64,000 nt of DNA from Acidobacteria bacterium RIFCSPLOWO2_12_FULL_68_19 (GTDB lineage Bacteria > Acidobacteriota > Vicinamibacteria > Vicinamibacterales > UBA2999): assembly GCA_001767525.1 (NCBI GenBank), contig MELF01000020.1, positions 75,417-139,416 of the forward strand. The letters are read 5' to 3'. Positions 1 through 64,000 of the stretch are shown here, piece by piece (the stretch's first letter is position 1; every line of letters begins with the position of its first letter). The notes under the pieces were generated by a model. The model searched no databases, was not told the origin of the DNA, and saw only the letters and a program-made list of their open reading frames with translations. The position numbers were made by a program, and so were the translations under genes.

Positions 1-1238
<1,238 letters not shown>

Positions 1239-1276
1239 CCGGCTCCGGGGCGCGGAGGACGATCCACACCCTGAAG

Positions 1277-1282
1277 TACACT
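1277..1282 (+). promoter_or_regulatory. -10 element, probable leaderless start of reductase gene
   Basis: TACACT ends 8 bases before the GTG at 1291, so transcription would begin at or next to the start codon. There is no Shine-Dalgarno sequence in between. Confidence 0.4.
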
Positions 1283-1290
1283 GCGCGAAC

Positions 1291-1998
1291 GTGCCGGTCC
1301 TGACCGTTCCCGTCTTCACGACCGAAGCGGCCACGCCGCGGTCCCGGCTCGTGACGCTCGACCTTCGGGGCAAGGCGTTCGACTTCCAGCCCGGGCAGGC
1401 CGTGCTCGTCGGAGCGCACCGCCAGGCGGAGCGGTGTCCGTATTCGATCGCGTGCTCGCCCGAGCGGACGGCGGAAACCGGACGTCTCGAGCTGCTGATT
1501 GCGGCGGAAGCCGACGACACGGGGATCGGTTTCGGCACGACGCCCGGCATGCTGGTCGACGTCGAAGGGCCGGTCGGCACCCTCACCCTTCCCGTCTGGG
1601 TCGACGCCCGCTGGATGCTGTTCGTGGCCGGGGGCGCTGGCATCGCGCCGCTGCGATCGATGCTCGATCACCTGCTCCGGCGGCGACCGCCCCAGCACTT
1701 GTCGCTGCTCTACAGCGCGCGGCGCGCCGACGAGTTCGCGTTCATTGACGAGATCCGCGTTCATGCGGAGGCGGGACGTCTGGAACTGCACCAGACGGTG
1801 ACCCGCGACCAGAGCGCAGCGTGGACGGGGCGGCGCGGCCGGATCGGCCGGGATCACTTCGAGGCGGTGCTGCACGAGCCCTCATCGACGCTCTGCGTCG
1901 TCTGCGGACCCGATTCGTTCGTCGAGGAGTCGGTTGCGACACTCACGCAGCTCGGCGTACTCGATACCCAGATCCGAACCGAGAGTTGGGGAAGGTAG
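1291..1998 (+). CDS. FAD/NAD(P)-binding ferredoxin reductase-like oxidoreductase
   Basis: A 235-residue flavoprotein of the ferredoxin-NADP reductase superfamily, expected to move electrons between a pyridine nucleotide and a partner protein. The FAD-barrel motif is CPYSIA near residue 50 (RxYS in classical members). The NAD(P)-binding half shows FVAGGAGIAPLRSML near residue 112, and CGPDSFVE near residue 204. It lacks the C-terminal Cys cluster of PyrK-type subunits and has no fused 2Fe-2S domain, so its redox partner is unknown. The GTG start follows a TACACT -10 by 8 bases. It is divergent from argG and convergent with fabI, and belongs to no recognisable operon. Confidence 0.8.
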   Translation: MPVLTVPVFTTEAATPRSRLVTLDLRGKAFDFQPGQAVLVGAHRQAERCPYSIACSPERTAETGRLELLIAAEADDTGIGFGTTPGMLVDVEGPVGTLTLPVWVDARWMLFVAGGAGIAPLRSMLDHLLRRRPPQHLSLLYSARRADEFAFIDEIRVHAEAGRLELHQTVTRDQSAAWTGRRGRIGRDHFEAVLHEPSSTLCVVCGPDSFVEESVATLTQLGVLDTQIRTESWGR

Positions 1999-2007
1999 AT
2001 TCGCCGT

Positions 2008-2781
2008 CTACATGCCCGCGATGTGATATCCGGCATCGACCATGAGCACCTCGCCCGTGATCGCCTTGCCGGCGTCACTCAGGAGAAACGCCGCCGCGTC
2101 GCCGATTTCTGCGGCTTCCACGTTGCGCCGGAGTGGAGCACGATCGCGGTAGACGTTGAGGATGGTCGAGAACCCGCCGATGCCGGCGGCCGCCAGCGTC
2201 TTGATCGGTCCGGCCGAGATGGCGTTCACACGGATGTTCCTCGGGCCCAGATCGGCGGCCAGGTAGCGCACCGTCGCCTCGAGCGCCGCCTTGGCCACCC
2301 CCATCACGTTGTAGTTGGGAAACACGCGCTCGCTGCCGAGGTATGTGAGCGTCAGGATGCTCCCGCCGCCGCGCTTCTCCATGAGCGGCGCCGCGGCTCT
2401 GGCGAGCGCGATGAGCGAGTAGGCCGAGACATCGAGGGCGACGCGGAACCCCTCGCGCGTCGTCTGGGTGAACGGCGAGGTCAGCTCGTCGCGCAGTGCG
2501 AACGCGGCGCCGTGGACCACGAAATCCACCCCGCCAAGCTCCTGATCCGCCCGGGCGAATGCCGCGTCGATCTCCGCGTCCGAGGTAACGTCACACGGCA
2601 GCACCAGCGGCCGCTCCGCCAGGCCCTCGGACAACTCGCGGACATGATCCTCGAAACGTCCCTGGTAGGTCAGCACCAGCCGCGCGCCGCGCGCCGCCGT
2701 CGCCTGGGCGATGGCCCACGCAATCGAGCGCTTGTTCGCAACGCCAACGATGAGCCCCGTCTTCCCGGAGAATTCCGCCAA
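2008..2781 (-). CDS. fabI: enoyl-[acyl-carrier-protein] reductase
   Basis: Reduces enoyl-ACP with NAD(P)H in the last step of each fatty-acid elongation cycle. The Rossmann motif [13 protein letters not shown] is near residue 13. The FabI catalytic pair Tyr-x6-Lys is present as YNVMGVAK (Y157, K164), with a second Tyr at 147. I chose the TTG at 2781, which gives the usual 257 residues beginning LAEFSGK, with AAGG about 7 bases upstream. A longer frame reaching 2880 would overlap the upstream gene and adds Ala-rich sequence atypical of FabI. It lies 34 bases downstream of the 225-residue protein gene and is probably cotranscribed with it. Confidence 0.95.
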
Positions 2782-2815
2782 CTTCGAGCCTTGCGTTCGG
2801 ATGTGTTGGGTTGGT

Positions 2816-3493
2816 CTACCGGCCGCGCTTACGGCCGCCGCGACGGTGGCGCTGGCCGCCGGGCTGGCCAGGCCGATCACCGGCGGGCCGGTGCCCCGGC
2901 CCGCCGGGCCCGGGCCGCGACCCGTGTCCCGAGCCGTGCCGAGGAGCCTGAGCGAAGCGCTGGGGCTGGCCGTCGTGCGCCCGCATCGGACGTCGTCCGT
3001 GCCGCGGGCCGTTCTTCTGGTCGAAGGAACGGCCGCGCACGTCGGTCTGTCGGACGGTGAACTCCGGCTCCCGGCGTTCCGGTGTCTGTCCGTTGGGCCG
3101 GGGAAGTGTGGCGCGAATCAGGCGACGGTGGACCGGGCCGTCCTCCTCCGCAGCCGCATCCATCAGCGGTGTGTCTGCCTCGGCCGCCACTGCGGGCGGC
3201 TCGAAGAGGTCTCCGGTCGGCGACTCGGCGTTCCGAATCTCCTCGCTCGACTCAGCCTCTTCCTCGAGCGGCTCGAGCGGCTGGGGCGGACCGCCGGCGG
3301 GAACCCCGGCCCGCTTGCGGCGCTGCGGGGGTACTCTCGCGTGCTTGTACTCGTGGTCCGCGTCACACGTCGTGCATCGCGTCTGCTTCACCTCGTCGTC
3401 GATCATCGCGACCACGACGTGATTGGTGATGCGGCGCTCGCGCGGACAGTAGTCGTCGAGAACGTCACCGAGCCGAACCCGGCGTTGCTGCAT
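2816..3493 (-). CDS. uncharacterised protein with N-terminal Cys motif and basic low-complexity tail
   Basis: A 225-residue protein I do not recognise. The first 55 residues look ordered and contain [16 protein letters not shown] followed by a CxxC pair (C40, C43) plus C16 and several His, suggesting a small metal-binding fold. The middle is acidic and Pro/Glu-rich. The last 70 residues are Gly/Pro/Arg/His-rich and end GGRKRGR, resembling the disordered RNA- or DNA-binding tails of some ribosome-associated proteins. It sits directly upstream of fabI in the same direction. Its C-terminal coding DNA contains strong GC palindromes (about 2882-2915). Function unknown; a nucleic-acid-binding role is inference only. 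Confidence 0.7.
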
Positions 3494-3631
3494 TCAGTCG
3501 CTCTACGGCTCTCTTCTGCCTAGTACGCCGTACGCCCTCAGTTGAGACGGTGTCCCCCGGAGCCGGTTCCTGTCAGGTGGGATGTGAGGGGGCGCAGGTT
3601 CTGAGAGTGTAGCAAAAGCCCGTCCGGCTGC

Positions 3632-5034
<1,403 letters not shown>

Positions 5035-5038
<4 letters not shown>

Positions 5039-5787
5039 GGTGGCGCCACCGTGAGGCGGGATCCGAGATCCGGGATCGGGGATCCGGGATCGACATGTGT
5101 GACCGAATGTCCTCCTTCGAGCAACCTCATCCGAACAGCACCGGTCGGCGCCGCCGACCGACGGGTGCTGGCCAGTGCCGTGTATGCGGCGACCAGGACC
5201 ACGGCGGCGGGCGCCTCCGCGCACGTGCCGTTGATGGCGATGCGCCCGACGCCGTGGTGTCCGGCGATGATCGAAAGACTCTCGATGAGCTCGGTCAGCG
5301 CCATCGGCACGCCATTGACCGCCACCGGCACCCCGCGCTCGAACGCGATCTCGACGTGCGCCGGGGTCTTCGGCGCACCGGAGGGTGCCTTCGTCAGCGT
5401 ATAGGCGGCGCCTCGCCGCCCGAGCAACGTGTCATGAACCACCACCGAGTCGGTGACCGGCGTCCCCTTCTCGATGGCGGCAATCTCCTCGAGCTTCCTC
5501 GAGACGAGCTGTGCGGCCAGGGCGAGCCCCATGGGATCGTCCTGGAGCGCGTTCGTCTGGAGGGCGGGCAGGACGTAGTCGCGAGCGAACTCTTCCCTGG
5601 CGTCCAGCACGTGCGCCCGCACCGCACCGGCCGCCAGCGCGCGGTCGCGAATGTCCTCGAGGCCGGCGCCCTGCCCGAGATCGAGCGTCAGCGTCACGAT
5701 GTCGGCGGCGTGAACCGAGGCTGCCTGGGCGATGGCCGCCCACGCCTCAGACGCGCCCGAGTACGCGAAGACAAGACGGTCCGTCAC
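5035..5787 (-). CDS. condensed argininosuccinate synthase-like ORF, probably not catalytic
   Basis: A 250-codon open frame that aligns in order with pieces of Bacillus-type ArgG (about 400 residues) but lacks blocks between them. The P-loop SGGLDTS is degraded to SGASEAW near residue 10. TLDLGQGAGLEDIRDRAL, VLDAREEFARDYVLPAL and LVSRKLEEIA are retained. The AHGCTGKGNDQVRFE block is absent. AYTLTKAPSGAPKTPAH, VEIAFERGVPVAVNG and HHGVGRI return, followed by EAPAAVVLVAA and TGAVRMRL. The last 15 residues are encoded by a GGATCC-rich repeat. With ATP- and citrulline-binding residues missing, ligase activity is very unlikely. The frame is uninterrupted, starts with a GTG overlapping the argR stop, and overlaps argH by ATGA. 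It may be a decaying gene kept in frame for coupling, or a repurposed pseudoenzyme. Confidence 0.8.
5051..5092. repeat. GGATCC-rich tandem repeat at the end of the argG-like ORF
   Basis: Imperfect tandem copies of GGGATCCGAGATCC / GGGATCGGGGATCC. They encode the C-terminal PGSPIPDLGSR of the argG-like ORF. A related 17-base copy lies at the start of argB (7377-7393). Confidence 0.7.
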
Positions 5788-6233
5788 GGCCGCGAGAGCC
5801 TCTCGAGACGCTTTACCAGCGCCCGTGCGCGGCGGACGTCGGGCGCGACGGCGAGAATGGTGTCGTCGCCGGCAATGGTGCCGACCAGTTCCGGAAGCCG
5901 CGCGCCGTCCAGCGCAACGCCGAGCAGCGGCGCCTGGCCGGGGCCGGTCCGCAGGATGACGAACTGCTGCACCCGGGCCACACGCGTGAGGTACTCGGCG
6001 ACGGCGCGGTTCAGCAGCGCCGCGGCGTTGCCGTTGGCGGCGGTCGGGGCCGGCGGCTGGTAGGCGCGATCGGCGCCCCCTTTGACCAGCCCGAGTTCGC
6101 GGATGTCGCGCGAGAGCGTCGCCTGCGTGACGTCGAAGCCGGCCGCCCGCAGCAGCCGGCGGAGCTGCTCCTGGCTGCGCACGCGCTGCCGCTGGATCGT
6201 CTCGACGATGATCGACTGGCGCCTGACCTTCAT
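5784..6233 (-). CDS. argR: arginine repressor ArgR
   Basis: DNA-binding regulator of arginine genes that hexamerises and binds operators with arginine as corepressor. The 149-residue protein has the N-terminal winged helix: RRQSIIVETIQRQRVRSQEQL, then TQATLSRDIRELGLVK near residue 37. The C-terminal oligomerisation and arginine-binding domain includes GDDTILAVA near residue 123, where the family has GDDTxL. Length is typical. It is the first gene of the minus-strand arg operon and is divergent from argC, with the shared control region at 6234-6335. Its TGA overlaps the next start as GTGA. Confidence 0.95.
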   Translation of the reverse strand: MKVRRQSIIVETIQRQRVRSQEQLRRLLRAAGFDVTQATLSRDIRELGLVKGGADRAYQPPAPTAANGNAAALLNRAVAEYLTRVARVQQFVILRTGPGQAPLLGVALDGARLPELVGTIAGDDTILAVAPDVRRARALVKRLERLSRP

Positions 6234-6237
6234 GGCG

Positions 6238-6265
6238 GTAGGGGCGACCCGTAGGTCGCCCCTAC
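6238..6265. repeat. perfect 12-bp inverted repeat upstream of argR
   Basis: GTAGGGGCGACC, a CGTA loop, then the exact reverse complement. It lies 5 bases upstream of the argR ATG, so it may form a hairpin in the argR leader and occlude the start. The sequence resembles dispersed REP-like palindromes rather than an ArgR box. Confidence 0.75.
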
Positions 6266-6283
6266 GAGCATACCTCAACGGGC

Positions 6284-6318
6284 TTGACTGTTTATACAGG
6301 CCATGTATAAATATTCTC
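6284..6318 (+). promoter_or_regulatory. argC promoter with overlapping ArgR box candidate
   Basis: TTGACT at 6284-6289, a 16-base spacer and TATAAA at 6306-6311 form the best sigma-70-like promoter in the window. TGTATAAATATTCT (6304-6317) matches the ARG-box core (TGAATA-like half sites) at most positions and covers the -10, so bound ArgR would exclude polymerase. The AT-richness here contrasts strongly with the surroundings. Confidence 0.7.
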
Positions 6319-6335
6319 TTTTCGGTTTCACCAGA

Positions 6336-7373
6336 ATGGCGATCCCTGTCTCTCGGGCCACCGAGCGCGCCGCCGCGGCTCCCGCTCGACCGACGCGCGT
6401 GGCCGTGGCCGGCGCGACCGGCTACGCCGGCCAGGAGCTCGTGCGGCTCCTCGCCCGGCACCCCGCCGTGACGCTGACCGCGGCGATGTCCTCCGGCGCC
6501 TCCAGCGCGCCCCGGCCGCTGCCCTCGCTCAGGCGCATCTGGGACGGCGCCGCGACCCCGCTCGACATCGAGCGGCTGGCCTCCGATGCGGACGTCGTGT
6601 TCCTGGCGCTTCCCGAGGCCGCCTCGGCGGAGATCGGCGCGGCGCTCCTCCAGCGCGGCGTACGGGTGATCGACCTGTCCGGCGCGTTCCGAATCCGCAG
6701 CGGCGCCGACCGCCAGCGGTGGTATCCCGCCACGGCGACGCTCCCCGACGGGGTGGTCTATGCCCTTCCGGAGCGTCACGCCGGGGCGATCCGCAGCGCC
6801 AGACTCGCGTCGTGTCCGGGCTGCTACCCGACGGCGGCGCTCCTGGCGCTCGAGCCGCTCTCGGCCGCCGGCTTGCTCGAAGGGTCGATCGTCATCGACG
6901 CCAAGTCCGGCATCTCGGGCGCGGGCAAGGCCCCGAGCGAGCGGACCCATTTCTGCGAGAACCACGGGAGCGTCGCCGCGTACGGCGTCTTCTCGCACCG
7001 CCACACGGCGGAGATCGAGCAGGAGCTCCGCACCTCCGTCACCTTCGTTCCCCATCTCGTACCGCTCGACCGCGGCATCCTGGAGACGCTGTACGTGTCG
7101 CTCCGCCGAGGCACCGCCGAGGCACACGTCGCTGCGGCGATGCAGGAGGCATACGCCGCAACGCCGTTTGTCCGCCTCACCGGCGCCGAGCTCCCCGAGA
7201 TCAAGCACGTCGCGCACACCAACTTCTGCGATATCGGATGGCGGATCGATGAGGGGCGCGGACGGCTGGTACTGGTCGCGGTGCTCGACAACCTGCTGAA
7301 GGGCGCCGCGGGGCAGGCGGTGCAGAACATGAACATCATGCTCGGCATCGACGAGCGGACGGGGCTGCTATGA
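6336..7373 (+). CDS. argC: N-acetyl-gamma-glutamyl-phosphate reductase
   Basis: NADPH-dependent reduction of N-acetylglutamyl phosphate to the semialdehyde. I chose the ATG at 6336 (345 residues, MAIPVSRATERAA). The earlier in-frame ATG at 6303 overlaps the -10 hexamer and would lie upstream of the transcript start. GATGYAGQELVRLL near residue 30 is the NADP-binding turn. CPGCYPTAALLALEP carries the catalytic Cys (C163), and SHRHTAEIEQEL the catalytic His. First gene of the argCBDAJF operon; its stop overlaps the argB ATG (ATGA). Confidence 0.95.
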   Translation: MAIPVSRATERAAAAPARPTRVAVAGATGYAGQELVRLLARHPAVTLTAAMSSGASSAPRPLPSLRRIWDGAATPLDIERLASDADVVFLALPEAASAEIGAALLQRGVRVIDLSGAFRIRSGADRQRWYPATATLPDGVVYALPERHAGAIRSARLASCPGCYPTAALLALEPLSAAGLLEGSIVIDAKSGISGAGKAPSERTHFCENHGSVAAYGVFSHRHTAEIEQELRTSVTFVPHLVPLDRGILETLYVSLRRGTAEAHVAAAMQEAYAATPFVRLTGAELPEIKHVAHTNFCDIGWRIDEGRGRLVLVAVLDNLLKGAAGQAVQNMNIMLGIDERTGLL

Positions 7374-8191
7374 GACGGGATCCGGGATCCCGGCTGGTTC
7401 TCAAACTGGGCGGTGAATTGCTCGAGCAGGCCGACGACCTCCAGCGGGTCGCCGCCGGCATCGCACGGCTCGCGCGGCGCACCGCGGTCGTGGTCGTCCA
7501 TGGCGGCGGGCGCGAAATCGACACGGCCCTGGCCGCCGCCGGCATTCCGACGCAGCAGGTGGACGGTTTCCGGGTGACCGACGCCCCGACGCTGGACGTG
7601 GTGGTCGGCGTGCTCGCCGGCGCGATCAACACACGGCTGGTGGCGGCGCTCCGCCGAACCGGCGCGCGGCCGGTCGGTCTCACCGGGGCGGATGCGGCGG
7701 TCGCCACCGTTCGCCGCGCCTCGCCGATCACCACGGTCTCGGGGACCACGGTGGATCTCGGGCTGGTGGGCGCCCCGGTCAGCAACGGCACACCCCAACT
7801 GCTGACGGATCTGCTCGCCCGCGGCTACCTGCCGGTGGTCGCCTGCATCGGCGCCACGCGGAAGGGACAGTTGCTGAACGTCAACGCTGACACGCTGGCG
7901 TCGCATCTGGCGGCCGCGATTGGCGCGTCGCGGCTCGTCATCGCCGGCGCGACATCGGGCGTGCTGAACGAAGAGGGCCGGACGATCGAGCGGCTGACCG
8001 TGCGGGCCGCCGCACGGCTCATTCGGAGTGGCACGGCCAGCAAGGGCATGGTCGCGAAGCTCGAAGCGTGCCGCGCGGCCCTCCGCCGGGGGGTGGGCGA
8101 CGTGCTGATCACCAATGGACGGGAGGTGCGGCTCGAGCGGCTCGCGGAGGCGCGCGGACCGCTGGCCGGCTGCACACAGGTGGTGCGATGA
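7370..8191 (+). CDS. argB: acetylglutamate kinase
   Basis: Phosphorylates N-acetylglutamate. The 273-residue protein has LKLGGELLE near residue 10, VVHGGGREID near residue 42, NVNADTLASHLAAAIGA near residue 167 and a C-terminal GTASKGMVAKLEACRAAL, all in the order of the amino-acid kinase fold. The N-terminus MRRDPGSR is encoded by the GGATCC repeat that also ends the argG-like ORF, so the true family N-terminus probably begins at SRLVLKLGG. It overlaps argC and argD by ATGA. Confidence 0.95.
   Translation: MRRDPGSRLVLKLGGELLEQADDLQRVAAGIARLARRTAVVVVHGGGREIDTALAAAGIPTQQVDGFRVTDAPTLDVVVGVLAGAINTRLVAALRRTGARPVGLTGADAAVATVRRASPITTVSGTTVDLGLVGAPVSNGTPQLLTDLLARGYLPVVACIGATRKGQLLNVNADTLASHLAAAIGASRLVIAGATSGVLNEEGRTIERLTVRAAARLIRSGTASKGMVAKLEACRAALRRGVGDVLITNGREVRLERLAEARGPLAGCTQVVR
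7377..7393. repeat. GGGATCCGGGATCCCGG copy at argB start
   Basis: Self-complementary GGATCC-rich repeat forming codons 3-8 of argB. It is related to the tandem array at 5051-5092. Confidence 0.55.
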
Positions 8192-9402
8192 CGGTTACGC
8201 TGGCGGACATTCAGGCGCGCGAAGCGCGCCATATCCTGCAGACCTATAAGCGGCAGCCGGTGGCGTTCGTCCGTGGAAGCGGCGCGCGCCTGTACGACAC
8301 GGCCGGCCGGGAGTACCTCGACTTCATCTCCGGGATCGGCGTCACCTCGCTCGGCCACGCGCATCCTCGACTCACGGCGGCGCTGGCCGAACAGGCCGCC
8401 ACGCTGCTGCACACCTCCAACCTCTACTACCACCCGTATCAGGCCGAGGCGGCCGCGCGGCTGGCCGAGCTCTCGGGCCTCCCGCGGGCGTTCTTCTGCA
8501 ACAGCGGCACCGAAGCCGTGGAGGCGTGCCTCAAGTTCGCCCGTCGCTACTGGTACACCCAGGGAGCGAAGGAGCGGACGCGCTTCGTCGCGCTCGAAGG
8601 CGGCTTCTCGGGCCGAACCTTCGGATCGCTCTCGGTCACCCACGACGAGCACTACCGCGCGCCGTTCGCGCCGCTGCTCGACGGCGTGACGTTCGTGAGT
8701 CCCTCCGATCCGTCCGGGCTGGCCGCGGCGGTGACCGACGGCACGGCGGCGGTGATCGCCGAGCCCATTCAGGGTGAAGGCGGTATCCGGCCGCTGTCGT
8801 CCGAGTTCGCGGCGGCGCTCGGCACCGTCTGCACGCGCACCGGCACGCTCCTGATTGCCGACGAAGTGCAGAGTGGACTCGGCCGCACGGGACATCCGTT
8901 CTACGCACCGATCCTCGGGCTTCGACCGGACCTCGTCTCGGTCGGCAAGGCGCTCGGCGGCGGCGTGCCGATCGGTGCCGCGCTCGTCTCCGAGCGCGTG
9001 GCCCAGGCGATCTCGGCGGGCGACCACGGCAGCACGTACGGCGGCAACCTCCTCGGCACCCGCGCCGCCGTGGTGTTCCTGACCGAGCTGATGGAGGGCG
9101 GTCTGCTCGAGCACGTGAAGACGGTCGGCGTTCACTTCGAGCGCCGGCTGCGCGCGCTGGCGCTCAGGCACCCGGTGGTGACCGAAGTGCGCGGCGTCGG
9201 GGTCATGCGAGGGCTGCAGCTCAGCGTCGACGCGGCGCCACTTGTCGACCAGGCGCGCGAACGGGGCCTGCTGGTGAACCGGACCGACGAGAAGGTCGTA
9301 CGGCTGCTGCCGCCGCTGACCATCGAGGCGGCGGACATCGACCGCGCGGTGGACGTGCTCGATGCGGTCTTTGCGGCGGTCGCCTCGGAGGTACGGGCGT
9401 GA
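8188..9402 (+). CDS. argD: acetylornithine aminotransferase
   Basis: PLP enzyme converting N-acetylglutamate semialdehyde to N-acetylornithine. 404 residues from the ATG at 8188, which overlaps the argB stop. CNSGTEAVEACLKFARRY near residue 105 is the PLP-phosphate region. LIADEVQSGLGRTG near residue 221 and SVGKALGGGVPIGA near residue 252 carry the cofactor Asp and Schiff-base Lys. The protein is class-III and of normal length. Its TGA overlaps the GTG of the acetyltransferase. Confidence 0.95.
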   Translation: MTVTLADIQAREARHILQTYKRQPVAFVRGSGARLYDTAGREYLDFISGIGVTSLGHAHPRLTAALAEQAATLLHTSNLYYHPYQAEAAARLAELSGLPRAFFCNSGTEAVEACLKFARRYWYTQGAKERTRFVALEGGFSGRTFGSLSVTHDEHYRAPFAPLLDGVTFVSPSDPSGLAAAVTDGTAAVIAEPIQGEGGIRPLSSEFAAALGTVCTRTGTLLIADEVQSGLGRTGHPFYAPILGLRPDLVSVGKALGGGVPIGAALVSERVAQAISAGDHGSTYGGNLLGTRAAVVFLTELMEGGLLEHVKTVGVHFERRLRALALRHPVVTEVRGVGVMRGLQLSVDAAPLVDQARERGLLVNRTDEKVVRLLPPLTIEAADIDRAVDVLDAVFAAVASEVRA

Positions 9403-9965
9403 GCGTGGCGACCGCCGTATCGCTCCCTCCGCCTGATCGGGCCCTGCCGGCGCCTGCGGCGGCGCCGGTGCTTCTCCGCGCAGCCACGGCGGCCGACGCG
9501 CGGGCGATTCACGCGCTCGTCGTGAATCACCTCGCCGAGGGACATCTCCTCCCCCGGGATCTGGAGGAAGTGGCGGCGCACGCCCGTCGCTTCATCGTCG
9601 GCACGTGGCACGACCGGATCGTCGCCTGCGCCGAGCTGGCGCCGCTCAGCCGTACCGTCGCGGAGGTCCGGTCGCTCGTCGTGACCGCGGAGGCGAGACA
9701 CCTTGGTGTCGGCGCCGAAATCATCGACGAACTCGTCCACCAGGCGGCCGCCGCCACCTTCGACACGGTGTGCGCCTTCACGCACGCGCCGTCCTATTTC
9801 GTGCGTGTCGGCTTCTCGATCGTCCCGCACGTGTGGCTGCCGGACAAGATTGTGACCGACTGCCACCGCTGCGCGCACTTCCGCCGCTGCGGCCAGTATT
9901 CGGTCGTTCTCCCGCTCGGCCGCCCGACCCTGGCGTTGGTGCCGCTGGCATCCCTGCATGGCTGA
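9399..9965 (+). CDS. argA: amino-acid N-acetyltransferase, short GNAT-type ArgA
   Basis: Expected to acetylate glutamate, priming the pathway alongside ArgJ recycling. The 188-residue GNAT-fold protein lacks the kinase-like domain of classical ArgA. EVRSLVVTAEARHLGVGAEI is the beta4/acetyl-CoA loop. The C-terminal region DCHRCAHFRRCGQYSVVLPL, with three Cys, is typical of the short ArgA group. The first 20 residues are Pro/Ala-rich and may be non-native; start at GTG 9399 inside the argD stop. It sits between argD and argJ, whose ATG overlaps its end by 8 bases. Confidence 0.85.
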   Translation: MSVATAVSLPPPDRALPAPAAAPVLLRAATAADARAIHALVVNHLAEGHLLPRDLEEVAAHARRFIVGTWHDRIVACAELAPLSRTVAEVRSLVVTAEARHLGVGAEIIDELVHQAAAATFDTVCAFTHAPSYFVRVGFSIVPHVWLPDKIVTDCHRCAHFRRCGQYSVVLPLGRPTLALVPLASLHG

Positions 9966-11211
9966 CGTCCGAGCCGTGGCCGGAGGTCGGGGCGGCCGCG
10001 CCGACATCGCTCCCGTCGAGGGGGGCGTGACGGCGCCGCGGGGGTTTTCCGCCGGCGCCGTCCACTGCGGCATCAAGCCCTCACCGGCGGCGCTCGACCT
10101 GGCCGTGCTGGCCGCCGACGCGCCGGCCTCGGCGGCGGCGCTCTTCACGACGAACCTGGTGCAGGCCGCGCCGGTGACCGTCTCGCGACAGCACATCGAT
10201 CGAACCCGCGGCGTGGCCCGCGCCGTCGTCGTCAACAGCGGATGCGCCAATGCGTGCACCGGCGCCCAGGGAACCGTCCACGCGAAGCAGATGGCGACGG
10301 AGACCGCGGTCGCGCTCGGCTGCGCGCCCGAAGAGGTGCTGGTCGCCAGCACGGGCGTCATCGGGGTCACGCTCCGAATCGACCGCGTCGTGAACGGCAT
10401 TCGCGCGGCCGCTGCCCGGCTCGCCCCCGGCGGCGGCGTGGAGGCGGCCCGCGCGATCATGACCACGGATCCGTTTCCCAAGGAGCACGCGGTCACCGTG
10501 TCGACGCCGCGGGGGCGCTTCACCGTCGGCGGCATGGCGAAGGGGTCCGGCATGATTGAGCCGAACATGGCCACCATGCTCGGCTTCCTGACGACGGACG
10601 CGGAGGTGCCGCCGGCGCTGCTGCGGCGGGCGCTGCTGCTGTCGGCGCGCGACACGTTCAACGCGATCACCGTCGACGGGGAATGCTCCACCAACGACTC
10701 GTTGTTCGCCTTCGCATCGGGCAAGAGCGGCGTCGCCATCGATGAAGACGCCTATCCCGCGCTCGTCGACGGCCTCCTTGCGGTGTCTCGGGAGCTGGCC
10801 GTCGGCATCGTGCGCGGCGGCGAAGGCGCCACCAAGGTCATTGCCGTCACCGTCGCGGACGCTCGTTCCGTGGACGAGGCGAGGCAGGTGGCGCGCACGA
10901 TCGCGAACTCACCGCTCGTCAAGACGGCCGTGCACGGCGCCGATCCGAACTGGGGCCGCATCGTCGCGGCGGCCGGGCGGTCCGGCGCCGCCTTCGACGT
11001 CAACCGTCTGACCGTACGCGTCGGCGGCACGCTGCTGTTCGAGGACGGGCTACCCCACGACGAGTCGGCCCCGCTCGCGGCGAAGCATCTCGAGGGAAAG
11101 AATGTCCGGATCGACGTGAGCCTCGGCACCGGCGGCGGCCTGTCGGCCGTCATCTGGACGTGCGACCTCAGCGCCGAGTACGTGCGCATCAACGGCGAGT
11201 ACCGGACATGA
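9958..11211 (+). CDS. argJ: bifunctional ornithine acetyltransferase / N-acetylglutamate synthase
   Basis: Transfers the acetyl group from N-acetylornithine to glutamate, releasing ornithine. The 417-residue precursor should self-cleave between Ala and the nucleophilic Thr in IEPNMATMLGF near residue 205. VTAPRGFSAGAVHCGIK near residue 23 is the usual N-terminus, so the first 22 residues (Gly/Arg-rich) may be extra or the start may lie further in. NSGCANACTG, KGSGMIEPN and VDGECSTND are conserved. The C-terminus ends YRT, as often seen. It overlaps argF by ATGA. Confidence 0.95.
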   Translation: MADVRAVAGGRGGRADIAPVEGGVTAPRGFSAGAVHCGIKPSPAALDLAVLAADAPASAAALFTTNLVQAAPVTVSRQHIDRTRGVARAVVVNSGCANACTGAQGTVHAKQMATETAVALGCAPEEVLVASTGVIGVTLRIDRVVNGIRAAAARLAPGGGVEAARAIMTTDPFPKEHAVTVSTPRGRFTVGGMAKGSGMIEPNMATMLGFLTTDAEVPPALLRRALLLSARDTFNAITVDGECSTNDSLFAFASGKSGVAIDEDAYPALVDGLLAVSRELAVGIVRGGEGATKVIAVTVADARSVDEARQVARTIANSPLVKTAVHGADPNWGRIVAAAGRSGAAFDVNRLTVRVGGTLLFEDGLPHDESAPLAAKHLEGKNVRIDVSLGTGGGLSAVIWTCDLSAEYVRINGEYRT

Positions 11212-12167
11212 ATGGAGCGGCGCCGCCGGCGCTGCCGGCCAAGGACTTTCTTTCCATCCTCGACTTGTCGGCGGGCGAGCTGACCAACCTGATGGAGCTC
11301 GCGGCCAAGCTCAAGGCGGACCGCCGCCTCGGCGAGCAGGCGCCGACCGCGCACGCGCTCGGCGGCGCCCACGTGGCCATGCTGTTCGAGAAGCCGTCGC
11401 TCCGGACGCGCTCCACCTTCGAAATTGCGATTCGCGAGCTGGGGGGCCATCCGCTGCACCTGCCGCCGGAGTTCGCCAGCGGCGCGCGCGAGCCGATCGA
11501 GGACATGGCCCGCAACCTCGAGCGGTGGGTCCGGGCGCTCGTCATCCGGACGTTCGCGCACGAGAAGGCGAAGTCCATCGCCGCCGCCGCCCGAACGCTG
11601 CACGTCATCAACGCGTTGAGCGACGCCGAACATCCGTGCCAGGCGATCGCCGACGTGCTCACGCTCCGCGAGCGCTGGGGAGAGTGCCGGGGCCGGACGC
11701 TCGCCTACGTGGGCGACGGCAACAACGTCGCAACCTCCCTCGTCCAGGCGGTGCCGCAGTTCGGCGTCTCGGTGCGCCTGGCCTCCCCCCCGGGCTACGC
11801 GCTTCCACCGCACATCGTCGAGGAGGCCGCGCGCCTGGCGCACCATGGCGCGTCGATCCGCGCCTTCACCGACGCGCGCGAGGCGGTGGCCGGCGTGGAT
11901 GCCGTTTACACCGACGTGTGGACCTCGATGGGCCAGGAGCGGGAGGCGGATGTGCGGCGGCACACGTTCCGGCCGTATCAGGTGAACGGCGCGCTCATGG
12001 CCGCGGCCGCGCCCCACGCCCTCTTCATGCACTGCCTGCCGGCGCATCGCGGCGAAGAGGTGACCGCGGACGTCTTCGAGTCGTCGGCGTCGATCGTCTT
12101 CGATCAGGCGGAAAACCGGCTGCACACGCAGAAGGCGCTGCTGCTGATGCTGCTCGGCGCTCCGTAA
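11208..12167 (+). CDS. argF: ornithine carbamoyltransferase
   Basis: Makes citrulline from ornithine and carbamoyl phosphate. The 319-residue protein has the carbamoyl-phosphate motif FEKPSLRTRSTFE near residue 59 (SxRTR), EHPCQAIADVLT near residue 141 and DVWTSMGQE near residue 236. HCLPAHRGEEV near residue 271 carries the catalytic Cys. Motifs favour ornithine over acetylornithine as substrate, consistent with ArgJ upstream. Last gene of the operon, followed by a hairpin at 12193-12213. Confidence 0.95.
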   Translation: MNGAAPPALPAKDFLSILDLSAGELTNLMELAAKLKADRRLGEQAPTAHALGGAHVAMLFEKPSLRTRSTFEIAIRELGGHPLHLPPEFASGAREPIEDMARNLERWVRALVIRTFAHEKAKSIAAAARTLHVINALSDAEHPCQAIADVLTLRERWGECRGRTLAYVGDGNNVATSLVQAVPQFGVSVRLASPPGYALPPHIVEEAARLAHHGASIRAFTDAREAVAGVDAVYTDVWTSMGQEREADVRRHTFRPYQVNGALMAAAAPHALFMHCLPAHRGEEVTADVFESSASIVFDQAENRLHTQKALLLMLLGAP

Positions 12168-12192
12168 TCAGGGGCGCCCTACGTGTTCGCAG

Positions 12193-12213
12193 GGCGGGCC
12201 TTTACGGTCCGCC
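12193..12213 (+). terminator. hairpin after argF
   Basis: GGCGGGCC, a 5-base loop, then GGTCCGCC (one G-T wobble) directly after the arg operon and before the next promoter. There is no strong T-run. It resembles the hairpin at 13918-13939. Confidence 0.5.
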
Positions 12214-12216
12214 GGG

Positions 12217-12222
12217 TAGAAT
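12217..12222 (+). promoter_or_regulatory. -10 element, probable leaderless start of acyl-CoA ligase
   Basis: TAGAAT ends 6 bases before the GTG at 12229. No Shine-Dalgarno sequence fits between them. Confidence 0.5.
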
Positions 12223-12228
12223 GCGTCC

Positions 12229-13917
12229 GTGAAACCGTGGCTGGCGCACTACGACGCCGACGTGGCCGCGAGCGTCGCGCCCTATCCCGACAAGACCCTC
12301 CTCGATTACCTGTCGACGCTCGCCCGCGAGCACGGCAGCGAGACGGCGCTGCTGTTCAAGGGCGCTTCGATGTCATACCGACAGCTCGAGGTGCTGAGCG
12401 ACGGCTGTGCGGCCGCCCTTGCCGCGCTCGGCGTGCGCCCCGGCGACCGCGTGGCGCTGCTGCTGCCGAACTGCCCGCAGTTCTTCATCGCGCAGTTCGG
12501 CACCTGGAAGGCCGGCGGCATCGTCGTCCCGCTCAACCCGATCTACACGGAACGTGAGCTCGAGAGCGCGCTGACCTCGTCGGGCGCCTCCACGGTCGTC
12601 GCGCTGACGCCGTTCTACGGCCGCATCAAGAACATCCAGGCGCGCGCCGGCGTGCGCCTGGTGATCGCCACCTCCATCAAGGAATACCTGCCGCCCGTTC
12701 TGCGCCTGCTGTTCGGCTTGTTCAGGGAGAAGAAGGACGGTCATCGCATTGTGCTGGCGGCGGGCGACGTCTGGCTTCACGCGTTGCTCGACACCCACCG
12801 GTCGTCCCAGAAGCCGGCCGTCACGGTGCGGCCCGACGACCGCGCGGTCATCCTCTCGAGTGGAGGGACGACCGGCACGCCGAAAGGAGCGGTCGGGCTC
12901 CACCGGCACTACGTCGCCGCCGGCCGGCAGCTCTACGAATGGACGAAATCGGCGCTGACGCCGCCGAGCGACGTCATCATGCTGCCGCTCCCGCTCTTCC
13001 ACGTCTACGCCAACGTCGGCGTGCAGCCGCTCGCCTTCATCGCGCCCGCACCGCTCGCCATCGTTCCGAACCCGCGCGACATCGGCGACCTGCTGAAGAC
13101 CATCCGCCAGGTGAAACCGGCCTTCTTCAACGGCATTCCGACGCTCTACACGGCCATCCTCAACCACCCGGACGTGCGGGCCGGGAAGGTGTCGCTCCGC
13201 TCGATCAGGCTGTGTTTCTCCGGCGCGGCGGCGCTCATGGAGGAAACCAAGCGGCGGTTCGAGGAGGCCACCGGCGCGCGGATCATCGAGGGCTACTCGC
13301 TGACCGAGGGGATGATGGCGTGCTGCGTCAACCCGGTGAAGGGACCGAACAAGATCGGGTCGATCGGCCTCCCGCTCCCCGATGTGGAAGCACGCATCGT
13401 CGATCCCGAGCGGAGCGAGCGCGAGCTGCCCTTCGGTGAGGTCGGCGAGCTGCTCCTGCGTGCGCCGCAGCACATGGCCGAGTACTGGAACAACCCCAAC
13501 GAGACGGCCGCGGCGCTGCAGCTCCACGGCGAGGGCGGACCGTGGGTCCACACCGGCGACCTCGCCTACATGGACGAGGAGGGCTACATCTTTCTCGTCG
13601 ACCGCAAGAAGGACATGCTCAAGACGAGCGGCTTCCAGGTGTGGCCGCGGGAGATCGAAGAAGTGCTCTCGGCGCACCCGGCGGTCATGGAAGCGAGTGT
13701 GGCCGGCATCCCCCACCCGCTCAAAGGCGAGGTGCCGAAGGCGTGGGTCGTGCTCGAGGCCGGGCAGAGCGCCACCGAGGACGAGCTGCGCGCCTTCTGT
13801 CGCGAGCGTCTGGCCCCGTACAAGGTACCCGCCGCAATCGAATTCCGCACGGACCTGCCGAAGACGATGGTCGGCAAGGTGCTCAGGCGCGTGCTCGTCT
13901 CAGAACACCGGCAGTAG
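12229..13917 (+). CDS. long-chain fatty acid--CoA ligase
   Basis: ANL-superfamily adenylating enzyme, 562 residues, expected to activate fatty acids to acyl-CoA at the membrane. The P-loop-like SSGGTTGTPKGAVG is near residue 209. GYSLTEGMM near residue 356 is the A5 motif. TGDLAYMDEEGYIFLVDRKK near residue 443 (A7/A8) and MLKTSGFQVWPREIEEVL follow, and KTMVGKVLRRVL carries the C-terminal catalytic Lys. This pattern matches FadD-type ligases. It stands alone between arg genes and a convergent pxpA, with its own -10 at 12217. Confidence 0.9.
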   Translation: MKPWLAHYDADVAASVAPYPDKTLLDYLSTLAREHGSETALLFKGASMSYRQLEVLSDGCAAALAALGVRPGDRVALLLPNCPQFFIAQFGTWKAGGIVVPLNPIYTERELESALTSSGASTVVALTPFYGRIKNIQARAGVRLVIATSIKEYLPPVLRLLFGLFREKKDGHRIVLAAGDVWLHALLDTHRSSQKPAVTVRPDDRAVILSSGGTTGTPKGAVGLHRHYVAAGRQLYEWTKSALTPPSDVIMLPLPLFHVYANVGVQPLAFIAPAPLAIVPNPRDIGDLLKTIRQVKPAFFNGIPTLYTAILNHPDVRAGKVSLRSIRLCFSGAAALMEETKRRFEEATGARIIEGYSLTEGMMACCVNPVKGPNKIGSIGLPLPDVEARIVDPERSERELPFGEVGELLLRAPQHMAEYWNNPNETAAALQLHGEGGPWVHTGDLAYMDEEGYIFLVDRKKDMLKTSGFQVWPREIEEVLSAHPAVMEASVAGIPHPLKGEVPKAWVVLEAGQSATEDELRAFCRERLAPYKVPAAIEFRTDLPKTMVGKVLRRVLVSEHRQ

Positions 13918-13966
13918 GGCGGGTCTTTTCAGACCCGCCTCCCAGCCGGGTCCGAAGGGACCCGGC
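13918..13966. terminator. two consecutive hairpins between convergent genes
   Basis: GGCGGGTCT-TTTC-AGACCCGCC (13918-13939) is followed by GCCGGGTCC-GAAG-GGACCCGGC (13945-13966), both perfect 9-bp stems. They lie between the convergent ligase and pxpA genes, so they could terminate both ways. The second stem is identical to one at 42400-42420. Confidence 0.6.
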
Positions 13967-14032
13967 CGACGTCACCTAATTTCGCAACCCGCTCTTACAA
14001 ATGACCTCGACGTGAACCTGGCCCGGCCCTGG

Positions 14033-14791
14033 TCAGGCAGCACCCAGCGCTTTGACTTCCACACCCGCATCGGCGAGCGCGCGGCGAATGCGGGCAGCCA
14101 GGTCCGCCGCCCCCGGCGTATCGCCGTGGACGCAGAGCGTATCGATTGCGAGCCCCACGCGGCTGCCGTCGATGGCGTCGACGCTGCCTTCCCGCACCAT
14201 ACGCACCGCGCGGCGGACAACCATCTCCGGATCGTGAATGACCGCCTCCGGCTGCGACCGCGGCACGAGCGTGCCGTCGGTCCGGTACGCCCGGTCGGCG
14301 AACCCCTCGTGCGCGGTCCGCAGCCCCGCGCGCGCCCCGGCGGCCACGAGCTCGGAGCCGGGAAGGCCGAACAGAATGAGCTCGCGGTCGATGGTCGCCG
14401 TGGCGCGTGCCACGGCGTCGGCGAGCGCACGGTCCCGCACCGCCATGTTGAAGAGCGCGCCGTGGGGCTTGACGTGCTGCAGCCGGACGCCCTGCGCCGC
14501 GGCGATCGCCCCGAGCGCGCCGACCTGATAGACGACGAAATCCTCGACGTCGCGCGACGACACCTGCAGCTCGCGGCGCCCGAATCCCTCCAGGTCCGGG
14601 AACCCCGGGTGGGCGCCGACCGCCACGCCGTGCTCCCGCGCCAGCGCGACGGTGGCGCGCATCATCCCCGCGTCGCCGGCGTGGAACCCGCACGCCACGT
14701 TGGCCGACGTGATCGACCCCATCAGCGCCGGGTCGTGGCCGAGCGCCCCAATGCGCCCCTCGCCTACGTCAGCATTCAGGTCGACACGCAT
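14033..14791 (-). CDS. pxpA: LamB/YcsF family protein, 5-oxoprolinase subunit A-like
   Basis: In E. coli and Bacillus, PxpA acts with PxpB and PxpC in ATP-dependent hydrolysis of 5-oxoproline to glutamate. This 252-residue protein begins MRVDLNADVGEG and contains SANVACGFHAGD, GAHPGFPDLEGFGRREL, VKPHGALFN and EGFADRAYRTDG, the full motif set. ATG 14791 gives the standard N-terminus; a longer frame adds unrelated sequence. No pxpB or pxpC lies nearby, so the partners must be elsewhere or the protein acts alone. Confidence 0.88.
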   Translation of the reverse strand: MRVDLNADVGEGRIGALGHDPALMGSITSANVACGFHAGDAGMMRATVALAREHGVAVGAHPGFPDLEGFGRRELQVSSRDVEDFVVYQVGALGAIAAAQGVRLQHVKPHGALFNMAVRDRALADAVARATATIDRELILFGLPGSELVAAGARAGLRTAHEGFADRAYRTDGTLVPRSQPEAVIHDPEMVVRRAVRMVREGSVDAIDGSRVGLAIDTLCVHGDTPGAADLAARIRRALADAGVEVKALGAA

Positions 14792-14860
14792 GAGGACACG
14801 CCTGTAATGCTTGCCACAGTCCCGAAAGCTGAGCGATCTGGAGGCCGGTGTCGGTCCCTG

Positions 14861-14883
14861 GTTCACGGCAGGACGCCGTGAAC
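14861..14883. terminator. perfect 9-bp hairpin downstream of DGQHR gene
   Basis: GTTCACGGC, a 5-base loop, then GCCGTGAAC, 33 bases beyond the stop of the DGQHR gene on the minus strand. A further AACCGGGC palindrome and a GGGGTCAGACCCC element (14912-14924) overlap the gene end. Confidence 0.45.
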
Positions 14884-14915
14884 GCCGGGGAGAACCGGGC
14901 CGGGCCCGGTTGGGG

Positions 14916-16046
14916 TCAGACCCCCGCTCCTTCCGGGTACTCCAGGGCGAGCTTCAACTCGCGGGCGAGCGTATCGGCGGTCGTCCCCTGCCGCTTCCAC
15001 GCCCCCTCGGTCTCGAAACGCTGGTCGCCGATGCGGCGTCCCCACGGGGCGATGACGCGCCCGATGGCGCGGTAGTCGCTCCGGTCCGCGTGTTCCTGGT
15101 CGAGCCGGCGCACGACGTCGGGTGAGACACGGATGAAGGCGCGAAGCGCCGTGGCCGACTTGATGCTGTACTTGCGCCCGCCCCACGCCGCACCGAACAC
15201 GAGCGACACCTGCTTGAAGTAGTTCACGAAGAACTTCTTGGCATCCTCGCGGAAGTCGGCCGACTTGCGAGGCCCCCCGAACGCGTCGCCGGCGAACAGC
15301 TTCTTCAGCTCCTGCGCGAGCGGCGCCTGCGCCACGCGACCGCGGCCGACGCCGAGCAGCTTGATCTCCCCCTGCAGCGGCGAGTCCTCTCGATCGTTGA
15401 GGGCGCGGACCACGTCGTGCGCCACCGCCAGCGCCTCGTCGCGGTAGAGCTGCCGGCCCGAGAGGCTCACCAGGTGCGACGGATTCAGCCGCGTGTGCTT
15501 CGCGTTGATCGTCACGAACATCTGCACGATGTGGTCCTCGGGCAGACGGTCGAAGATGATGGCGGGCACGGTGAAGTCGTGGCCGCGCATGTTGTCGATA
15601 TCCGCATGCAGCGCGAGCAGCCGGTGCTGCCCGTCGATGGCGCGCAGGACCCCCTCCCGCTCGGGCACCTTCAGTCGGCCGACGACCGCGCCCGGCTCGA
15701 CCGGCTCGAAGGCCAGCTTCTCATCGCAGGAAATGATGACGGCGCCGGGAATCGAGGGCAAGTCTCGCGCCTGCCGGCATTGCTCGTAATACTGCGTGAG
15801 TTCGTCGATCTTTCGCCTGATGATCTGCCGCTGATAGGCCTTCTCGTTAGCGGCGATGCGCCGCTCGAGCAGGTCCCAGTTCACCTTCGAAGGGGCCTTC
15901 TTGGCGGATCCACGCACCGGCTGGCCCGTCTCGCCGTAGCTCAGCACCTCGAACCGGACGAGCTTGTCGATGTCTTCCGCGGTCAGCGACGCCTGGTAGA
16001 ACTGAACACCAAACTGCTGCATTCGGATGGCAGCAACGTTTATCAT
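14916..16046 (-). CDS. orphan DGQHR domain protein
   Basis: A 376-residue protein of the DGQHR family, which includes DndB, the regulator of DNA phosphorothioation clusters, and many uncharacterised orphans. The hallmark AIDGQHRLLALH is near residue 146, followed by VQMFVTINAKHTRLNPSHL about 50 residues later. A mixed basic C-terminal half contains AAWGGRKYSIKSATAL. I chose ATG 16046 (MINVAAIRMQQFGVQFYQ) over a longer frame to 16253 that runs through the DUF5916 promoter. No dndACDE, restriction or phage genes are nearby. ParB/Srx-like nucleotide or DNA binding is possible; function unknown. Confidence 0.85.
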   Translation of the reverse strand: MINVAAIRMQQFGVQFYQASLTAEDIDKLVRFEVLSYGETGQPVRGSAKKAPSKVNWDLLERRIAANEKAYQRQIIRRKIDELTQYYEQCRQARDLPSIPGAVIISCDEKLAFEPVEPGAVVGRLKVPEREGVLRAIDGQHRLLALHADIDNMRGHDFTVPAIIFDRLPEDHIVQMFVTINAKHTRLNPSHLVSLSGRQLYRDEALAVAHDVVRALNDREDSPLQGEIKLLGVGRGRVAQAPLAQELKKLFAGDAFGGPRKSADFREDAKKFFVNYFKQVSLVFGAAWGGRKYSIKSATALRAFIRVSPDVVRRLDQEHADRSDYRAIGRVIAPWGRRIGDQRFETEGAWKRQGTTADTLARELKLALEYPEGAGV

Positions 16047-16206
16047 GTAGGGTCCCCTCCGGCTCCTCGTGCGGGGCGCAGGGAAGAGGCGAAATTGTAT
16101 CGGCCTGCGGTCCCGTTCCTCAACCCGTTTTTCGGTTTTTTTTCGAACTTCGGGAGGGCGAAACCCGTGTGGTTGGTGTATCTGGCGTCGGCACAAGGAG
16201 TTACGC

Positions 16207-18489
16207 ATGGTCGGTTGGCATGCCACGTCATGCACCGTGGCATCGGCATTCATCCTCGTGTATCTGGGAACCCCGTCGAACGCGGCAGGACAGCAGCAGA
16301 CTCGGCCACAGAACAGCCCGACGCGGGCGGCCTCGTCGCCGCCGATTGACTACGACACGGCGCGGCTGGAACGGCGGCTCGACGCCGTGCGCGCCTCCGG
16401 CCCGGTCGCCCTCGATGGCAGGCTCGACGAGCCGTCGTGGCGCGACGCGCCGATGGCGACCCATTTCGTCCAGAACGATCCCCGCGAGGGCGAGCCGGCG
16501 ACCTACGACACCGAGGTGCGCGTCCTCTACGACAATGAGGCGATCTATTTCGGCGTGTTCGCCCGGGACGAAGAACCGGGACGCCTCACCATCAACGACC
16601 TGAAGAAGGACTTCAACACCAACAACAGCGACGGCTTCCGCATCGTTCTCGACACCTTCCACGACGCGCGCAACGGCTACGTGTTCGCCACCAATCCCGC
16701 CGGCGCCAAGTACGACGCGCAGATGGCGAACGAGGGGCGCGAACGAAACGCCGACTGGGACGGCATCTGGGACGTGGCGACGCAGGTGGCCGAAACGGGG
16801 TGGTACGCGGAGATCCGGATCCCGTTCCGCACGCTCAAGTTCGAGAACCGCGACGATCAGACGTGGGGGCTCAACTTCGAGCGGAAGCTGCGGCGCGCAA
16901 ACGAGGACAGCTACTGGTCGCCGCTCCCCCGCATCTACGATCTCGACCGCGTGTCGATGGCCGGCACGGTCGAGGGGTTCCAGGGACTGCGCCCGGGGAT
17001 GAACCTGCGGTTCAAGCCGTACGCCGCGACGACCTCGAGCACGATCCTCGGCCGGCGGACGAGCGGCGAGTTCGATGCGGGACTCGACGTCAAGTACGGC
17101 GTCACGAGCGGCCTGGTCTGGGACTTCACCGTCAACACCGACTTCTCGCAGGTCGAGGCCGACGAGCAGCAGATCAACCTGACGCGCTTCAGCCTGTTCT
17201 TTCCAGAAAAGCGTGACTTCTTCCTCGAGAACTCGGGCATCTTTCAGTTCGGCACCAATGCCGGCCAGTTCGGCGGGGGCGGCCAGGGGGGCGGCGGCGG
17301 CGGCGGCCGCGAGATGCGCCTCTTCTTCAGCCGCCGGATCGGCCTGTCGGAGGCCGGCGAGCCGGTGCCAATCCTCGGCGGCACCCGGCTGACCGGGCGC
17401 CAGGGCGCCTTTTCGCTCGGCGTCATCAACATCCAGCAGCGCGAAGCCGACGCGGTCGCGGCCTCCAACTTCACCGCCCTGCGGCTGCGGCGCGACATCC
17501 TGGCGAACTCGGATATCGGCGCGATGCTGCTCAACAAGGAGCAGGGCGGGCCGCAGTTCAACCGGGTCGCGGGCGTCGACGCCAATTTCCGCTTCGGCGA
17601 TCTCAACGTGAACGCCTATCTCGCCAAGTCGTTCTCCCGCGACACGGGCGCGCCGGCCAGGGGCAACGAGTTCGCCAGCCGCGCCGGGTTCAACTACCAG
17701 AGCCGGACGTGGCAGGCGCAGGCGGGCCACAGCGGGATCGGCGAGCGGTTCAACGACGAGATGGGGTTCGTCCCGCGCTGGGGGATTCACAACTTCGACG
17801 GACGGTTCGGCCGCCAGATCCGGCCGGCGGTGTTCTCGAACTGGCTGCGCCAGATGCAGCCGCACTACGAATTCGACGTCTTCACCCGGCAGCGCGACGG
17901 CGGGCTCGAGACCTCGTACAACGGCTTCCACTGGAACTTCAACTTCCAGGACGGCTCGAACGCGGAAATCGGCTTCAACCCGATGATCGAGGACGTTCCG
18001 GAGGCGTTCACGATCAGCAACGCGACCGGGACGCGCGTCAACCCCGGCCGCTACGAGTACACGGAGCACTTCGCGTTCTGGCGCACGAACGAGGCGGCGT
18101 TGCTGTCGTTCAACACGCGGTACGCGGTCGGCAACTTCTACGACGGGTACAGGCGCCAGCTCAACTTCGGGCCTTCGATGCGGCTGAACGAGAAGTTCAA
18201 CGCGTCGCTGAACCTGCAGCTCAACGACATCTCGCTCCCGACCGGCGCGTTCGTGTCGAAGCTGGTGACCACGCGCGTCAACTACAACTTCAACACGAAG
18301 ATGTTCTTCAACGCGCTGGTGCAGTACAACAGCGACAATCACCAGTGGACGTCGAACCTCCGGTTCAACATCATCCACCGGCCCCTCAGCGACTTCTTCC
18401 TGGTCTACAACGAGCGCCGTGACGAGCGCACGGGAATCCTCCAGAGCCGCGCGGTGATCGCCAAGATGACCTACCTGATGGCCTTCTGA
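16207..18489 (+). CDS. DUF5916 outer-membrane protein with carbohydrate-binding-like domain
   Basis: A 760-residue exported protein. AAGGAG sits 6 bases before the ATG at 16207 and decides the start. Residues 1-28 form a signal peptide. Residues about 55-220 resemble a CBM9-like/DOMON sandwich (LDGRLDEPSWRDAP, FVQNDPREGEPAT, WYAEIRIPFRTLKF). The rest is rich in alternating beta strands typical of an outer-membrane barrel (DFSQVEADEQQINLTRFSLF, FPEKRDFFLENSGIFQFG). A Gly-rich loop lies near residue 358. DUF5916 proteins are common in Acidobacteriota and Bacteroidota and often accompany peptidases; their substrate is unknown. It overlaps the next, convergent gene by 19 bases. Confidence 0.9.
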   Translation: MVGWHATSCTVASAFILVYLGTPSNAAGQQQTRPQNSPTRAASSPPIDYDTARLERRLDAVRASGPVALDGRLDEPSWRDAPMATHFVQNDPREGEPATYDTEVRVLYDNEAIYFGVFARDEEPGRLTINDLKKDFNTNNSDGFRIVLDTFHDARNGYVFATNPAGAKYDAQMANEGRERNADWDGIWDVATQVAETGWYAEIRIPFRTLKFENRDDQTWGLNFERKLRRANEDSYWSPLPRIYDLDRVSMAGTVEGFQGLRPGMNLRFKPYAATTSSTILGRRTSGEFDAGLDVKYGVTSGLVWDFTVNTDFSQVEADEQQINLTRFSLFFPEKRDFFLENSGIFQFGTNAGQFGGGGQGGGGGGGREMRLFFSRRIGLSEAGEPVPILGGTRLTGRQGAFSLGVINIQQREADAVAASNFTALRLRRDILANSDIGAMLLNKEQGGPQFNRVAGVDANFRFGDLNVNAYLAKSFSRDTGAPARGNEFASRAGFNYQSRTWQAQAGHSGIGERFNDEMGFVPRWGIHNFDGRFGRQIRPAVFSNWLRQMQPHYEFDVFTRQRDGGLETSYNGFHWNFNFQDGSNAEIGFNPMIEDVPEAFTISNATGTRVNPGRYEYTEHFAFWRTNEAALLSFNTRYAVGNFYDGYRRQLNFGPSMRLNEKFNASLNLQLNDISLPTGAFVSKLVTTRVNYNFNTKMFFNALVQYNSDNHQWTSNLRFNIIHRPLSDFFLVYNERRDERTGILQSRAVIAKMTYLMAF

Positions 18490-19583
18490 GCCAGGTCCCC
18501 CGGCGCCGGGATGCGCACGCGCTCGGTCGCCGGTTCGCCTACCCGGTTCTTCAGCCGGACCAGCGCGAAGAGCAGCACGCTGAGGAGGATGAACCCGAGA
18601 TAGGCCTGCTCCAGCGGGAGCCGCCGGTGCAGCGCCGCGCTGACCACGCCGTACGCCATCTCGACGTGAATCCAGTAGACGAAGAGCGACGAGCGGCCGA
18701 ACTCGCACAGCCAGGATCGGCCACCGAGGCCGTTCCACCCGTAGGCGAGCGGCACGAGCGCCATCACCACGCCGAGGCGGACGAAGAAGAAGGTGGGAGA
18801 GCTGGTCCAGAAGTCCGTCTCGGCATAGATCGGCGGCAGATACGATGCGGCGTACCCGCCGAGCGCCACGACAGGGCCGAGGATGGCCAGCCCGAGGTTG
18901 ACGAGCCGCTCCTGACGCTCGGTCCTGGCGCCATCGAGCCACAGGCCGGCGGCGGCGCCCGCCAACACGAACCCGGCCCACGGAAACAGCGTGAAAGCCG
19001 TGGCCGTCGCCGGGCGGAGGTACCGCTCCAGTGGATCCGGCAGCAGAGACAGCAGCGTGGAAGCGCGAATGAGCGGCGTCACCACGGCGGCGGCGACCCC
19101 CGCCCCGCAAAGCAGCGCCATGCGCCACGCCCGACGGCGCGAGATCCCCCAGAGAAGCGCCGTAGCGAGCATCGACACGCCCATCACGTTGAGGATGTCG
19201 ACCTTCAGCAGCGTCCTCGGCGGTCCGCCGCTCACCACCAACGACTGCAGCCGGAACAGGAACGCCAGGCCGAAGATCTCCCAGCCGCGCCGGCGCGCCC
19301 GGCTCGTCGCTTCCCGCTCTGAGCCGCCGCGCCGCAGGCGCACGCCCGCCGAGAGCGCCATCGCCACGCCGGCCAGAAAGAGGAAGACCGGCGCGCCGGC
19401 CAGCCCGCCGACGAACCAAATCCAGTGATAGGCGGCGCGGCTCCGATCGAGGTCGAGCGTCCACGCGTCGATCACGTGTCCCTCGATCATGACGAGGACG
19501 CCTACCCCACGCAGCCAGTCGAGATACCCCTTCCGAGGCGCGGAGGGAGCGTCGGCCGTCAGAGGCGGTGTGGCATCGGCCAT
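18471..19583 (-). CDS. multi-pass membrane acyltransferase-like protein (DUF1624/heparan N-acetyltransferase type)
   Basis: A 370-residue inner-membrane protein with about ten hydrophobic segments. KGYLDWLRGVGVLVMIEGHVIDAW near residue 18 matches the start of the acyltransferase-3/DUF1624/HGSNAT group, including the conserved Asp, Arg and His. FGRSSLFVYWIHVEMAYG near residue 293 is the matching late motif. It probably transfers an acyl group to an envelope sugar or lipid; substrate unknown. It overlaps the DUF5916 gene tail to tail and lies 20 bases upstream of the FTR1 gene stop on the same strand. Confidence 0.8.
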   Translation of the reverse strand: MADATPPLTADAPSAPRKGYLDWLRGVGVLVMIEGHVIDAWTLDLDRSRAAYHWIWFVGGLAGAPVFLFLAGVAMALSAGVRLRRGGSEREATSRARRRGWEIFGLAFLFRLQSLVVSGGPPRTLLKVDILNVMGVSMLATALLWGISRRRAWRMALLCGAGVAAAVVTPLIRASTLLSLLPDPLERYLRPATATAFTLFPWAGFVLAGAAAGLWLDGARTERQERLVNLGLAILGPVVALGGYAASYLPPIYAETDFWTSSPTFFFVRLGVVMALVPLAYGWNGLGGRSWLCEFGRSSLFVYWIHVEMAYGVVSAALHRRLPLEQAYLGFILLSVLLFALVRLKNRVGEPATERVRIPAPGDLAQKAIR

Positions 19584-19603
19584 GAGGCCGCAGTGACGCT
19601 TCG

Positions 19604-20380
19604 TCAGCGGGCTGTCTGCACCGCCGGCGTCGTCTTCTTCCCGCCGCGAAGCCCGGCGACGAGCAGCCAGCCTACGGGCAGCAGCACGAGCATGTAGGTG
19701 AGGTACTGACCGTATCGTCCTTCCGGCCCGTAGGGCTCGGTCGCCCAGTGGAGCGGCTCGCTATAGGGGAAGATATTCGCCTCCGTCAGTTCGTGGAAGC
19801 CGTAGATGAGTAGCTGCACCACGAACACCGCCAGGAAGACGGCGGTGACCTGGAAGAAGAGCGCCAGGTTCACGCGGTGCCCGTACCGCGACCACAGCCA
19901 CGCGACAGCGGCGGCGCAGAGGGTTCCAGCCGCGGCGCCGCCGAACACGTCGGCGGCACGCACCTGGAAGAGGAGCGTCCCCATCAACATCGCGGTCTCC
20001 ATCCCTTCGCGCGTGATCATGAGCAGCGTGAAGAGAAAGACCCCGGCAAAGGCTTTCGCGCCTGTCTTGAGCGCGGACTCCTCGAGCCGCGCCTCGATCT
20101 CGTGCTTCATGCGGCGGGCGTGGCGCCACATGTGCACGATGAGCGATGTCACGAGCACCGCGGCCGCCACCGCCAGCACCCCCTCCCAGAGCGCCTGGTT
20201 GGACGCCTGCTGCAGCAGCACGCCGGCGGCGATGCTCAGGACCACCGAGACGCCGATGCCCCAATGGACGGCCGGGACGAGTTGATACCTGCCGCTCTTG
20301 CGAAGGTACGCCAGGCTGATCGCGACGATGAGAAACGCCTCGAGCCCTTCACGAAGCGTGATCACGTACGCCTGAAACAT
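19604..20380 (-). CDS. FTR1 family iron permease
   Basis: Inner-membrane high-affinity iron transporter of the EfeU/FTR1 family, 258 residues. The two REGxE iron-handling motifs are present: REGLEAFL at residue 10 and REGMETAML near residue 129, each in a hydrophobic helix. Seven membrane segments can be drawn. No EfeO or EfeB partner lies nearby, so it may work with an unlinked ferroxidase. A GAGGT-type ribosome site lies just before the ATG. The upstream region holds a Fur-like sequence, so iron repression is likely. Confidence 0.92.
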   Translation of the reverse strand: MFQAYVITLREGLEAFLIVAISLAYLRKSGRYQLVPAVHWGIGVSVVLSIAAGVLLQQASNQALWEGVLAVAAAVLVTSLIVHMWRHARRMKHEIEARLEESALKTGAKAFAGVFLFTLLMITREGMETAMLMGTLLFQVRAADVFGGAAAGTLCAAAVAWLWSRYGHRVNLALFFQVTAVFLAVFVVQLLIYGFHELTEANIFPYSEPLHWATEPYGPEGRYGQYLTYMLVLLPVGWLLVAGLRGGKKTTPAVQTAR

Positions 20381-20390
20381 GGGAGACCTC

Positions 20391-20409
20391 GAAAATGAGA
20401 ATGAGTCGC
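20391..20409 (-). promoter_or_regulatory. Fur box candidate of FTR1 gene
   Basis: GAAAATGAGAATGAGTCGC (plus-strand reading) matches 12 of the first 16 positions of the classical GATAATGATAATCATTATC Fur box. It lies 10 bases upstream of the start and downstream of a GATAAT -10-like hexamer on the minus strand. Confidence 0.55.
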
Positions 20410-20596
20410 AGTACCAACATTATCAAGATCGAGGGGTCTGGGGGAAGAGGGAAAAGACGCCAGAAGCCGAGGGACCGGAAGGCGAACAAACGCCAAAAGA
20501 ACGAGAGGGGTCTCAGGAGAGCGGGGGAACAGGGGGGCGAACCCGCGACCCCCTGACCCCGAACCCTGACAGCTCGTCCCTATCTCATGCTTCGGC

Positions 20597-21145
20597 TCAC
20601 TTGATCGGCACCGTCCAGAGGTAGATCGTGCGGCCGTTCACGTTCTGGGTTTCCTGCGGCTTGATGTCCCCCATGTCGAAGGCGTGCGACACGACCCTCG
20701 TCCCGGGCTTCAGCTCGGCGTTGAGCTTCGGCAGCAGCTTCAGGTTGAGCGATGGCAGGAGGTACAGCGTCACGACGGTGGCCTCGCTGATATTGGTCGT
20801 GAACAGGTCCTGATTCAGGAACCGCACGCGGTCGCCGACGCCGGCGGCCTTCAGGTTCTCCATCGCTTCCTTGATGCGCTGCGGATCGATATCGATCCCG
20901 ACACCCCGGGCGCCGTAGGTTCGGGCCGCCGTAATCGGCGTCCGCCCGTCGCCGGAGCCAAGGTCGTAGACCACGTCGTTCTTGGTGACCTTCGCGAGCT
21001 TCAGCATCGCGTCGACCACCTCCTGGGGCGTCGGAACGAAGATGACGTCAGGCGAACGGAGCGGCGCCGGCGCGGTCTGCGCCAGCGCGGGGGCGGTCAG
21101 GCCCGCAACGATGGCGAGTGACAGGACACAAGTGCGTAGTTTCAT
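20597..21145 (-). CDS. exported class I SAM-dependent methyltransferase-like protein
   Basis: A 182-residue protein with a clear signal peptide (MKLRTCVLSLAIVAGLTAPALAQ) followed by a short class I methyltransferase fold. Motif I is VVYDLGSGDGRTPITAA near residue 59, and the acidic loop GIDIDPQRIKEA is near residue 83. RFLNQDLFTTNI and VTLYLLPSLNLKLLPKL follow. The substrate is unknown; similar folds occur in DOT1-like and N6-adenine enzymes. SAM is not expected in the periplasm, so either the leader is a membrane anchor facing inward or the domain is repurposed. GGGAGG precedes the ATG. Confidence 0.85.
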   Translation of the reverse strand: MKLRTCVLSLAIVAGLTAPALAQTAPAPLRSPDVIFVPTPQEVVDAMLKLAKVTKNDVVYDLGSGDGRTPITAARTYGARGVGIDIDPQRIKEAMENLKAAGVGDRVRFLNQDLFTTNISEATVVTLYLLPSLNLKLLPKLNAELKPGTRVVSHAFDMGDIKPQETQNVNGRTIYLWTVPIK

Positions 21146-21285
21146 GAGCCTCCCTCACAATAGGTGGGTTCGCGGATTATACAAGGCCTCGGGCCCGAGG
21201 CCCCAGGTCCGGCTCAGGGTCGATCCTGCACAGCCACTACCTCGAGACGAACCGGCCGCTCCTTCCCTGAACTCCGGCCCGGGCC

Positions 21286-21291
21286 TATGAT
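21286..21291 (+). promoter_or_regulatory. -10 element, probable leaderless start of mini-lipoprotein ORF
   Basis: TATGAT ends 6 bases before the ATG at 21298, the same geometry as several larger genes in the window. Confidence 0.4.
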
Positions 21292-21297
21292 CCGGGC

Positions 21298-21378
21298 ATG
21301 AGCACCTCGCGACTGGTTGCTGCCTCGGCTCTCGCGGCGCTGACCGCGGCCGGGTGTCGGAGCGACGTCGGTTGGTAG
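21298..21378 (+). CDS. 26-residue lipoprotein-signal ORF, mini-lipoprotein or truncated gene
   Basis: Encodes MSTSRLVAASALAALTAAGC then RSDVGW and a TAG. This is a complete bacterial lipoprotein signal with the lipobox LTAAGC at residues 15-20 and only six residues after the Cys. A well-placed -10 lies just upstream. It could be the stub of a lipoprotein gene interrupted by an early stop, or an entericidin-like small lipoprotein. No homologous continuation is visible in the 30 bases before mgtC. Confidence 0.45.
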   Translation: MSTSRLVAASALAALTAAGCRSDVGW

Positions 21379-21408
21379 GGCGAGTCGGATGAAGGGGACT
21401 GCCAGACC

Positions 21409-21909
21409 ATGAACGATCTGCCGCTCATCGAAACCTGGGAGCAACTGGCTGCGGTGCTGCCGCCGTTTCTCGTGCGCTGCGGTACGGCCGCCCTGTGCGG
21501 CGCGATGATCGGCCTCGAGCGGGAGTTGAAGCGCAAACCGGCCGGGTTCAGGACCAACATCCTGATTTGCGTCGGTGCGGCGATCTACATGTCGGTGGGA
21601 CTGCTCGTCGTGAACGCCGGAGGGCAGCCGGGCGACCCGGCGCGCATCGCCGCGCAGGTCGTCACCGGCATCGGCTTCCTCGGAGCAGGCTCGATCATCC
21701 AGGCCGGCGGCGCCGTCATAGGCCTCACCACCGCCGCCACCATCTGGGTCGTCGCAGGCATCGGGCTGGTGGCGGGCGCCGGGTTCCCGCTCCTGGCGGT
21801 CTGCGCGTCGCTGCTGGTGCTGCTGACGCTCGTCGTGCTCGGGCGCTTCGAGAAGCGGGTGCTCGAATCCGACGCGGGCTACCGCGATCCCACGCCAAAG
21901 ACCCACTGA
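21409..21909 (+). CDS. MgtC/SapB family membrane protein
   Basis: A 166-residue inner-membrane protein with about four helices. RCGTAALCGAMIGLERELKRKPAGFRTN near residue 25 is the MgtC/SapB signature with its conserved Arg, Glu and Lys. VVTGIGFLGAGSII near residue 84 and GLTTAATIWVVAGIGLVAGAG near residue 104 follow. MgtC proteins affect magnesium limitation survival and ATP synthase activity in pathogens; the role here is unknown. The C-terminal regulatory domain of Salmonella MgtC is absent. Its end overlaps the HTH gene on the other strand. Confidence 0.9.
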   Translation: MNDLPLIETWEQLAAVLPPFLVRCGTAALCGAMIGLERELKRKPAGFRTNILICVGAAIYMSVGLLVVNAGGQPGDPARIAAQVVTGIGFLGAGSIIQAGGAVIGLTTAATIWVVAGIGLVAGAGFPLLAVCASLLVLLTLVVLGRFEKRVLESDAGYRDPTPKTH

Positions 21910-22367
21910 AGCGGCCGCAGCGCCGCGCGCACCGGCGGCGCCGCCTCGGGATGCACGGCGCCGCGCCGCCGCCGGTCGGCTTCCCGGGCCTCTTCCCGAT
22001 ACTCCGACCGCTGCCCGACGATGGCCGCAATCTCGCGCAGCGCCTCGCGTGCGCGGCGATCCCCGTGAGGAAAGAGCCGGCAGAATTCGTCGAGCGTGTC
22101 GTCCGCATCGAGTCCGACCAGTACGGCATAGCTCCGTACCCACGCACGCGCGAAGAGCCCGCGTGGCCATCGCGAGAGGTCTCCACTCTCGAGCTCCTCG
22201 AGCCGTTCGCGCCGGATTCGCGTGACCGTGGCAATCTCCGAGAGCGGCAGACGATGCCGCTCCCGGTGCAGACGAAGACGGAATGCAAAGAGCGCCTGGG
22301 CCGATTTCGGGCGCTCGTCGGTTCGGGCGGGGAACGGTCTGAGGCTTGACGCCCCTAGATATCCCAC
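21879..22367 (-). CDS. RodZ-like helix-turn-helix protein, second of a tandem pair
   Basis: A 162-residue protein starting at GTG 22367 whose central part matches its upstream neighbour closely: FRLRLHRERHRLPLSEIAT, RWPRGLFARAWVRSYAVL and VGLDADDTLDEFCRLFPHGD. This is the HTH_25/RodZ N-terminal domain, where the second block replaces the usual FIRGYLRSYA. No transmembrane segment follows, so it is not a complete RodZ. The first 20 residues are unlike the neighbour and may be upstream of the true start. It lies 18 bases after the first copy. Confidence 0.7.
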   Translation of the reverse strand: MGYLGASSLRPFPARTDERPKSAQALFAFRLRLHRERHRLPLSEIATVTRIRRERLEELESGDLSRWPRGLFARAWVRSYAVLVGLDADDTLDEFCRLFPHGDRRAREALREIAAIVGQRSEYREEAREADRRRRGAVHPEAAPPVRAALRPLQWVFGVGSR

Positions 22368-22385
22368 GTCAGCTCACAGTCTACG

Positions 22386-22928
22386 CTATTTGTAGCGTAC
22401 GCTCAAGGAAATGGCACGGGGCGTCCGCTTCACCCGCACCGGCGACGGCTTCAGCGTCCAGCGCAGCCAGAGCGCCTGCAGGGAACGGGTCAGCGGAACG
22501 TGCCACGCCGGCGGCCGCAGCATATTGATCCTGGCCCCTACCGTGCACGCGTGCGCAGCGGGGCACCCGCGTACCGGCGTGCCGCGCCGTCGATCCGCGG
22601 CGCCGCTGAACTCGTCACGATACTCCGACGGGTGCGCGACGATGGCCGCCACCGCCTGCAGCGTGCGGCCCGCCCGGCGATCGCCTTGCGGAAACAGACG
22701 GCAGAACTCGTCGACGGTATCCATCGGGTCGAGCCCGACCAGGCTGGCGTAGGCGCGCACCCACGCGCGGGCGTACACGCCGCGCGGCCACCGGTCGAGA
22801 TCATTGCGCTCGAACGCCTCGAACAGCTCGCGCTTGACCGACGTCGCCCGGGCGATCTCGTCGAGGGCGATCGTGTTGCGTTCGCGGTGGCGGCGAAGCC
22901 GGGTGACGAAAATGTCTTGCTGGGTCAT
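22386..22928 (-). CDS. RodZ-like helix-turn-helix protein, first of a tandem pair
   Basis: A 180-residue protein: VTRLRRHRERNTIALDEIAR near residue 8 is the helix-turn-helix. RWPRGVYARAWVRAYASL and VGLDPMDTVDEFCRLFPQGD match the copy at 21879-22367, with about two thirds of the residues identical over the shared 80. The C-terminal third is basic with Trp and Cys residues and has no clear membrane helix. A cytoplasmic DNA-binding or scaffold role is inference. It arose by tandem duplication or is the template of one. Confidence 0.75.
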   Translation of the reverse strand: MTQQDIFVTRLRRHRERNTIALDEIARATSVKRELFEAFERNDLDRWPRGVYARAWVRAYASLVGLDPMDTVDEFCRLFPQGDRRAGRTLQAVAAIVAHPSEYRDEFSGAADRRRGTPVRGCPAAHACTVGARINMLRPPAWHVPLTRSLQALWLRWTLKPSPVRVKRTPRAISLSVRYK

Positions 22929-22988
22929 CCTTGAGTCTCCAGTCCCCAGGGAAGCCCAGCAATTTCCGCGCCTCAGCGTCCTCGCTGG

Positions 22989-23015
22989 TCAGGTGGGCGC
23001 TTCGCCTTCACCTGA
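22989..23015. terminator. bulged hairpin downstream of hemQ
   Basis: TCAGGTG-GGCG, a CTT loop, CGCC-TT-CACCTGA: an 11-bp stem with a 2-base bulge. It lies 106 bases beyond the hemQ stop and 61 bases upstream of the HTH gene on the same strand, so it may terminate hemQ or lie in the HTH leader. I see no gene in 22929-23120. Confidence 0.4.
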
Positions 23016-23120
23016 CAGCACTTAGCGCCACAGCACACATCTGTAATCGGGGGTCTGTGTTCGAATTCACCCGCGCACACCGTGGCGGAGGTTCCATATT
23101 CGACACTGGACGCGCCGGAT

Positions 23121-23939
23121 TCAGGTCAGGGCGGGCACACCGCCATTCACAAATGTCGGGAGATCAGAGGCGCTGAACTGCAGGCCGGTGTAGAAGGGCC
23201 CGAATTCCGCGAACTTCGCGCTCGCTTCGTCGAAGCGCATTTCGTAGATCAGCTTCTTGAAGATGAGCGGATCCTCGGCGAAGAGATCGACGCCCCACTC
23301 CCAGTCGTCGAAGCCAATCGAGCCCGAGATCACCTGCGTGACCGTGCCCGCGTAGTGGCGGCCGATCGTGCCGTGCTCGCGCATCATCGCCGCGCGCCGC
23401 TCGAACGCCTCGGCGTACCAGTTGAGCGATTCGCCGCGACGCTTGTTCATCGGATAGAAGCAGACGTACCGCCCGCGGGGCATGTCGAGGAACAGCCGGC
23501 CCATGACGCGTTGCCGCTGGCTCTCCATTTCCTCGTCGAACGCCCGTTCGAACTCGGCGCTCCCCGGCGTGAGCTTCGCGCCAAGCTGTTGGTGAATCTT
23601 GGCGGTCATCTCGTACATGCCGAGCTCGACGACCGACACGTACGACGTGGTGGCCTCGAGCGCGTCGTGCAGCTCCGTCTGCGCGAGCGCCAGTTGGGTT
23701 CGCGCCAGCTCGTCGAAGCTGCGGCGGAAGCAGATCACCATCAGGTCCGCCTTGTGTCCCAGCACCTGCACGAGGGCCGTCGACCCGGCATCTGGCACCG
23801 CCAGCGCCCGCGCCGCGCCGGCCGCCAGGCGCTCGCGCTCGGCGGCGGACCGACCGCGCAGACGCTCCCACCGCACGCGGTACATCAGGTGCAGGATGGC
23901 CCACCCCTCGAGCGTCTCGGGAACGAACGGGTTGTGCAT
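23121..23939 (-). CDS. hemQ: coproheme decarboxylase (chlorite dismutase family)
   Basis: Final enzyme of the coproporphyrin-dependent heme pathway, oxidising two propionates of coproheme with peroxide. The 272-residue protein has FYPMNKRRGESLNWY with the catalytic Tyr and Met of the YPM motif (Y162, M164). REHGTIGRHYAGTV contains the proximal His (H189). GSIGFDDWEWGVDLFAEDPL and IYEMRFDEASAKFAEFGPFY complete the monoderm/actinobacterial-type pattern. A TAAGAT -10 ends 7 bases before the ATG. It lies downstream of lysC-cobB but has this private promoter. Confidence 0.93.
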   Translation of the reverse strand: MHNPFVPETLEGWAILHLMYRVRWERLRGRSAAERERLAAGAARALAVPDAGSTALVQVLGHKADLMVICFRRSFDELARTQLALAQTELHDALEATTSYVSVVELGMYEMTAKIHQQLGAKLTPGSAEFERAFDEEMESQRQRVMGRLFLDMPRGRYVCFYPMNKRRGESLNWYAEAFERRAAMMREHGTIGRHYAGTVTQVISGSIGFDDWEWGVDLFAEDPLIFKKLIYEMRFDEASAKFAEFGPFYTGLQFSASDLPTFVNGGVPALT

Positions 23940-23946
23940 GGGCGGA

Positions 23947-23952
23947 ATCTTA
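23947..23952 (-). promoter_or_regulatory. -10 element, probable leaderless start of hemQ
   Basis: TAAGAT on the minus strand ends 7 bases before the hemQ ATG. Confidence 0.5.
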
Positions 23953-23995
23953 GATCACCCGGCAGGAGCCGGTGGGCAATGGACAGGGGCTGGCG

Positions 23996-24736
23996 CTACA
24001 GGAGCTCGGCCACGCGTGGCAGGAGGACCTCCGCGCCGCCGCGCACGGTGAGATCGACGGTCCCGGACGCAGGTGTCTCCTCGAGGTTGATCTCCGCGGT
24101 GAACGCGCCCTGCCGGCGCGCCTCCTCTACGAGGCCGGCCGCCGGATAGACGACCGCGGACGTGCCGACCGTCAGGAAGAGGTCGCACGCGGTGGCCTCG
24201 ATCGCCGCACGCAGGTTCCCGCCGCCCAGCGCTTCGCCGAACCAGACGACGGCGGGACGGGCCAGGCCGCCGCAGTGCGGGCAGCGGGGCGGCAACTCGC
24301 CGAGCGGCACGCGCTCGTCGCGCCAGCCAGGAGCGCCCTTCGCGCAGCCGTCCCAGCACGAGAGCTCCCAGATCGATCCATGAATCCTGGTCAGATTCCG
24401 CGTGCCGGCGCCTACGTGCAGGTCGTCCACGTTCTGCGTCACGACTTGGCACTCCGGGAACGCCCGGGACCAGGCGGCGATGACCTCATGGGCCGCATTG
24501 GGCCGGCAGAGGGCGATCTTCTCGCGCCGCCAGGCGTACCACTCCCAGACAAGGCGCGGGTCGCGGCCGAATGCCTCCGGTGTGGCGAGGTCTTCCGGAC
24601 GATGCTGCCGCCACAGCCCGTCCTGGCCGCGAAACGTCGGCACGCCGCTCGCCGCCGACACACCGGCGCCGGTGAGAATCGTCAGGCGGCGGGCATTGCG
24701 GAGGCGGGTGGCGAGCGCCCTCAGGTCACTCGTCAC
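23996..24736 (-). CDS. cobB: Sir2-family NAD-dependent protein deacylase
   Basis: A 246-residue sirtuin removing acyl groups from lysines with NAD. LTGAGVSAASGVPTFRG near residue 21 and TQNVDDLH near residue 99 bind NAD; RIHG carries the catalytic His. Four Cys form the zinc site (SCWDGCAKG and PRCPHCGG). WYAWRR gives Y67 and R70 in the Y-x2-R pattern that marks class III sirtuins accepting succinyl and malonyl groups. The GTG start overlaps the lysC stop as GTGA, so it is coupled to aspartokinase. Confidence 0.92.
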   Translation of the reverse strand: MTSDLRALATRLRNARRLTILTGAGVSAASGVPTFRGQDGLWRQHRPEDLATPEAFGRDPRLVWEWYAWRREKIALCRPNAAHEVIAAWSRAFPECQVVTQNVDDLHVGAGTRNLTRIHGSIWELSCWDGCAKGAPGWRDERVPLGELPPRCPHCGGLARPAVVWFGEALGGGNLRAAIEATACDLFLTVGTSAVVYPAAGLVEEARRQGAFTAEINLEETPASGTVDLTVRGGAEVLLPRVAELL

Positions 24737-26139
24737 ACCTGCTCCAGGCGAAACGCCCGGTGAATCGCACGGACGGCGGCGGTCGCGTCGTCTTCGGTCA
24801 CGACGAGCGAGATATTGCGCTCGGACGATCCCTGGGAGATCGCGATGACGTTGATGCCTTCCCTGCCGAGCGCGCCGAACACCGTTGCCGCGATACCCGG
24901 CGTTCCCCGCATCCGGTCGCCGATGGCGGCGACGATCGCCACCTGCTGCTCCGCGGTGATCTCGTCGATGTTTCCGCGCATCAGCTCCACCTCGAGCGCC
25001 GAACGGAGCGCCGCCGCCACGCGCGGCGCCTCGGCGGCGCTCAGCACGAAGCAGATGTTGTTCTCGGAGGAGGCCTGCGAAATCATCAGCACGTTCGCCT
25101 GCTGTTCGGCGACGACGTCGAACGCCTTCGCCACGATCCCCGGAATCCCCTGCATGCCCGTGCCGTTGATCGCGACGAGAATCACGCCGCGAATCGAGGT
25201 CACCGCCTTGACGCCGCTCGCCGACGGATCGCCGTCGACGCTCACGCGCGTGCCCGGGTGCGCCGGGTTGAAGCTGTTCAGGATCCGCACCGGGATGCGC
25301 CGGCGGAACGCGGGCAGGATCGTCTTGTAGTGCAGGACCTTGGCCCCGTAGTAGGCGAGCTCGGACGCCTCGCTATAGGAGATGTCCGACAGCGTCCGCG
25401 CCTCAGAAACCTCCGCCGGGTTGGCCGTCATCACGCCGTCCACGTCGGTCCAGATCCACACCTCGTCTGCGTCGAGGGCGGCGCCGACGATCGAGGCCGA
25501 ATAATCCGATCCGCCTCGGCCGAGCGTCGTCGTGACCCCGTCGGCGGTGGCGCCGATGAAGCCGGTGACGACGGGGATCTCGCCGCGGGCGATCGCCGGC
25601 TTCAACCTGGCCGCGGTTTTCGCGCGGGTCTGGTCCATCAGCGGCTCGGCGCCGCCGAACTGATCGGTCGTGACGATGAGCTCGGTGGCATCCACGGCGG
25701 TGGAGGGGCGGCCGCGGGCCGCGATCGCCGCCGCCACGAGCGGCGCCGCCAGCATTTCGCCCATGCCGGAGATGGCGTCGAGCAGCCGCGGCGTCAGCTC
25801 GTGCACCATCGAGAGCCCGTAGCACAGCTTCTCGAACCGATCGAGGCGCTGGCGCAGGATGTCGAGCAGCTCGCCGTGGCGCGTGTCGTTGCCGGCGACG
25901 AGCGCGTCCGCCACCGCCTTGTGCCGATCGAAGAGATCCTGCCGCTGGCGTGGGTCCCACTGGCCGGTCGACGCCTGCCTGGCGGCGGCAATCAGGCCGT
26001 CGGTGACCTTGCTCATGGCGGAGGTGACGACGACGACCTGGTGGCCTTTGGCGGCCGTATCGGCCGCGAGCTGCGCGGCCTGGGCGATACGCTTGGCCGA
26101 CCCCACGGAGGTGCCGCCGAACTTCATGACGATGAGCAT
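24733..26139 (-). CDS. lysC: aspartokinase, monofunctional with two ACT domains
   Basis: Phosphorylates aspartate, opening lysine, threonine and methionine synthesis. The 468-residue protein starts MLIVMKFGGTSVGSAKRI at ATG 26139. Kinase motifs GFIGATADGVTTTLGRGGSD and DVDGVMTANP lie near residues 206 and 234. Two ACT domains follow: VLMISQASSENNICFVL near residue 343 and INVIAISQGSSERNISLVV near residue 435. The ACT arrangement implies feedback control by lysine and/or threonine. It is the first gene of lysC-cobB. No lysine riboswitch is visible upstream. Confidence 0.93.
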   Translation of the reverse strand: MLIVMKFGGTSVGSAKRIAQAAQLAADTAAKGHQVVVVTSAMSKVTDGLIAAARQASTGQWDPRQRQDLFDRHKAVADALVAGNDTRHGELLDILRQRLDRFEKLCYGLSMVHELTPRLLDAISGMGEMLAAPLVAAAIAARGRPSTAVDATELIVTTDQFGGAEPLMDQTRAKTAARLKPAIARGEIPVVTGFIGATADGVTTTLGRGGSDYSASIVGAALDADEVWIWTDVDGVMTANPAEVSEARTLSDISYSEASELAYYGAKVLHYKTILPAFRRRIPVRILNSFNPAHPGTRVSVDGDPSASGVKAVTSIRGVILVAINGTGMQGIPGIVAKAFDVVAEQQANVLMISQASSENNICFVLSAAEAPRVAAALRSALEVELMRGNIDEITAEQQVAIVAAIGDRMRGTPGIAATVFGALGREGINVIAISQGSSERNISLVVTEDDATAAVRAIHRAFRLEQV

Positions 26140-26441
26140 GGCGATGGATTGAGTCCAAGCTGTGGCGGGCCACCGAGGCACCGAGACACAGAGATCGAAT
26201 TATTCACGAATACGACGCGGAAATCGAAGGCCGAGGGAGGGACGAGACGACGCGCTCGAGCACCGACCCAACATCCGTGACCTTGCGCACCAGCGCGTAG
26301 CTCCGCGCTGTGCTTCGGCAGCGACCAGAGCGAGTTGCGGGCCAGGTTCGGCACGAACCGCTCAGCTTTGTCCGGACTGTGCGGCATCTCTCGGATACGT
26401 CGCTCTTCAAGATAGTGGCCACATGTGGCTATAATCGGCTC
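26140..26441. other. gene-free 302-base region with a CACAGAG-type repeat
   Basis: Between lysC and the antitoxin gene. It holds a dispersed-repeat copy at 26168-26193 (GGCCACCGAGGCACCGAGAC continuing ACAGAG) and, at its right end, the antitoxin promoter. No convincing coding sequence is present on either strand. Confidence 0.6.
26406..26435 (+). promoter_or_regulatory. toxin-antitoxin promoter with palindromic operator candidate
   Basis: TTCAAG (26406-26411), an 18-base spacer and a perfect TATAAT (26430-26435) ending 6 bases before the ATG. The 12-bp palindrome GCCACATGTGGC (26418-26429) abuts the -10 and is the natural autoregulatory operator for a Phd-type protein. Confidence 0.65.
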
Positions 26442-26729
26442 ATGGGTGCCACGGGCATTCGAGAACTCAAGGACAATCTGAGCCGGTACATCCGGCGTGT
26501 CGAGGCGGGCGAACGAATTGCCGTCACCGCGCATGGCCGCGTCGTCGCCGAGCTGGTTCCGCCTGAAGCTGGGCGTCATCCACGGCGGAGTCGGTGGGAC
26601 GAGCTGATTGCGGCAGGGATTCTGCGGCCGCCGCTAGAGGCCGGCGACCCTTTCGAGGATTGGCCTGACATCCGCCTGCCGCGTGGCACGGCCGCCGAAC
26701 TCATCGACGCAGACCGTGGCAAACCCTAG
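26442..26729 (+). CDS. Phd/YefM-family antitoxin
   Basis: A 95-residue antitoxin. GIRELKDNLSRYIRRVEAGE at residue 5 and IAVTAHGRVVAELVP near residue 26 are the Phd/YefM DNA-binding fold. The Asp/Glu- and Pro-rich C-terminus, after DELIAAGILRPP, would wrap the toxin. It pairs with the PIN-domain toxin 70 bases downstream and probably represses the operon with it. The transcript appears leaderless. Confidence 0.88.
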   Translation: MGATGIRELKDNLSRYIRRVEAGERIAVTAHGRVVAELVPPEAGRHPRRSRWDELIAAGILRPPLEAGDPFEDWPDIRLPRGTAAELIDADRGKP

Positions 26730-26799
26730 CACTGCGAAGAGGCGCTCGTCGTCCACGGCGGCGACGAGTTCGCGCCCGGGTGCCACTGCGACAACGCAG

Positions 26800-27210
26800 G
26801 TGAGGTACGTGGAATCGAGCGCGCTGGTCGCTGCGCTCCTCGAGCACGACACGGCTGTCTCGAAGCGACTGCCGGCTGGAACGCGACAGGTCACGTCGGT
26901 GTTGACACTCTCAGAGGCCGGACGAGCAATCATTCGCGCGCGAACGACCGGCCGGTTGACGGCGGAAGACGAGAAGGCTGCGGTACGCGCCCTTCGAACC
27001 TTCGAACGGCGCTGCTTCCTTCTCGACCTCGATCGAGCCGTGCTCGACCGCGTTCGTCGGCCTTTTCCCGTCGAACCGATTCGCACACTCGACGCGATCC
27101 ACTTGGCGACGGCGGAGTTGCTCGATGAACCGCCGCAGCTCGTCACGATCGTCACGCGCGACGAGAGAGTCCGCGCGAACGCACGGGCGCTCGGATACGG
27201 AATCGAATAG
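26800..27210 (+). CDS. PIN-domain toxin, VapC-like
   Basis: A 136-residue PIN-domain ribonuclease. I chose GTG 26800 (RYVESSALVAALLEHD), which gives the normal domain start; a longer frame reaches back into the antitoxin gene but adds Ser/Thr/Ala-rich sequence. The first acidic residue is Glu rather than Asp. LTLSEAGRAIIRA carries the second, and TLDAIHLATAELL and IVTRDERVRANARALGY carry the C-terminal acidic residues. All four acidic positions appear filled, so it should be active. Partner: Phd antitoxin upstream. Confidence 0.85.
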   Translation: MRYVESSALVAALLEHDTAVSKRLPAGTRQVTSVLTLSEAGRAIIRARTTGRLTAEDEKAAVRALRTFERRCFLLDLDRAVLDRVRRPFPVEPIRTLDAIHLATAELLDEPPQLVTIVTRDERVRANARALGYGIE

Positions 27211-27483
27211 CTGCGATATCCGGGATGGCACGCACACCGGCGCGGCGCGCGCCCGGGCGTCCGCGTGTGCTCGTCCTTGCTACTCTGGAGACCTCGCGAG
27301 GCGTATGGTGGACGCGATTCTAAACTCTGTGTCCCTGTGGGCCGTGACAGCCACGCGCGCTCGAATCAACGGCGAGCGCCGAGGCAAGGATCGGCTGGCG
27401 CCCTCGAACCACCATCGAGCTCGTATGATATCCAGAACGAGCGGAGCCTCCACCGCGCACGCCTGCGCGGCGGGACGGGAGCG
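27211..27483. other. gene-free region before xthA with a CACAGAG-type repeat copy
   Basis: Holds an inverted copy of the dispersed repeat at 27325-27343 (reverse complement GGCCCACAGGGACACAGAG) and a TATGAT -10-like hexamer at 27424-27429 upstream of xthA. Nothing else recognised. Confidence 0.5.
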
Positions 27484-28233
27484 GTGAAAGTCGCCACCTG
27501 GAACGTCAACGGGATTCGCGCGCGCCAGTCCGAGCTGCAGCAGTTCATCGAACGGGAGCAGCCCGACGTCCTCTGCCTGCAGGAGATCAAGGCATCGATC
27601 GACCAATTGCCGGTATGGCTCTGCGACCTGGAGGGCTACTGGTGCTGCTGGCACGGCGGAAAGGGCTACTCCGGCGTCGGTCTGCACGTACGGAAGACGA
27701 GCTGCCCCGAGCGGCCGACGTTCCACCATCCCGACTTCGACTACGAGCACCGCATCGTCACGGTACGGCTGAGGGAGGCGACGGTGGCCTCCATCTACGT
27801 GCCGAACGGCGGCAAGGACTTCGCGGCGAAGATGCGGTTCCTGGAGGCGCTCGACGCCTGGGCCGCGGAGTTCCAGGCCGCGGGGCTGCCGCTCGTCCTC
27901 TGCGGCGACATGAACGTCGCGCGCACCGACATGGACGTCCACCCCAAAGAGCGCCGGCCGCGCGCAATCGGCCAGCTGCCGGAAGAGCGCGCGCTCCTCG
28001 AGCGGATCCTGAGCCGCGCGCTCGTCGACGTCCACCGGCAGGTCGAGCCGACGAGCGCCGAGCTGTTCACCTGGTGGGCGCCGTGGCGCAACCTGAAGCA
28101 GCGGAACATCGGCTGGCGGCTCGACTACGTGTTCGCGTCGCCTCCGGTTGCCGGGCGCACGGTGTCATGCACGGTCCAGCGCGAATTCGGGACCAGCGAC
28201 CACGGTCCCGTCGTCGCGGTCTTCGACCTGTGA
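27484..28233 (+). CDS. xthA: exodeoxyribonuclease III
   Basis: Apurinic/apyrimidinic endonuclease and 3' exonuclease of base-excision repair. The 249-residue protein starts at GTG 27484 after GGGAG. KVATWNVNGIRAR, CLQEIK (catalytic Glu), YVPNGG, CGDMNVARTDMD and WRLDYVFAS appear in order, ending with TSDHGPVV (catalytic Asp-His). Length is standard. It overlaps the convergent YkgJ-type gene by 69 bases. Confidence 0.95.
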   Translation: MKVATWNVNGIRARQSELQQFIEREQPDVLCLQEIKASIDQLPVWLCDLEGYWCCWHGGKGYSGVGLHVRKTSCPERPTFHHPDFDYEHRIVTVRLREATVASIYVPNGGKDFAAKMRFLEALDAWAAEFQAAGLPLVLCGDMNVARTDMDVHPKERRPRAIGQLPEERALLERILSRALVDVHRQVEPTSAELFTWWAPWRNLKQRNIGWRLDYVFASPPVAGRTVSCTVQREFGTSDHGPVVAVFDL

Positions 28234-29334
28234 CCAGGCGGCCGCCAGATCCGCGCCGGCGGCGAGGTGATTGAGGAGGTAGTCGGCCTGGCCGAACGCC
28301 TCGCACACCAGTTCCGCGTCGAGCCGCCGTCCGAGGTCGCGGCACTGGCGCGAGGCTTCCACGCGGACGAGCGACAGCGCCGCGTCGAGGCCGCGCACGA
28401 TCGTCAGCACCCCGCGGCCCTGATAGGCGGTCCAGGAGGCGAACGCCTTCGCCGCAAGATAGCGGTTCAGCGGTCCCGTCCAGCGTCCCCACTCGGGCAG
28501 GACCCCGTCGGCGTACGCCTCCTCCAGGCCCGCCTCATCGGGTTGCGGCCTGAGGTCGTCGGGCACCGCGCCCATCGCCTCGCCGTACCGCTCGAGGCTC
28601 GCCGAGAGCGACACCGGCGGCACGGCGGCGACGGCACCGGCCGGCAGCCGCCCGACGGCCTCGGCCAGTGAACCCGATCCCGGCCGGTACTGCCGCAGCA
28701 GCCGGGCGTCGCGGTCGAGCGTGGCGACGACGCTCTCGGGCGACAGAGGCTCGTCGGCCGAGCGCGCCACCATGTGGCGCTCCCATGCGGAATAGCCGTC
28801 GAGGTCCATGAGCATCCGCGGATGGAGCAGCGGCGGCCACTCGTCCGCGGTGACGTCCAGCCCCTCATACTGTGCCGGCGGAAACGCCGCCGGCCCTTCG
28901 ACAATTGCCGCCGGCACGTCGTCGCGGAACAGCAGCGCCGCGGCCGTCGGGCAGTAGTGGGACAGCGTGATGAAGGTTCCCCGGCGGTCGCGCAGGACCT
29001 GGCGCGGAAAGTGGCGGCAGGCGGCCGGCAGCGACGCTTCGCCCCGGTCGCGCTGGATGACGCACAAGCCCGACCGGCGGTGATAGAACACGCAGTCGCC
29101 CCGGTCGGTCCGCGCCACGATCGCCGCGGCGTCCTCGGGCAGGTCCGGTCCGGTCACCAACACCGGACTGCCGTCTGCCGGGTCGGCGGCCGACGCCAGC
29201 CGCCCTGCGGCCAGCGCGTCGGCCAGCGTGCGGTAGAGCGGCAGCTCGACCGGTATGTCCCAGTCGGAGGTGCAGCAGAGGCCCGAGTGGCTGCACCGGT
29301 AGTCGGCGTGGATGCTCAATGCGAACGGCATCAA
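28165..29334 (-). CDS. YkgJ-type cysteine-cluster protein
   Basis: A 389-residue protein with an N-terminal Cys cluster of the YkgJ/flagellin N-methylase group: YRCSHSGLCCTSDWDIPV near residue 12, CVFYHRRSGLCVIQ near residue 81 and ACRHFPRQVL near residue 105. These residues probably bind a zinc or Fe-S centre. The remaining 250 residues are mostly helical and unrecognised. FliB-type members methylate flagellin lysines, but no flagellar gene is nearby, so I do not assign that role. TTG and ATG starts are adjacent at 29334-29329; the ATG is as likely. Confidence 0.75.
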   Translation of the reverse strand: MMPFALSIHADYRCSHSGLCCTSDWDIPVELPLYRTLADALAAGRLASAADPADGSPVLVTGPDLPEDAAAIVARTDRGDCVFYHRRSGLCVIQRDRGEASLPAACRHFPRQVLRDRRGTFITLSHYCPTAAALLFRDDVPAAIVEGPAAFPPAQYEGLDVTADEWPPLLHPRMLMDLDGYSAWERHMVARSADEPLSPESVVATLDRDARLLRQYRPGSGSLAEAVGRLPAGAVAAVPPVSLSASLERYGEAMGAVPDDLRPQPDEAGLEEAYADGVLPEWGRWTGPLNRYLAAKAFASWTAYQGRGVLTIVRGLDAALSLVRVEASRQCRDLGRRLDAELVCEAFGQADYLLNHLAAGADLAAAWSQVEDRDDGTVVAGPEFALDRA

Positions 29335-29450
29335 CAGGTTGGAGGGTTACAGAAGTATTACAGAACTGGCGCCCCCGCAGTTGGTATCGTGCACGAGCGT
29401 TCCCGGCACGTTCGGAACGTCCACGAAACAACGGAGGCAGAGCGACGTCG

Positions 29451-30320
29451 ATGGTGATGCCAACGCCCATGTTCGGGCGCAAGTACCAGCACGGGATGAA
29501 CTGGATTACGGCGACTGCGATGGCGGGCTTTCACGTCGGCGCCGTTGCCGCCTTCTTCTACGTGGACGTCGGAGCGATGCTCGTCGCCGTGCTGCTGTGG
29601 ATTCTGGCAGGCATGTTCGGCATCGGCATGGGGTACCACCGGCTGCTGACGCACCGCGGCTTCAAGACGCCGCGCTTTGTCGAGTACTTCCTCACGCTCT
29701 GCGGCACGCTGGCGCTCGAGGGGGGGCCGATCTTCTGGGTCGCCGTCCACCGCGTCCACCATCAGAAGTCCGACCACGACGGCGACCCGCACACGCCCCG
29801 CGAGGGGACCTACTGGGCGCACATGGGCTGGATCTTCTTCGGCAAGGGATTGCACCACGACGCGGCGCTGCTGGCGCGGTACGTGCCCGACCTGTCGCGC
29901 GACCGGTTCCACGTCTGGCTGTCGCGCTGGCACTGGACGAGCAACGTCGTGGTCGGCCTCGCGCTGCTCGGGCTGGGCGGCATCCCGTACGTCCTCTGGG
30001 GCATCTTCTTCCGGACGACCTGGGGGCTGCACTCGACGTGGCTGGTCAACTCGGCCACGCATCTGTGGGGCTCGCGCCGGTTCACGACCCGAGACGACTC
30101 GACGAACAACTGGTGGGTGGCGCTGCTGACCTTCGGCGAGGGGTGGCACAACAACCATCACGCGCATCCGGTCTCCGCCCGCCACGGGCTCGCGTGGTAC
30201 GAGCTCGACCTGAACTGGATGTGCATCAGCGCGCTGCACAGGCTCGGGCTCGCGTGGGACGTCAAGGTGGCCTCGCTTGCGGCCGCGCCGGCCCGCGATG
30301 TCGACGAGGCAGTCGCCTAG
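29451..30320 (+). CDS. acyl-CoA/acyl-lipid delta-9 type fatty acid desaturase
   Basis: A 289-residue integral-membrane di-iron desaturase. The three His boxes are HRLLTHR near residue 64, HRVHHQKSDHDGDPH near residue 101 and HNNHHAHP near residue 236, the spacing of stearoyl-CoA-type enzymes. Four hydrophobic helices are evident. It should introduce a double bond into membrane acyl chains, with an unlinked electron donor. GGAGG lies 13 bases before the ATG at 29451, longer than usual; the ATG at 29457 is an alternative. Confidence 0.92.
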   Translation: MVMPTPMFGRKYQHGMNWITATAMAGFHVGAVAAFFYVDVGAMLVAVLLWILAGMFGIGMGYHRLLTHRGFKTPRFVEYFLTLCGTLALEGGPIFWVAVHRVHHQKSDHDGDPHTPREGTYWAHMGWIFFGKGLHHDAALLARYVPDLSRDRFHVWLSRWHWTSNVVVGLALLGLGGIPYVLWGIFFRTTWGLHSTWLVNSATHLWGSRRFTTRDDSTNNWWVALLTFGEGWHNNHHAHPVSARHGLAWYELDLNWMCISALHRLGLAWDVKVASLAAAPARDVDEAVA

Positions 30321-30386
30321 CCCGAGGCCTGGGGCCTTGAACGCCGGGACGGCTCCGAGGCCTGGGGCCCGGGGCCCGAGGCCTAC
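30321..30386. repeat. GGCCTGGGGCC-type repeat cluster
   Basis: Two direct copies of CCGAGGCCTGGGGCC separated by about 20 bases, then the inverted form GGGGCCCGAGGCC. Related runs occur at 21186-21210 and inside the end of the histidine kinase gene (31300-31345). Confidence 0.6.
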
Positions 30387-30392
30387 TACAAT
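30387..30392 (+). promoter_or_regulatory. -10 element, probable leaderless start of histidine kinase gene
   Basis: TACAAT ends 6 bases before the GTG at 30399. Confidence 0.5.
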
Positions 30393-30398
30393 CAGTGG

Positions 30399-31361
30399 GT
30401 GACTCGGCGCCAGCAGGCGATCGCCTTCTTCGTCGCCCTCTGCGTGCTGCTCGTCGGGGCGGCGATCTCGCTGAACATCGGCTGGGTGGTCATCAACGCC
30501 CGCCGTCTCACGCTGCTCGTCCTCGGGATCGTCTCCTTCGCGCTCATCATCGCCGGCCTCATCGTCTACACGGTCTTCCTCGTCCTCGAGATCAAGCGCA
30601 ACGAGGAACACCAGACGTTCATCAATGCCGTCACGCACGAGCTGAAGACGCCCATCGCCTCGATCCGCCTCTACCTGCAGACGCTGCAGTCGAGGGACGT
30701 CGACGAGGCCCGCCGGCGGCAGTTCTACGACGTGATGCTCGCCGACGCCGAGCGCCTGCATCGTACGGTCGATCAAGTGCTCAAGGCGGGCGCCGCGGGG
30801 CAGAAGCGCCAGACGCTGGCGCGCGCGCCGGTCGACATGGCGGCGCTCGCGCGTGAATGCGTCGAGCTGGCGCTCCTCAGACACCACCTCGATCCGGCGG
30901 CCATCACGCTCGAAACCCACGACGACCGGCCCCTCGTGGTCAGCGGCGACGTCGAGGAGCTGCGCACCGTGCTCGCGAACCTGCTCGACAACGCCGTGAA
31001 GTACTCCGGCGATACGGTTCGCGTCACCGCGTCGGTGGCGGCTCCCTCGCCCTACACGATCTGGGTGCGCGTGCAGGACCGCGGCATCGGCATCCCGCAC
31101 AAGCTGCTCAAGCGCATCTTCAACCGCTTCTATCGCGTGCAGGCGCGAGGGCTCCGGCAGATCAAGGGCACCGGCCTGGGGCTCTACATCGTGAAGACGA
31201 TCGCCCGCGCGCACGGCGGGCGCGTGTTCGCCCAGAGCGAAGGGGAAGGGCGCGGCGCGACGTTCACCGTCGAGCTGCCGCGGCTCATTCCCGACGCGGC
31301 CGGCCTCAGGCCCCAGACCCCGGACCCGAGGCCCGTCTCGGGCATCAGACCCGTCGCCTGA
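30399..31361 (+). CDS. membrane sensor histidine kinase
   Basis: A 320-residue kinase with two membrane helices (about 8-33 and 38-63) and almost no periplasmic loop, so it probably senses a membrane or cytoplasmic signal. There is no HAMP domain. The H-box VTHELKTPIASIRLYLQTLQ is near residue 78. NLLDNAVKYS (N-box), RDRGIGIP-like QDRGIGIP and KGTGLGLYIVK follow. The last 20 residues (LRPQTPDPRPVSGIRP) come from a dispersed GC repeat. Its stop overlaps the response-regulator start (TGATG), so the two form a two-component pair. Confidence 0.92.
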   Translation: MTRRQQAIAFFVALCVLLVGAAISLNIGWVVINARRLTLLVLGIVSFALIIAGLIVYTVFLVLEIKRNEEHQTFINAVTHELKTPIASIRLYLQTLQSRDVDEARRRQFYDVMLADAERLHRTVDQVLKAGAAGQKRQTLARAPVDMAALARECVELALLRHHLDPAAITLETHDDRPLVVSGDVEELRTVLANLLDNAVKYSGDTVRVTASVAAPSPYTIWVRVQDRGIGIPHKLLKRIFNRFYRVQARGLRQIKGTGLGLYIVKTIARAHGGRVFAQSEGEGRGATFTVELPRLIPDAAGLRPQTPDPRPVSGIRPVA

Positions 31362-32086
31362 TGAGCCAGATTCTCATCGTCGAGGACGAACAACACATCG
31401 CCGAAGGGCTGCGCTTCAACCTCGAAGCCGAGGGACACCACGCGACCATTGCCGCCGACGGCGAACGCGCGCTCGCCCTGCTGCTCGGCGAGCAGCGCCC
31501 GTTCGACGCGGTGATCCTCGACATCATGCTGCCGGGCAAGGACGGCTTCGCCGTGGCGGCCGAGCTGCGGGCGGCCGGGCAGTACGTGCCGATTCTGATG
31601 CTTACCGCCCGCGGCAGCGCGGCCGATGTGCTGCGCGGGTTCGAGGCGGGCACCGACGACTACCTGCCGAAGCCGTTCGAGCTGTCGATCCTGATGGCGC
31701 GCGTCAAGGGGCTGCTCCGGCGCCGCCAGTGGAACGAGCAGGAGACGCCGGCGGCCGGGGTGACGCACGCCGCCGTGCCCGACGTCTACACGTTCGCCGG
31801 CCGCACGCTCGACTTCTCGGCCATGGAGGTGCGCGTGCGCGACCGGACACAGCGGCTGACCGTCATGGAATGCGACCTGCTGCGGTACCTCGTGAAGAAC
31901 GCCGGGCAGCCGGTCTCCCGCCGGGCGATCCTCGAGGAGGTGTGGGGGCTGCCTCCGGACCTCGATACGCGGGCGATCGACAACTTCATCGTCCGGCTCC
32001 GGCGCTACATCGAAGATCCGCCAGCCGCCCCGAAGTTCCTGCAGACGGTCCGTGGCGTCGGGTATCGGTTCGTGCCGGGAACGTAG
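31361..32086 (+). CDS. OmpR-family response regulator
   Basis: A 241-residue DNA-binding regulator, partner of the upstream kinase. The receiver domain (1-118) has EDE near residue 8, the phosphorylated Asp in VILDIMLPGKDGF (D53 region), LTARG and PKPF with the conserved Lys. The winged helix (about 140-235) has TVMECDLLRYLVKNAGQPVS, and TRAIDNFIVRLRRYIEDP is the recognition region. Targets are unknown; the adjacent desaturase and TIGR00300 genes are candidates by position only. Confidence 0.95.
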   Translation: MSQILIVEDEQHIAEGLRFNLEAEGHHATIAADGERALALLLGEQRPFDAVILDIMLPGKDGFAVAAELRAAGQYVPILMLTARGSAADVLRGFEAGTDDYLPKPFELSILMARVKGLLRRRQWNEQETPAAGVTHAAVPDVYTFAGRTLDFSAMEVRVRDRTQRLTVMECDLLRYLVKNAGQPVSRRAILEEVWGLPPDLDTRAIDNFIVRLRRYIEDPPAAPKFLQTVRGVGYRFVPGT

Positions 32087-32097
32087 ACGGGGACAGC

Positions 32098-32148
32098 GGT
32101 GCGAGGGTGCGAGGGTGCGTCCGACGGTGCGGGGTGCGATGGTGCGAG
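32098..32148. repeat. GGTGCGAG tandem/interspersed octamers
   Basis: GGTGCGAG twice in tandem, then four more GGTGCG units with irregular spacing, immediately after the response-regulator gene. Confidence 0.7.
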
Positions 32149-32174
32149 CGCCCGGCACGCTTGAGTGACCACCC

Positions 32175-32230
32175 ACTTCTCCACTTCTCTACTTTTCCAC
32201 TTTTCCACTTTTCCACTTCTCCACTTATAG
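32175..32230 (+). repeat. seven tandem octamers running into a promoter
   Basis: ACTTCTCC, ACTTCTCT, ACTTTTCC x3, ACTTCTCC, ACTTATAG. The last unit supplies the TA of the TATAGAAT -10 region of the next gene, and a TTCCAC at 32203-32208 is placed like a -35. The array is far more AT- and pyrimidine-rich than its surroundings. Confidence 0.85.
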
Positions 32231-32233
32231 AAT
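32228..32233 (+). promoter_or_regulatory. -10 element, probable leaderless start of TIGR00300 gene
   Basis: TAGAAT ends 7 bases before the ATG at 32241. The earlier ATG at 32232 overlaps the hexamer and is unlikely to be used. Confidence 0.55.
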
Positions 32234-32240
32234 GGCTGCC

Positions 32241-33455
32241 ATGGCTGCCAGCGACACGATCGAGGCCGAAGGCCACCTGATCGACTCGGGACTGCTCTCG
32301 GCGATCTTCGACAAGATCATCGAGGCGAAGGCGTCCTACGAAATCCTGACGTTCGACATCGGGCGCACCAACGACGACCCGTCGCGCATCGAGATGCGCG
32401 TCACGGGGTCAGACCCCGCGGTCCTCGACGAGCTCCTCCAGCAGCTCACCACCTTCGGGTGCCACCCGAAGCGCGAGCGCGACGCCGCGGTGAAGCCGGC
32501 GGAAAAGGACCGCTGCGTCTCGGACGACTTCTACTCGACGACGAACCACCGCACGCACGTGCGGCTCGGGGGGCGCTGGGTCGAGGTGGAGCAGCAGCGG
32601 ATGGACGCCGTCATCGTCGCCGCCGGGGGCCGCGCCGTGTGCCGGAAGCTGCGCGACGTGCGCGCCGGCGACCCGATCGTCTGCGGCCACGAAGGCATCC
32701 GGGTCACGCCGGAATTCAAGGAGCGCGACCGCCTCGGCTTTGCCTTCATGAGCAACGACGTCTCGTCGGAGCGGCGCGTCGAGGGGATCGTCGCGCGGAT
32801 CGCCGACATGATGCGTCAGGTGAAGGACGGCGGCGGCCGCATCGCCGTCGTCGCCGGCCCGGTCGTGGTGCACACGGGCGGCGTGGAGCATTTCTCCGAG
32901 ATCATCCGGCGCGGCTACGTCGACGTGCTGCTGGCGGGCAACGCCCTGGCGGTGCACGACATCGAGTACGCGCTGTCGGGCACCTCTCTCGGCATCGACC
33001 TCAGGGTCGGCGCCGCGGTCGAGCAGGGACACCGCAACCATATGGCCGCCATCAACACCATCAACCGCGCCGGCGGCGTCCGGCAGGCGGTCGAGACCGG
33101 CGTGCTCACCTCGGGCGTCATGTACGAATGCGTCAAGCGCGGCGTGGCGTACGTCCTGGCGGGGAGCATCCGCGACGATGGGCCGCTGCCCGACACGCTG
33201 ATGGATCTGGTGGACGCGCAGAACCGCTACTCCGAGGCGCTCACGGGCAACGTGCAGCTCGTGCTGATGCTGTCGTCGATGCTGCACAGCATCGGCGTCG
33301 GCAACATGCTGCCGTCGTGGGTGCGCGTCGTGTGCGTCGACATCAATCCGGCCGTCGTGACCAAGCTCTCGGACCGCGGCTCCGCACAGACGGTGGGCGT
33401 CGTCACCGACGTGGGGCTGTTCCTGCACCGGCTCGCCGAACGGCTGAGAAGCTGA
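32241..33455 (+). CDS. TIGR00300 family protein, ornithine cyclodeaminase-like
   Basis: A 404-residue cytoplasmic protein. TIGR00300 proteins include the archaeal ornithine cyclodeaminase and the C-terminal half of cyanobacterial AgrE/ArgZ; these convert ornithine to proline plus ammonia with NAD. Visible blocks are EGHLIDSGLLSAIFDKIIE at the N-terminus, CVSDDFYSTTNHRTHVR near residue 91, VVAGPVVVHTGGVEHF, LAGNALAVHDIEYALSGTSL and GHRNHMAAINTINRAGG. The family Rossmann half is present and no arginine-dihydrolase domain is fused. The start at 32241 is set by the -10 at 32228. It could recycle surplus ornithine from the arg pathway. Confidence 0.82.
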   Translation: MAASDTIEAEGHLIDSGLLSAIFDKIIEAKASYEILTFDIGRTNDDPSRIEMRVTGSDPAVLDELLQQLTTFGCHPKRERDAAVKPAEKDRCVSDDFYSTTNHRTHVRLGGRWVEVEQQRMDAVIVAAGGRAVCRKLRDVRAGDPIVCGHEGIRVTPEFKERDRLGFAFMSNDVSSERRVEGIVARIADMMRQVKDGGGRIAVVAGPVVVHTGGVEHFSEIIRRGYVDVLLAGNALAVHDIEYALSGTSLGIDLRVGAAVEQGHRNHMAAINTINRAGGVRQAVETGVLTSGVMYECVKRGVAYVLAGSIRDDGPLPDTLMDLVDAQNRYSEALTGNVQLVLMLSSMLHSIGVGNMLPSWVRVVCVDINPAVVTKLSDRGSAQTVGVVTDVGLFLHRLAERLRS

Positions 33456-33487
33456 ACGTCGCACCGTCGCACCCTTCCGACTGGTGG

Positions 33488-33493
33488 TATGCT
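33488..33493 (+). promoter_or_regulatory. -10 element, probable leaderless start of htpX
   Basis: TATGCT ends 7 bases before the ATG at 33501. The ATG at 33489 lies inside the hexamer. Confidence 0.45.
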
Positions 33494-33500
33494 GAAACGT

Positions 33501-34385
33501 ATGGGTAAGCGAATCTTCCTGTTTCTCGTCACGAACCTGGCGATCGTCGTCACGCTCTCGATCGTCCTGAGCCTGCTCGGAGTCGGCCGCTACGTCGGTC
33601 CAGCGGGGCTGGACATCCGGGCGCTGGCGGTCTTCTGCTTCGTGTGGGGCATGGGCGGCGCGTTCATCTCGCTGCAGATGTCGCGCTTCATCGCCAGGCA
33701 GGCCACCGGGGCCCGGCTCATCGACGGCAAGAGCGGGCGCGAGGATCTCGACTGGCTGTACGGCGCCGTCTCGCGGCTCACGCAGCAGGCCAACCTGCCG
33801 ATGCCGGAGGTTGCCGTCTACGATTCGCCCGAGGTCAACGCCTTCGCGACCGGCCCGAGCAGGAGCCGCAGCCTGGTGGCCGTGTCGGCGGGCCTGCTGC
33901 GCACGATGCGGCGCGAGGAGGTCGAAGGCGTGCTCGCGCACGAAGTGGCGCACATCTCCAACGGCGACATGGTGACGATGACGCTGCTCCAGGGCGTGAT
34001 CAACGCCTTCGTGATGTTCTTCGCGCGGATCCTCGCCTTCGCGCTCGCCTCGCGCGGCGGCCGCGACGACCGGAGCACCGGTCCGAGCTGGATGGCCGTC
34101 ATCATGCTGGAGATCGTCTTCGGCATCCTCGGGTCGCTCGTCACGGCCTGGTTCTCGCGCCAGCGCGAGTTCCGCGCCGACCGCGGCGGCGCCACGCTCG
34201 CCGGCCGCGACCGGATGCTGGCGGCGCTGCGCCGCCTGGCCGCCGGCCGAGAGCTCGTCGACACGCGACACCAGGCGCTGGCCACGCTGAAGATCAACGG
34301 CGCGCGCGGCTGGATGGTGTTCTTCTCCACCCACCCGCCGCTCGAGGCGCGCATCGCGGCGCTCGAACAATTCGCCCAGGTGTGA
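33501..34385 (+). CDS. htpX: M48 membrane protease HtpX
   Basis: Zinc metalloprotease of the inner membrane that degrades misfolded membrane proteins. 294 residues from ATG 33501 (MGKRIFLFLVTNLAIVV), matching the family start. Two N-terminal helices are followed by VLAHEVAHISNGDMV near residue 150 with the HExxH zinc site, two further helices, and FSRQREFRADRGGA carrying the third ligand. The C-terminus FFSTHPPLEARIAAL is typical. It is likely expressed from its own promoter. Confidence 0.93.
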   Translation: MGKRIFLFLVTNLAIVVTLSIVLSLLGVGRYVGPAGLDIRALAVFCFVWGMGGAFISLQMSRFIARQATGARLIDGKSGREDLDWLYGAVSRLTQQANLPMPEVAVYDSPEVNAFATGPSRSRSLVAVSAGLLRTMRREEVEGVLAHEVAHISNGDMVTMTLLQGVINAFVMFFARILAFALASRGGRDDRSTGPSWMAVIMLEIVFGILGSLVTAWFSRQREFRADRGGATLAGRDRMLAALRRLAAGRELVDTRHQALATLKINGARGWMVFFSTHPPLEARIAALEQFAQV

Positions 34386-34419
34386 ACCGTTCGGGTCGTT
34401 CGGATCGTTCCCGTCCGAG

Positions 34420-35283
34420 ATGTTCACAACGCTCGTCTCGACCAAGATCCTCGCCGAGCAGCTCGATGGCACGTGGGTCGTCGTCGACTGCCGGTACGAT
34501 CTGAAAAACGAGGCGTGGGGGCGCGGGCAGTACCTCGAGGGACACGTGCCAGGCGCGGTGTACGCCAGCCTGTCACACGACCTGTCCGCGCCGCCGAGCG
34601 GCAGCAACGGCCGCCATCCGCTTCCGTGCGCCGAGGAGATGGAGGCAACCTTCGGACGGCTGGGCATCGCGCCGGGCGCGCAGGTCGTCGCCTACGACCA
34701 GGACGCCGGCGCGTACGCAAGCCGCCTCTGGTGGATGCTCCGCTACATGGGGCACGATGCGGTCGCCGTGCTCGACGGCGGGTGGGCGAAGTGGGTGCGG
34801 GAAGGGCGCGCGGCTCGCGCCGGCGAGCAGACGCCTCCGGCGGCGGTGTTCAGCGGCCGGCGGCGGAAGGAGCTGCGCGTGCTCGTCGACGAGGTGGCGC
34901 GCATGCTCGACGACCCGCGCGTGCTGCTGGTCGATGCGCGCGCCGCCGATCGCTTCGAAGGGACGAACGAGCCGATCGATCGCACGCCGGGGCACATTCC
35001 CGGCGCCGTCAACCACTTCTATCGCCGCAACGTCACCGAGGACGGCGTCATGCTGCCGCCCGACCGCCTGCGCGAGCAGTTCGCCGAGACGCTCGGCGAC
35101 CGATCGCCCGACCACGTGGTCATGTACTGCGGCTCCGGCGTCACCGCCTGCCACAACCTGCTGGCCATGGCGCACGCCGGCCTGCACGGGACGAAGCTCT
35201 ATCCCGGCTCCTGGTCGGAGTGGTCCGGCAACCCGGACAGGCCCGTCGAGACCGGCCCCAGCGTCACCAGGAAGCCGTCCTGA
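34420..35283 (+). CDS. tandem-rhodanese sulfurtransferase
   Basis: A 287-residue thiosulfate or 3-mercaptopyruvate sulfurtransferase. Two rhodanese domains: residues about 5-125 (VVDCRYDL, GHVPGAVYASL, inactive position) and 155-275 (LLVDARAADRFEG, GHIPGAVNHFY). The catalytic loop is YCGSGVTACHNLL with Cys near residue 235; CGSGVTA is typical of the thiosulfate-type rather than the mercaptopyruvate-type loop. A single 85-base convergent overlap exists with the next gene. Confidence 0.9.
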   Translation: MFTTLVSTKILAEQLDGTWVVVDCRYDLKNEAWGRGQYLEGHVPGAVYASLSHDLSAPPSGSNGRHPLPCAEEMEATFGRLGIAPGAQVVAYDQDAGAYASRLWWMLRYMGHDAVAVLDGGWAKWVREGRAARAGEQTPPAAVFSGRRRKELRVLVDEVARMLDDPRVLLVDARAADRFEGTNEPIDRTPGHIPGAVNHFYRRNVTEDGVMLPPDRLREQFAETLGDRSPDHVVMYCGSGVTACHNLLAMAHAGLHGTKLYPGSWSEWSGNPDRPVETGPSVTRKPS

Positions 35284-35672
35284 TTGGGCGCCGCGTACTG
35301 GCGGTGCTGCCGGATTCGGGAATACGGAATCGCGACGAGCGTCGCCGCATCGCCGGCGGGCTCGGGCTTCAGGCGCACGCCGAGGTCGCTCGAGGCCGAC
35401 TCGATCCGGCGGGCCGTCTCCGTGTCCGCAAACGCGATCACGAACGTCTCCCCGCTCGCCAGCTTGTGAATCTCGTAGTTGCGGAAGCGCCGCGTCGCAA
35501 AGAGCGGCGCATTCGGCAGCCCCGGCGTGTACGTGAAGCCGTAGACGCCGCCGGGCAGGGCGTTGACGCCCGTCCCCTCCTCGGCGGCGGCGACCGGCCT
35601 GACCCCGTGCGCCGCCCGCAGCGATTCCTGATCGGCCGTATCCGTGAACGTGGTGTAGACAACCCTGCTCAT
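35199..35672 (-). CDS. uncharacterised 157-residue protein
   Basis: I do not recognise this protein. It starts MSRVVYTTFTDTADQ at ATG 35672 with AAGG 5 bases upstream. It has no signal peptide, membrane segment or Cys cluster. FATRRFRNYEIHKLASGETFVIAFAD suggests a small mixed alpha/beta fold. Its 3' end overlaps the sulfurtransferase gene by 85 bases on the other strand, so the last 28 residues are constrained by both. Confidence 0.55.
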   Translation of the reverse strand: MSRVVYTTFTDTADQESLRAAHGVRPVAAAEEGTGVNALPGGVYGFTYTPGLPNAPLFATRRFRNYEIHKLASGETFVIAFADTETARRIESASSDLGVRLKPEPAGDAATLVAIPYSRIRQHRQYAAPNQDGFLVTLGPVSTGLSGLPDHSDQEPG

Positions 35673-35735
35673 GTGCACCTTCGCATGGACGAACGTCCGT
35701 ATCGACCGACGGGCGGATGCGGCGTCACGGCATCG

Positions 35736-36392
35736 TCAATCCGCCCGCACGCCGAGCGGACAACTGACGCCGGTACCGCCGTGGCCGCAGTAGCCGCCGG
35801 GGTTCTTCGCCAGGTACTGCTGATGATAGTCCTCCGCATAGTAGAACGGCGGCGCCTCGGCAATCTCCGTCGTGATGCGCCCGTAGCCGGCCCCCGTCAG
35901 CCGCTCCTGGTACGCGGCGCGGGATGCCTCGGCAGCGCGCCGCTGCTCCGGCGAGCACGTGTAGATGGTCGAGCGGTACTGTGTCCCGACGTCGTTCCCC
36001 TGCCGCATGCCCTGCGTCGGATCGTGGTGCTCCCAGAAGATCTTCAGCAGCGCGTCGTAGGTCGTCTGCGCCGGATCGAATACGACGAGCACCACCTCGG
36101 CATGTCCGGTCATGCCGCCGCAGACCTCGCGGTAGGTAGGGTTCGGCGTGCACCCGCCGGCATATCCCACCGCCGTGGTATAGACGCCCTGGGCCTCCCA
36201 GAATCTTCGCTCGGCGCCCCAGAAGCACCCCATGCCGAACATCGCCGGCTCCAGCCCAGCCGCAAAGGGCGGCGCCAGGCGATGACCGTTGACGGCGTGC
36301 GCGTCCGGCACCGGCATCGGGGTCTCGCGTCCCGGCAGCGCCTCCTCCGGGCGCGGCAGGCGCGTCCCGAGCGAGGCTGGTGAATAGGCCAT
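35736..36392 (-). CDS. msrA: peptide-methionine (S)-S-oxide reductase
   Basis: Repairs methionine-S-sulfoxide in proteins. The 218-residue protein is of the long E. coli type, with an extra N-terminal segment ([20 protein letters not shown]). The catalytic motif [13 protein letters not shown] is near residue 52. [24 protein letters not shown] follows, as does [21 protein letters not shown]. The resolving Cys pair is in [13 protein letters not shown] at the C-terminus. Start ATG 36392. It is divergent from the pseudouridine synthase gene with only 10 bases between starts. Confidence 0.94.
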
Positions 36393-36402
36393 GAGGTACA
36401 CG

Positions 36403-37107
36403 ATGCCCGAAAACGGCCGCGCAATTCAATTGCTCGCCAGAAGACCTCCGCCCGCGCCTGAACCGATTCCGATCGCCGTGCTCTACGAGGACGAGTGGCT
36501 GCTCGCGGCGGACAAACCGGCGGGAATGGTGGTGCACCCGACGTACCGGAACTGGTCGGGCACGCTGCTCAACGGGCTGCTCGCCCATGTCAGACGCGCC
36601 GTCCAGCCGCGGATCATCACCCGGCTCGACAAGGGGACCTCCGGTGTCGTGCTGGTGGCGTTGACGCCGGACGTCCATAGGCTGGTCCAGCGCGACGCCA
36701 CCGCGCGGCGCCTGCGCAAGGAGTATCTGGCGGTCGTCGCCGGCACGCCGAGTCCGCCGGCCGGGTCCATCGAGGCGCCGCTCGCCCGCAGCGCCGCGGA
36801 TCGGCGCCGCGTGGTCGTCGACGACGCGGGCCGGGCGAGCCGGACCGACTACGAGGTCCTGTCGAGCGAGGCGGACCGTTCGCTCCTCCGGTGCGAGCTG
36901 GTGACCGGCCGGACGCACCAGATTCGGGTGCACCTGGCGTCACGGGGATGGGCGGTGCTGGGCGACTCGGTCTACGGCGCCGCGTACCCCGGCCTCGCGC
37001 GCCAGGCGCTGCACGCGTGGCGCGTGACGCTGCCGCACCCGATCACCCGCGAGATCCTGACGATCGAGGCGCCGCTCGCCGCCGATCTGCGGGCGATCAT
37101 CGGTTAA
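36403..37107 (+). CDS. RluA-family pseudouridine synthase
   Basis: A 234-residue enzyme converting uridine to pseudouridine in rRNA or tRNA. The catalytic Asp lies in [17 protein letters not shown] near residue 68. Other family blocks are [32 protein letters not shown] and [11 protein letters not shown]. The S4 RNA-binding domain of RluC/RluD is absent, as in RluA and TruC types. Which RNA site it modifies cannot be said. It overlaps the permease gene stop by 4 bases, convergently. Confidence 0.92.
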
Positions 37108-37991
37108 GGGTTCACCTGGCCCGCCGGCCGCCGCGCCTCCGTGGGCGCGACCCTGGCGGCGCCGTGCGCTTGGAGGCGGAACAGCGGCCGGACGGCCGCC
37201 ATCGCCGCGAGCGCGACACCGAACGTGCAGACGATGGTCGCGCCGGTCGGCAGGTCGAACTCGACCGAGAAGTACATGCCGAGCATCGAGACAACGGTCC
37301 CCATGACCCACCCGATGGCCAGCCTCGGTCCGATGTTCCTGGAGAACAGCATGCCGCCAACCGACGGCACGATGAGATAGCAGAAGACCAGCAGCACGCC
37401 CGCAATCGCCACCGACCGTGTGACCACGAAGCCGAACGACGCGTAGAAGAGGAAGTCCCAGAACCGGACGGACATCCCGCCGGCCGCCGCCGCCTCCGCG
37501 TCGATGGAGATTTCGAGGAACCGCCGCCTGAAGACGAAGTGAAACAGGCCAATCACCAGGTAGATGGCGCCGGTCAGCCACACCTCGGCCCATTGCACGG
37601 CGAGGATGTTGCCGACGAGCATGTCGCGAAGGTGTTCGGCTTCGCCGGTGACCATGCTCAGCGTGAGAATCACCGCCGCCGACGCCACCGCGTAGGAAAT
37701 GCCGATGATCGCCTCCTGGGGAATGCGCGCCTTGTGCCCCTTGACGAAGGCGAAGATCGCGGCGCCGATGAGCGTGAAGGCGAGGCTCATCCAGTAGACC
37801 GCGGCGCTCTGCGGATCGTCGCCCCGCCAGACGGCGATCGCGGCGCCGAGCGAGGCGATCTGCGCGAGCGAGAGATCGACGAAGATGACGCCGCGCTCGA
37901 CGACGTGCAGCCCCAGATAGGCATGGATGCCGGCGATGATCAGACTGGCCGTGATCGCCGGGGCCAGGAATTGGAGGATCGCCCAGTCCAC
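37104..37991 (-). CDS. metal ABC transporter permease (ABC-3 family)
   Basis: A 295-residue inner-membrane permease with about eight helices, of the ZnuB/TroC/MntB family. HAYLGLHVVERGVIFVDLSLAQIASLGAA near residue 23 is the signature EAA-like loop. GISYAVASAAVIL and SRNIGPRLAIGWVMG are also typical. The GTG start lies 7 bases after the binding-protein gene. No ATP-binding subunit follows, since the operon ends here against a convergent gene; the ATPase must be elsewhere or shared. Confidence 0.9.
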   Translation of the reverse strand: MDWAILQFLAPAITASLIIAGIHAYLGLHVVERGVIFVDLSLAQIASLGAAIAVWRGDDPQSAAVYWMSLAFTLIGAAIFAFVKGHKARIPQEAIIGISYAVASAAVILTLSMVTGEAEHLRDMLVGNILAVQWAEVWLTGAIYLVIGLFHFVFRRRFLEISIDAEAAAAGGMSVRFWDFLFYASFGFVVTRSVAIAGVLLVFCYLIVPSVGGMLFSRNIGPRLAIGWVMGTVVSMLGMYFSVEFDLPTGATIVCTFGVALAAMAAVRPLFRLQAHGAARVAPTEARRPAGQVNP

Positions 37992-37997
37992 GACACC

Positions 37998-38933
37998 CTA
38001 CTTTCCGGTGACCGGCTTCAGCGCCCCTGCCAGCAGATTCACGTTGTAGTCGAACAACTGAATGTAATCGGTCACCTCCTTCGCGCCGCCAACCGACGGG
38101 GCGAGCACGAGCACCCGTCCCCCGGCGATCTGGCTCGCAATCGCCTGGGGCGTCCTCAGACTGAAGTACGGCTCGACCACGATGAACTTCACGCCTTGCC
38201 GTTTCATCTCCTCGATGAGCTCGAGCGTGTGCGAGGGAGACGGCGGAATGCCAGGCTTGGGCTCGACATATCCGATCACCTCGAGGCGGAAGCGCTCCAT
38301 GAAGTTCGGCCACGACCGGTGATAGGTGACCACCTTGGCGCCCGTGTGCGGCGCCATGGCGGCGTCCCACCGTTTCTCGGCCGCGGCCAGGCGCGCGTTG
38401 AAATCGTCGTATCGCTGCCCGAAATAGGATCGGTTGGCCGGGGACAGCTCGCCCAGCTTGTTGCGAATGGCCTGGGCGATGAGTCGCCCGTTGCCCGGCT
38501 CCAGCCAATAGTGCGGATTGCCAAGCGGATGCACGTCGCCCATGGCGCGCGTGATCTGGCCGGTGGGGATCTCCAGAATCCGGACGTTCAGCGAGGCGTC
38601 CAGATACCCGGCCGCGCCGGGCTGGACGCGGGCATTGCGGCTGCTGGTGATGAGCGGGGGCAGCCAGCCGATTTCGAGCTCCCGGCCGACGGCCACATAG
38701 AGATCCGCCCGGTTGACGGTCAGGATGAAGCTCGGCTTCGGCTCGACGAAATGCGGATCCTGGTAGCCCCTCGCGAGGGCGGTGACATTCACCCGGTCCC
38801 CCCCGACTTCGCGGGCGATCGACGCCAGGTCCTCGGTCGAGGCGACGACATTCAGTCTGTTCTGGGCCTGCGTCTCCCCGGCAGCGAGGAGCGCAACGGC
38901 GGCCGCCGTGATGATCGATCTCGTCATGCGCAT
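37998..38933 (-). CDS. metal ABC transporter substrate-binding protein (ZnuA/TroA-like)
   Basis: A 311-residue periplasmic metal-binding protein after a 23-residue signal peptide ending TQAQ. Candidate metal ligands are the His in YQDPHFVEPKPS near residue 61, HPLGNPHYWLEPGN near residue 139 and TYHRSW near residue 203, plus a C-terminal Glu in VVEPYFS. There is no His-rich loop. Zinc or manganese are both possible. It lies between the porin and permease genes in a same-strand operon. Confidence 0.9.
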   Translation of the reverse strand: MRMTRSIITAAAVALLAAGETQAQNRLNVVASTEDLASIAREVGGDRVNVTALARGYQDPHFVEPKPSFILTVNRADLYVAVGRELEIGWLPPLITSSRNARVQPGAAGYLDASLNVRILEIPTGQITRAMGDVHPLGNPHYWLEPGNGRLIAQAIRNKLGELSPANRSYFGQRYDDFNARLAAAEKRWDAAMAPHTGAKVVTYHRSWPNFMERFRLEVIGYVEPKPGIPPSPSHTLELIEEMKRQGVKFIVVEPYFSLRTPQAIASQIAGGRVLVLAPSVGGAKEVTDYIQLFDYNVNLLAGALKPVTGK

Positions 38934-38950
38934 GATGGATGTCCCCGCCC

Positions 38951-40267
38951 CTAGAACGGGTGCGCGCCGTGGGTTCCGATGGTGAAGAGCAACTGGAACA
39001 GCAGCTCGTTGGCCACCCGGTCCCCGTCACCGTAGCGCGTCCGCCGGTACTGGCTCCTGAGCTGGCTGAACTCGCTGGGCCAGTACGTGACCACCGTCGA
39101 AAAGCCCCGGTCGCGGATCGAGGCGTTCGCGCCGCGCTCGGCCTGGTCGTAGCGTCCACCCGCGAACCACCGCCGTGCGAACTGGTAGTCGAGCGATCCG
39201 TAGAGCCCGAACGCGCGCTCGAACGCCGACACCTCTTCCCGGCGGCTCCAGACGAGCTCCGTGCGGGCCGCCAGCGAACGGTAGATGGCGCGGCCGAGCG
39301 GCCTCCATCGGAGCGTCAGGTCGGCGCCGTACAGCTCGGTGACGAAGTCGCTCCCGAGGTCGTTGTGTCCTCGCGTGTAGGACGCGCCTGCCTCGACGTT
39401 CGTCTGGTCCGTCAGATCGACGTAGCCGCGCACCCGGCCGAGCGCTGCGACATCCCGGCGACGACTCGACTTGAAGAGCGTGCCCGAATCGCCGCGATAG
39501 AGTTCGCCGGTGGCTTCCAGGAAGACGCTGCCGGCAGGAATGAGACGGCTGACCGAGACACCGGCATCCTTGATGCCGGTGTCGGGATCCTCGACGCTCC
39601 CGCCGAGCAGGTTGTACATGACGAGCGGGCGGTCGATCCACGGCAGCGTGTGATTGTGAAACGCGTTCAAACGGCCGAAGTTCGCCCGCATCTTCCCGGC
39701 CTTGACGAGCAGCCCTCCCGGCAGCGCGGGAAACGTGGCGAAGCCCTCTTCGACCTCGATGCCTTCCTCTCCAATCGCCAAGAAGAAATCGGCCCGCGCG
39801 TACGGATCGACGATGGCCTGGAAGCTGGCCTCGCTCTCCTGCAGCGTCATGAACGGCGTTGGCGCCACCGTCCCGCTCCCGCCCCGGTCCCTGCCGGAGG
39901 AGCCGAGGAAGTTGCCGATGATGCCGATGTCGGGGTTGAAGATCTTGGACCCCGCGGTCGCAACGCCGTAGGCGGGCAACTGTCCCGCCGGGGCGCCGCC
40001 GCCGGGGGCACCGGGCGGCACCTCCGCCGTTTGTGGCGCCTGGGGCGCCGGGGCAGCGGCAGGAGCCCCCTGCGCCGCGCCGAGCCGCGCCTCGAGCGCG
40101 GCGAGACGCTCGCCGTATTGCTGCTGGACCGTCTCGAGTTCCTTGCGAAGCTGCTCGATCTCCCGTCGCAGGCCCTCGACGTCGACCGTCTGGGCGGCCG
40201 AGGGTCTGACGGCTCCCACCAGCAGGCCGGCGGCGAGCACCGGCCACAGCACATACACACGTCGCAT
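38951..40267 (-). CDS. outer-membrane porin-like protein with N-terminal coiled coil
   Basis: A 438-residue exported protein: signal peptide ending PSAAQ (residue about 26), then a coiled coil (DVEGLRREIEQLRKELE onward), an Ala/Pro/Gly-rich linker, and a beta-rich barrel ending in Phe (THGAHPF), as outer-membrane proteins do. GGAGG precedes ATG 40267. Its position directly ahead of a metal-binding protein and permease suggests that it admits the metal or a metal complex across the outer membrane. The coiled coil may trimerise or contact peptidoglycan. Confidence 0.82.
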   Translation of the reverse strand: MRRVYVLWPVLAAGLLVGAVRPSAAQTVDVEGLRREIEQLRKELETVQQQYGERLAALEARLGAAQGAPAAAPAPQAPQTAEVPPGAPGGGAPAGQLPAYGVATAGSKIFNPDIGIIGNFLGSSGRDRGGSGTVAPTPFMTLQESEASFQAIVDPYARADFFLAIGEEGIEVEEGFATFPALPGGLLVKAGKMRANFGRLNAFHNHTLPWIDRPLVMYNLLGGSVEDPDTGIKDAGVSVSRLIPAGSVFLEATGELYRGDSGTLFKSSRRRDVAALGRVRGYVDLTDQTNVEAGASYTRGHNDLGSDFVTELYGADLTLRWRPLGRAIYRSLAARTELVWSRREEVSAFERAFGLYGSLDYQFARRWFAGGRYDQAERGANASIRDRGFSTVVTYWPSEFSQLRSQYRRTRYGDGDRVANELLFQLLFTIGTHGAHPF

Positions 40268-40349
40268 GAGTCCTCCACACCAATGAGCGCGGTCGTCGCG
40301 TGACACGGATCACGACACGGCTCGCGCGTGATGAAACGGGCTGGAAGGA

Positions 40350-40712
40350 CTATGCGGGCGGCGAGCGGAGCGGAGGCTGCGCGACCGGCGCGCGGCTGAA
40401 AATCGCGAAGAACTGGACCGGCATCCCCGCGCCGGCATCGGAGGTCGGCGCGGACACGACGCGCGCCTCGGTGCGCGGGCGGAACGCCCGGACCCAGTGG
40501 CACACGAGGCAGTGCAGCGGGTGTTCGGTCTCGGGCGCGATGGGCGCGCGGACGGCATGCGCGGCGGCATCATGGACGACGGCCACCGACTGGCACGCGG
40601 CGTCGTGGCAGTCGTCCTCGTGCGGGACGACGGCCGAGCCGCCGACAACGCCCATCGCGACGACCGCGCACACCGCGATTGACGATGCGCGGGATCGAAA
40701 CCACTGCAGCAT
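40350..40712 (-). CDS. small exported Cys/His-rich protein
   Basis: A 120-residue protein with a hydrophobic leader (residues 8-30). It continues HEDDCHDAACQS, then VVHDAAAHAV, and EHPLHCLVCHWVRAF near residue 86. Four Cys and several His in pairs suggest metal binding. HCLVCHW resembles motifs in DUF2946-type proteins found near copper or zinc genes. It is the first gene of the metal operon, 82 bases before the porin. A chaperone or metal-buffering role is inference. Confidence 0.7.
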   Translation of the reverse strand: MLQWFRSRASSIAVCAVVAMGVVGGSAVVPHEDDCHDAACQSVAVVHDAAAHAVRAPIAPETEHPLHCLVCHWVRAFRPRTEARVVSAPTSDAGAGMPVQFFAIFSRAPVAQPPLRSPPA

Positions 40713-40724
40713 GACGGGAGATCC

Positions 40725-40754
40725 AGCCTAGTGAGGCGCGGGACCGCCTGTCAA
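40725..40754 (-). promoter_or_regulatory. promoter candidate of the metal-uptake operon
   Basis: On the minus strand, TTGACA (40754-40749), an 18-base spacer and TAGGCT (40730-40725), 13 bases before the start of the Cys/His-rich gene. No Zur-like palindrome is obvious. Confidence 0.45.
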
Positions 40755-40767
40755 GCGGTCAATCGTG

Positions 40768-40773
40768 TACGAT
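40768..40773 (+). promoter_or_regulatory. -10 element, probable leaderless start of phoD
   Basis: TACGAT ends 8 bases before the GTG at 40782; no ribosome-binding site lies between. Confidence 0.35.
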
Positions 40774-40781
40774 CGCGAGCC

Positions 40782-42326
40782 GTGCCATTCACCCGCCGCC
40801 AGTTCATTTGGACTAGTGCGGCATCGCTCGTTGGCGCCGCCTGGCGGACCTCCGCGGCGCAGATGCCGGCGCCCGCCGACGCCGGGCTCTTCCGCCACGG
40901 CGTGGCGAGCGGCGACCCGCTCGCCGACCGGGTGATCCTCTGGACGCGCGTCACGCCTGCCGATCCCCGCGCCGTTATCGATGTGGACTGGCGAATCGCC
41001 GCCGACCCGGCGCTCGGCCAGGTCGTCGCGGGCGGAACGGTCCAGGCGAGAGCCGCTCGCGATTTCACCGTAAAGGTCGACGCCGGCCCTCTGCGGCCCG
41101 ATCGTCGGTACTACTACGCGTTCGGCGCGCGCGGTGAGCGCTCGCCCATTGGCCGCACGAAGACGCTGCCGGAGGGACCAACCGCCCGGGTGCGGCTGGC
41201 CTCGGTCTGCTGCTCGAACTATCCCGCGGGGTTCTTCAACCCGTACCGGGGCGTGGCGAATCGGGCCGATCTCGACGCGGTCCTGCACGTCGGCGATTAC
41301 ATCTACGAGTTCCAGAACGGCGTCTACGGCGACGGCAGCGGCCTGCTGCGCATCCCCGAGCCGCGGAAGGAAGCGGTGACGCTCAGCGACTATCGGATCC
41401 GGTATGCGACGTATCGATCCGATCCCGACCTGCAGGAAGTCCATCGCGTGCACCCGTTCATCGCCGTCTGGGACGACCACGAGGTCACCAACGACGGATG
41501 GGCGGGCGGCGCCGCCAACCACAACCCGGAGCGGGGCGAGGGCGACTGGGCCGTGCGCCAGGCGGCGGCATACCAGGCGTACCTCGAATGGATGCCGATC
41601 CGGGAAGCCGCCGGGGCCGGCATCCACCTGTACCGCAGCTTCCGGTTCGGCACCCTCGTCGACCTGCTGATGCTCGACACGCGCGGGGTGCGCGATCGGC
41701 AGGCGCCGGGCAAGGACCTGGCGGCGATTGCCGACCCGCGGCGCACGCTGCTCGGCGCCCCGCAGGAAGGATGGCTCTTCGACGAGCTGCGTGCCTCGCA
41801 GCGGGCGGGGACCGCCTGGCGGATGCTCGGACAGCAGGTGATGTTCTCGCGCGTGACGCCGCCGCAGTGGCCGGTGCCGTATCCCGACACCTGGGACGGC
41901 TACCAGGGGGCGCGGGACCGGGTGCTCGATTTCCTGGCCGCCGAGCGCGTGCGGGACCTCGCGATCGTCAGCGGCGACCTGCACAGCTCGTGGGCCTTCG
42001 ACGTGACCCGCAATCCGTGGGACGGGTACCAGGCGTCGACCGGCGCCGGCGCGCTCGCGGTAGAGCTGCTGACGCCGGCCGTGAGCTCGCCGCCGCTCTT
42101 CGTGAACCCGGGGGCGCGCGAGATGGCGCCGCTGCTCCGGGCGGCACTCCCGCATTTGAAGCTGCTCGACGGCGAGCGCCGCGGCTACGTGCTGATCGAC
42201 GTCACGGCCGAGCGCCTGCTGGCCGAGTGGTATTTCGTGCCGACGGTGCAGGAACGCACCGCCGAGGAAACGCGCGGCGCCGCCTTCGTCTGCGAGCGCG
42301 GGTCGTCACGGCTCGTGACCGCGTAA
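40782..42326 (+). CDS. phoD: PhoD-family alkaline phosphatase/phosphodiesterase
   Basis: A 514-residue enzyme exported folded by the Tat system: PFTRRQFIWTSAASLVGAAW is the twin-Arg leader, placed at the N-terminus by GTG 40782. FRHGVASGDPLADRVILWTRVTP starts the mature protein. Metal-site motifs are LHVGDYIYEF, WDDHEVTNDGW and SGDLHSSW. It would release phosphate from phosphodiesters or monoesters outside the membrane, with calcium and iron in known members. The start region is divergent from the metal-uptake operon. Confidence 0.93.
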   Translation: MPFTRRQFIWTSAASLVGAAWRTSAAQMPAPADAGLFRHGVASGDPLADRVILWTRVTPADPRAVIDVDWRIAADPALGQVVAGGTVQARAARDFTVKVDAGPLRPDRRYYYAFGARGERSPIGRTKTLPEGPTARVRLASVCCSNYPAGFFNPYRGVANRADLDAVLHVGDYIYEFQNGVYGDGSGLLRIPEPRKEAVTLSDYRIRYATYRSDPDLQEVHRVHPFIAVWDDHEVTNDGWAGGAANHNPERGEGDWAVRQAAAYQAYLEWMPIREAAGAGIHLYRSFRFGTLVDLLMLDTRGVRDRQAPGKDLAAIADPRRTLLGAPQEGWLFDELRASQRAGTAWRMLGQQVMFSRVTPPQWPVPYPDTWDGYQGARDRVLDFLAAERVRDLAIVSGDLHSSWAFDVTRNPWDGYQASTGAGALAVELLTPAVSSPPLFVNPGAREMAPLLRAALPHLKLLDGERRGYVLIDVTAERLLAEWYFVPTVQERTAEETRGAAFVCERGSSRLVTA

Positions 42327-42344
42327 GTCGCTCCTCCTCCGACG

Positions 42345-42371
42345 GGCCACAGAAGACACAGAGGCGCAGAG
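42345..42371. repeat. GGCCACAGA...CACAGAGGCGCAGAG dispersed repeat
   Basis: Third copy of the CACAGAG-type repeat also seen at 26168-26193 and (inverted) 27325-27343. Confidence 0.5.
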
Positions 42372-42399
42372 CACCACCCAAAGAAACGGGACGGCGTAG

Positions 42400-42420
42400 G
42401 CCGGGTCCTTTGGACCCGGC
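42400..42420. terminator. GCCGGGTCC hairpin between convergent genes
   Basis: GCCGGGTCC-TTT-GGACCCGGC, a perfect 9-bp stem between phoD and the amidohydrolase gene. The stem is the same sequence as at 13945-13966. Confidence 0.6.
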
Positions 42421-42422
42421 GC

Positions 42423-43616
42423 TTACCACCCCGTCTGCGGCAGCCCCGGGGTCACCCGGAGCGCGTTCTGGTAGTAGACCTTCCGCAGCACGCCGTCCGG
42501 CAACCCCATCCCGTACAGGTTCCAGAACGCGTGGTAGTCGCGGTAGTAGTCGAAGTACTCGTCGGTCGTCTCGAGGACGCGCCAGTAGTAGGGAAATTCC
42601 GCGGGGGCGTACGTGTCCTTGCCGAACAGCACCCGGTCCTGATACTTGACGAAGAAGTCGTAGGCGGCGCGCGGCTGGCGGCCCAGGTCGTACAGAATGG
42701 CGGCGAGCTCTACGACCACGTTCGGATGCTCGTCCAGGAGCCTCCCCGCCAGGGCGAGGTTGTTCGCGTGCCAGCCGAAGTGCGCCGCGATGAAGCGCGT
42801 CTTCGGATGCTTCCCGAACAGGTCGTTCCGTTCGGTCATGAGCTGCTCGAAGGTGACCTTGTTCGGGTTCAGGAACTGCCGGCGGTCCGGGAAGAGCGCC
42901 AGCTCCAGCCAGCGCTCGTTGTGCAGGTCGGGCTCCTTGAAGAACTCCTGCGGCTCCGCCGTGTGGATGATGACCGGAATGTCGAGCCTCCCGGCGGTCT
43001 CCCAGATCGGCGCGAGCTCCGGATCGTTGATCTTCAGGCGCGTCCCGTCCTTCCTGAGCGTGTCCATCCCGGTCGGTTTGAAGATCTTGAAGCCGATGGC
43101 GCCGTGGCGGACGTCGGCCTCGAGCTGCGCCGCCGCCTTCCGCCCGAACCCCGGCTCGACGTCGCGGAAGCCGTCGAGGCCGGTCGCGAAGACGGTGAAT
43201 CGGTCGGCGTACTTGCTGCTGCGAATGAAGCTGACGCGCTGCTCGAGCTCGGCCCCGAAGCCGCCGCTCAGGTTGTTCAGGACGCGGATGTTGAGCGCGT
43301 CCATCTCCCGGATCAGCCGGTCGATCGACTGCGGTGTCGGGCCGGTGTGGCTGTGAATGTCGACGACGGGGAACTTCGCCCGCGGGACCGGGTGTCCATC
43401 GACGACCAGCGTCGACTTCGGCCGGTAGTCGACAATGCTTGGCGCCGGCCATTCCGGGGCCTGGCACTGGCCGACTCTCACGAGGGTAGTGCCGGAGGGA
43501 CATTCCTCGCCCGGCTTGACGGGAATCGCACGGCCGCGTCCGCCCCCGGGCGCCTGCGCCGCGGCGGCCGAAACCGCCAGCGCCGCCGTCAACCACACCA
43601 CAGCAGCACGTGACAT
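42423..43616 (-). CDS. exported amidohydrolase-family protein
   Basis: A 397-residue TIM-barrel hydrolase of the amidohydrolase-2 group, with a signal peptide ending AAAAQ. VVDIHSHTGPTP near residue 84 is the HxH metal motif. IPVIIHTAEP, RFIAAHFGWHANN and VLFGKDTYAP supply later metal and catalytic positions. Similar proteins decarboxylate or hydrolyse aromatic and lactone substrates, but the substrate here is unknown. AGGAGG precedes the ATG, and a TATGAT -10 lies further upstream. Confidence 0.85.
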   Translation of the reverse strand: MSRAAVVWLTAALAVSAAAAQAPGGGRGRAIPVKPGEECPSGTTLVRVGQCQAPEWPAPSIVDYRPKSTLVVDGHPVPRAKFPVVDIHSHTGPTPQSIDRLIREMDALNIRVLNNLSGGFGAELEQRVSFIRSSKYADRFTVFATGLDGFRDVEPGFGRKAAAQLEADVRHGAIGFKIFKPTGMDTLRKDGTRLKINDPELAPIWETAGRLDIPVIIHTAEPQEFFKEPDLHNERWLELALFPDRRQFLNPNKVTFEQLMTERNDLFGKHPKTRFIAAHFGWHANNLALAGRLLDEHPNVVVELAAILYDLGRQPRAAYDFFVKYQDRVLFGKDTYAPAEFPYYWRVLETTDEYFDYYRDYHAFWNLYGMGLPDGVLRKVYYQNALRVTPGLPQTGW

Positions 43617-43657
43617 GTGCCTGAAGCCTCCTGGGCGTCAATCATACCGTTCCCCCG

Positions 43658-43712
43658 CTAGGAGCCTGTCCGAGTAATAGCATGGGTCGCTATTACTCGG
43701 ACAGGCTCCTAG
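43658..43712. repeat. 24-bp perfect inverted repeat (foldback / MITE-like)
   Basis: Two exactly complementary 24-base arms (43658-43681 and 43689-43712; each arm begins or ends CTAGGAGCCTGTCCGAG) flank a 7-base loop ATGGGTC. It lies between divergent amidohydrolase and dipeptidase genes. The right end forms part of a TAGAAT -10-like hexamer (43710-43715) upstream of the dipeptidase gene. Confidence 0.9.
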
Positions 43713-43729
43713 AATCGCGGTAACGGCAC

Positions 43730-44863
43730 ATGCGACGTCTCGCACTCCTGCTGATGTTCACTCTCGCCTCTGGGCTGCAGGCGCAGCAGGGCGGGGATCT
43801 GCTCGCCCGCGCCCGGGCCCTCCACCGGGAGGTGCCGCTCATCGACGGCCACAACGACTACCCCTGGGCGCTGCGCGAGCATAGCGCCGGGCGCGATCTC
43901 GACACGCTCGACATCAGGACCGCCCAGCCGACGCTTCACACCGACATCCCGCGCCTCCGCCAGGGAGGGGTCGGCGGGCAGTTCTGGTCGGTGTACGTCC
44001 CGGCCACGCTGCAGGGCGCCGCCGCGGTGCGTGCCACGCTCGAGCAGATCGACGTCGTGCACCGCATGGCGAGGAAGTACGGCGACACCTTCGAGCTGGC
44101 GACGACCGCCGCCGAGGTCGAGCGCATCTTCAGGGCGGGGCGAATCGCATCGCTCATCGGCATGGAAGGGGGACACGCCATCGACAACTCTCTTGCCACG
44201 CTGCGGATGTTCCATGTTGTCGGCGCGCGCTACATGACGCTCACCCACAGCGCCAACGTGCCCTGGGCCGATTCGGGCACCGACGTGCCGCGGCTCGGCG
44301 GGCTGTCGCCGTTCGGAGAAGAAGTCGTGCGCGAGATGAACCGGCTCGGGATGCTCGTCGACCTGAGCCACACTTCGTCGGAGACGATGCTCGACGCACT
44401 CCGCGTGTCGGAGGCGCCGGTGATCTTCTCGCACTCGGATACGCGGGCCCTGAACGACCATGGCCGGAACGTGCCGGACGACGTGCTGCGGCTGCTGCCG
44501 GGAAACGGCGGCATCGTGATGGTCACCTTCGTGCCGGCGTTCCTCGTCCCAGGCGGCAGGGCGACGCTCGCCGACGTCGCCAGCCACATGGAGCACGTCC
44601 GGAAGGTCGCCGGGGCCGACCACGTCGGCATCGGCAGCGACTTCGACGGCGTGGAGACGCTGCCGGCGGGCCTCGAGGACGTTTCGAAGTACCCGGCGCT
44701 CACCTCGGAGCTACTGCGGCGCGGCTGGCCGGAAGCCGACGTGCGGAAGGCGCTGGGCCTCAACATCCTCCGTGTCATGCGGCGGGCCGAGCAGGTGGCG
44801 GCGCGGCTGCAGCGGCAACGCGAACCGTCGAGGGCCACCATCGAGGCGCTCGATTCGAAGTGA
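43730..44863 (+). CDS. exported M19 (renal-type) dipeptidase
   Basis: A 377-residue zinc dipeptidase with a 19-residue signal peptide ending LQAQ. PLIDGHNDYPWALRE near residue 36 carries the HxD zinc site. IASLIGMEGGHAI (bridging Glu), LTHSANVPWADSG, LVDLSHTS, IFSHSDTRAL and IGSDFDGVE complete the M19 motif set. It probably digests dipeptides, possibly with D-residues, in the periplasm or outside. A foldback repeat occupies its promoter. Confidence 0.93.
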   Translation: MRRLALLLMFTLASGLQAQQGGDLLARARALHREVPLIDGHNDYPWALREHSAGRDLDTLDIRTAQPTLHTDIPRLRQGGVGGQFWSVYVPATLQGAAAVRATLEQIDVVHRMARKYGDTFELATTAAEVERIFRAGRIASLIGMEGGHAIDNSLATLRMFHVVGARYMTLTHSANVPWADSGTDVPRLGGLSPFGEEVVREMNRLGMLVDLSHTSSETMLDALRVSEAPVIFSHSDTRALNDHGRNVPDDVLRLLPGNGGIVMVTFVPAFLVPGGRATLADVASHMEHVRKVAGADHVGIGSDFDGVETLPAGLEDVSKYPALTSELLRRGWPEADVRKALGLNILRVMRRAEQVAARLQRQREPSRATIEALDSK

Positions 44864-44898
44864 GTGACCCGCGCCGTGCGCGGCGGTTCGACAGTCAG

Positions 44899-44933
44899 CA
44901 ACGCCCAACGCCCAACACCCAACGCCCAACACC
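44899..44933. repeat. CAACGCC heptamer array
   Basis: Five tandem heptamers: CAACGCC, CAACGCC, CAACACC, CAACGCC, CAACACC. The unit is the reverse complement of the GGCGTTG array at 62317-62344. Confidence 0.85.
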
Positions 44934-44960
44934 CATCGGCGTCGAGCATTGGTGCCGGCT

Positions 44961-47705
44961 TCATCGCCCGCGCATGATCTGGAGGTACTTGGAGAGCAGC
45001 GCCTTGTACGGGCCGGTATAGGCCTGCACGTACTTCGCCAACCGCGCCTGATCGGAGGGTGACACCGCCAGGCGTTCGCGCGTGACGACGTGATACTGGG
45101 CGAACACGGCGGCGAAGAGCGCGATCTGGTCGGCCGGGTGGCGCGACACGTACCGCTCGAGCACCGGCAGCGCCTCCTGGTACCGGCCGGTCATCAGGTA
45201 CGCCGACGCGAGCCGCTGCGCAATCTCGTCGTCGGCCGGCTGCTGCTCGTGCGCCGGCTTCAGCACGTCGATGACCGAATCGGGCTGTCCGTCGCGCAGC
45301 CGCGCGTCGGCCAGCAGCAGGTACGCGACCGCGGGGCGCGGCTCCTTGCCGATGGCCATCTGCCAGACGCCGGCGGCGTCGCGGTCGCGGCCGGCGGCCG
45401 CGAACACGGCGCCGAGGTAGAACGCCGCGGGGAAGAATTCGCGCCGGGCGCCCGCGGCGAGGTTCAGCTGCGTGGCCGCCTCGTTCAACTGTCCCTTGGC
45501 GTACCACTCCAGTCCCTTGAAGAACGCCGCGGCGATCTCGTCGCCCCCGGTCAGCGCCTCGAGCGCGGCGGCGCCATAGCGGCCCGCCCGCGCCTCGGTC
45601 AGCGGCCCCCCGAGCGCAGGCGACCGCTTCTCCACCGCGTCCAGCATGCCCCGCACGAGTTCGGGCGCGAGCGTCGCCGCCCGGTTGAACTGGGCGACGG
45701 CGCCGCGCAGGAACGGGACCGGGACCGCGCCGTCGGCGGGCGCGTCGAGGATGAAGGGCCGGGCCAGCAGGCCGGCGACCTTGCCGCCGCGCACCACGCG
45801 CGCCCGCGCCACGTAGCGTCCCGGCGGCAGCAGGACCGCCGACATCACCCCCTGGCCGACGCGGTCGGACGGTCCGGCGCCCGGGGCGAGCGGCGCCGGC
45901 ACTTCGAGCAGGGCCGGCGAGTCCTGGTCGTCGGCAATCTCGAAGGTCACCCTGGTGGCGTCGAGCACGGCGGAGCTGGTCGAGTAGAGCTCCAGGAACG
46001 CTCCCACGTTGGCGCCGACTCGCGGCTCGACGCCCGGCCGGATCCGCCCGTTGCCGTCGCGGCCGGCATCGCCAATGAGCAGGTCGCCGAGCGCGAACTC
46101 CTCGCCGTCGAGCTTCCACGCATTGACCTCGCGGATGATGCCGCCGCGGCGGCCGGTGGGATCGACCGCGCCGAAGCGCAGTGAGTACGTGCCCGGATCG
46201 ACGAGCAGCTCCGTGAGGTAGTCGCGCGGGGCGTTTGCGGCGCCGTTCGGCACCGAGAGCACGCGCTTGTCGACGTTGCCCGTGACGACCTTCCCTTCCC
46301 CGTCGAGCAGCACGTAGCCGACGGTGAATTCCTCGGGCGCGCCGCCGGGCTGCCCGACATCGGCCGCGACGATGATCCGCGCCTTGTCGCTCGAGCGGTC
46401 CTTCTGTGTGAACGTCGTCACCCGGAGCGGGATCTCCGCGACGCCGAACGGCGACTTCAACGCGTCCATCAGCGTCTCTTCCGCGTTGCGCCGCGTCGTG
46501 GTGGCCGACGAAAGGACGAACGCGCGGCGCGAGCGCACGGTCACGTTCTGCCGCCGCACCTCCACGTCGATGCGGTGCTGCCGGTCGTCACGGTCGCCCG
46601 GGATCTGCTCGACGCCCAGCATGTAGTACGCCAGCGTCTCGGTGGCGAGACGTTCGAAGATTCCCTCTCCCGTGCCGGCGACGTAGTACAGCGTGCCGCG
46701 CGTGGCGGCCGCGAGGTCGCCCAGGCCCTGCACCTGCATGTCGCGATCTTCGGTGGCGGTGGGCGCCAGGCGGCTGACCGAGATGTCGTGCCGCGGAACG
46801 TCGAGCACCAGCACGTGGATGCTCACGCGCGCGTAGGCCGCCGCGCGGATCACGAAGTCGAGGTCGCTGGGGTTCTCGAGGATCATCCCTTCGGAGATGA
46901 GGATGAGCGTCTTCTGGCCCTCGATGACCGACAGCCCCATCAGCACGTCGTACAGCCCGCGCAGCGCCTCGGTGGTGTCTTGCCGCGCGCTGCGTACCAT
47001 CGTGTCCGCCTCCGACCCGACGTCGCGCTCGCACTGCTCCAGCGACGGCCCGGCCAGCCTCGGGCACTCCCGCAGCACCACCTGCGCGAAGATGCGGCCG
47101 TCGCCGCGTTCGGCGATCGCAATTGCCTCGTAGAGGCCGATGTTGTAGCGGCCCTGGAACGCCTGGTTGCGGCCGACGATCCGCTCCATGGCTTGCCGCA
47201 GGCGGAGGTGGTCGCTCGTGAAGCCGACCTGGATGCCCGGCGGCGGGTAGGCGACGAGCGCGACGCGGTCGGCCGGGCTCAGGCGATCGAGGAATTTCGC
47301 CGCCGTGCTCAACAGCGCGCGCGCCGAGCCGAGCCGCGTGCCGATCTGGTCGACCGCAACGACGAACATCCGTCCGTTCGGCGGTTTCAGGTTCGTCGTG
47401 AAGAGCGACTCGAACGGGTCGGTCGCCTCACGGCGCGCGGCCTCGACGTCGATCCTGACGTGCTCGGCCGAGACGACGCGGCGCGCCTCGCCGTCGATCT
47501 TCACCGCGAAGTCGGGGGGCCTCAGGTCCTCGACGGGGCGTCCGTTGCGATCGACGACGGCCACGTCGACGGCAATCACCTCGACGCCGGTCCGGAAGGT
47601 CGGTCCTTGAACCTGGGGCTCGGGTGGCGACTGGGCCGGCGCCTGCGCCGCCAGCGAGGCAACCGCCACCACCAGGACCACGGACGTGCCGAGCGGCCGA
47701 TTCAT
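44961..47705 (-). CDS. exported VWA-domain protein with C-terminal tetratricopeptide repeats
   Basis: A 914-residue protein with signal peptide MNRPLGTSVVLVVAVASLAAQ. Residues about 35-400 are the VWFA-related acidobacterial domain: FRTGVEVIAVDVAVVDRNGR, DLRPPDFAVKIDGEARRVVS, then the VWA core. The MIDAS start reads AVDQIGTRLG rather than DxSxS, so metal binding may be lost. A beta-sandwich middle follows, and residues about 690-900 are helical TPR repeats (GAVFAAAGRDRDAAGVW, LADARLRDGQPDSVIDVLK, ASAYLMTGRYQEALPVL). Probably a periplasmic or surface scaffold; function unknown. AGGAGCG precedes the ATG. Confidence 0.85.
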   Translation of the reverse strand: MNRPLGTSVVLVVAVASLAAQAPAQSPPEPQVQGPTFRTGVEVIAVDVAVVDRNGRPVEDLRPPDFAVKIDGEARRVVSAEHVRIDVEAARREATDPFESLFTTNLKPPNGRMFVVAVDQIGTRLGSARALLSTAAKFLDRLSPADRVALVAYPPPGIQVGFTSDHLRLRQAMERIVGRNQAFQGRYNIGLYEAIAIAERGDGRIFAQVVLRECPRLAGPSLEQCERDVGSEADTMVRSARQDTTEALRGLYDVLMGLSVIEGQKTLILISEGMILENPSDLDFVIRAAAYARVSIHVLVLDVPRHDISVSRLAPTATEDRDMQVQGLGDLAAATRGTLYYVAGTGEGIFERLATETLAYYMLGVEQIPGDRDDRQHRIDVEVRRQNVTVRSRRAFVLSSATTTRRNAEETLMDALKSPFGVAEIPLRVTTFTQKDRSSDKARIIVAADVGQPGGAPEEFTVGYVLLDGEGKVVTGNVDKRVLSVPNGAANAPRDYLTELLVDPGTYSLRFGAVDPTGRRGGIIREVNAWKLDGEEFALGDLLIGDAGRDGNGRIRPGVEPRVGANVGAFLELYSTSSAVLDATRVTFEIADDQDSPALLEVPAPLAPGAGPSDRVGQGVMSAVLLPPGRYVARARVVRGGKVAGLLARPFILDAPADGAVPVPFLRGAVAQFNRAATLAPELVRGMLDAVEKRSPALGGPLTEARAGRYGAAALEALTGGDEIAAAFFKGLEWYAKGQLNEAATQLNLAAGARREFFPAAFYLGAVFAAAGRDRDAAGVWQMAIGKEPRPAVAYLLLADARLRDGQPDSVIDVLKPAHEQQPADDEIAQRLASAYLMTGRYQEALPVLERYVSRHPADQIALFAAVFAQYHVVTRERLAVSPSDQARLAKYVQAYTGPYKALLSKYLQIMRGR

Positions 47706-47792
47706 GAGCGCTCCTGCGGTAGTGACCCCGGGGGACGACGGGACAATCTCAAATCAACCCGGCCCAAAAGGCAAGCACGTCGCGGCGTCCGA

Positions 47793-47820
47793 CTCCCAAC
47801 TCCCAACCGCCAACTCCCAA
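47793..47820. repeat. CTCCCAA heptamer array
   Basis: Four tandem heptamers (CTCCCAA, CTCCCAA, CCGCCAA, CTCCCAA), degenerating afterwards. The period matches the CAACGCC arrays. Confidence 0.7.
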
Positions 47821-47961
47821 CAGCCCAACGCCCCAAAGACCCGACCTCTTGGAGCGTGGAAGTCGGGAACTTGGGAGTGTGACGCGGGTTTCGCCACATG
47901 ATCGTGCCTTGATCTTCCCGGGATTTGACGCAAGGCACTCTGCCACGGAAGGTGACACCCT

Positions 47962-48063
47962 GTGGGTGAGAAGGAATCCGAGCCGTTCCAGTTCACGTTC
48001 GACGGGTTTCTGAAGATCGCGATCCACGGATCGCGTGTGACCTCCCACGCCACGTGGGCTTGA
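47962..48063 (+). pseudogene. N-terminal remnant of an IS1380-type transposase
   Basis: A 33-codon frame reading VGEKESEPFQFTFDGFLK, IAIHGSRVTS, then HATWA and a stop. PFQFTFNxFLKVxFxGSRVTSDG is, from memory, the N-terminal signature of IS1380-family DDE transposases. The similarity stops exactly where SDGG should follow, so the rest of the element has been lost. No inverted repeat or target duplication is evident. Confidence 0.55.
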
Positions 48064-48136
48064 TTCTCCGGCTGGTGTAGACTGCAGCCGATTGACGGCC
48101 TTCGAATCGGAAAGTATCGGTTGAAGGGAGGGTCCG

Positions 48137-50161
48137 ATGCGTCACGTACTGTCGGCCAGCGTCCGCGCCATTGTCGCAATCACAGGAGTCATCGGGTTCT
48201 TGTCGACCGGCACGACGGCGTCGGCGGGGGCGATTGACTATTCGCCCAGCTGCTTCGTGAACACGCTGGCCCGCAATGACGACGGGTCGTCCGGACTGGT
48301 CTCAATCGGTTTCACGATCGATTTCTTCGGCGTGCCGTACAGCAGCTTGTACGTCAACAACAACGGCAACGTAACCTTCGACTATCCGTACTGGTCCTAT
48401 ACCCCGTTCCCACTCATCACGAATGGCGTGAGGCTCATTGCGCCGTTCTGGGCCGACGTCGACACGCGAAACCTTCTGTCGGGACAAGTCCATTGGGGCA
48501 GTACGACGTTTCGCGGCAGGCCGGCGTTCTGCGTCACGTGGGCTGATGTCACGACGACAGGCGTCGGCTACTATGCGAGTCGTGCGGAGAAGCTGAACAA
48601 TTTCCAGTTGCTGATCGTCGACCGCTCGGACGTGTCGCCGAACGACTTCAACATGGTGTTCAACTACGACAAAGTGGAGTGGGAAGCCGGCCAGGCGAGC
48701 GGCGGGGTCAACGGTCTTGGCGGGTATTCGGCGCGTTCCGGCTACGCCAACCCTCCCGACACGACGTTCGAGTTACCCGGATCGGGCATCAACGGAGCCT
48801 TCCTCGACTCGAATACCACGACAGGTCTCATCCACAACTCGCTCGGCAGCGACGTGAACGGTCAGTACGTGATGCTCGGACCGCCGATTCCGCCGCCGAC
48901 CAATCAGCCGCCGACGGCGGATGCGGGATCGGATCAGACGGTCGACGAAGGCCAGGGGGTCACCCTCGACGCATCGGCCAGCAGCGATCCGAACGGCGAC
49001 ACGCTGACCTATCTGTGGCAGCAGATTGCCGGGACCACGGTCACGCTGTACGGCGACACGTCGGCGCAGGCCACCTTCACTGCGCCGTCGGTCGCGCTCG
49101 GCGGCGAGACGCTGACATTCCAGGTAACGGTCGATGACGGGCACGGAGAGAGCGATACGGATATCGTCAGTGTCACAGTCGCCAACGTGAACCACGAGCC
49201 CGTCGCGGATGCCGGCGACGGGCAGCCGGTCGCCGAAGGTGCGCCCGTGATGCTCGACGGCACCGCCAGCTTCGACGAGGACGGCGACACGCTGAGCTAC
49301 GTGTGGACGCAGGTGGGTGGACCACCGGTGGTTCTTGGCAGCGCCGATTCGGCGACGCCGACGTTTACTGCGCCATTCGTCGATGCCGGAGGGGATCCGG
49401 GTGTTGTCGCAGCCCTTGAATTCTCCCTGACCGTGGACGACGGGTACGGCGGTTCCAGCTCGTCGACGGTCACGATCGAGGTCACAAACATCAATAACCT
49501 CCCGGTGGCTGCCGCTGGCCTGGATCAGACGCGTAACGAGAATACGGGTGTGGTCCTTGACGGCACCGGGAGCAGCGATCCCGACGGCGACGCGCTGACG
49601 CACAGCTGGTCGCAGATTGCGGGGTCGCCGGTCACACTCACCAACCCGACCAACCCGGTGGCGTCGCTGACGACGCCGTTCGTAAGCGCCGGTGGAGAGG
49701 ACCTCGTCTTCGAACTCGTCGTTGACGATGGGTACGGCGGCGTCGCGAGCGACACCGTCGTGATTCATGTCCAGAACGCCAACGACCCACCACTTGTCAC
49801 CGCCGCGCGGCCGACAATCGATTGCATGTGGCCCCCGGATCACAAGCTCGTGTCCGTCGGCATTACGGGTGTGAGCGATCCCGAGTCGAATGCGACGATC
49901 GTCATCGATCGTGTGACGTCGGACGAACCCGACAACGGGTTGGGCGACGGCGATACCGCGGGCGACATCGTGATCAACGACGATGGCACCGTGTTGCTGC
50001 GCGCCGAACGTTCAGGGCACGGGGATGGACGTATCTACACCATCTCGTTCACCGCTTCCGACTACGAAGGTTCCGCGTCGGGTGCTGTGAGCGTCTGCGT
50101 GCCGCACAACCGTAAGAGCACCGCGGTCGACAGCGGCGTGGTGTCTGTAGTCGTCAGGTGA
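48137..50161 (+). CDS. secreted nidogen-like / PKD-repeat protein
   Basis: A 674-residue protein with GGGAGGG 6 bases before the ATG and a signal peptide ending ASAG. Residues about 35-250 resemble a nidogen (NIDO) domain: NDDGSSGLVSIGFTIDFFG, LYVNNNGNVTFDYPY, LIAPFWADVDTR, FQLLIVDRSD and FNYDKVEWE. Three PKD/REJ-like repeats of about 95 residues follow, each with ADAGSDQTVDEGQGVTLD-type and SSDPNGDTLTYLWQQ-type blocks. The last 110 residues contain the WPPDHKLVSV block seen after such repeats. There is no LPXTG, PEP-CTERM or other anchor. Likely a secreted adhesin-like protein; ligand unknown. Confidence 0.82.
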   Translation: MRHVLSASVRAIVAITGVIGFLSTGTTASAGAIDYSPSCFVNTLARNDDGSSGLVSIGFTIDFFGVPYSSLYVNNNGNVTFDYPYWSYTPFPLITNGVRLIAPFWADVDTRNLLSGQVHWGSTTFRGRPAFCVTWADVTTTGVGYYASRAEKLNNFQLLIVDRSDVSPNDFNMVFNYDKVEWEAGQASGGVNGLGGYSARSGYANPPDTTFELPGSGINGAFLDSNTTTGLIHNSLGSDVNGQYVMLGPPIPPPTNQPPTADAGSDQTVDEGQGVTLDASASSDPNGDTLTYLWQQIAGTTVTLYGDTSAQATFTAPSVALGGETLTFQVTVDDGHGESDTDIVSVTVANVNHEPVADAGDGQPVAEGAPVMLDGTASFDEDGDTLSYVWTQVGGPPVVLGSADSATPTFTAPFVDAGGDPGVVAALEFSLTVDDGYGGSSSSTVTIEVTNINNLPVAAAGLDQTRNENTGVVLDGTGSSDPDGDALTHSWSQIAGSPVTLTNPTNPVASLTTPFVSAGGEDLVFELVVDDGYGGVASDTVVIHVQNANDPPLVTAARPTIDCMWPPDHKLVSVGITGVSDPESNATIVIDRVTSDEPDNGLGDGDTAGDIVINDDGTVLLRAERSGHGDGRIYTISFTASDYEGSASGAVSVCVPHNRKSTAVDSGVVSVVVR

Positions 50162-50388
50162 TTCGCCAACCTGCGAGATCGAACGGAGCGAGCCGGGCGC
50201 GCCAGCGTCCGGCTCGTTTTGTATTGCCTCGTCTTCTCAAGTAGGGTGCTGCCCACGGTGTGAAATCCAGATTCACTCCCTGGCAACACCCGATGCCGGC
50301 GGCGGCGAGAACTTCGTCCGTACGCCCGGGGGACGCAGCTTCGGCTGAAGCCGCCCACCACGAACGTTGCAGCTCGGACCGACTCCCG
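50162..50388. other. gene-free region between convergent genes
   Basis: No gene, hairpin with T-run, or clear repeat seen. A GCCGGACGC-like inverted element near 50189-50215 is weak. Confidence 0.4.
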
Positions 50389-52344
50389 TCAGATTCCAAA
50401 CGTGTCCGGGTCCCAGCGGAGTCCGAGCTCCGAAGGCGGCCCCATGTAGCCGAGCAGCGCCGAGGCGGCCACGACGGCCGGACTCGCCAGGTAGCCTTCG
50501 CCCCCGACGCCCATCCGGTTCTGCCAGTTCCGATTGAACGACGTGATGGCACGCTCGCCTGCCCCGAGCGCGTCGGGGCCCTGGCCGAAGCACGGACCGC
50601 ACCACGACTGGCGGATCTCGCCGCCAACCGAGCGAATCACCCCGGCGACCGACTCGCCGCCCAGCCGCGGGTCGGGGCGCTCGATCCGCCGCGCCACGCC
50701 GCCGGATCCGGGAAAGACGAGGAGCGGCCGCTCGGCGCGTTCCGCGCCGCTCCGGCGTGCATGGAAGAGGACGAGCGCCGCCTGGAGCAGGTCGTCGTAG
50801 CTGCCGTTGGTGCACGAGCCGATGAGCGCCTTGTCGAAGCGGAGGCGCTCGCCCGCGACTTCCACGGCCGGATATGCGTTGCCGGGGCTGAACGGCCTCG
50901 CAATCATCGGCGCCACATCGTCGAGCGGCAGCTCCTCGTCGATCGCATACCGCGCGGCCTCGCCCGGTGCAGCGCCTGGATGCGGAAACGCGGCGATCCC
51001 TTTCGCCGCGTACCACGCGGAGGTGACCTCGTCGGCGGCGAAGATGCCGTTCATCGCCTCGGCTTCCGCCATCATGTTCGCGATCGTGTTGCGGTACGCA
51101 ATGGGCAGCTGGCGGCCGGCATCGACGAACTCGACCGACATGCCTTGCGCCTGCCGTGCGCCCCAGCGGCGCAGCAGCTCGAGCACGATGTCCTTCCCGC
51201 TCACCCACGGCTGCAGCGCGCCGCGAAAGACGACGCGGCGCGCCTGCGGCAGCGTGACGTACACGTAGCCGGTCGCCCACCCGAACCCGACCGTCGTGGA
51301 GCCGACGCCGATGCCGACGGCGCCGTAGGCGCCGTAGGCACGGCTGTGCGAATCGGCGCCGGCGATGAACTGGCCCGGAAGGACGAGGCCCTGCTCGGGG
51401 AAGTAGAAGTGGAAGATGCCGTCGCCGGGCGTCGCATAGAACGGCTTCTCCATCCCGTGCTGCCGGGCGAACGCCCGTCCAATCGCGGTCTGCCGCTCGT
51501 CGTCGTCGCGGCCCGTGAAGACGAAGTGATCGTTGGCGATGGCCGCGCGGCGCGGCCGGATCGTGCCCCCGCCCGTAATCTGGTTGAACGTGTGGATGGC
51601 AAACGGCGCCGTCCCGTCGGAGGCGGGCAGCAGGTCCGCGTACACCGACAGCGTCTCGCCCGGCGCGACGCGGCGGGTTCTGTCGACCCGGTGCGCCCAG
51701 ACGATCTGCTCGGTGGACGTCATCGTGCGGGCGAGCCGTTCGTCCGGCCACTCGACCGCCGGCTGCCGCCCCACCGATTCGCGGAACTCGCGGCGGCCGA
51801 CCGCGATGATGCCGCCGCTCCGGCGGATGTCCTCCTCTTTCGGCGTGAGCGGGAGCGGGTCGTAGGCCTTCCCCTGCGTGACGTTCTCGAGCCGGCGCGT
51901 GTCCGGGTCGAACGCGAACTCGTCGCCGTCCTGCGCGTCGGCCACCGCGTCCGGGCTCTGGACGACGTGCAAGCCGAGGTTGAGCGCGTTGCGCCGGAAG
52001 ATGTCGCCCATGGCGCGGCCGCAGACGACGACGAGATCGAGGCCGGCTTCCTCGGCGATCCCCTTCAGCCCCGCCGGGCTCATCTCGCGGGACGAGCCGA
52101 TGGCGAACCGGTCGCCGGCAACGACGAACGTCTCGCCGCGATGGACCCGGTCGCGGAAGTCGGGCATCAGATAGCGGAACGTACCGGCCTTCCAGCGTTG
52201 GTCGAGCGTCTCGAGGCTTTCAGACACGCAGTCGGCGGCGGGCGTGATCTGGTCGGTGTCGATCGCGTCGCGCTTGCGGCGGTCTCCGGCGTCTCCCCGT
52301 CCCGGGTCCCAGAAGATGAGCGCTCGACCGTGGATTCGGCGCAT
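50389..52344 (-). CDS. aconitase-superfamily hydro-lyase, swivel domain fused ahead of catalytic domain
   Basis: A 651-residue single-chain protein combining LeuD-like and LeuC-like parts in reversed order. Residues about 1-190 are the swivel domain (IDTDQITPAAD, FAIGSSREMSPAGLKGI, GDIFRRNALNLGL). Residues about 205-650 are the LeuC-like catalytic domain: PGETLSVYADLLPASDGTAP, GDGIFHFYFPEQGLVLPG and GADSHSRAYGAYGAVGIGVG. The 4Fe-4S Cys are in IGSCTNGSYDDL and WCGPCFGQG. ATG 52344 is chosen because it starts the swivel domain. The substrate is unknown: isopropylmalate, homocitrate or another 2-hydroxyacid are possible. There are no leucine genes nearby. Confidence 0.85.
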   Translation of the reverse strand: MRRIHGRALIFWDPGRGDAGDRRKRDAIDTDQITPAADCVSESLETLDQRWKAGTFRYLMPDFRDRVHRGETFVVAGDRFAIGSSREMSPAGLKGIAEEAGLDLVVVCGRAMGDIFRRNALNLGLHVVQSPDAVADAQDGDEFAFDPDTRRLENVTQGKAYDPLPLTPKEEDIRRSGGIIAVGRREFRESVGRQPAVEWPDERLARTMTSTEQIVWAHRVDRTRRVAPGETLSVYADLLPASDGTAPFAIHTFNQITGGGTIRPRRAAIANDHFVFTGRDDDERQTAIGRAFARQHGMEKPFYATPGDGIFHFYFPEQGLVLPGQFIAGADSHSRAYGAYGAVGIGVGSTTVGFGWATGYVYVTLPQARRVVFRGALQPWVSGKDIVLELLRRWGARQAQGMSVEFVDAGRQLPIAYRNTIANMMAEAEAMNGIFAADEVTSAWYAAKGIAAFPHPGAAPGEAARYAIDEELPLDDVAPMIARPFSPGNAYPAVEVAGERLRFDKALIGSCTNGSYDDLLQAALVLFHARRSGAERAERPLLVFPGSGGVARRIERPDPRLGGESVAGVIRSVGGEIRQSWCGPCFGQGPDALGAGERAITSFNRNWQNRMGVGGEGYLASPAVVAASALLGYMGPPSELGLRWDPDTFGI

Positions 52345-52429
52345 CCCTGGGACGATAGTACGGCATTCGTTCAGCAGCGGTTCAGGTCGACGACTCGGAG
52401 GCCGGGAGCGAGGAGATCGTTCGCATCGT

Positions 52430-52684
52430 TCAGGCCAGGATCCACCAGAGGAAGAACGCAATCGCCGCCAGCGCCGGCGCCATCACCAGCGGATAGGCGA
52501 CGACCGACGCCGCCAGCAGGATCGTCACGGTCACGACGAACGCCAGCGGCCCGAGCGGCCAGAGCAGCGACAGGACGACCCGCTCGAGCGGCCGCGCATC
52601 GCTCACCAGCAGACCGCACACGACTCCAGCGACATACAAAATCGTGATCGCCAATGGCAGGTCCACAGCAGTCACGCGCTGCAT
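52430..52684 (-). CDS. small membrane protein of unknown function
   Basis: An 84-residue protein with three hydrophobic segments (about 8-27, 37-56 and 58-82), starting MQRVTAVDLPLAITILY after AGG at a short spacing. I do not recognise the family. It lies 85 bases upstream of the aconitase-like gene in the same direction. Confidence 0.6.
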   Translation of the reverse strand: MQRVTAVDLPLAITILYVAGVVCGLLVSDARPLERVVLSLLWPLGPLAFVVTVTILLAASVVAYPLVMAPALAAIAFFLWWILA

Positions 52685-52745
52685 CTTACCTGCTACACTC
52701 TCGAATTCGCCGATCGTAATCGTTCGTTTCGAATTTGTTCAACAC

Positions 52746-52775
52746 GTCCGATTCGGTACTGTCCGATTCGGTACC
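52746..52775 (+). repeat. 15-bp direct repeat in TonB-receptor promoter region
   Basis: GTCCGATTCGGTAC occurs twice, one base apart (52746-52759 and 52761-52774). TTGTTC (52735-52740) and TACTGT (52757-52762, spanning the repeat junction) are 16 bases apart and could be the promoter, which would put the repeats over its -10 region. Confidence 0.7.
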
Positions 52776-52791
52776 CCATTGGAGATCCCCG

Positions 52792-55725
52792 ATGACTTCG
52801 ATCGCGAGACTCGTCCTCGCGTATGCGCTGAGCGTCGCCGCACTGCCCGCGGCCGCCCAGCAGAGCGCCGGCAACATAGCCGGACGCGTGACCGACGATC
52901 AGAACGAGGGCATTCCCGGCGCGATCGTCACCGCGCGCAATCCCGACACCGGGTTCGCGCGCACGGTCGCGACCGATGAGAGCGGACTCTACGTCCTGGC
53001 CGCGCTCCCGGTCGGCGCCTACGACGTGAACGCCGAGCGCGCGACCCTCGCTCGCTTCGAGCGCCAGGGCGTCGTCGTCAACATCGCCCGCACGACGGAT
53101 CTCGATATCGTGCTGCGCGTAGCGGGCCTCGCCGAGACCGTCACGGTCGTCGCGGAGGCGCCCGTCGTGTCCCTCACCTCATCGACGGTCGGACAGGTCG
53201 TCGAGACGACGCGCATCGAGAGCCTGCCGCTCAACGGGCGCCAGTTCGCCAACCTGGCGGCGACGGTTCCCGGAGTCGGCCTGGGTTTTCACTCGGATCA
53301 GAGCAAGAGCGCCCAGTACAGTCCTCAGATCAGCGGCGGCAACGGGAGGAACGTCAACTACGTCGTCGACGGCGGCGACAACAGCGACGACACCACCGGC
53401 GGCCTGCTCCAGCTCTTTCCGCTCGAAGCGATCCAGGAATTCCACGTGATGACGCAGCGCTTCGATGCCGAGTACAGCCGAGGGGCCGCTGTCATCAACG
53501 TGGTGACCAGGAGCGGCACCAACGACCTGGCGGGCAGCTGGTTCACGCTGCTCCGCGACGACGGCCTCAACGCGCGCACCTTCAGCGAGGGGATCAATCG
53601 GATCGACAAGCAGGACTACCGCCGCTACCAGTTCGGCGGCAGCCTTGGCGGGCCGGTGGTCGAGAACCGCGTCCATTTCTTCGCCGCCTACGAACGGACG
53701 CAGCAGGACACGACGCAGGTCGTGAACACGCTCGGCCTCTTTCCCACCGGCGACGGCACTTTCGGCGTGCCGTTCCGAGAGAACCTCGTGACGACGAAGA
53801 TCACCGTCACGGCGACGTCGGCGCACTATCTCGCGCTGCGTTACGGGCGCGACTGGAACGCGCAGCCCGTGGGAGCGGGATTGCGCGCGGCGCGGTCGTC
53901 GTGGGCCACGAGCGCCAACACGTTCGACTCGGTCAACGGGAACCACACCTGGGTGGTCCGCGGGACGACGCTGAACGAGTTCGTCTTTCAGTACTCGAAT
54001 TTCGTCAACGACATCCCCGACACCGGGGCCGGACCGCACCTCCGCTTCCCGAACGGCGTGACCGCCGGCACGAGTCCGCTGGCGAACCAGGGGGTCGAAC
54101 AGACGAAATGGCAGCTGCGGGACGACTTCTCCTGGACGACGACCGCCCTGGGCGGACTCGGCCATCAGTTCAAGGCCGGCGTGAACTGGATCCACGAGCC
54201 GCGCCTGTTCGTCAAGGTGGGCCAGGGGACGAGCGGCATCTTCACGCTGGGCGCCAACAGCGTGAGCGGCCCTGTCACGTCGATTCTCGTGATCGGCGGC
54301 AACACCGAATTCAACGTGCCGATCGATTCGTCCTCGCTGTTCCTCCAGGACGACTGGCGCGCCAGCGATCGGCTGACGCTGAATCTCGGCGTGCGCTGGG
54401 ACTACGTGGACGGCATTCCGTTCGATCAGAGCCGCAACGCGAACTTCCAGGCGCTGCAGGCGGCGGGGCGCGCCGGCCGGTTCACCGGAACCGCCCTCGA
54501 GGACTTCGGCGAGGAGCCGCGGGGCGATACCGACAACATCCAGCCGCGCCTCGGATTCGTGTACGACGTGCGCGGGAACGGGCGGGAGATCGTCCGCGGC
54601 GGCTGGGGCATCTACACCGACTTCGGCTACACGAACTCGAACGTGCTGACCGCGGCGATCGACGCGGTGGGCGGCGCCGGGCCGGTCTTCGTCGCAAGCG
54701 CGCCCGCCGGCCTCCGGTGGCCGCCGAACGGTCCCTTCTTCCGGGTGGGCGATCCGCTGTCGACGATTGCGGCGCTCAACCAGGTGAACCCGGACGCGCC
54801 GCCGCTGGCCGGGGAGGTGGTGTCGCCCCGCCTCGAGCAGCCGTTCACGTATCAGACGAGCCTCGGCTGGGCGCGGGAGCTGGATCCGGCCACCTCGGTG
54901 AGCGTCGACTACGTGCGCGTTGACGGACGTGACCTCAACCTCCGGCTGCGGCCGAACGCGCTTGTCGGCGGCCGCCGCTTCCTCGGGGATCTGACGATCC
55001 AGCCGAACTCGATCGGCTTCCGAACGGCCCTCAGCAAGGGCTCGAGCCGCTACGACGCGCTCATCGTCGCGGGGCGCCGCCGACTGCGAGGCGGGCTCGA
55101 CTTCAACGCGTCCTACACGCTGGGGAAAGCGACGAGCGACGTCGGCACCGCGTACGACGAGATCGTCCAGAACCTGGTGCAGGACGTGACCAATCCGTTC
55201 GCACCGGTGCAGGACGGCCCATCCACCCGGACCGACGCGCGCCACCGCATCACCGCGAGCGCCATCATCGATGCGCCGTGGGGCTTCCGCGTATCCCCGA
55301 TCTTCCTGTACCGCTCGGCGCTGCCGGTGCATACCTTCGAAGGCGTCGACCTCAACCGCGACGGCAACGTGAACGACAAGACCGGGCGGGCCTACAGGTT
55401 CGCCGGCCTCGACGAGGACGGCACGGCGAAGGTCGAGGACGCCGGCGCGTGCGAGACGGTCAACTGCAGCCGGCGGGCGCCGTTCTCGCAGCTGAATCTC
55501 CGCGTCAGCCGGGCGTTCCCGCTGTGGGGCCGCGTCCGGCTCGAGGCGATTTCAGAGGTGTTCAACCTCTTCAACGCCCGCAATCCGTCCATCCCGCTCA
55601 CGACCCAGCGGCTTTCCGCCACCGGCGCGCCGCTCTCGTCGTTCATGCAGCCGACCGCGTTCGCCGGCGACTTCCAGCAGGGGGAACAGCGCGTCGGCCA
55701 GATTGGGTTCCGGTTGACGTTTTGA
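52792..55725 (+). CDS. TonB-dependent receptor with N-terminal carboxypeptidase-regulatory domain
   Basis: A 977-residue outer-membrane receptor. The ATG at 52792 follows GGAG by 7 bases; the signal peptide ends PAAAQ. Residues about 23-105 are the CarboxypepD_reg-like domain (GNIAGRVTDDQNEGIPGAIV). The plug domain (about 115-250) has ESLPLNGRQFANLAATVPGV and NYVVDGGDNSDDTTGG. The barrel ends with a C-terminal Phe (QIGFRLTF). This OmpA/CarboA-type architecture is expanded in Acidobacteriota, often for oligosaccharide or peptide uptake; the ligand is unknown. No SusD-like partner is adjacent. Confidence 0.92.
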   Translation: MTSIARLVLAYALSVAALPAAAQQSAGNIAGRVTDDQNEGIPGAIVTARNPDTGFARTVATDESGLYVLAALPVGAYDVNAERATLARFERQGVVVNIARTTDLDIVLRVAGLAETVTVVAEAPVVSLTSSTVGQVVETTRIESLPLNGRQFANLAATVPGVGLGFHSDQSKSAQYSPQISGGNGRNVNYVVDGGDNSDDTTGGLLQLFPLEAIQEFHVMTQRFDAEYSRGAAVINVVTRSGTNDLAGSWFTLLRDDGLNARTFSEGINRIDKQDYRRYQFGGSLGGPVVENRVHFFAAYERTQQDTTQVVNTLGLFPTGDGTFGVPFRENLVTTKITVTATSAHYLALRYGRDWNAQPVGAGLRAARSSWATSANTFDSVNGNHTWVVRGTTLNEFVFQYSNFVNDIPDTGAGPHLRFPNGVTAGTSPLANQGVEQTKWQLRDDFSWTTTALGGLGHQFKAGVNWIHEPRLFVKVGQGTSGIFTLGANSVSGPVTSILVIGGNTEFNVPIDSSSLFLQDDWRASDRLTLNLGVRWDYVDGIPFDQSRNANFQALQAAGRAGRFTGTALEDFGEEPRGDTDNIQPRLGFVYDVRGNGREIVRGGWGIYTDFGYTNSNVLTAAIDAVGGAGPVFVASAPAGLRWPPNGPFFRVGDPLSTIAALNQVNPDAPPLAGEVVSPRLEQPFTYQTSLGWARELDPATSVSVDYVRVDGRDLNLRLRPNALVGGRRFLGDLTIQPNSIGFRTALSKGSSRYDALIVAGRRRLRGGLDFNASYTLGKATSDVGTAYDEIVQNLVQDVTNPFAPVQDGPSTRTDARHRITASAIIDAPWGFRVSPIFLYRSALPVHTFEGVDLNRDGNVNDKTGRAYRFAGLDEDGTAKVEDAGACETVNCSRRAPFSQLNLRVSRAFPLWGRVRLEAISEVFNLFNARNPSIPLTTQRLSATGAPLSSFMQPTAFAGDFQQGEQRVGQIGFRLTF

Positions 55726-55827
55726 CGAGCGACGCGCACCGCCGTTTCTTCTCGCCCGGGTTCTTCCGCGCGTCGGCCTGATCGCACCGACCGACGTCAG
55801 TAGAATTGCACCGACAAGGAGTGGTCG

Positions 55828-56790
55828 ATGAGAGCCATCGTCGTTCGTGAGTGGGGACCGCCCGACGTCATGAAGCTCGAAGAGGCGCCGATCCCATCGC
55901 CAGGGCCCGGCCAGGTGCTCGCCCGCCTGAGAGCGGTCGGCGTGAACCCCGTCGAGACCTACGTCCGCGCCGGCACCTACGTGCGCAAGCCCAGTCTGCC
56001 GTACACACCGGGCGGCGACGCCGCGGGGGTCGTCGGCGCGATCGGCGCGGGCGTCACGGGCGTGGAAGTGGGGGATCGCGTCTACACGCACGGCACGCTG
56101 ACCGGCGCCTATGCCGAGGCCGCGCTGTGCGAGGCGGCCCAGATTCATCCGCTGCCCGGGCGGGTCTCCTTCGCGCAAGGCGCCGCGCTCGGCACGCCCT
56201 ACAGCACCGCGTGGCGCGCGCTCTTCATCCAGGCGCACGCGCGTCCGGCGGAAACCGTGCTCGTGCACGGCGCGAGCGGCGGCGTCGGCACCGCCTGCGT
56301 CCAGCTCGCCCGGGCGGCCGGCCTGCGGGTCATTGGCACCGCCGGCACCGAGAAAGGGATGCAGCTCGTCGGCGAGCAGGGCGCCCACGACGTCCTGAAC
56401 CACCGCGATCCGGAGTACCTGACGCGGATCGGCCCGCTGACCGGCGGACGCGGGGTCGATCTGGTCGTCGAAATGCTCGCCAACGTGAACCTCGATCGCG
56501 ATCTGGATCTGCTCGCGCCGCGGGGACGGGTGATCGTGGTGGGCAACCGCGGGCGGGTGGAGATCGACCCACGGAAGATCATGAGCAGGGACGCGGCGAT
56601 CCTCGCGATGACGATGTTCAACGCGACGCCGGAGGAATACCGGGTGATCCACGCCGCGCTCGCGCCCGGGCTGGAGAACGGCACGCTCGTGCCCGTGGTT
56701 GGACGCGAACTGCCGCTCGCCTCGGCGCCCCAGGCGCACACGGCGGTGCTCGAGCCGGGCGCCTACGGGAAGATTGTGCTGGTTCCGTAG
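55828..56790 (+). CDS. zinc-independent quinone oxidoreductase-like MDR protein
   Basis: A 320-residue NADPH:quinone reductase-type member of the medium-chain dehydrogenase family. AAGGAG lies 6 bases before the ATG, and a TAGAAT -10 is at 55801-55806. GVNPVETYVRAGTY near residue 38 and YTPGGDAAGVVGAIG near residue 58 match QOR. VLVHGASGGVGTACVQLARA near residue 147 is the NADPH Rossmann turn. The catalytic zinc ligands of alcohol dehydrogenases are absent. Likely cytoplasmic quinone or enone reduction. Confidence 0.9.
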   Translation: MRAIVVREWGPPDVMKLEEAPIPSPGPGQVLARLRAVGVNPVETYVRAGTYVRKPSLPYTPGGDAAGVVGAIGAGVTGVEVGDRVYTHGTLTGAYAEAALCEAAQIHPLPGRVSFAQGAALGTPYSTAWRALFIQAHARPAETVLVHGASGGVGTACVQLARAAGLRVIGTAGTEKGMQLVGEQGAHDVLNHRDPEYLTRIGPLTGGRGVDLVVEMLANVNLDRDLDLLAPRGRVIVVGNRGRVEIDPRKIMSRDAAILAMTMFNATPEEYRVIHAALAPGLENGTLVPVVGRELPLASAPQAHTAVLEPGAYGKIVLVP

Positions 56791-56841
56791 GGCCGGCGGG
56801 CGGCTCGGCAGCCAGGTTGCCGGGGCATCCGCCGCTGCCAG

Positions 56842-57879
56842 CTACCGCGTCGCGCGCTCGAGCTCTTCGTCGATGATGCCGGCGAACGTCTCGAAGGGGT
56901 GCGCGCCGTTCAGCAATCGGCCGTTGATGAACACCGACGGCGTGGAGCCGATGCCCAGCGTGTTGCCGATCCCCATTTGCTCCTGCACCCGCTCGGCGTA
57001 CTTCGCCGTGTCGAGGCACGCATCGAACTTCGCCGCGTCGAGCCCCACTTCGGCGGCGTACTTCTTCAGGAACTCCGGCTGGAGCGCCTGCTGGTTGGCG
57101 AACAGCCGATCGTGGTACTCCCAGAACTTTCCCTGCTCGCGCGCGCACTGTCCGGCTTCCGCCGCCTTGAACGCCTGCGGGTGAATCGAGGTGAGCGGAA
57201 AGTCCTTCCAGACGATCCGCACGCGATCGCCGTACGCCTCGCGCACGCGCTTGAGCGTCGGCATCACCCGTTGACAGAAGGGGCACTGGAAATCCGAGAA
57301 CTCGATGAGCGTGACCGGCGCCTTCGCGCCGCCCACGACCGGGTCGTCGGGCGCGACCTCGACCTCGTAGCGCGGCGCGTCGAGCGCCACCTCGACTCTC
57401 GGCCCGGCCTTGCGCAGCTCGGCCACGAGGGCGCGATACGCGTTGCCGCGCTGCTCCTCCTCGAGGTACCGCCGGATGGCCGGGCTCATCGCGGCGAGCT
57501 GCCGGCCCTGCATCTGTGACTGGTTCTCCTGGTAGAACGCGACCACCTGGCCGTCGGTGACCGGCTGGACGCGGCGCGCGATCTCGGCCTCGGTGAACTT
57601 CTCCGCGTCGAGCCCCTTGGCCTTGGCCGCCTGCTCGATCAGCAGCTCGGCGACGATCGCGTCGAGCGCGTCGCGACGCCCTTGGTACATCTGCTGCACC
57701 GCCTGGGCCCGCTGCGCCGGCTGCGTCTGGCGCCACCGCTCGTCCACCTCGGTCAGCGTGACCGCGCGGTCGCCCACGCGCGCCGCCACACTCGATCCAG
57801 ACGACTCGGTGGTGCGCTGCTGGGCCGGGGTGGCACAGGCCAGCGCCAGGAGCACGGCGCAGGTGGCAAGAGCTCTCAT
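56842..57879 (-). CDS. exported SurA-N-like / DsbA-fold thiol oxidoreductase
   Basis: A 345-residue exported protein. The leader ends near residue 20, possibly with a weak lipobox (ALAC at 15). Residues about 33-145 resemble the SurA/PpiC N-terminal chaperone domain (ARVGDRAVTLTEVDERW, LDAIVAELLIEQAAKAKGL) without a rotamase domain. Residues about 170-345 are a DsbA-like thioredoxin fold with the active site FSDFQCPFCQRVMPTL near residue 210 and the cis-Pro loop GIGSTPSVFINGRLL. It probably oxidises or isomerises disulfides in exported proteins while holding them unfolded. A TATGAT -10 ends 7 bases before the ATG. Confidence 0.85.
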   Translation of the reverse strand: MRALATCAVLLALACATPAQQRTTESSGSSVAARVGDRAVTLTEVDERWRQTQPAQRAQAVQQMYQGRRDALDAIVAELLIEQAAKAKGLDAEKFTEAEIARRVQPVTDGQVVAFYQENQSQMQGRQLAAMSPAIRRYLEEEQRGNAYRALVAELRKAGPRVEVALDAPRYEVEVAPDDPVVGGAKAPVTLIEFSDFQCPFCQRVMPTLKRVREAYGDRVRIVWKDFPLTSIHPQAFKAAEAGQCAREQGKFWEYHDRLFANQQALQPEFLKKYAAEVGLDAAKFDACLDTAKYAERVQEQMGIGNTLGIGSTPSVFINGRLLNGAHPFETFAGIIDEELERATR

Positions 57880-57886
57880 GACCCGG

Positions 57887-57892
57887 ATCATA
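57887..57892 (-). promoter_or_regulatory. -10 element, probable leaderless start of the DsbA-like gene
   Basis: TATGAT on the minus strand ends 7 bases before the ATG at 57879. Confidence 0.5.
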
Positions 57893-57898
57893 CCAGCG

Positions 57899-58192
57899 TC
57901 ACAGAATGTGATAACGCCGAACGTCGGGCGGCGCTTCGACGAGCTCGCGCGCCTGCTCGATTGCGGCCTTGACGTGGGCCGTCGCCGCATGCTGCTCCAG
58001 GGCGCTCTCGTGTTCCCACCGCTCGACGAAACAGAAGTCGCGCGGATCCGCGGGATTGCACAGCAGATCGTACTGATAACAGCCGATCTCGCGCCGGCTC
58101 GGCGGGATGAGCGCCGACAGCACCGTCTTGAGCTCCTCTTCCTTGCCCGGCTTGGCGACGAACCGCGCGACGACGTGAACCGTTGCAGGCAT
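57899..58192 (-). CDS. antibiotic biosynthesis monooxygenase-domain protein
   Basis: A 97-residue dimeric ferredoxin-like-fold protein of the ABM/YgiN group: VHVVARFVAKPGKEEELKTVL at the N-terminus, ALIPPSRREIGCYQYDL, and FCFVERWEHESALEQHAAT with the conserved His. Relatives are quinol monooxygenases or heme-binding proteins; the substrate is unknown. It lies just upstream of the DsbA-like gene in the same direction, but that gene has its own -10 in between. Confidence 0.85.
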   Translation of the reverse strand: MPATVHVVARFVAKPGKEEELKTVLSALIPPSRREIGCYQYDLLCNPADPRDFCFVERWEHESALEQHAATAHVKAAIEQARELVEAPPDVRRYHIL

Positions 58193-58233
58193 ATATGCGA
58201 CTACCGGCTACCACCTACCGGCTACCACCGAAG

Positions 58234-60432
58234 TCAGGGCAGGAACACGCGAACGCCGACGCGTACGGTGCGCGGCCATCCGATCGTCCGGACCGGCGTG
58301 CGCCCGACGTCGTAGTCCACGTCGCCGAGGTTCTCCACCGCGACGAATGCGTGCAGGCCGCGCGTCAGCGCCTGGCTGGCGGAGGCGTCGACCACGCCGA
58401 ACGGTTCCAGCCTGAACACGTTCAGATCGTCGTCGAACTGCGCGCCGACGCGCCGCGCCTGCAGCGACCCGGTGAAGCCGCGCGGATCGACGTAGGTGAG
58501 GGTGGCGCCGAGCTGGTACGACGGCACCTGCGGCACGCGCTTGTCGGCGAGCGCCGGCTGCGCCGGCGCGTCGGCGAACGTCGAACGAGTGAGGCCGGCG
58601 AGTGCGCTGACGGTCCACTGCGGGTGGGGCCGGAAGTCCGCCTCGATCTCCAGCCCGCGGGCGCGCACCGTATCGGTGTTCTGGCGCTGGCGCGTGATCT
58701 GCCCCGGCAGGGGCGGCGGCGTCATCGTCACGTTGGTAATCGCCTCGTCGAGCTGGTTCCAGAAGCCGGTCACCCGGGCCGACAGCTGCCGCCACGAGAA
58801 CAGGGCGCCGCCGTCGAAGCCGGTCAGCCGCTCCGGATCGAGCAGCGGGTTGGCGTTGGTCACCGTGTTGCCGACCGCGAAGCGGCGGTGCAGTTCGTTG
58901 AGCGTCGGCGTCCGATGGGCGCGGTACACCGAGGCGTGCACCGAGGCGACCGGCGACAGCGTCCACGCGGCGGAGGCGCGCGGGCTGAAGAACTGCGACG
59001 TATGCGCCGGCGACGAGGCGTCGGTCGGCGTCGATTGCCAGAAGTCGCCGCGCATGCCGGCGACCACCGTCAGCCGGTCGCGCGGGGTCAGGCTGACCCG
59101 GGCGAACATCGCGCCGCTCCGTTCGGTCCCTCCGGAGGGAAACGGTCCGCTCCGCACCCCGGCGACCGAATAGCGGAGCTCCTCCTGATTGCCCCGCGCC
59201 CGCTTGAATTCGCCGCCCAGCAGCCAGACGGATTCGGCCGTCCCGCGCGTCCACTGTCCGGAGACGGTGGCGAACCTCGTCGGGATCGTCTGCTCGAACG
59301 TGAGCCGCTCGGTCGCGCGGCCGGCGGCCACGGCGCTGAATGTCTGGTAGTAGTCCTGCGTCCCGCCCGAGGCGCGCACCTGCCAGGCGCCGTCGCCGGC
59401 CGCGCCGCCCGCCTCGCCCGACACCTGCGTCCAGTCGGTGGAGTTGACCGTGAGCGGCGTGCCGTTCCCCCGCTCCTCCTGATAGAGGCTCAGGCGAGCC
59501 GTCGCATGCCACGCTCCGGCGTTGTAGCCGCCGCCGAGAAATCCGTTCGTGTAGTCGCTGTCGGCGCGCACGTCCACCACGCCGCGCGACTCCTCGCCGA
59601 CAACGACCACGCCGTCGGTGCGCAGCCATTCACCCGCCGCCTCGACGCTCCAGGGACCGCGCTCGGTGCCGCCGAAGCCGGAGAAGCGCGCGGTGTCGTG
59701 CGACCCGCCTTCAGCGGTGGCGCGAAAGCGCGTGCGCCCCGGAGGAAACGTCAGCACCTGGATCACGCCGCCGAGCGCGTCGGCGCCGTACAGATCGCCC
59801 GTGGCGCCGCGCACCACCTCCACGCGGTCCACCGCCGCCTGGGGGATGCGGTTCCAGTACACCCAGCTGCCGAACGCGTCGTTGAGCGGAACGCCGTCGG
59901 CCAGCACGAGCGTGCGGCTCGCGCCCGATCCCGAGACGCCGCGCAGCGTCACGCCCTGCGTCGTCGGGTTCGACACGCGCGAGGAAGAGCGCCGGAACAG
60001 GCTGAAGCCCGGCGTATTCCGGAGCGCGTCGTCGAGGGCGCCGGCGGCCGAGGTCAGCAGCTCGGCCGACGTCAGCACCGTCGTGGCCTCGGGCGTCGCC
60101 AGCCGCGCGGCGCCGCGCGAGGCGGTGACGACAATCGTATCGACGAGCGGCGCCGGATGCAGCACGACGCGCAGATCCTGCGCGCCGCCCCGCACGGTCA
60201 GCGTCGCCGGTGCGAAGCCGGCGGAGGTGACTTGCAGCTCCGCCCCGGCGTCGGAGACGTCCGCCAGCGAGAACGACCCGTCATCGGCAGTGGTCGCCGA
60301 CGCGGTGCCCGCCGTGACCTGCGCGCCCCCCACCGGCGCGCCGGACGCATCGACGACAATCCCTCCCACCTGGGCGGCCTCGACGCCCACGGCGGCCAGA
60401 CACGAGAGAGCGACGAGAATGGCTGTGCGCAT
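58234..60432 (-). CDS. TonB-dependent receptor (siderophore/cobalamin type)
   Basis: A 732-residue outer-membrane receptor starting MRTAILVALSCLAAVGVEA at ATG 60432. Residues about 22-90 are a carboxypeptidase-regulatory-like domain (GGIVVDASGAPVGGAQV). The plug (about 95-205) has DTIVVTASR, a TonB-box-like segment, and GVTLRGVSGSGASRTLVLADG, DRVEVVRGATGDLYGADALGG. Barrel motifs YRAHRTPTLNELHRRF and RARGLEIEADFRP are typical of BtuB/FepA-like proteins, and it ends RVGVRVFLP. Ligand unknown. The upstream frame extension to 60822 is not used, because a TAAGAT -10 lies 7 bases before ATG 60432. Confidence 0.92.
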   Translation of the reverse strand: MRTAILVALSCLAAVGVEAAQVGGIVVDASGAPVGGAQVTAGTASATTADDGSFSLADVSDAGAELQVTSAGFAPATLTVRGGAQDLRVVLHPAPLVDTIVVTASRGAARLATPEATTVLTSAELLTSAAGALDDALRNTPGFSLFRRSSSRVSNPTTQGVTLRGVSGSGASRTLVLADGVPLNDAFGSWVYWNRIPQAAVDRVEVVRGATGDLYGADALGGVIQVLTFPPGRTRFRATAEGGSHDTARFSGFGGTERGPWSVEAAGEWLRTDGVVVVGEESRGVVDVRADSDYTNGFLGGGYNAGAWHATARLSLYQEERGNGTPLTVNSTDWTQVSGEAGGAAGDGAWQVRASGGTQDYYQTFSAVAAGRATERLTFEQTIPTRFATVSGQWTRGTAESVWLLGGEFKRARGNQEELRYSVAGVRSGPFPSGGTERSGAMFARVSLTPRDRLTVVAGMRGDFWQSTPTDASSPAHTSQFFSPRASAAWTLSPVASVHASVYRAHRTPTLNELHRRFAVGNTVTNANPLLDPERLTGFDGGALFSWRQLSARVTGFWNQLDEAITNVTMTPPPLPGQITRQRQNTDTVRARGLEIEADFRPHPQWTVSALAGLTRSTFADAPAQPALADKRVPQVPSYQLGATLTYVDPRGFTGSLQARRVGAQFDDDLNVFRLEPFGVVDASASQALTRGLHAFVAVENLGDVDYDVGRTPVRTIGWPRTVRVGVRVFLP

Positions 60433-60439
60433 TGCGGAA

Positions 60440-60445
60440 ATCTTA
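60440..60445 (-). promoter_or_regulatory. -10 element, probable leaderless start of TonB receptor gene
   Basis: TAAGAT on the minus strand ends 7 bases before the ATG at 60432, with TTGTGG 16 bases further upstream. Confidence 0.5.
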
Positions 60446-60499
60446 CGACAACCCGGGGCCGCCACAACCCTTTCTCTGCGCTGGAGGAAGAGATCCGGT

Positions 60500-60528
60500 T
60501 TGCCCGTCGGAACAAACGTTGCTAAGCT
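60500..60528 (+). promoter_or_regulatory. promoter, probable leaderless start of VWA gene
   Basis: TTGCCC (60500-60505), a 17-base spacer and TAAGCT (60523-60528), which ends 7 bases before the ATG at 60536. Confidence 0.5.
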
Positions 60529-60535
60529 CCGTTCT

Positions 60536-61486
60536 ATGCGGTCTTTCGTGATTCCTGCGCTCGCGATCGCCGCGCTGGCTGCCGCCGCCCAGGCACGTGC
60601 CCCGAGCACAGCCGAAGGGTTTGCCCTGAGCGCAGTCGAAGGACAGGAGCCGGTCTTCCGATCGAGCACGCGCATCGTCCCGGTGGTGGCCACGGTGGTC
60701 GACGCCCAGGGGCGTCTGGTCCCCGGCCTCGACCGGGACGAGTTCACGATTCTCGACAACGGCAAACCGCAGGAGGTCACCTTCTTCCAGAACGACGTGC
60801 AGCCCTTCACCGTTGTCGTCATGCTCGATTACAGCGCCAGCATGACGGCCAACCTGGATCGGCTGCAGGCGGCCGCCGAGCAGTTCATCCTGCGGATGCT
60901 GCCCGCGGACAAGGGGCAGGTGGGTTCCTTCAGCGACAAGATTCAGTTCAGCGGAACCTTCACGAGCGACCGCGACGATCTGGTCTTCGCCCTCAAGGAT
61001 CTGCAGTTCGGAAATCCGACGCGGCTCTACGACGCCACCTACGAGAGCATCGCCATGCTCAAGGACGTCGTGGGACGCAAGGTCGTGCTCGTCTTCACCG
61101 ACGGCGACGACACGGCGAGCCGGATGGACATGGGCGACGTGCTCGATCGCGCCAAGAACGACGAGGCGATGATCTACGCGATCGGGCTCGAGTCCGAGTA
61201 CTTCAACGGCCAGCGCAAGGTGCGCACGCGGCCGGATCGCGGGCTGAGGCGCCTGGCCGACGAGACCGGCGGCGGCTACTTCGAGTTGAAGAAGACCGAC
61301 GAGCTCGCGCCGACCTTCACGCGCGTCGCCCAGGAGCTCCACAGCCAGTACACGCTCGGCTTCTCTCCCGCGGCGCTCGACGGCAAGGAGCACAAGCTCG
61401 CCGTCCGGATGAAGCAGCCCGGCATGACGGCCCGGTCGCGGCGGTCCTACATCGCGTCGCCCGACCGCCTCGCGCCCATCGATTGA
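60536..61486 (+). CDS. exported VWA-domain protein (acidobacterial VWFA type)
   Basis: A 316-residue exported protein. After the signal peptide and a repeat-encoded segment (APSTAEGFALSAVEGQ), residues about 42-90 form the usual pre-domain (VVPVVATVVDAQGRLVPGL, FTILDNGKPQEVTFF). The VWA domain has an intact MIDAS, VVMLDYSASMTANLD near residue 95, and VVLVFTDGDDTASR near residue 181. The C-terminus is LHSQYTLGFSPAALDGKEH. Such proteins are numerous in Acidobacteriota; the ligand is unknown. Its TGA overlaps the TTG start of the CyaY-like gene. Confidence 0.9.
   Translation: MRSFVIPALAIAALAAAAQARAPSTAEGFALSAVEGQEPVFRSSTRIVPVVATVVDAQGRLVPGLDRDEFTILDNGKPQEVTFFQNDVQPFTVVVMLDYSASMTANLDRLQAAAEQFILRMLPADKGQVGSFSDKIQFSGTFTSDRDDLVFALKDLQFGNPTRLYDATYESIAMLKDVVGRKVVLVFTDGDDTASRMDMGDVLDRAKNDEAMIYAIGLESEYFNGQRKVRTRPDRGLRRLADETGGGYFELKKTDELAPTFTRVAQELHSQYTLGFSPAALDGKEHKLAVRMKQPGMTARSRRSYIASPDRLAPID
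60601..60642 (+). repeat. CCGAAGGG / CCCTGAGC dispersed repeat inside the VWA gene
   Basis: CCCGAGCACAGCCGAAGGG (60601-60619) and CCCTGAGCGCAGTCGAAGG (60624-60642) are two half-units of a repeat seen in many GC-rich genomes. It lies in frame and encodes residues 22-36, just after the signal peptide. Confidence 0.75.
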
Positions 61487-61803
61487 CGGAGCAGCAGTTC
61501 CGGCTCGAAGCCGGCCGCGCGCTCGGCGAAGCGCTGCGCGCCCTGGTGCCGCTCGCCGAGCGTCGCGGCTTCGACCTCGATCTGCAGGACGGCGTGTTGC
61601 AGCTCGTCTTCGACTCGCCGGCGCCGGCCAAATTCGTCGCCAGCCCGCACGGCCCCGCCCGCCAGATCTGGATTTCAGCGCTCGGACGCACGTACCGGCT
61701 CGCCTGGAATGCCGAAGCGTCGGCATTTGCGCTCGAAGGCGAGGCGCTGCCGGCGCTCCTGGAACGACTGACGCTCGACTTCCTGGACCGCCATCCGGGG
61801 TGA
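61483..61803 (+). CDS. cyaY: CyaY/frataxin-like protein
   Basis: A 106-residue protein that matches the frataxin fold: an N-terminal helix (EQQFRLEAGRALGEALRAL), FDLDLQDGVLQLVF, KFVASPHGPARQIWISALGRTYRLAW and a final helix. Frataxins donate or gate iron in Fe-S assembly on IscU. The acidic patch on helix 1 is weaker than in E. coli CyaY, so the assignment is moderate. The TTG start at 61483 overlaps the VWA gene stop (TTGA), implying coupled translation. Confidence 0.7.
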   Translation: MTEQQFRLEAGRALGEALRALVPLAERRGFDLDLQDGVLQLVFDSPAPAKFVASPHGPARQIWISALGRTYRLAWNAEASAFALEGEALPALLERLTLDFLDRHPG

Positions 61804-61924
61804 CCTCCCCGGGTGCCCGGATTTGCGGACATCCGTTGGCTGGTCACAGCCGAAACAGCTCGAAGAACTGCCGGCTCCGTGGGCTCGACCCTTGCACTCT
61901 TGCCCTCACGTGCTCACCCCGCAC

Positions 61925-62311
61925 GTGACCGGCTGGAAGTCGCTGCTGCTCACTGGCGTCGTGTCGGCGCTGCTCGTGGCGGCGCCGCTCTCCGATGCCG
62001 CCGCCGCCCAGCTGCGCGGCGGCGGACGAGGGCGTCAGGACGGGACGTCCTCGCGTCCGGGCGCTGTCGCCCGAGACATGCCGCGCGGCTACCGTGAGCC
62101 CGTCTTCGCGCGCGGCTACGACGATGGGTACGGACGCGGGCTGGCGGACGGCCGCCGCGGCGCGCGCTACGACCCGGTGGAGAGCCGCGACTACCGGAAC
62201 GGCGATCGCGGCTACGCCAATGGCTACGGCCCGCGCGAGGCGTACCGCACGAATTACCGCACAGGATTTCGCCAGGGATACGAGGACGGCTACCGCGACG
62301 GCACGCGGTAG
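61925..62311 (+). CDS. exported Tyr/Gly/Arg-rich repeat protein
   Basis: A 128-residue protein from GTG 61925: signal peptide (TGWKSLLLTGVVSALLVAAP) followed by an Arg/Gly linker and degenerate repeats of the form GYDDGYGRGLADG, YRNGDRGYANGYG and GFRQGYEDGYRDG. The mature part is basic and aromatic, probably disordered or surface-adherent. No family recognised; a longer frame upstream adds sequence without a leader. It follows cyaY by 121 bases. Confidence 0.6.
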   Translation: MTGWKSLLLTGVVSALLVAAPLSDAAAAQLRGGGRGRQDGTSSRPGAVARDMPRGYREPVFARGYDDGYGRGLADGRRGARYDPVESRDYRNGDRGYANGYGPREAYRTNYRTGFRQGYEDGYRDGTR

Positions 62312-62316
62312 ATCCA

Positions 62317-62344
62317 GGCGTTGGGCGTTGGGCGTTGGGCGTTG
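62317..62344. repeat. GGCGTTG heptamer array
   Basis: Four perfect tandem GGCGTTG units just after the repeat-protein gene; reverse complement of the CAACGCC array at 44899-44933. Confidence 0.9.
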
Positions 62345-62416
62345 GACAGGCTCCCCTGCGCCCGGCCCGGCGTTGTCGCCAGGCCGGGCACCGGGAGCGA
62401 AAGGCAGGTCTCCGCG

Positions 62417-63697
62417 CTACTTCCAGGCGGAATACACGTGCTTGCCGACCAGGTAGGCCGGATTGGCGCCTGGCCGCGGACGGAACTTCTGCACGCCGCC
62501 GCGTCCGACCGCCGCCAGGTACAGGTTCTGTTCCTGGTCGACGCTGATGCCGTGCACGCCCCAGAGCGCGCCGGGGAAGTTCCCCAGGCCGCCCCACGCA
62601 TAGATCAGGCGGCCGTCCCGATCGAAGCGCGCCAGCTTCTGCGCGACCTGGTCGTAGACCCAGATCTTGCGGTCGGCGTCGATGTGCACGAAGTGCAGGT
62701 TCGCCCGGTCCCATGAGAGGGTCCACATCCGCAGGAACTTGCCGTTCTCGTCGAAGATCTGAATCCGCCGGTTGTTGCGGTCGTTGACGTACACCTCGCG
62801 GGTCGCCGGATCCACCGCCACGCCGTGGACGTTGTTGAAGTAGTTCGGGCGGGTTTCCTTGCCGCCGTTCCCGCGCTCGCCCCACGTGGTCAGGTACTTG
62901 CCGTTCTTGTCGAACTTCACGACCCGGGTGTTGAGGTACCCGTCGGCCACATAGAAGCTGCCGTCGGTCTGGAACGCCATGAACGTCGGGCGGTAGAAGT
63001 GCTTGTCGTCCGAGGCGTGCACGTTCGGCTCGCCGATCGTCTGCAGCAGCTTCTTGCCGTCGTTGGTGAACTTGAAGATGGCGTGGCGGTAGTCGTCCAC
63101 CAGGTAGATGTTCTTCTCCGGGTCGTAGGGGCTGATGTAGATCGAGTGCGGCCGCCGCAGCATCTTGTCCCACTGCGTCCAGGTCTCCTTGATCGTGCCG
63201 TCGCGGCCGATGACGACGATGCAGTTGGCCCAGAGGAAGTCGACGCCTGCCTGGCCCGCGTCGGAGTCGTCTCCGACCTTGCCGTTGATCTCGAGCGCGC
63301 CCGGCGGGCTCGCCTGCGTCGCGTTGCGCAGCAGCCCCATGACCGGGAACTGGAGGTTCGGGCCGACCTGCGGGAGCGCCGCCGGCCGCAGCTCCCCCAG
63401 CACCGGCAACTGGCCGCGCTGGATGAAGAGGACGCGGTCCGGGCTCTCGGCGAAGACGCCCTGCCCGGCGCCCCACGTCCACTTCTCGTTGCCCGGGAGC
63501 GTGCTGATGTCCTTGGGCCAGTCGGCCACCACGTCGTAGGGACCGGTGACGTCGAGCGAGCCGACCGCGCTCGGCACCGCGGCGAAGGCGCCGGCGGCGC
63601 CTCCCTGTGCTTCGACCGGCGTCTCGCGGTTGGCGGCGAGATAGCCGACCAGGAACGCGGCGGCGACCACCGCCACCGTGATTGAACGGCTGAACAT
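62417..63697 (-). CDS. exported NHL-type beta-propeller protein
   Basis: A 426-residue protein with an N-terminal membrane anchor or signal (SITVAVVAAAFLVGYLAA) and about six propeller blades. NHL-like blade ends include RRPHSIYISPYDPEKNIYLVDD, YRPTFMAFQTDGSFYVADGYLNTRVVKF, NNVHGVAVDPATREVYVNDRNNRRIQIF and GVHGISVDQEQNLYLAAV. The fold matches peptidyl-alpha-hydroxyglycine lyase relatives, but catalytic residues cannot be judged by eye. AGGAGG lies 7 bases before ATG 63697. Periplasmic; ligand unknown. Confidence 0.85.
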   Translation of the reverse strand: MFSRSITVAVVAAAFLVGYLAANRETPVEAQGGAAGAFAAVPSAVGSLDVTGPYDVVADWPKDISTLPGNEKWTWGAGQGVFAESPDRVLFIQRGQLPVLGELRPAALPQVGPNLQFPVMGLLRNATQASPPGALEINGKVGDDSDAGQAGVDFLWANCIVVIGRDGTIKETWTQWDKMLRRPHSIYISPYDPEKNIYLVDDYRHAIFKFTNDGKKLLQTIGEPNVHASDDKHFYRPTFMAFQTDGSFYVADGYLNTRVVKFDKNGKYLTTWGERGNGGKETRPNYFNNVHGVAVDPATREVYVNDRNNRRIQIFDENGKFLRMWTLSWDRANLHFVHIDADRKIWVYDQVAQKLARFDRDGRLIYAWGGLGNFPGALWGVHGISVDQEQNLYLAAVGRGGVQKFRPRPGANPAYLVGKHVYSAWK

Positions 63698-63843
63698 ACG
63701 AATTCCTCCTGCAGCGGGCGAAAAGTGCATGGTAGGAGATCCGCGCGAGGAAGTCACTCGAATCGTGCCGGGACGCCGCCGGCGGCAGGTGTCACTCCCA
63801 CACCATGAGGCCCGCCCGCCGAGCGGCTCTTCGTTACTGGCCC

Positions 63844-64000
63844 TTACTTCAGCTCCCCGTAGATGAGGTTGAAGTTGCCGCCCGGACCGCCCCGGCCGCC
63901 GGTGAGCGTGTAGCCCTTGAACTTGTCGGGCAACTGGAGCGTGGCCATCGCCTGCTCCGGCGTCCGGCCGGCCTTGAGCGACGCCCGGGCGTGCTGCAGG
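63844..64000 (-). CDS. C-terminal fragment of an MBL-fold hydrolase-like protein
   Basis: The last 52 codons of a gene entering from the right edge, ending with TAA at 63846-63844. AGRTPEQAMATLQLPDKFKG and NFNLIYGELK resemble the C-terminal helix and tail of exported metallo-beta-lactamase-fold hydrolases that occur in Acidobacteriota. The active site is outside the window, so the call rests on this tail only. Confidence 0.5.
   Translation of the reverse strand, partial: LQHARASLKAGRTPEQAMATLQLPDKFKGYTLTGGRGGPGGNFNLIYGELK

Follow-up and report, generated by a model that had tools for sequence, protein, structure and literature searches.

ABC-3 (type II) importers such as ZnuABC and PsaBCA combine a ZnuA-type binding protein with a PsaC-fold permease and an ATPase. 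Little is understood of how copper passes the inner membrane of bacteria. Import without an ATPase has precedents: TRAP systems are secondary transporters in which a binding protein hands its substrate to an ATPase-free permease, and ATPase-free import has been claimed for solitary ECF S-components such as BioY. Two metal-responsive leader ORFs are close to the gene described here. CruR of Bordetella pertussis (Bp2923, DUF2946) heads its operon as a small ORF with a hydrophobic N-terminus, a CxxC motif, about 45 further residues and a RAPP-like end, according to the available text of PMC9426467. CutF, the leader of cutFOG in Rhodobacter capsulatus, is an exported nascent metal sensor that governs the genes downstream of it (PMC9973294, available text).

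Here, we analyze an operon within the window, the whole 64-kb stretch of acidobacterial DNA under study. The operon resembles a zinc or manganese pump, lacks the motor protein across most of the phylum and carries an apparent copper switch in front, which suggests ATP-free uptake of a metal, probably copper.

Results

Gene content of the operon

Read 5′ to 3′ along the minus strand, the operon starts with the gene for a small CxxC protein; genes for a 16-strand porin, a ZnuA-type binding protein and an ABC-3 permease follow:

40350..40712, minus strand: CruR-like (DUF2946-like) upstream ORF, 120 aa, ATG start
40268..40349, minus strand: intergenic region ahead of the porin, 82 nt, with GGAGGA right before the porin ATG
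38951..40267, minus strand: porin, 438 aa, ATG at 40267
37998..38933, minus strand: ZnuA-type periplasmic binding protein, 311 aa, Pfam ZnuA 2.9e-53
37104..37991, minus strand: ABC-3-type permease lacking a partner ATPase gene, 295 aa, GTG start, Pfam ABC-3 3.0e-33

The original prediction of four co-directional genes without an ATP-binding subunit is borne out, as all four ORFs were found on this strand and no ATPase gene lies inside the operon or in the gaps to its flanking genes. One flank is a convergent pseudouridine synthase gene (36391–37107; Pfam match) with a 4-nt overlap at the permease stop; the other is a divergent PhoD-like gene (Pfam match). The ORF list starts the porin at a GTG (40306); the ATG at 40267 is the start closely preceded by GGAGGA.

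The porin yielded no significant Pfam match and no match in a PDB sequence search. Its AF2 model (mean pLDDT 79; the input had one extra Leu ahead of the ATG) shows a signal helix, a coiled-coil-like helix at residues 31–66, a low-confidence linker, a 16-strand barrel and a C-terminal GTHGAHPF, and Foldseek matches the model to porins such as OprP (2o4v, E 5e-11). As modeled, the protein would have the 16-strand beta-barrel of the general and specific porins. The binding protein is of the ZnuA/TroA type with metal-ligand histidines, according to Pfam and alignment. Its closest sequence matches are zinc-binding ZnuA structures (2ov1, E 5.7e-23); His61, 135, 141, 205 and 235 are invariant in a 39-row alignment, and H61, H141 and H205 align with histidines of 2ov1. 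The permease has an ABC-3 (BtuC-like) fold, and its AF2 model (pLDDT 90) matches PsaC 7kyp with a Z of 26.7 and an rmsd of 3.3 over 265 residues.

Distribution and phylogeny of the ATPase loss

Porin, binding protein and permease occur together, without an ATPase, in 23/23 strong relatives, in 77 of the 80 named loci (the other three begin at contig ends) and in 33/40 further loci. This order, whose retention in relatives was one of the checks first suggested, is conserved far above chance. Relatives of the cassette are also found in Campylobacterota (Sulfurovum) and Vibrio; Sulfurovum mangrovi has the ATPase-less four-gene order too, with a small protein that ends in HAPP plus four more residues and does not keep the CruR spacing. 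In a permease tree of 99 of 157 sequences, the ATPase-less permeases form one clade (support 95/99) that holds all those sampled, and its probable sister is the porin-plus-ATPase group (support 91/73, long branches).

Two related loci of this probable sister group, L202 and L205 (of another family, f18), have the order porin, binding protein, ATPase, permease. They lend some weight to an ordinary importer that lost znuC in this lineage, or whose ATPase gene fell into an assembly gap. An adjacent ATPase in relatives, which the original prediction would have read as local loss, does therefore exist, but both loci sit outside the ATPase-less clade; the loss is thus old and phylum-wide rather than local. 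Every strong relative repeats the gap-free order, and the permease and binding-protein genes adjoin on a single 187-kb contig. Local loss is refuted by the phylum-wide pattern, and we give local loss or a gap a negligible probability. Two further loci are atypical: L231 is an odd porin, binding protein, ATPase-like gene, permease locus, and L209 is truncated ahead of the porin.

ATPase genes in the same genomes

A conventional ATP-driven importer could use a shared ATPase encoded elsewhere, as YusV of B. subtilis serves several type II importers (PMC11466899, in its Table 3). The genome encodes many ABC ATPases, and one of another family may act in trans. The top candidate for an unlinked znuC (G000:C20:39653) was rejected because it is BtuD-like and adjoins a FecCD permease, and none of the next 29 ATPase loci, which rank above 30 lower-scoring matches and were translated and judged by eye, looks ZnuC-like. 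No znuC-like gene, linked or unlinked, was found in this genome. The operon itself, as originally proposed, truly lacks its ATPase gene, both here and across the ATPase-less clade.

The best 30 of 52 listed candidate loci all adjoin FecCD permeases, none being an orphan ABC-3-type ATPase. The best candidates occur in 20/24 cassette genomes and 28/35 others, with no association to the cassette. In several cassette genomes, among them the single-contig G068 and the 100%-complete G157, candidates score no higher than 154 bits, whereas a true ABC-3 ATPase withheld from the profile scored 190 bits. ATPases encoded near individual cassettes were rejected as PstB (L067, L073), GldA-like (L150), ABC-F-like with two ABC_tran domains and an ABC_tran_CTD (L101, L102), ECF/CbiO-type (L211), oligopeptide type (L234) or FecCD-linked (L207, L218, L224). 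A literature search across the main texts of papers open without subscription turned up no ATPase-less ABC-3 cassette.

Residue changes in the permease

After removing identical sequences, we compared 121 distinct ATPase-less permeases with 31 canonical ones; L231, PsaC, L202, L205 and L209 were placed in neither set. Residues 155–174 form a loop matching the ATPase coupling region, a role that we presume in part from the structural match to PsaC. Segment 164–174 ranks 4th of 248 in variability among the ATPase-less permeases (2.06 bits versus a protein mean of 1.08, both unweighted for relatedness) and 150th of 248 among the canonical ones. The loop is partly or wholly deleted in 5/121 ATPase-less permeases versus 0/31 canonical permeases. 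The D164-A168-G172 pattern is present in 60/121 and 16/31, respectively, and is kept in the window permease, which may consequently still dock an ATPase. Position 168 is A, S or G in 97/121 ATPase-less permeases, and G172 is found in 115/121.

These common loop residues and the PsaC-like fold favor a shared ATPase. However, the docking loop is hypervariable and sometimes deleted, and the candidate ATPases have FecCD neighbors, do not track the cassette and score below the control in G068 and G157. We consider a shared ATPase unlikely.

The canonical metal-site His (30/31 canonical permeases) is Gln in 121/121 ATPase-less permeases. In the window permease it is Gln44, equivalent to PsaC His50, which with Asp46 we take to be part of the metal site, again in part from the structural match. 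Five polar residues are near-fixed among the 121 ATPase-less permeases (H23 in 118, H29 in 120, D39 in 121, E119 in 121 and H151 in 119) and each is found in only 0–1 of the 31 canonical ones. The transmembrane core is strongly conserved across the phylum, with 61–86% identity in the named loci, and an additional HEAT-repeat domain is present at the C-terminus of some family members. The loss of both the ATPase and the canonical His, and the added domain, would also suit a permease homologue that is not a transporter but a membrane dock or sensor, taking metal from the binding protein for periplasmic cuproenzyme assembly. The conserved core with its newly fixed residues and the retention of a porin in the operon argue against such a role, which we find quite improbable.

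The upstream ORF and its putative copper response

The small protein has a hydrophobic N-terminal segment, CxxC at residues 68–71 and RSPP at residues 116–119, with 44 residues between the motifs and RSPP one residue short of the stop. Pfam and NCBIfam searches gave no significant match for it, DUF2946 included, and the small protein of relative L071 matches DUF2946 below the cut-off (E 7.5e-4); by its architecture, we class the window protein as CruR-like and not as a DUF2946 member. It is the only CruR-like ORF in the window. A DUF2946 search of its genome returned nothing significant, but the search missed the window ORF as well and is therefore uninformative on other CruR genes there.

We scored the CruR pattern as CxxC, 41–47 residues, RxPP and a stop no more than 10 residues on. 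It precedes the porin in 84 of the 104 non-redundant loci whose upstream DNA is long enough (15 loci with <450 bp were excluded), with a spacing of 44 in 54 of the 84; the remaining 20 have no recognizable pattern. At canonical ABC-3 loci, it was found in 0/20 (228 kb scanned). A looser HCxxC scan (64/139 loci, at least two of them frame artefacts, L153 and L166) is superseded by this stricter pattern. From this distribution, copper probably attenuates the operon, and a copper switch at its head is well supported by the shared architecture. By analogy with cruR-bfrG, the 82-nt intergenic region is the putative attenuation site. C-rich, G-poor mRNA is linked to Rho sites in the available text of PMC9426467. 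C exceeds G in the cruR-like ORF at 84/85 loci (99%; limits slightly different from those of the 84/104 scan), with a mean excess of +0.08 versus +0.005 to +0.017 across the three genes that follow; this excess could partly reflect a Pro-, Ala- and His-rich small protein. The original prediction had cast the small protein as an exported periplasmic metal carrier. That role gives way here: with the defining architecture of a CruR copper-responsive upstream ORF, the protein more probably regulates in cis.

The substrate might nonetheless be zinc or another metal, with the CxxC switch sensing that metal or merely limiting expression. The binding protein's resemblance to zinc-binding ZnuA is consistent with this, as are the nickel/cobalt contexts of some CutF-like proteins; some relatives may sense other metals (PMC9973294, available text). 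Against it stand the copper architecture of CxxC, 44-residue spacer and RxPP, the mostly copper contexts of Cys-containing CutF-like proteins (same text), and the Zur/Fur consensus, found upstream of 0/107 loci with simple consensus patterns. We judge a different metal possible, though on the unlikely side; zinc or manganese, as first envisaged, is a less likely substrate than copper.

Discussion

We give an even chance to the reading of this operon as a copper-regulated metal acquisition system built around an ATP-independent, binding-protein-dependent importer, most likely of copper. Its first gene would be a CruR-type arrest-peptide ORF. Under copper scarcity, the ribosome would stall at RSPP and the operon would be read through; copper bound to CxxC would relieve the stall, and Rho would terminate transcription ahead of the porin. 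This direction of regulation is our inference; among CutF-like proteins, copper can activate rather than repress (PMC9973294, available text). The porin would let free or chelated metal into the periplasm, where the His-rich ZnuA-type protein would capture it, and the permease would move it inward without ATP hydrolysis, with flux driven by delivery from the binding protein, by membrane potential or protons, and by chelation in the cytosol. The gene content and its conservation support the dedicated envelope-spanning route proposed originally.

The permease ancestor was presumably an ATPase-driven ABC-3 importer that later lost its ATPase. Only tentatively do we propose the full conversion of an ABC importer into an ATP-independent, binding-protein-dependent transporter through loss of the ATPase, new polar residues in the membrane core and a copper-sensing leader peptide. 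If true, the operon would represent a new class of secondary transporter that depends on a binding protein, and would give Acidobacteriota a complete copper route from outer membrane to cytoplasm. It is a compact, widely conserved candidate for inner-membrane copper passage that appears to carry its own copper switch. A permease working without ATP would show a primary pump turning secondary, with the porin-plus-ATPase loci and the loop-deleted forms as natural intermediates. CruR-type control, recognized by its spacing and not by similar sequence, would also extend to a phylum that the texts consulted do not mention.

Compared with CruR, the window ORF shares the small operon-heading form, hydrophobic N-terminus, motif spacing and C-rich mRNA, but is too diverged for a Pfam match; its intergenic gap is 82 nt versus 162, and the genes behind it encode a porin, a binding protein and a permease, a setting that the available account (PMC9426467) does not mention. 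CutF shares export and control of downstream genes and differs in its CxxxC motif, its required signal peptide and its higher expression with copper (PMC9973294, available text). The operon shares the binding protein and permease fold of ZnuABC and PsaBCA; it differs from them in having no ATPase gene, a variable or deleted coupling loop, Gln44 in place of His50, five newly fixed residues (H23, H29, D39, E119 and H151), a porin and a CruR-like leader. TRAP systems likewise pair a binding protein with an ATPase-free permease, although their membrane fold is unrelated to the ABC-importer-derived permease here. BioY-type S-components are alike in ATPase-free import, and differ in their type III fold and in having no binding protein.

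Operon anatomy and binding site

The operon comprises four genes, which together we call the cassette:

40712 to 37104, minus strand: whole operon
First gene, minus strand: small CxxC protein, 120 residues
Second gene, minus strand: porin, 438 residues
Third gene, minus strand: ZnuA-type binding protein
Fourth gene, minus strand: ABC-3 permease

It is flanked by a divergent PhoD-like gene and by a convergent pseudouridine synthase gene overlapping the permease stop by 4 nt, and no ATPase gene lies in the operon or between it and these neighbours; this gene content bears out the original prediction of a four-gene set without an ATPase. The AlphaFold2 permease model has a fold like that of PsaC (7kyp) (pLDDT 90, Z 26.7 across 265 residues). 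The porin model (pLDDT 79) has an N-terminal signal helix, a long helix and a 16-strand barrel, with OprP and related porins as structural neighbours. In a 39-row alignment of binding proteins, His61, 135, 141, 205 and 235 are invariant, and His61, 141 and 205 align with histidines of the Synechocystis ZnuA structure 2ov1; in the 39-row alignment, Pro279-Ser280 occupy the position of the Asp ligand in related proteins. Either zinc or copper could be bound at a histidine site of this kind.

Absence of the ATPase across relatives

The permease has matches in 25 of 59 genomes, including its own and one with a weak partial match (G014). In each of the 23 strong relatives, the genes for porin, binding protein and permease follow one another as they do here, in an operon without an ATPase, counting one whose permease extends past its contig end (L080); the check originally proposed, whether relatives keep the gene order, comes out positive. 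When the best 80 of 451 relatives in named genomes were analysed, the binding protein was present in 80 and the porin in 77, the other three loci starting at contig ends; the ATPase genes that these stretches contain are parts of other systems. By title all 80 are Acidobacteriota or its classes, bar one MAG contig labelled Bifidobacterium breve (L100, CALQBJ020000168.1), which bears the cassette, falls inside Acidobacteriota and is probably mislabelled. A small zinc-ribbon protein (MQCRNCGTEI in the representative) is often encoded 3' of the permease on the same strand, as at L108 (8100-8384) and 14 other loci.

A Pfam ABC-3 search matched 78 of 149 genomes of the phylum, and all 30 canonical loci fetched (L170-L199) carry an ATPase. 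Among 40 later loci, mostly of intermediate score, 33 have the ATPase-less order, L202 and L205 read porin, binding protein, ATPase, permease, L209 reads binding protein, ATPase, permease before being cut off ahead of the porin, and L232, L237 and L238 are canonical. The remaining ATPase-containing form, L231 (1869-5746), is odd: besides a porin and a binding protein it has frames that only weakly resemble an ATPase, and its permease is highly divergent (tree branch of 9.5 changes per column). Over all the loci compared, many lie close to contig ends, where distant genes are not always visible.

In a 99-row permease tree, 63 ATPase-less permeases form one side of a branch (support 95/99) and 32 canonical permeases one side of another (97/83); the neighbours of the ATPase-less clade are L202, L205 and L209, on long branches (91/73). 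ATPase-bearing relatives, which a purely local loss would predict, exist, yet the ATPase-less permeases form one clade. The simplest history is that a porin-linked, ATP-driven importer lost its ATPase once and was then spread or inherited through the phylum.

An ATPase could instead be encoded elsewhere and shared, as YusV of B. subtilis serves several importers (available text of PMC11466899); this precedent keeps the explanation under consideration, but we regard it as less likely. A profile built from 14 ABC-3-linked ATPases matched 48 of 59 genomes at E 1e-52 or better, and the matches do not track the cassette, occurring in 20 of 24 cassette genomes versus 28 of 35 others. The unlinked znuC-like gene originally envisaged did not emerge: a FecCD permease adjoins each of the 30 matches fetched, the best of 52 places listed. 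A check of eight selected genomes with the cassette gave no candidate above 154 bits in G068 (a single contig) or G157 (100% complete), against 190 bits for G051:C162, a genuine ABC-3 ATPase that was not part of the profile.

Permease residues and the coupling loop

Loss of the ATPase from the operon is accompanied by residue changes, compared here between 121 distinct ATPase-less and 31 canonical permeases with counts that ignore kinship. The PsaC His50 position is His in 30 of 31 canonical permeases and Gln in all 121 ATPase-less ones, which also carry H23 (118), H29 (120), D39 (121), E119 (121) and H151 (119), equivalents each found in 0-1 canonical sequences. The ATPase-bearing L202, L205 and L209 have this Gln (Gln44) and lack the five-residue set.

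Type II permeases dock on the ATPase at an inter-helix loop, which in the window permease model joins helices 134-153 and 175-196. Within it, residues 164-174 rank 4th in variability of 248 windows among the ATPase-less permeases (2.06 bits versus a protein mean of 1.08), compared with 150th among canonical ones (1.92 versus 2.02). At least three of the eight residues 164-171 are lost in 5 of 121 ATPase-less permeases (L225, L229, L230, L236, L239) versus 0 of 31 canonical. The window permease retains D164, A168 and G172, which counts against loss of ATPase docking.

Some ATPase-less permeases continue past an additional hydrophobic segment into a C-terminal extension, and Pfam scans of two of them, L218 (5862-4309) and L203 (5174-6580), show HEAT repeats in it. 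Similar tails occur in L201, L204, L217, L219, L220, L223, L224, L228 and L233.

The leader ORF as a probable copper switch

The small first protein, originally taken for a metal-binding part of an envelope-spanning route, has the architecture of Bordetella pertussis CruR and is probably a CruR-like copper switch, judging by its sequence. As described in the available text of Roy et al. (PMC9426467), CruR is a DUF2946 protein that heads a copper-uptake operon, senses copper via a CxxC and controls read-through via a C-terminal RAPP motif and Rho, whose site is placed in a C-rich region. The window protein has a CxxC, 44 residues, RSPP, one residue and a stop, the only such pattern in the 64-kb window. 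Where 450 bp or more of DNA was available upstream, which holds for 104 non-redundant loci, the pattern precedes the porin in 84, with spacings of 44 (54 loci), 43 (18), 42 (7) and 41, 45 or 47 (5) and endings RAPP (39), RSPP (25), RGPP (11), RPPP (8) and RDPP (1); none of the 20 canonical ABC-3 loci scanned, 228 kb in total, has it. C exceeds G in the leader ORF in 99% of 85 loci, unlike in the genes behind, and amino-acid composition may contribute to this excess. Because L202 and L205 also bear the pattern, the switch appears, from its distribution, to predate the ATPase loss. A second CruR-like ORF lies directly 3' of the permease in L058 (10812-11075) and L061 (8309-8662), perhaps heading the next transcription unit.

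ATPase-less loci also occur in two plasmid records beyond Acidobacteriota. Sulfurovum mangrovi (L293, 2441-5747) has the cassette's order: a small protein with a CxxC, a longer spacing than the CruR pattern and HAPP plus four residues at its end, a porin ending in GAHGAHAF, the binding protein and the permease. Vibrio campbellii (L292, 4695-7575) has a porin, binding protein and permease. Judged by eye, the coupling loop of both permeases is apparently shortened.

Proposed mechanism and relation to known systems

Leader architecture, gene anatomy, conservation and permease residue changes are established here at the sequence level; we infer copper as the metal, import as the direction and ATP-independence of the cassette. 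Most likely, under copper shortage the leader would stay stalled and the operon on, and metal would then be brought in by way of the porin, the binding protein and a permease that works without an ATPase.

Searches of the main text of openly available papers found no published report of such a cassette. Neither PMC9426467 nor PMC9973294, in the text available, places its leader peptide in an ABC-3 or ZnuA setting, and neither znuA nor ABC transporter occurs as a term in the main text of the former. The parts available of three studies describe RAPP-like ends as known arrest motifs, CruR's own arrest not having been directly demonstrated (PMC10987492), CutF-like relatives as able to act in the opposite sense, some perhaps sensing other metals (PMC9973294), and, in a later paper on the Bordetella operon headed by CruR, the receptor downstream as a copper-chelate importer (PMC13038864).
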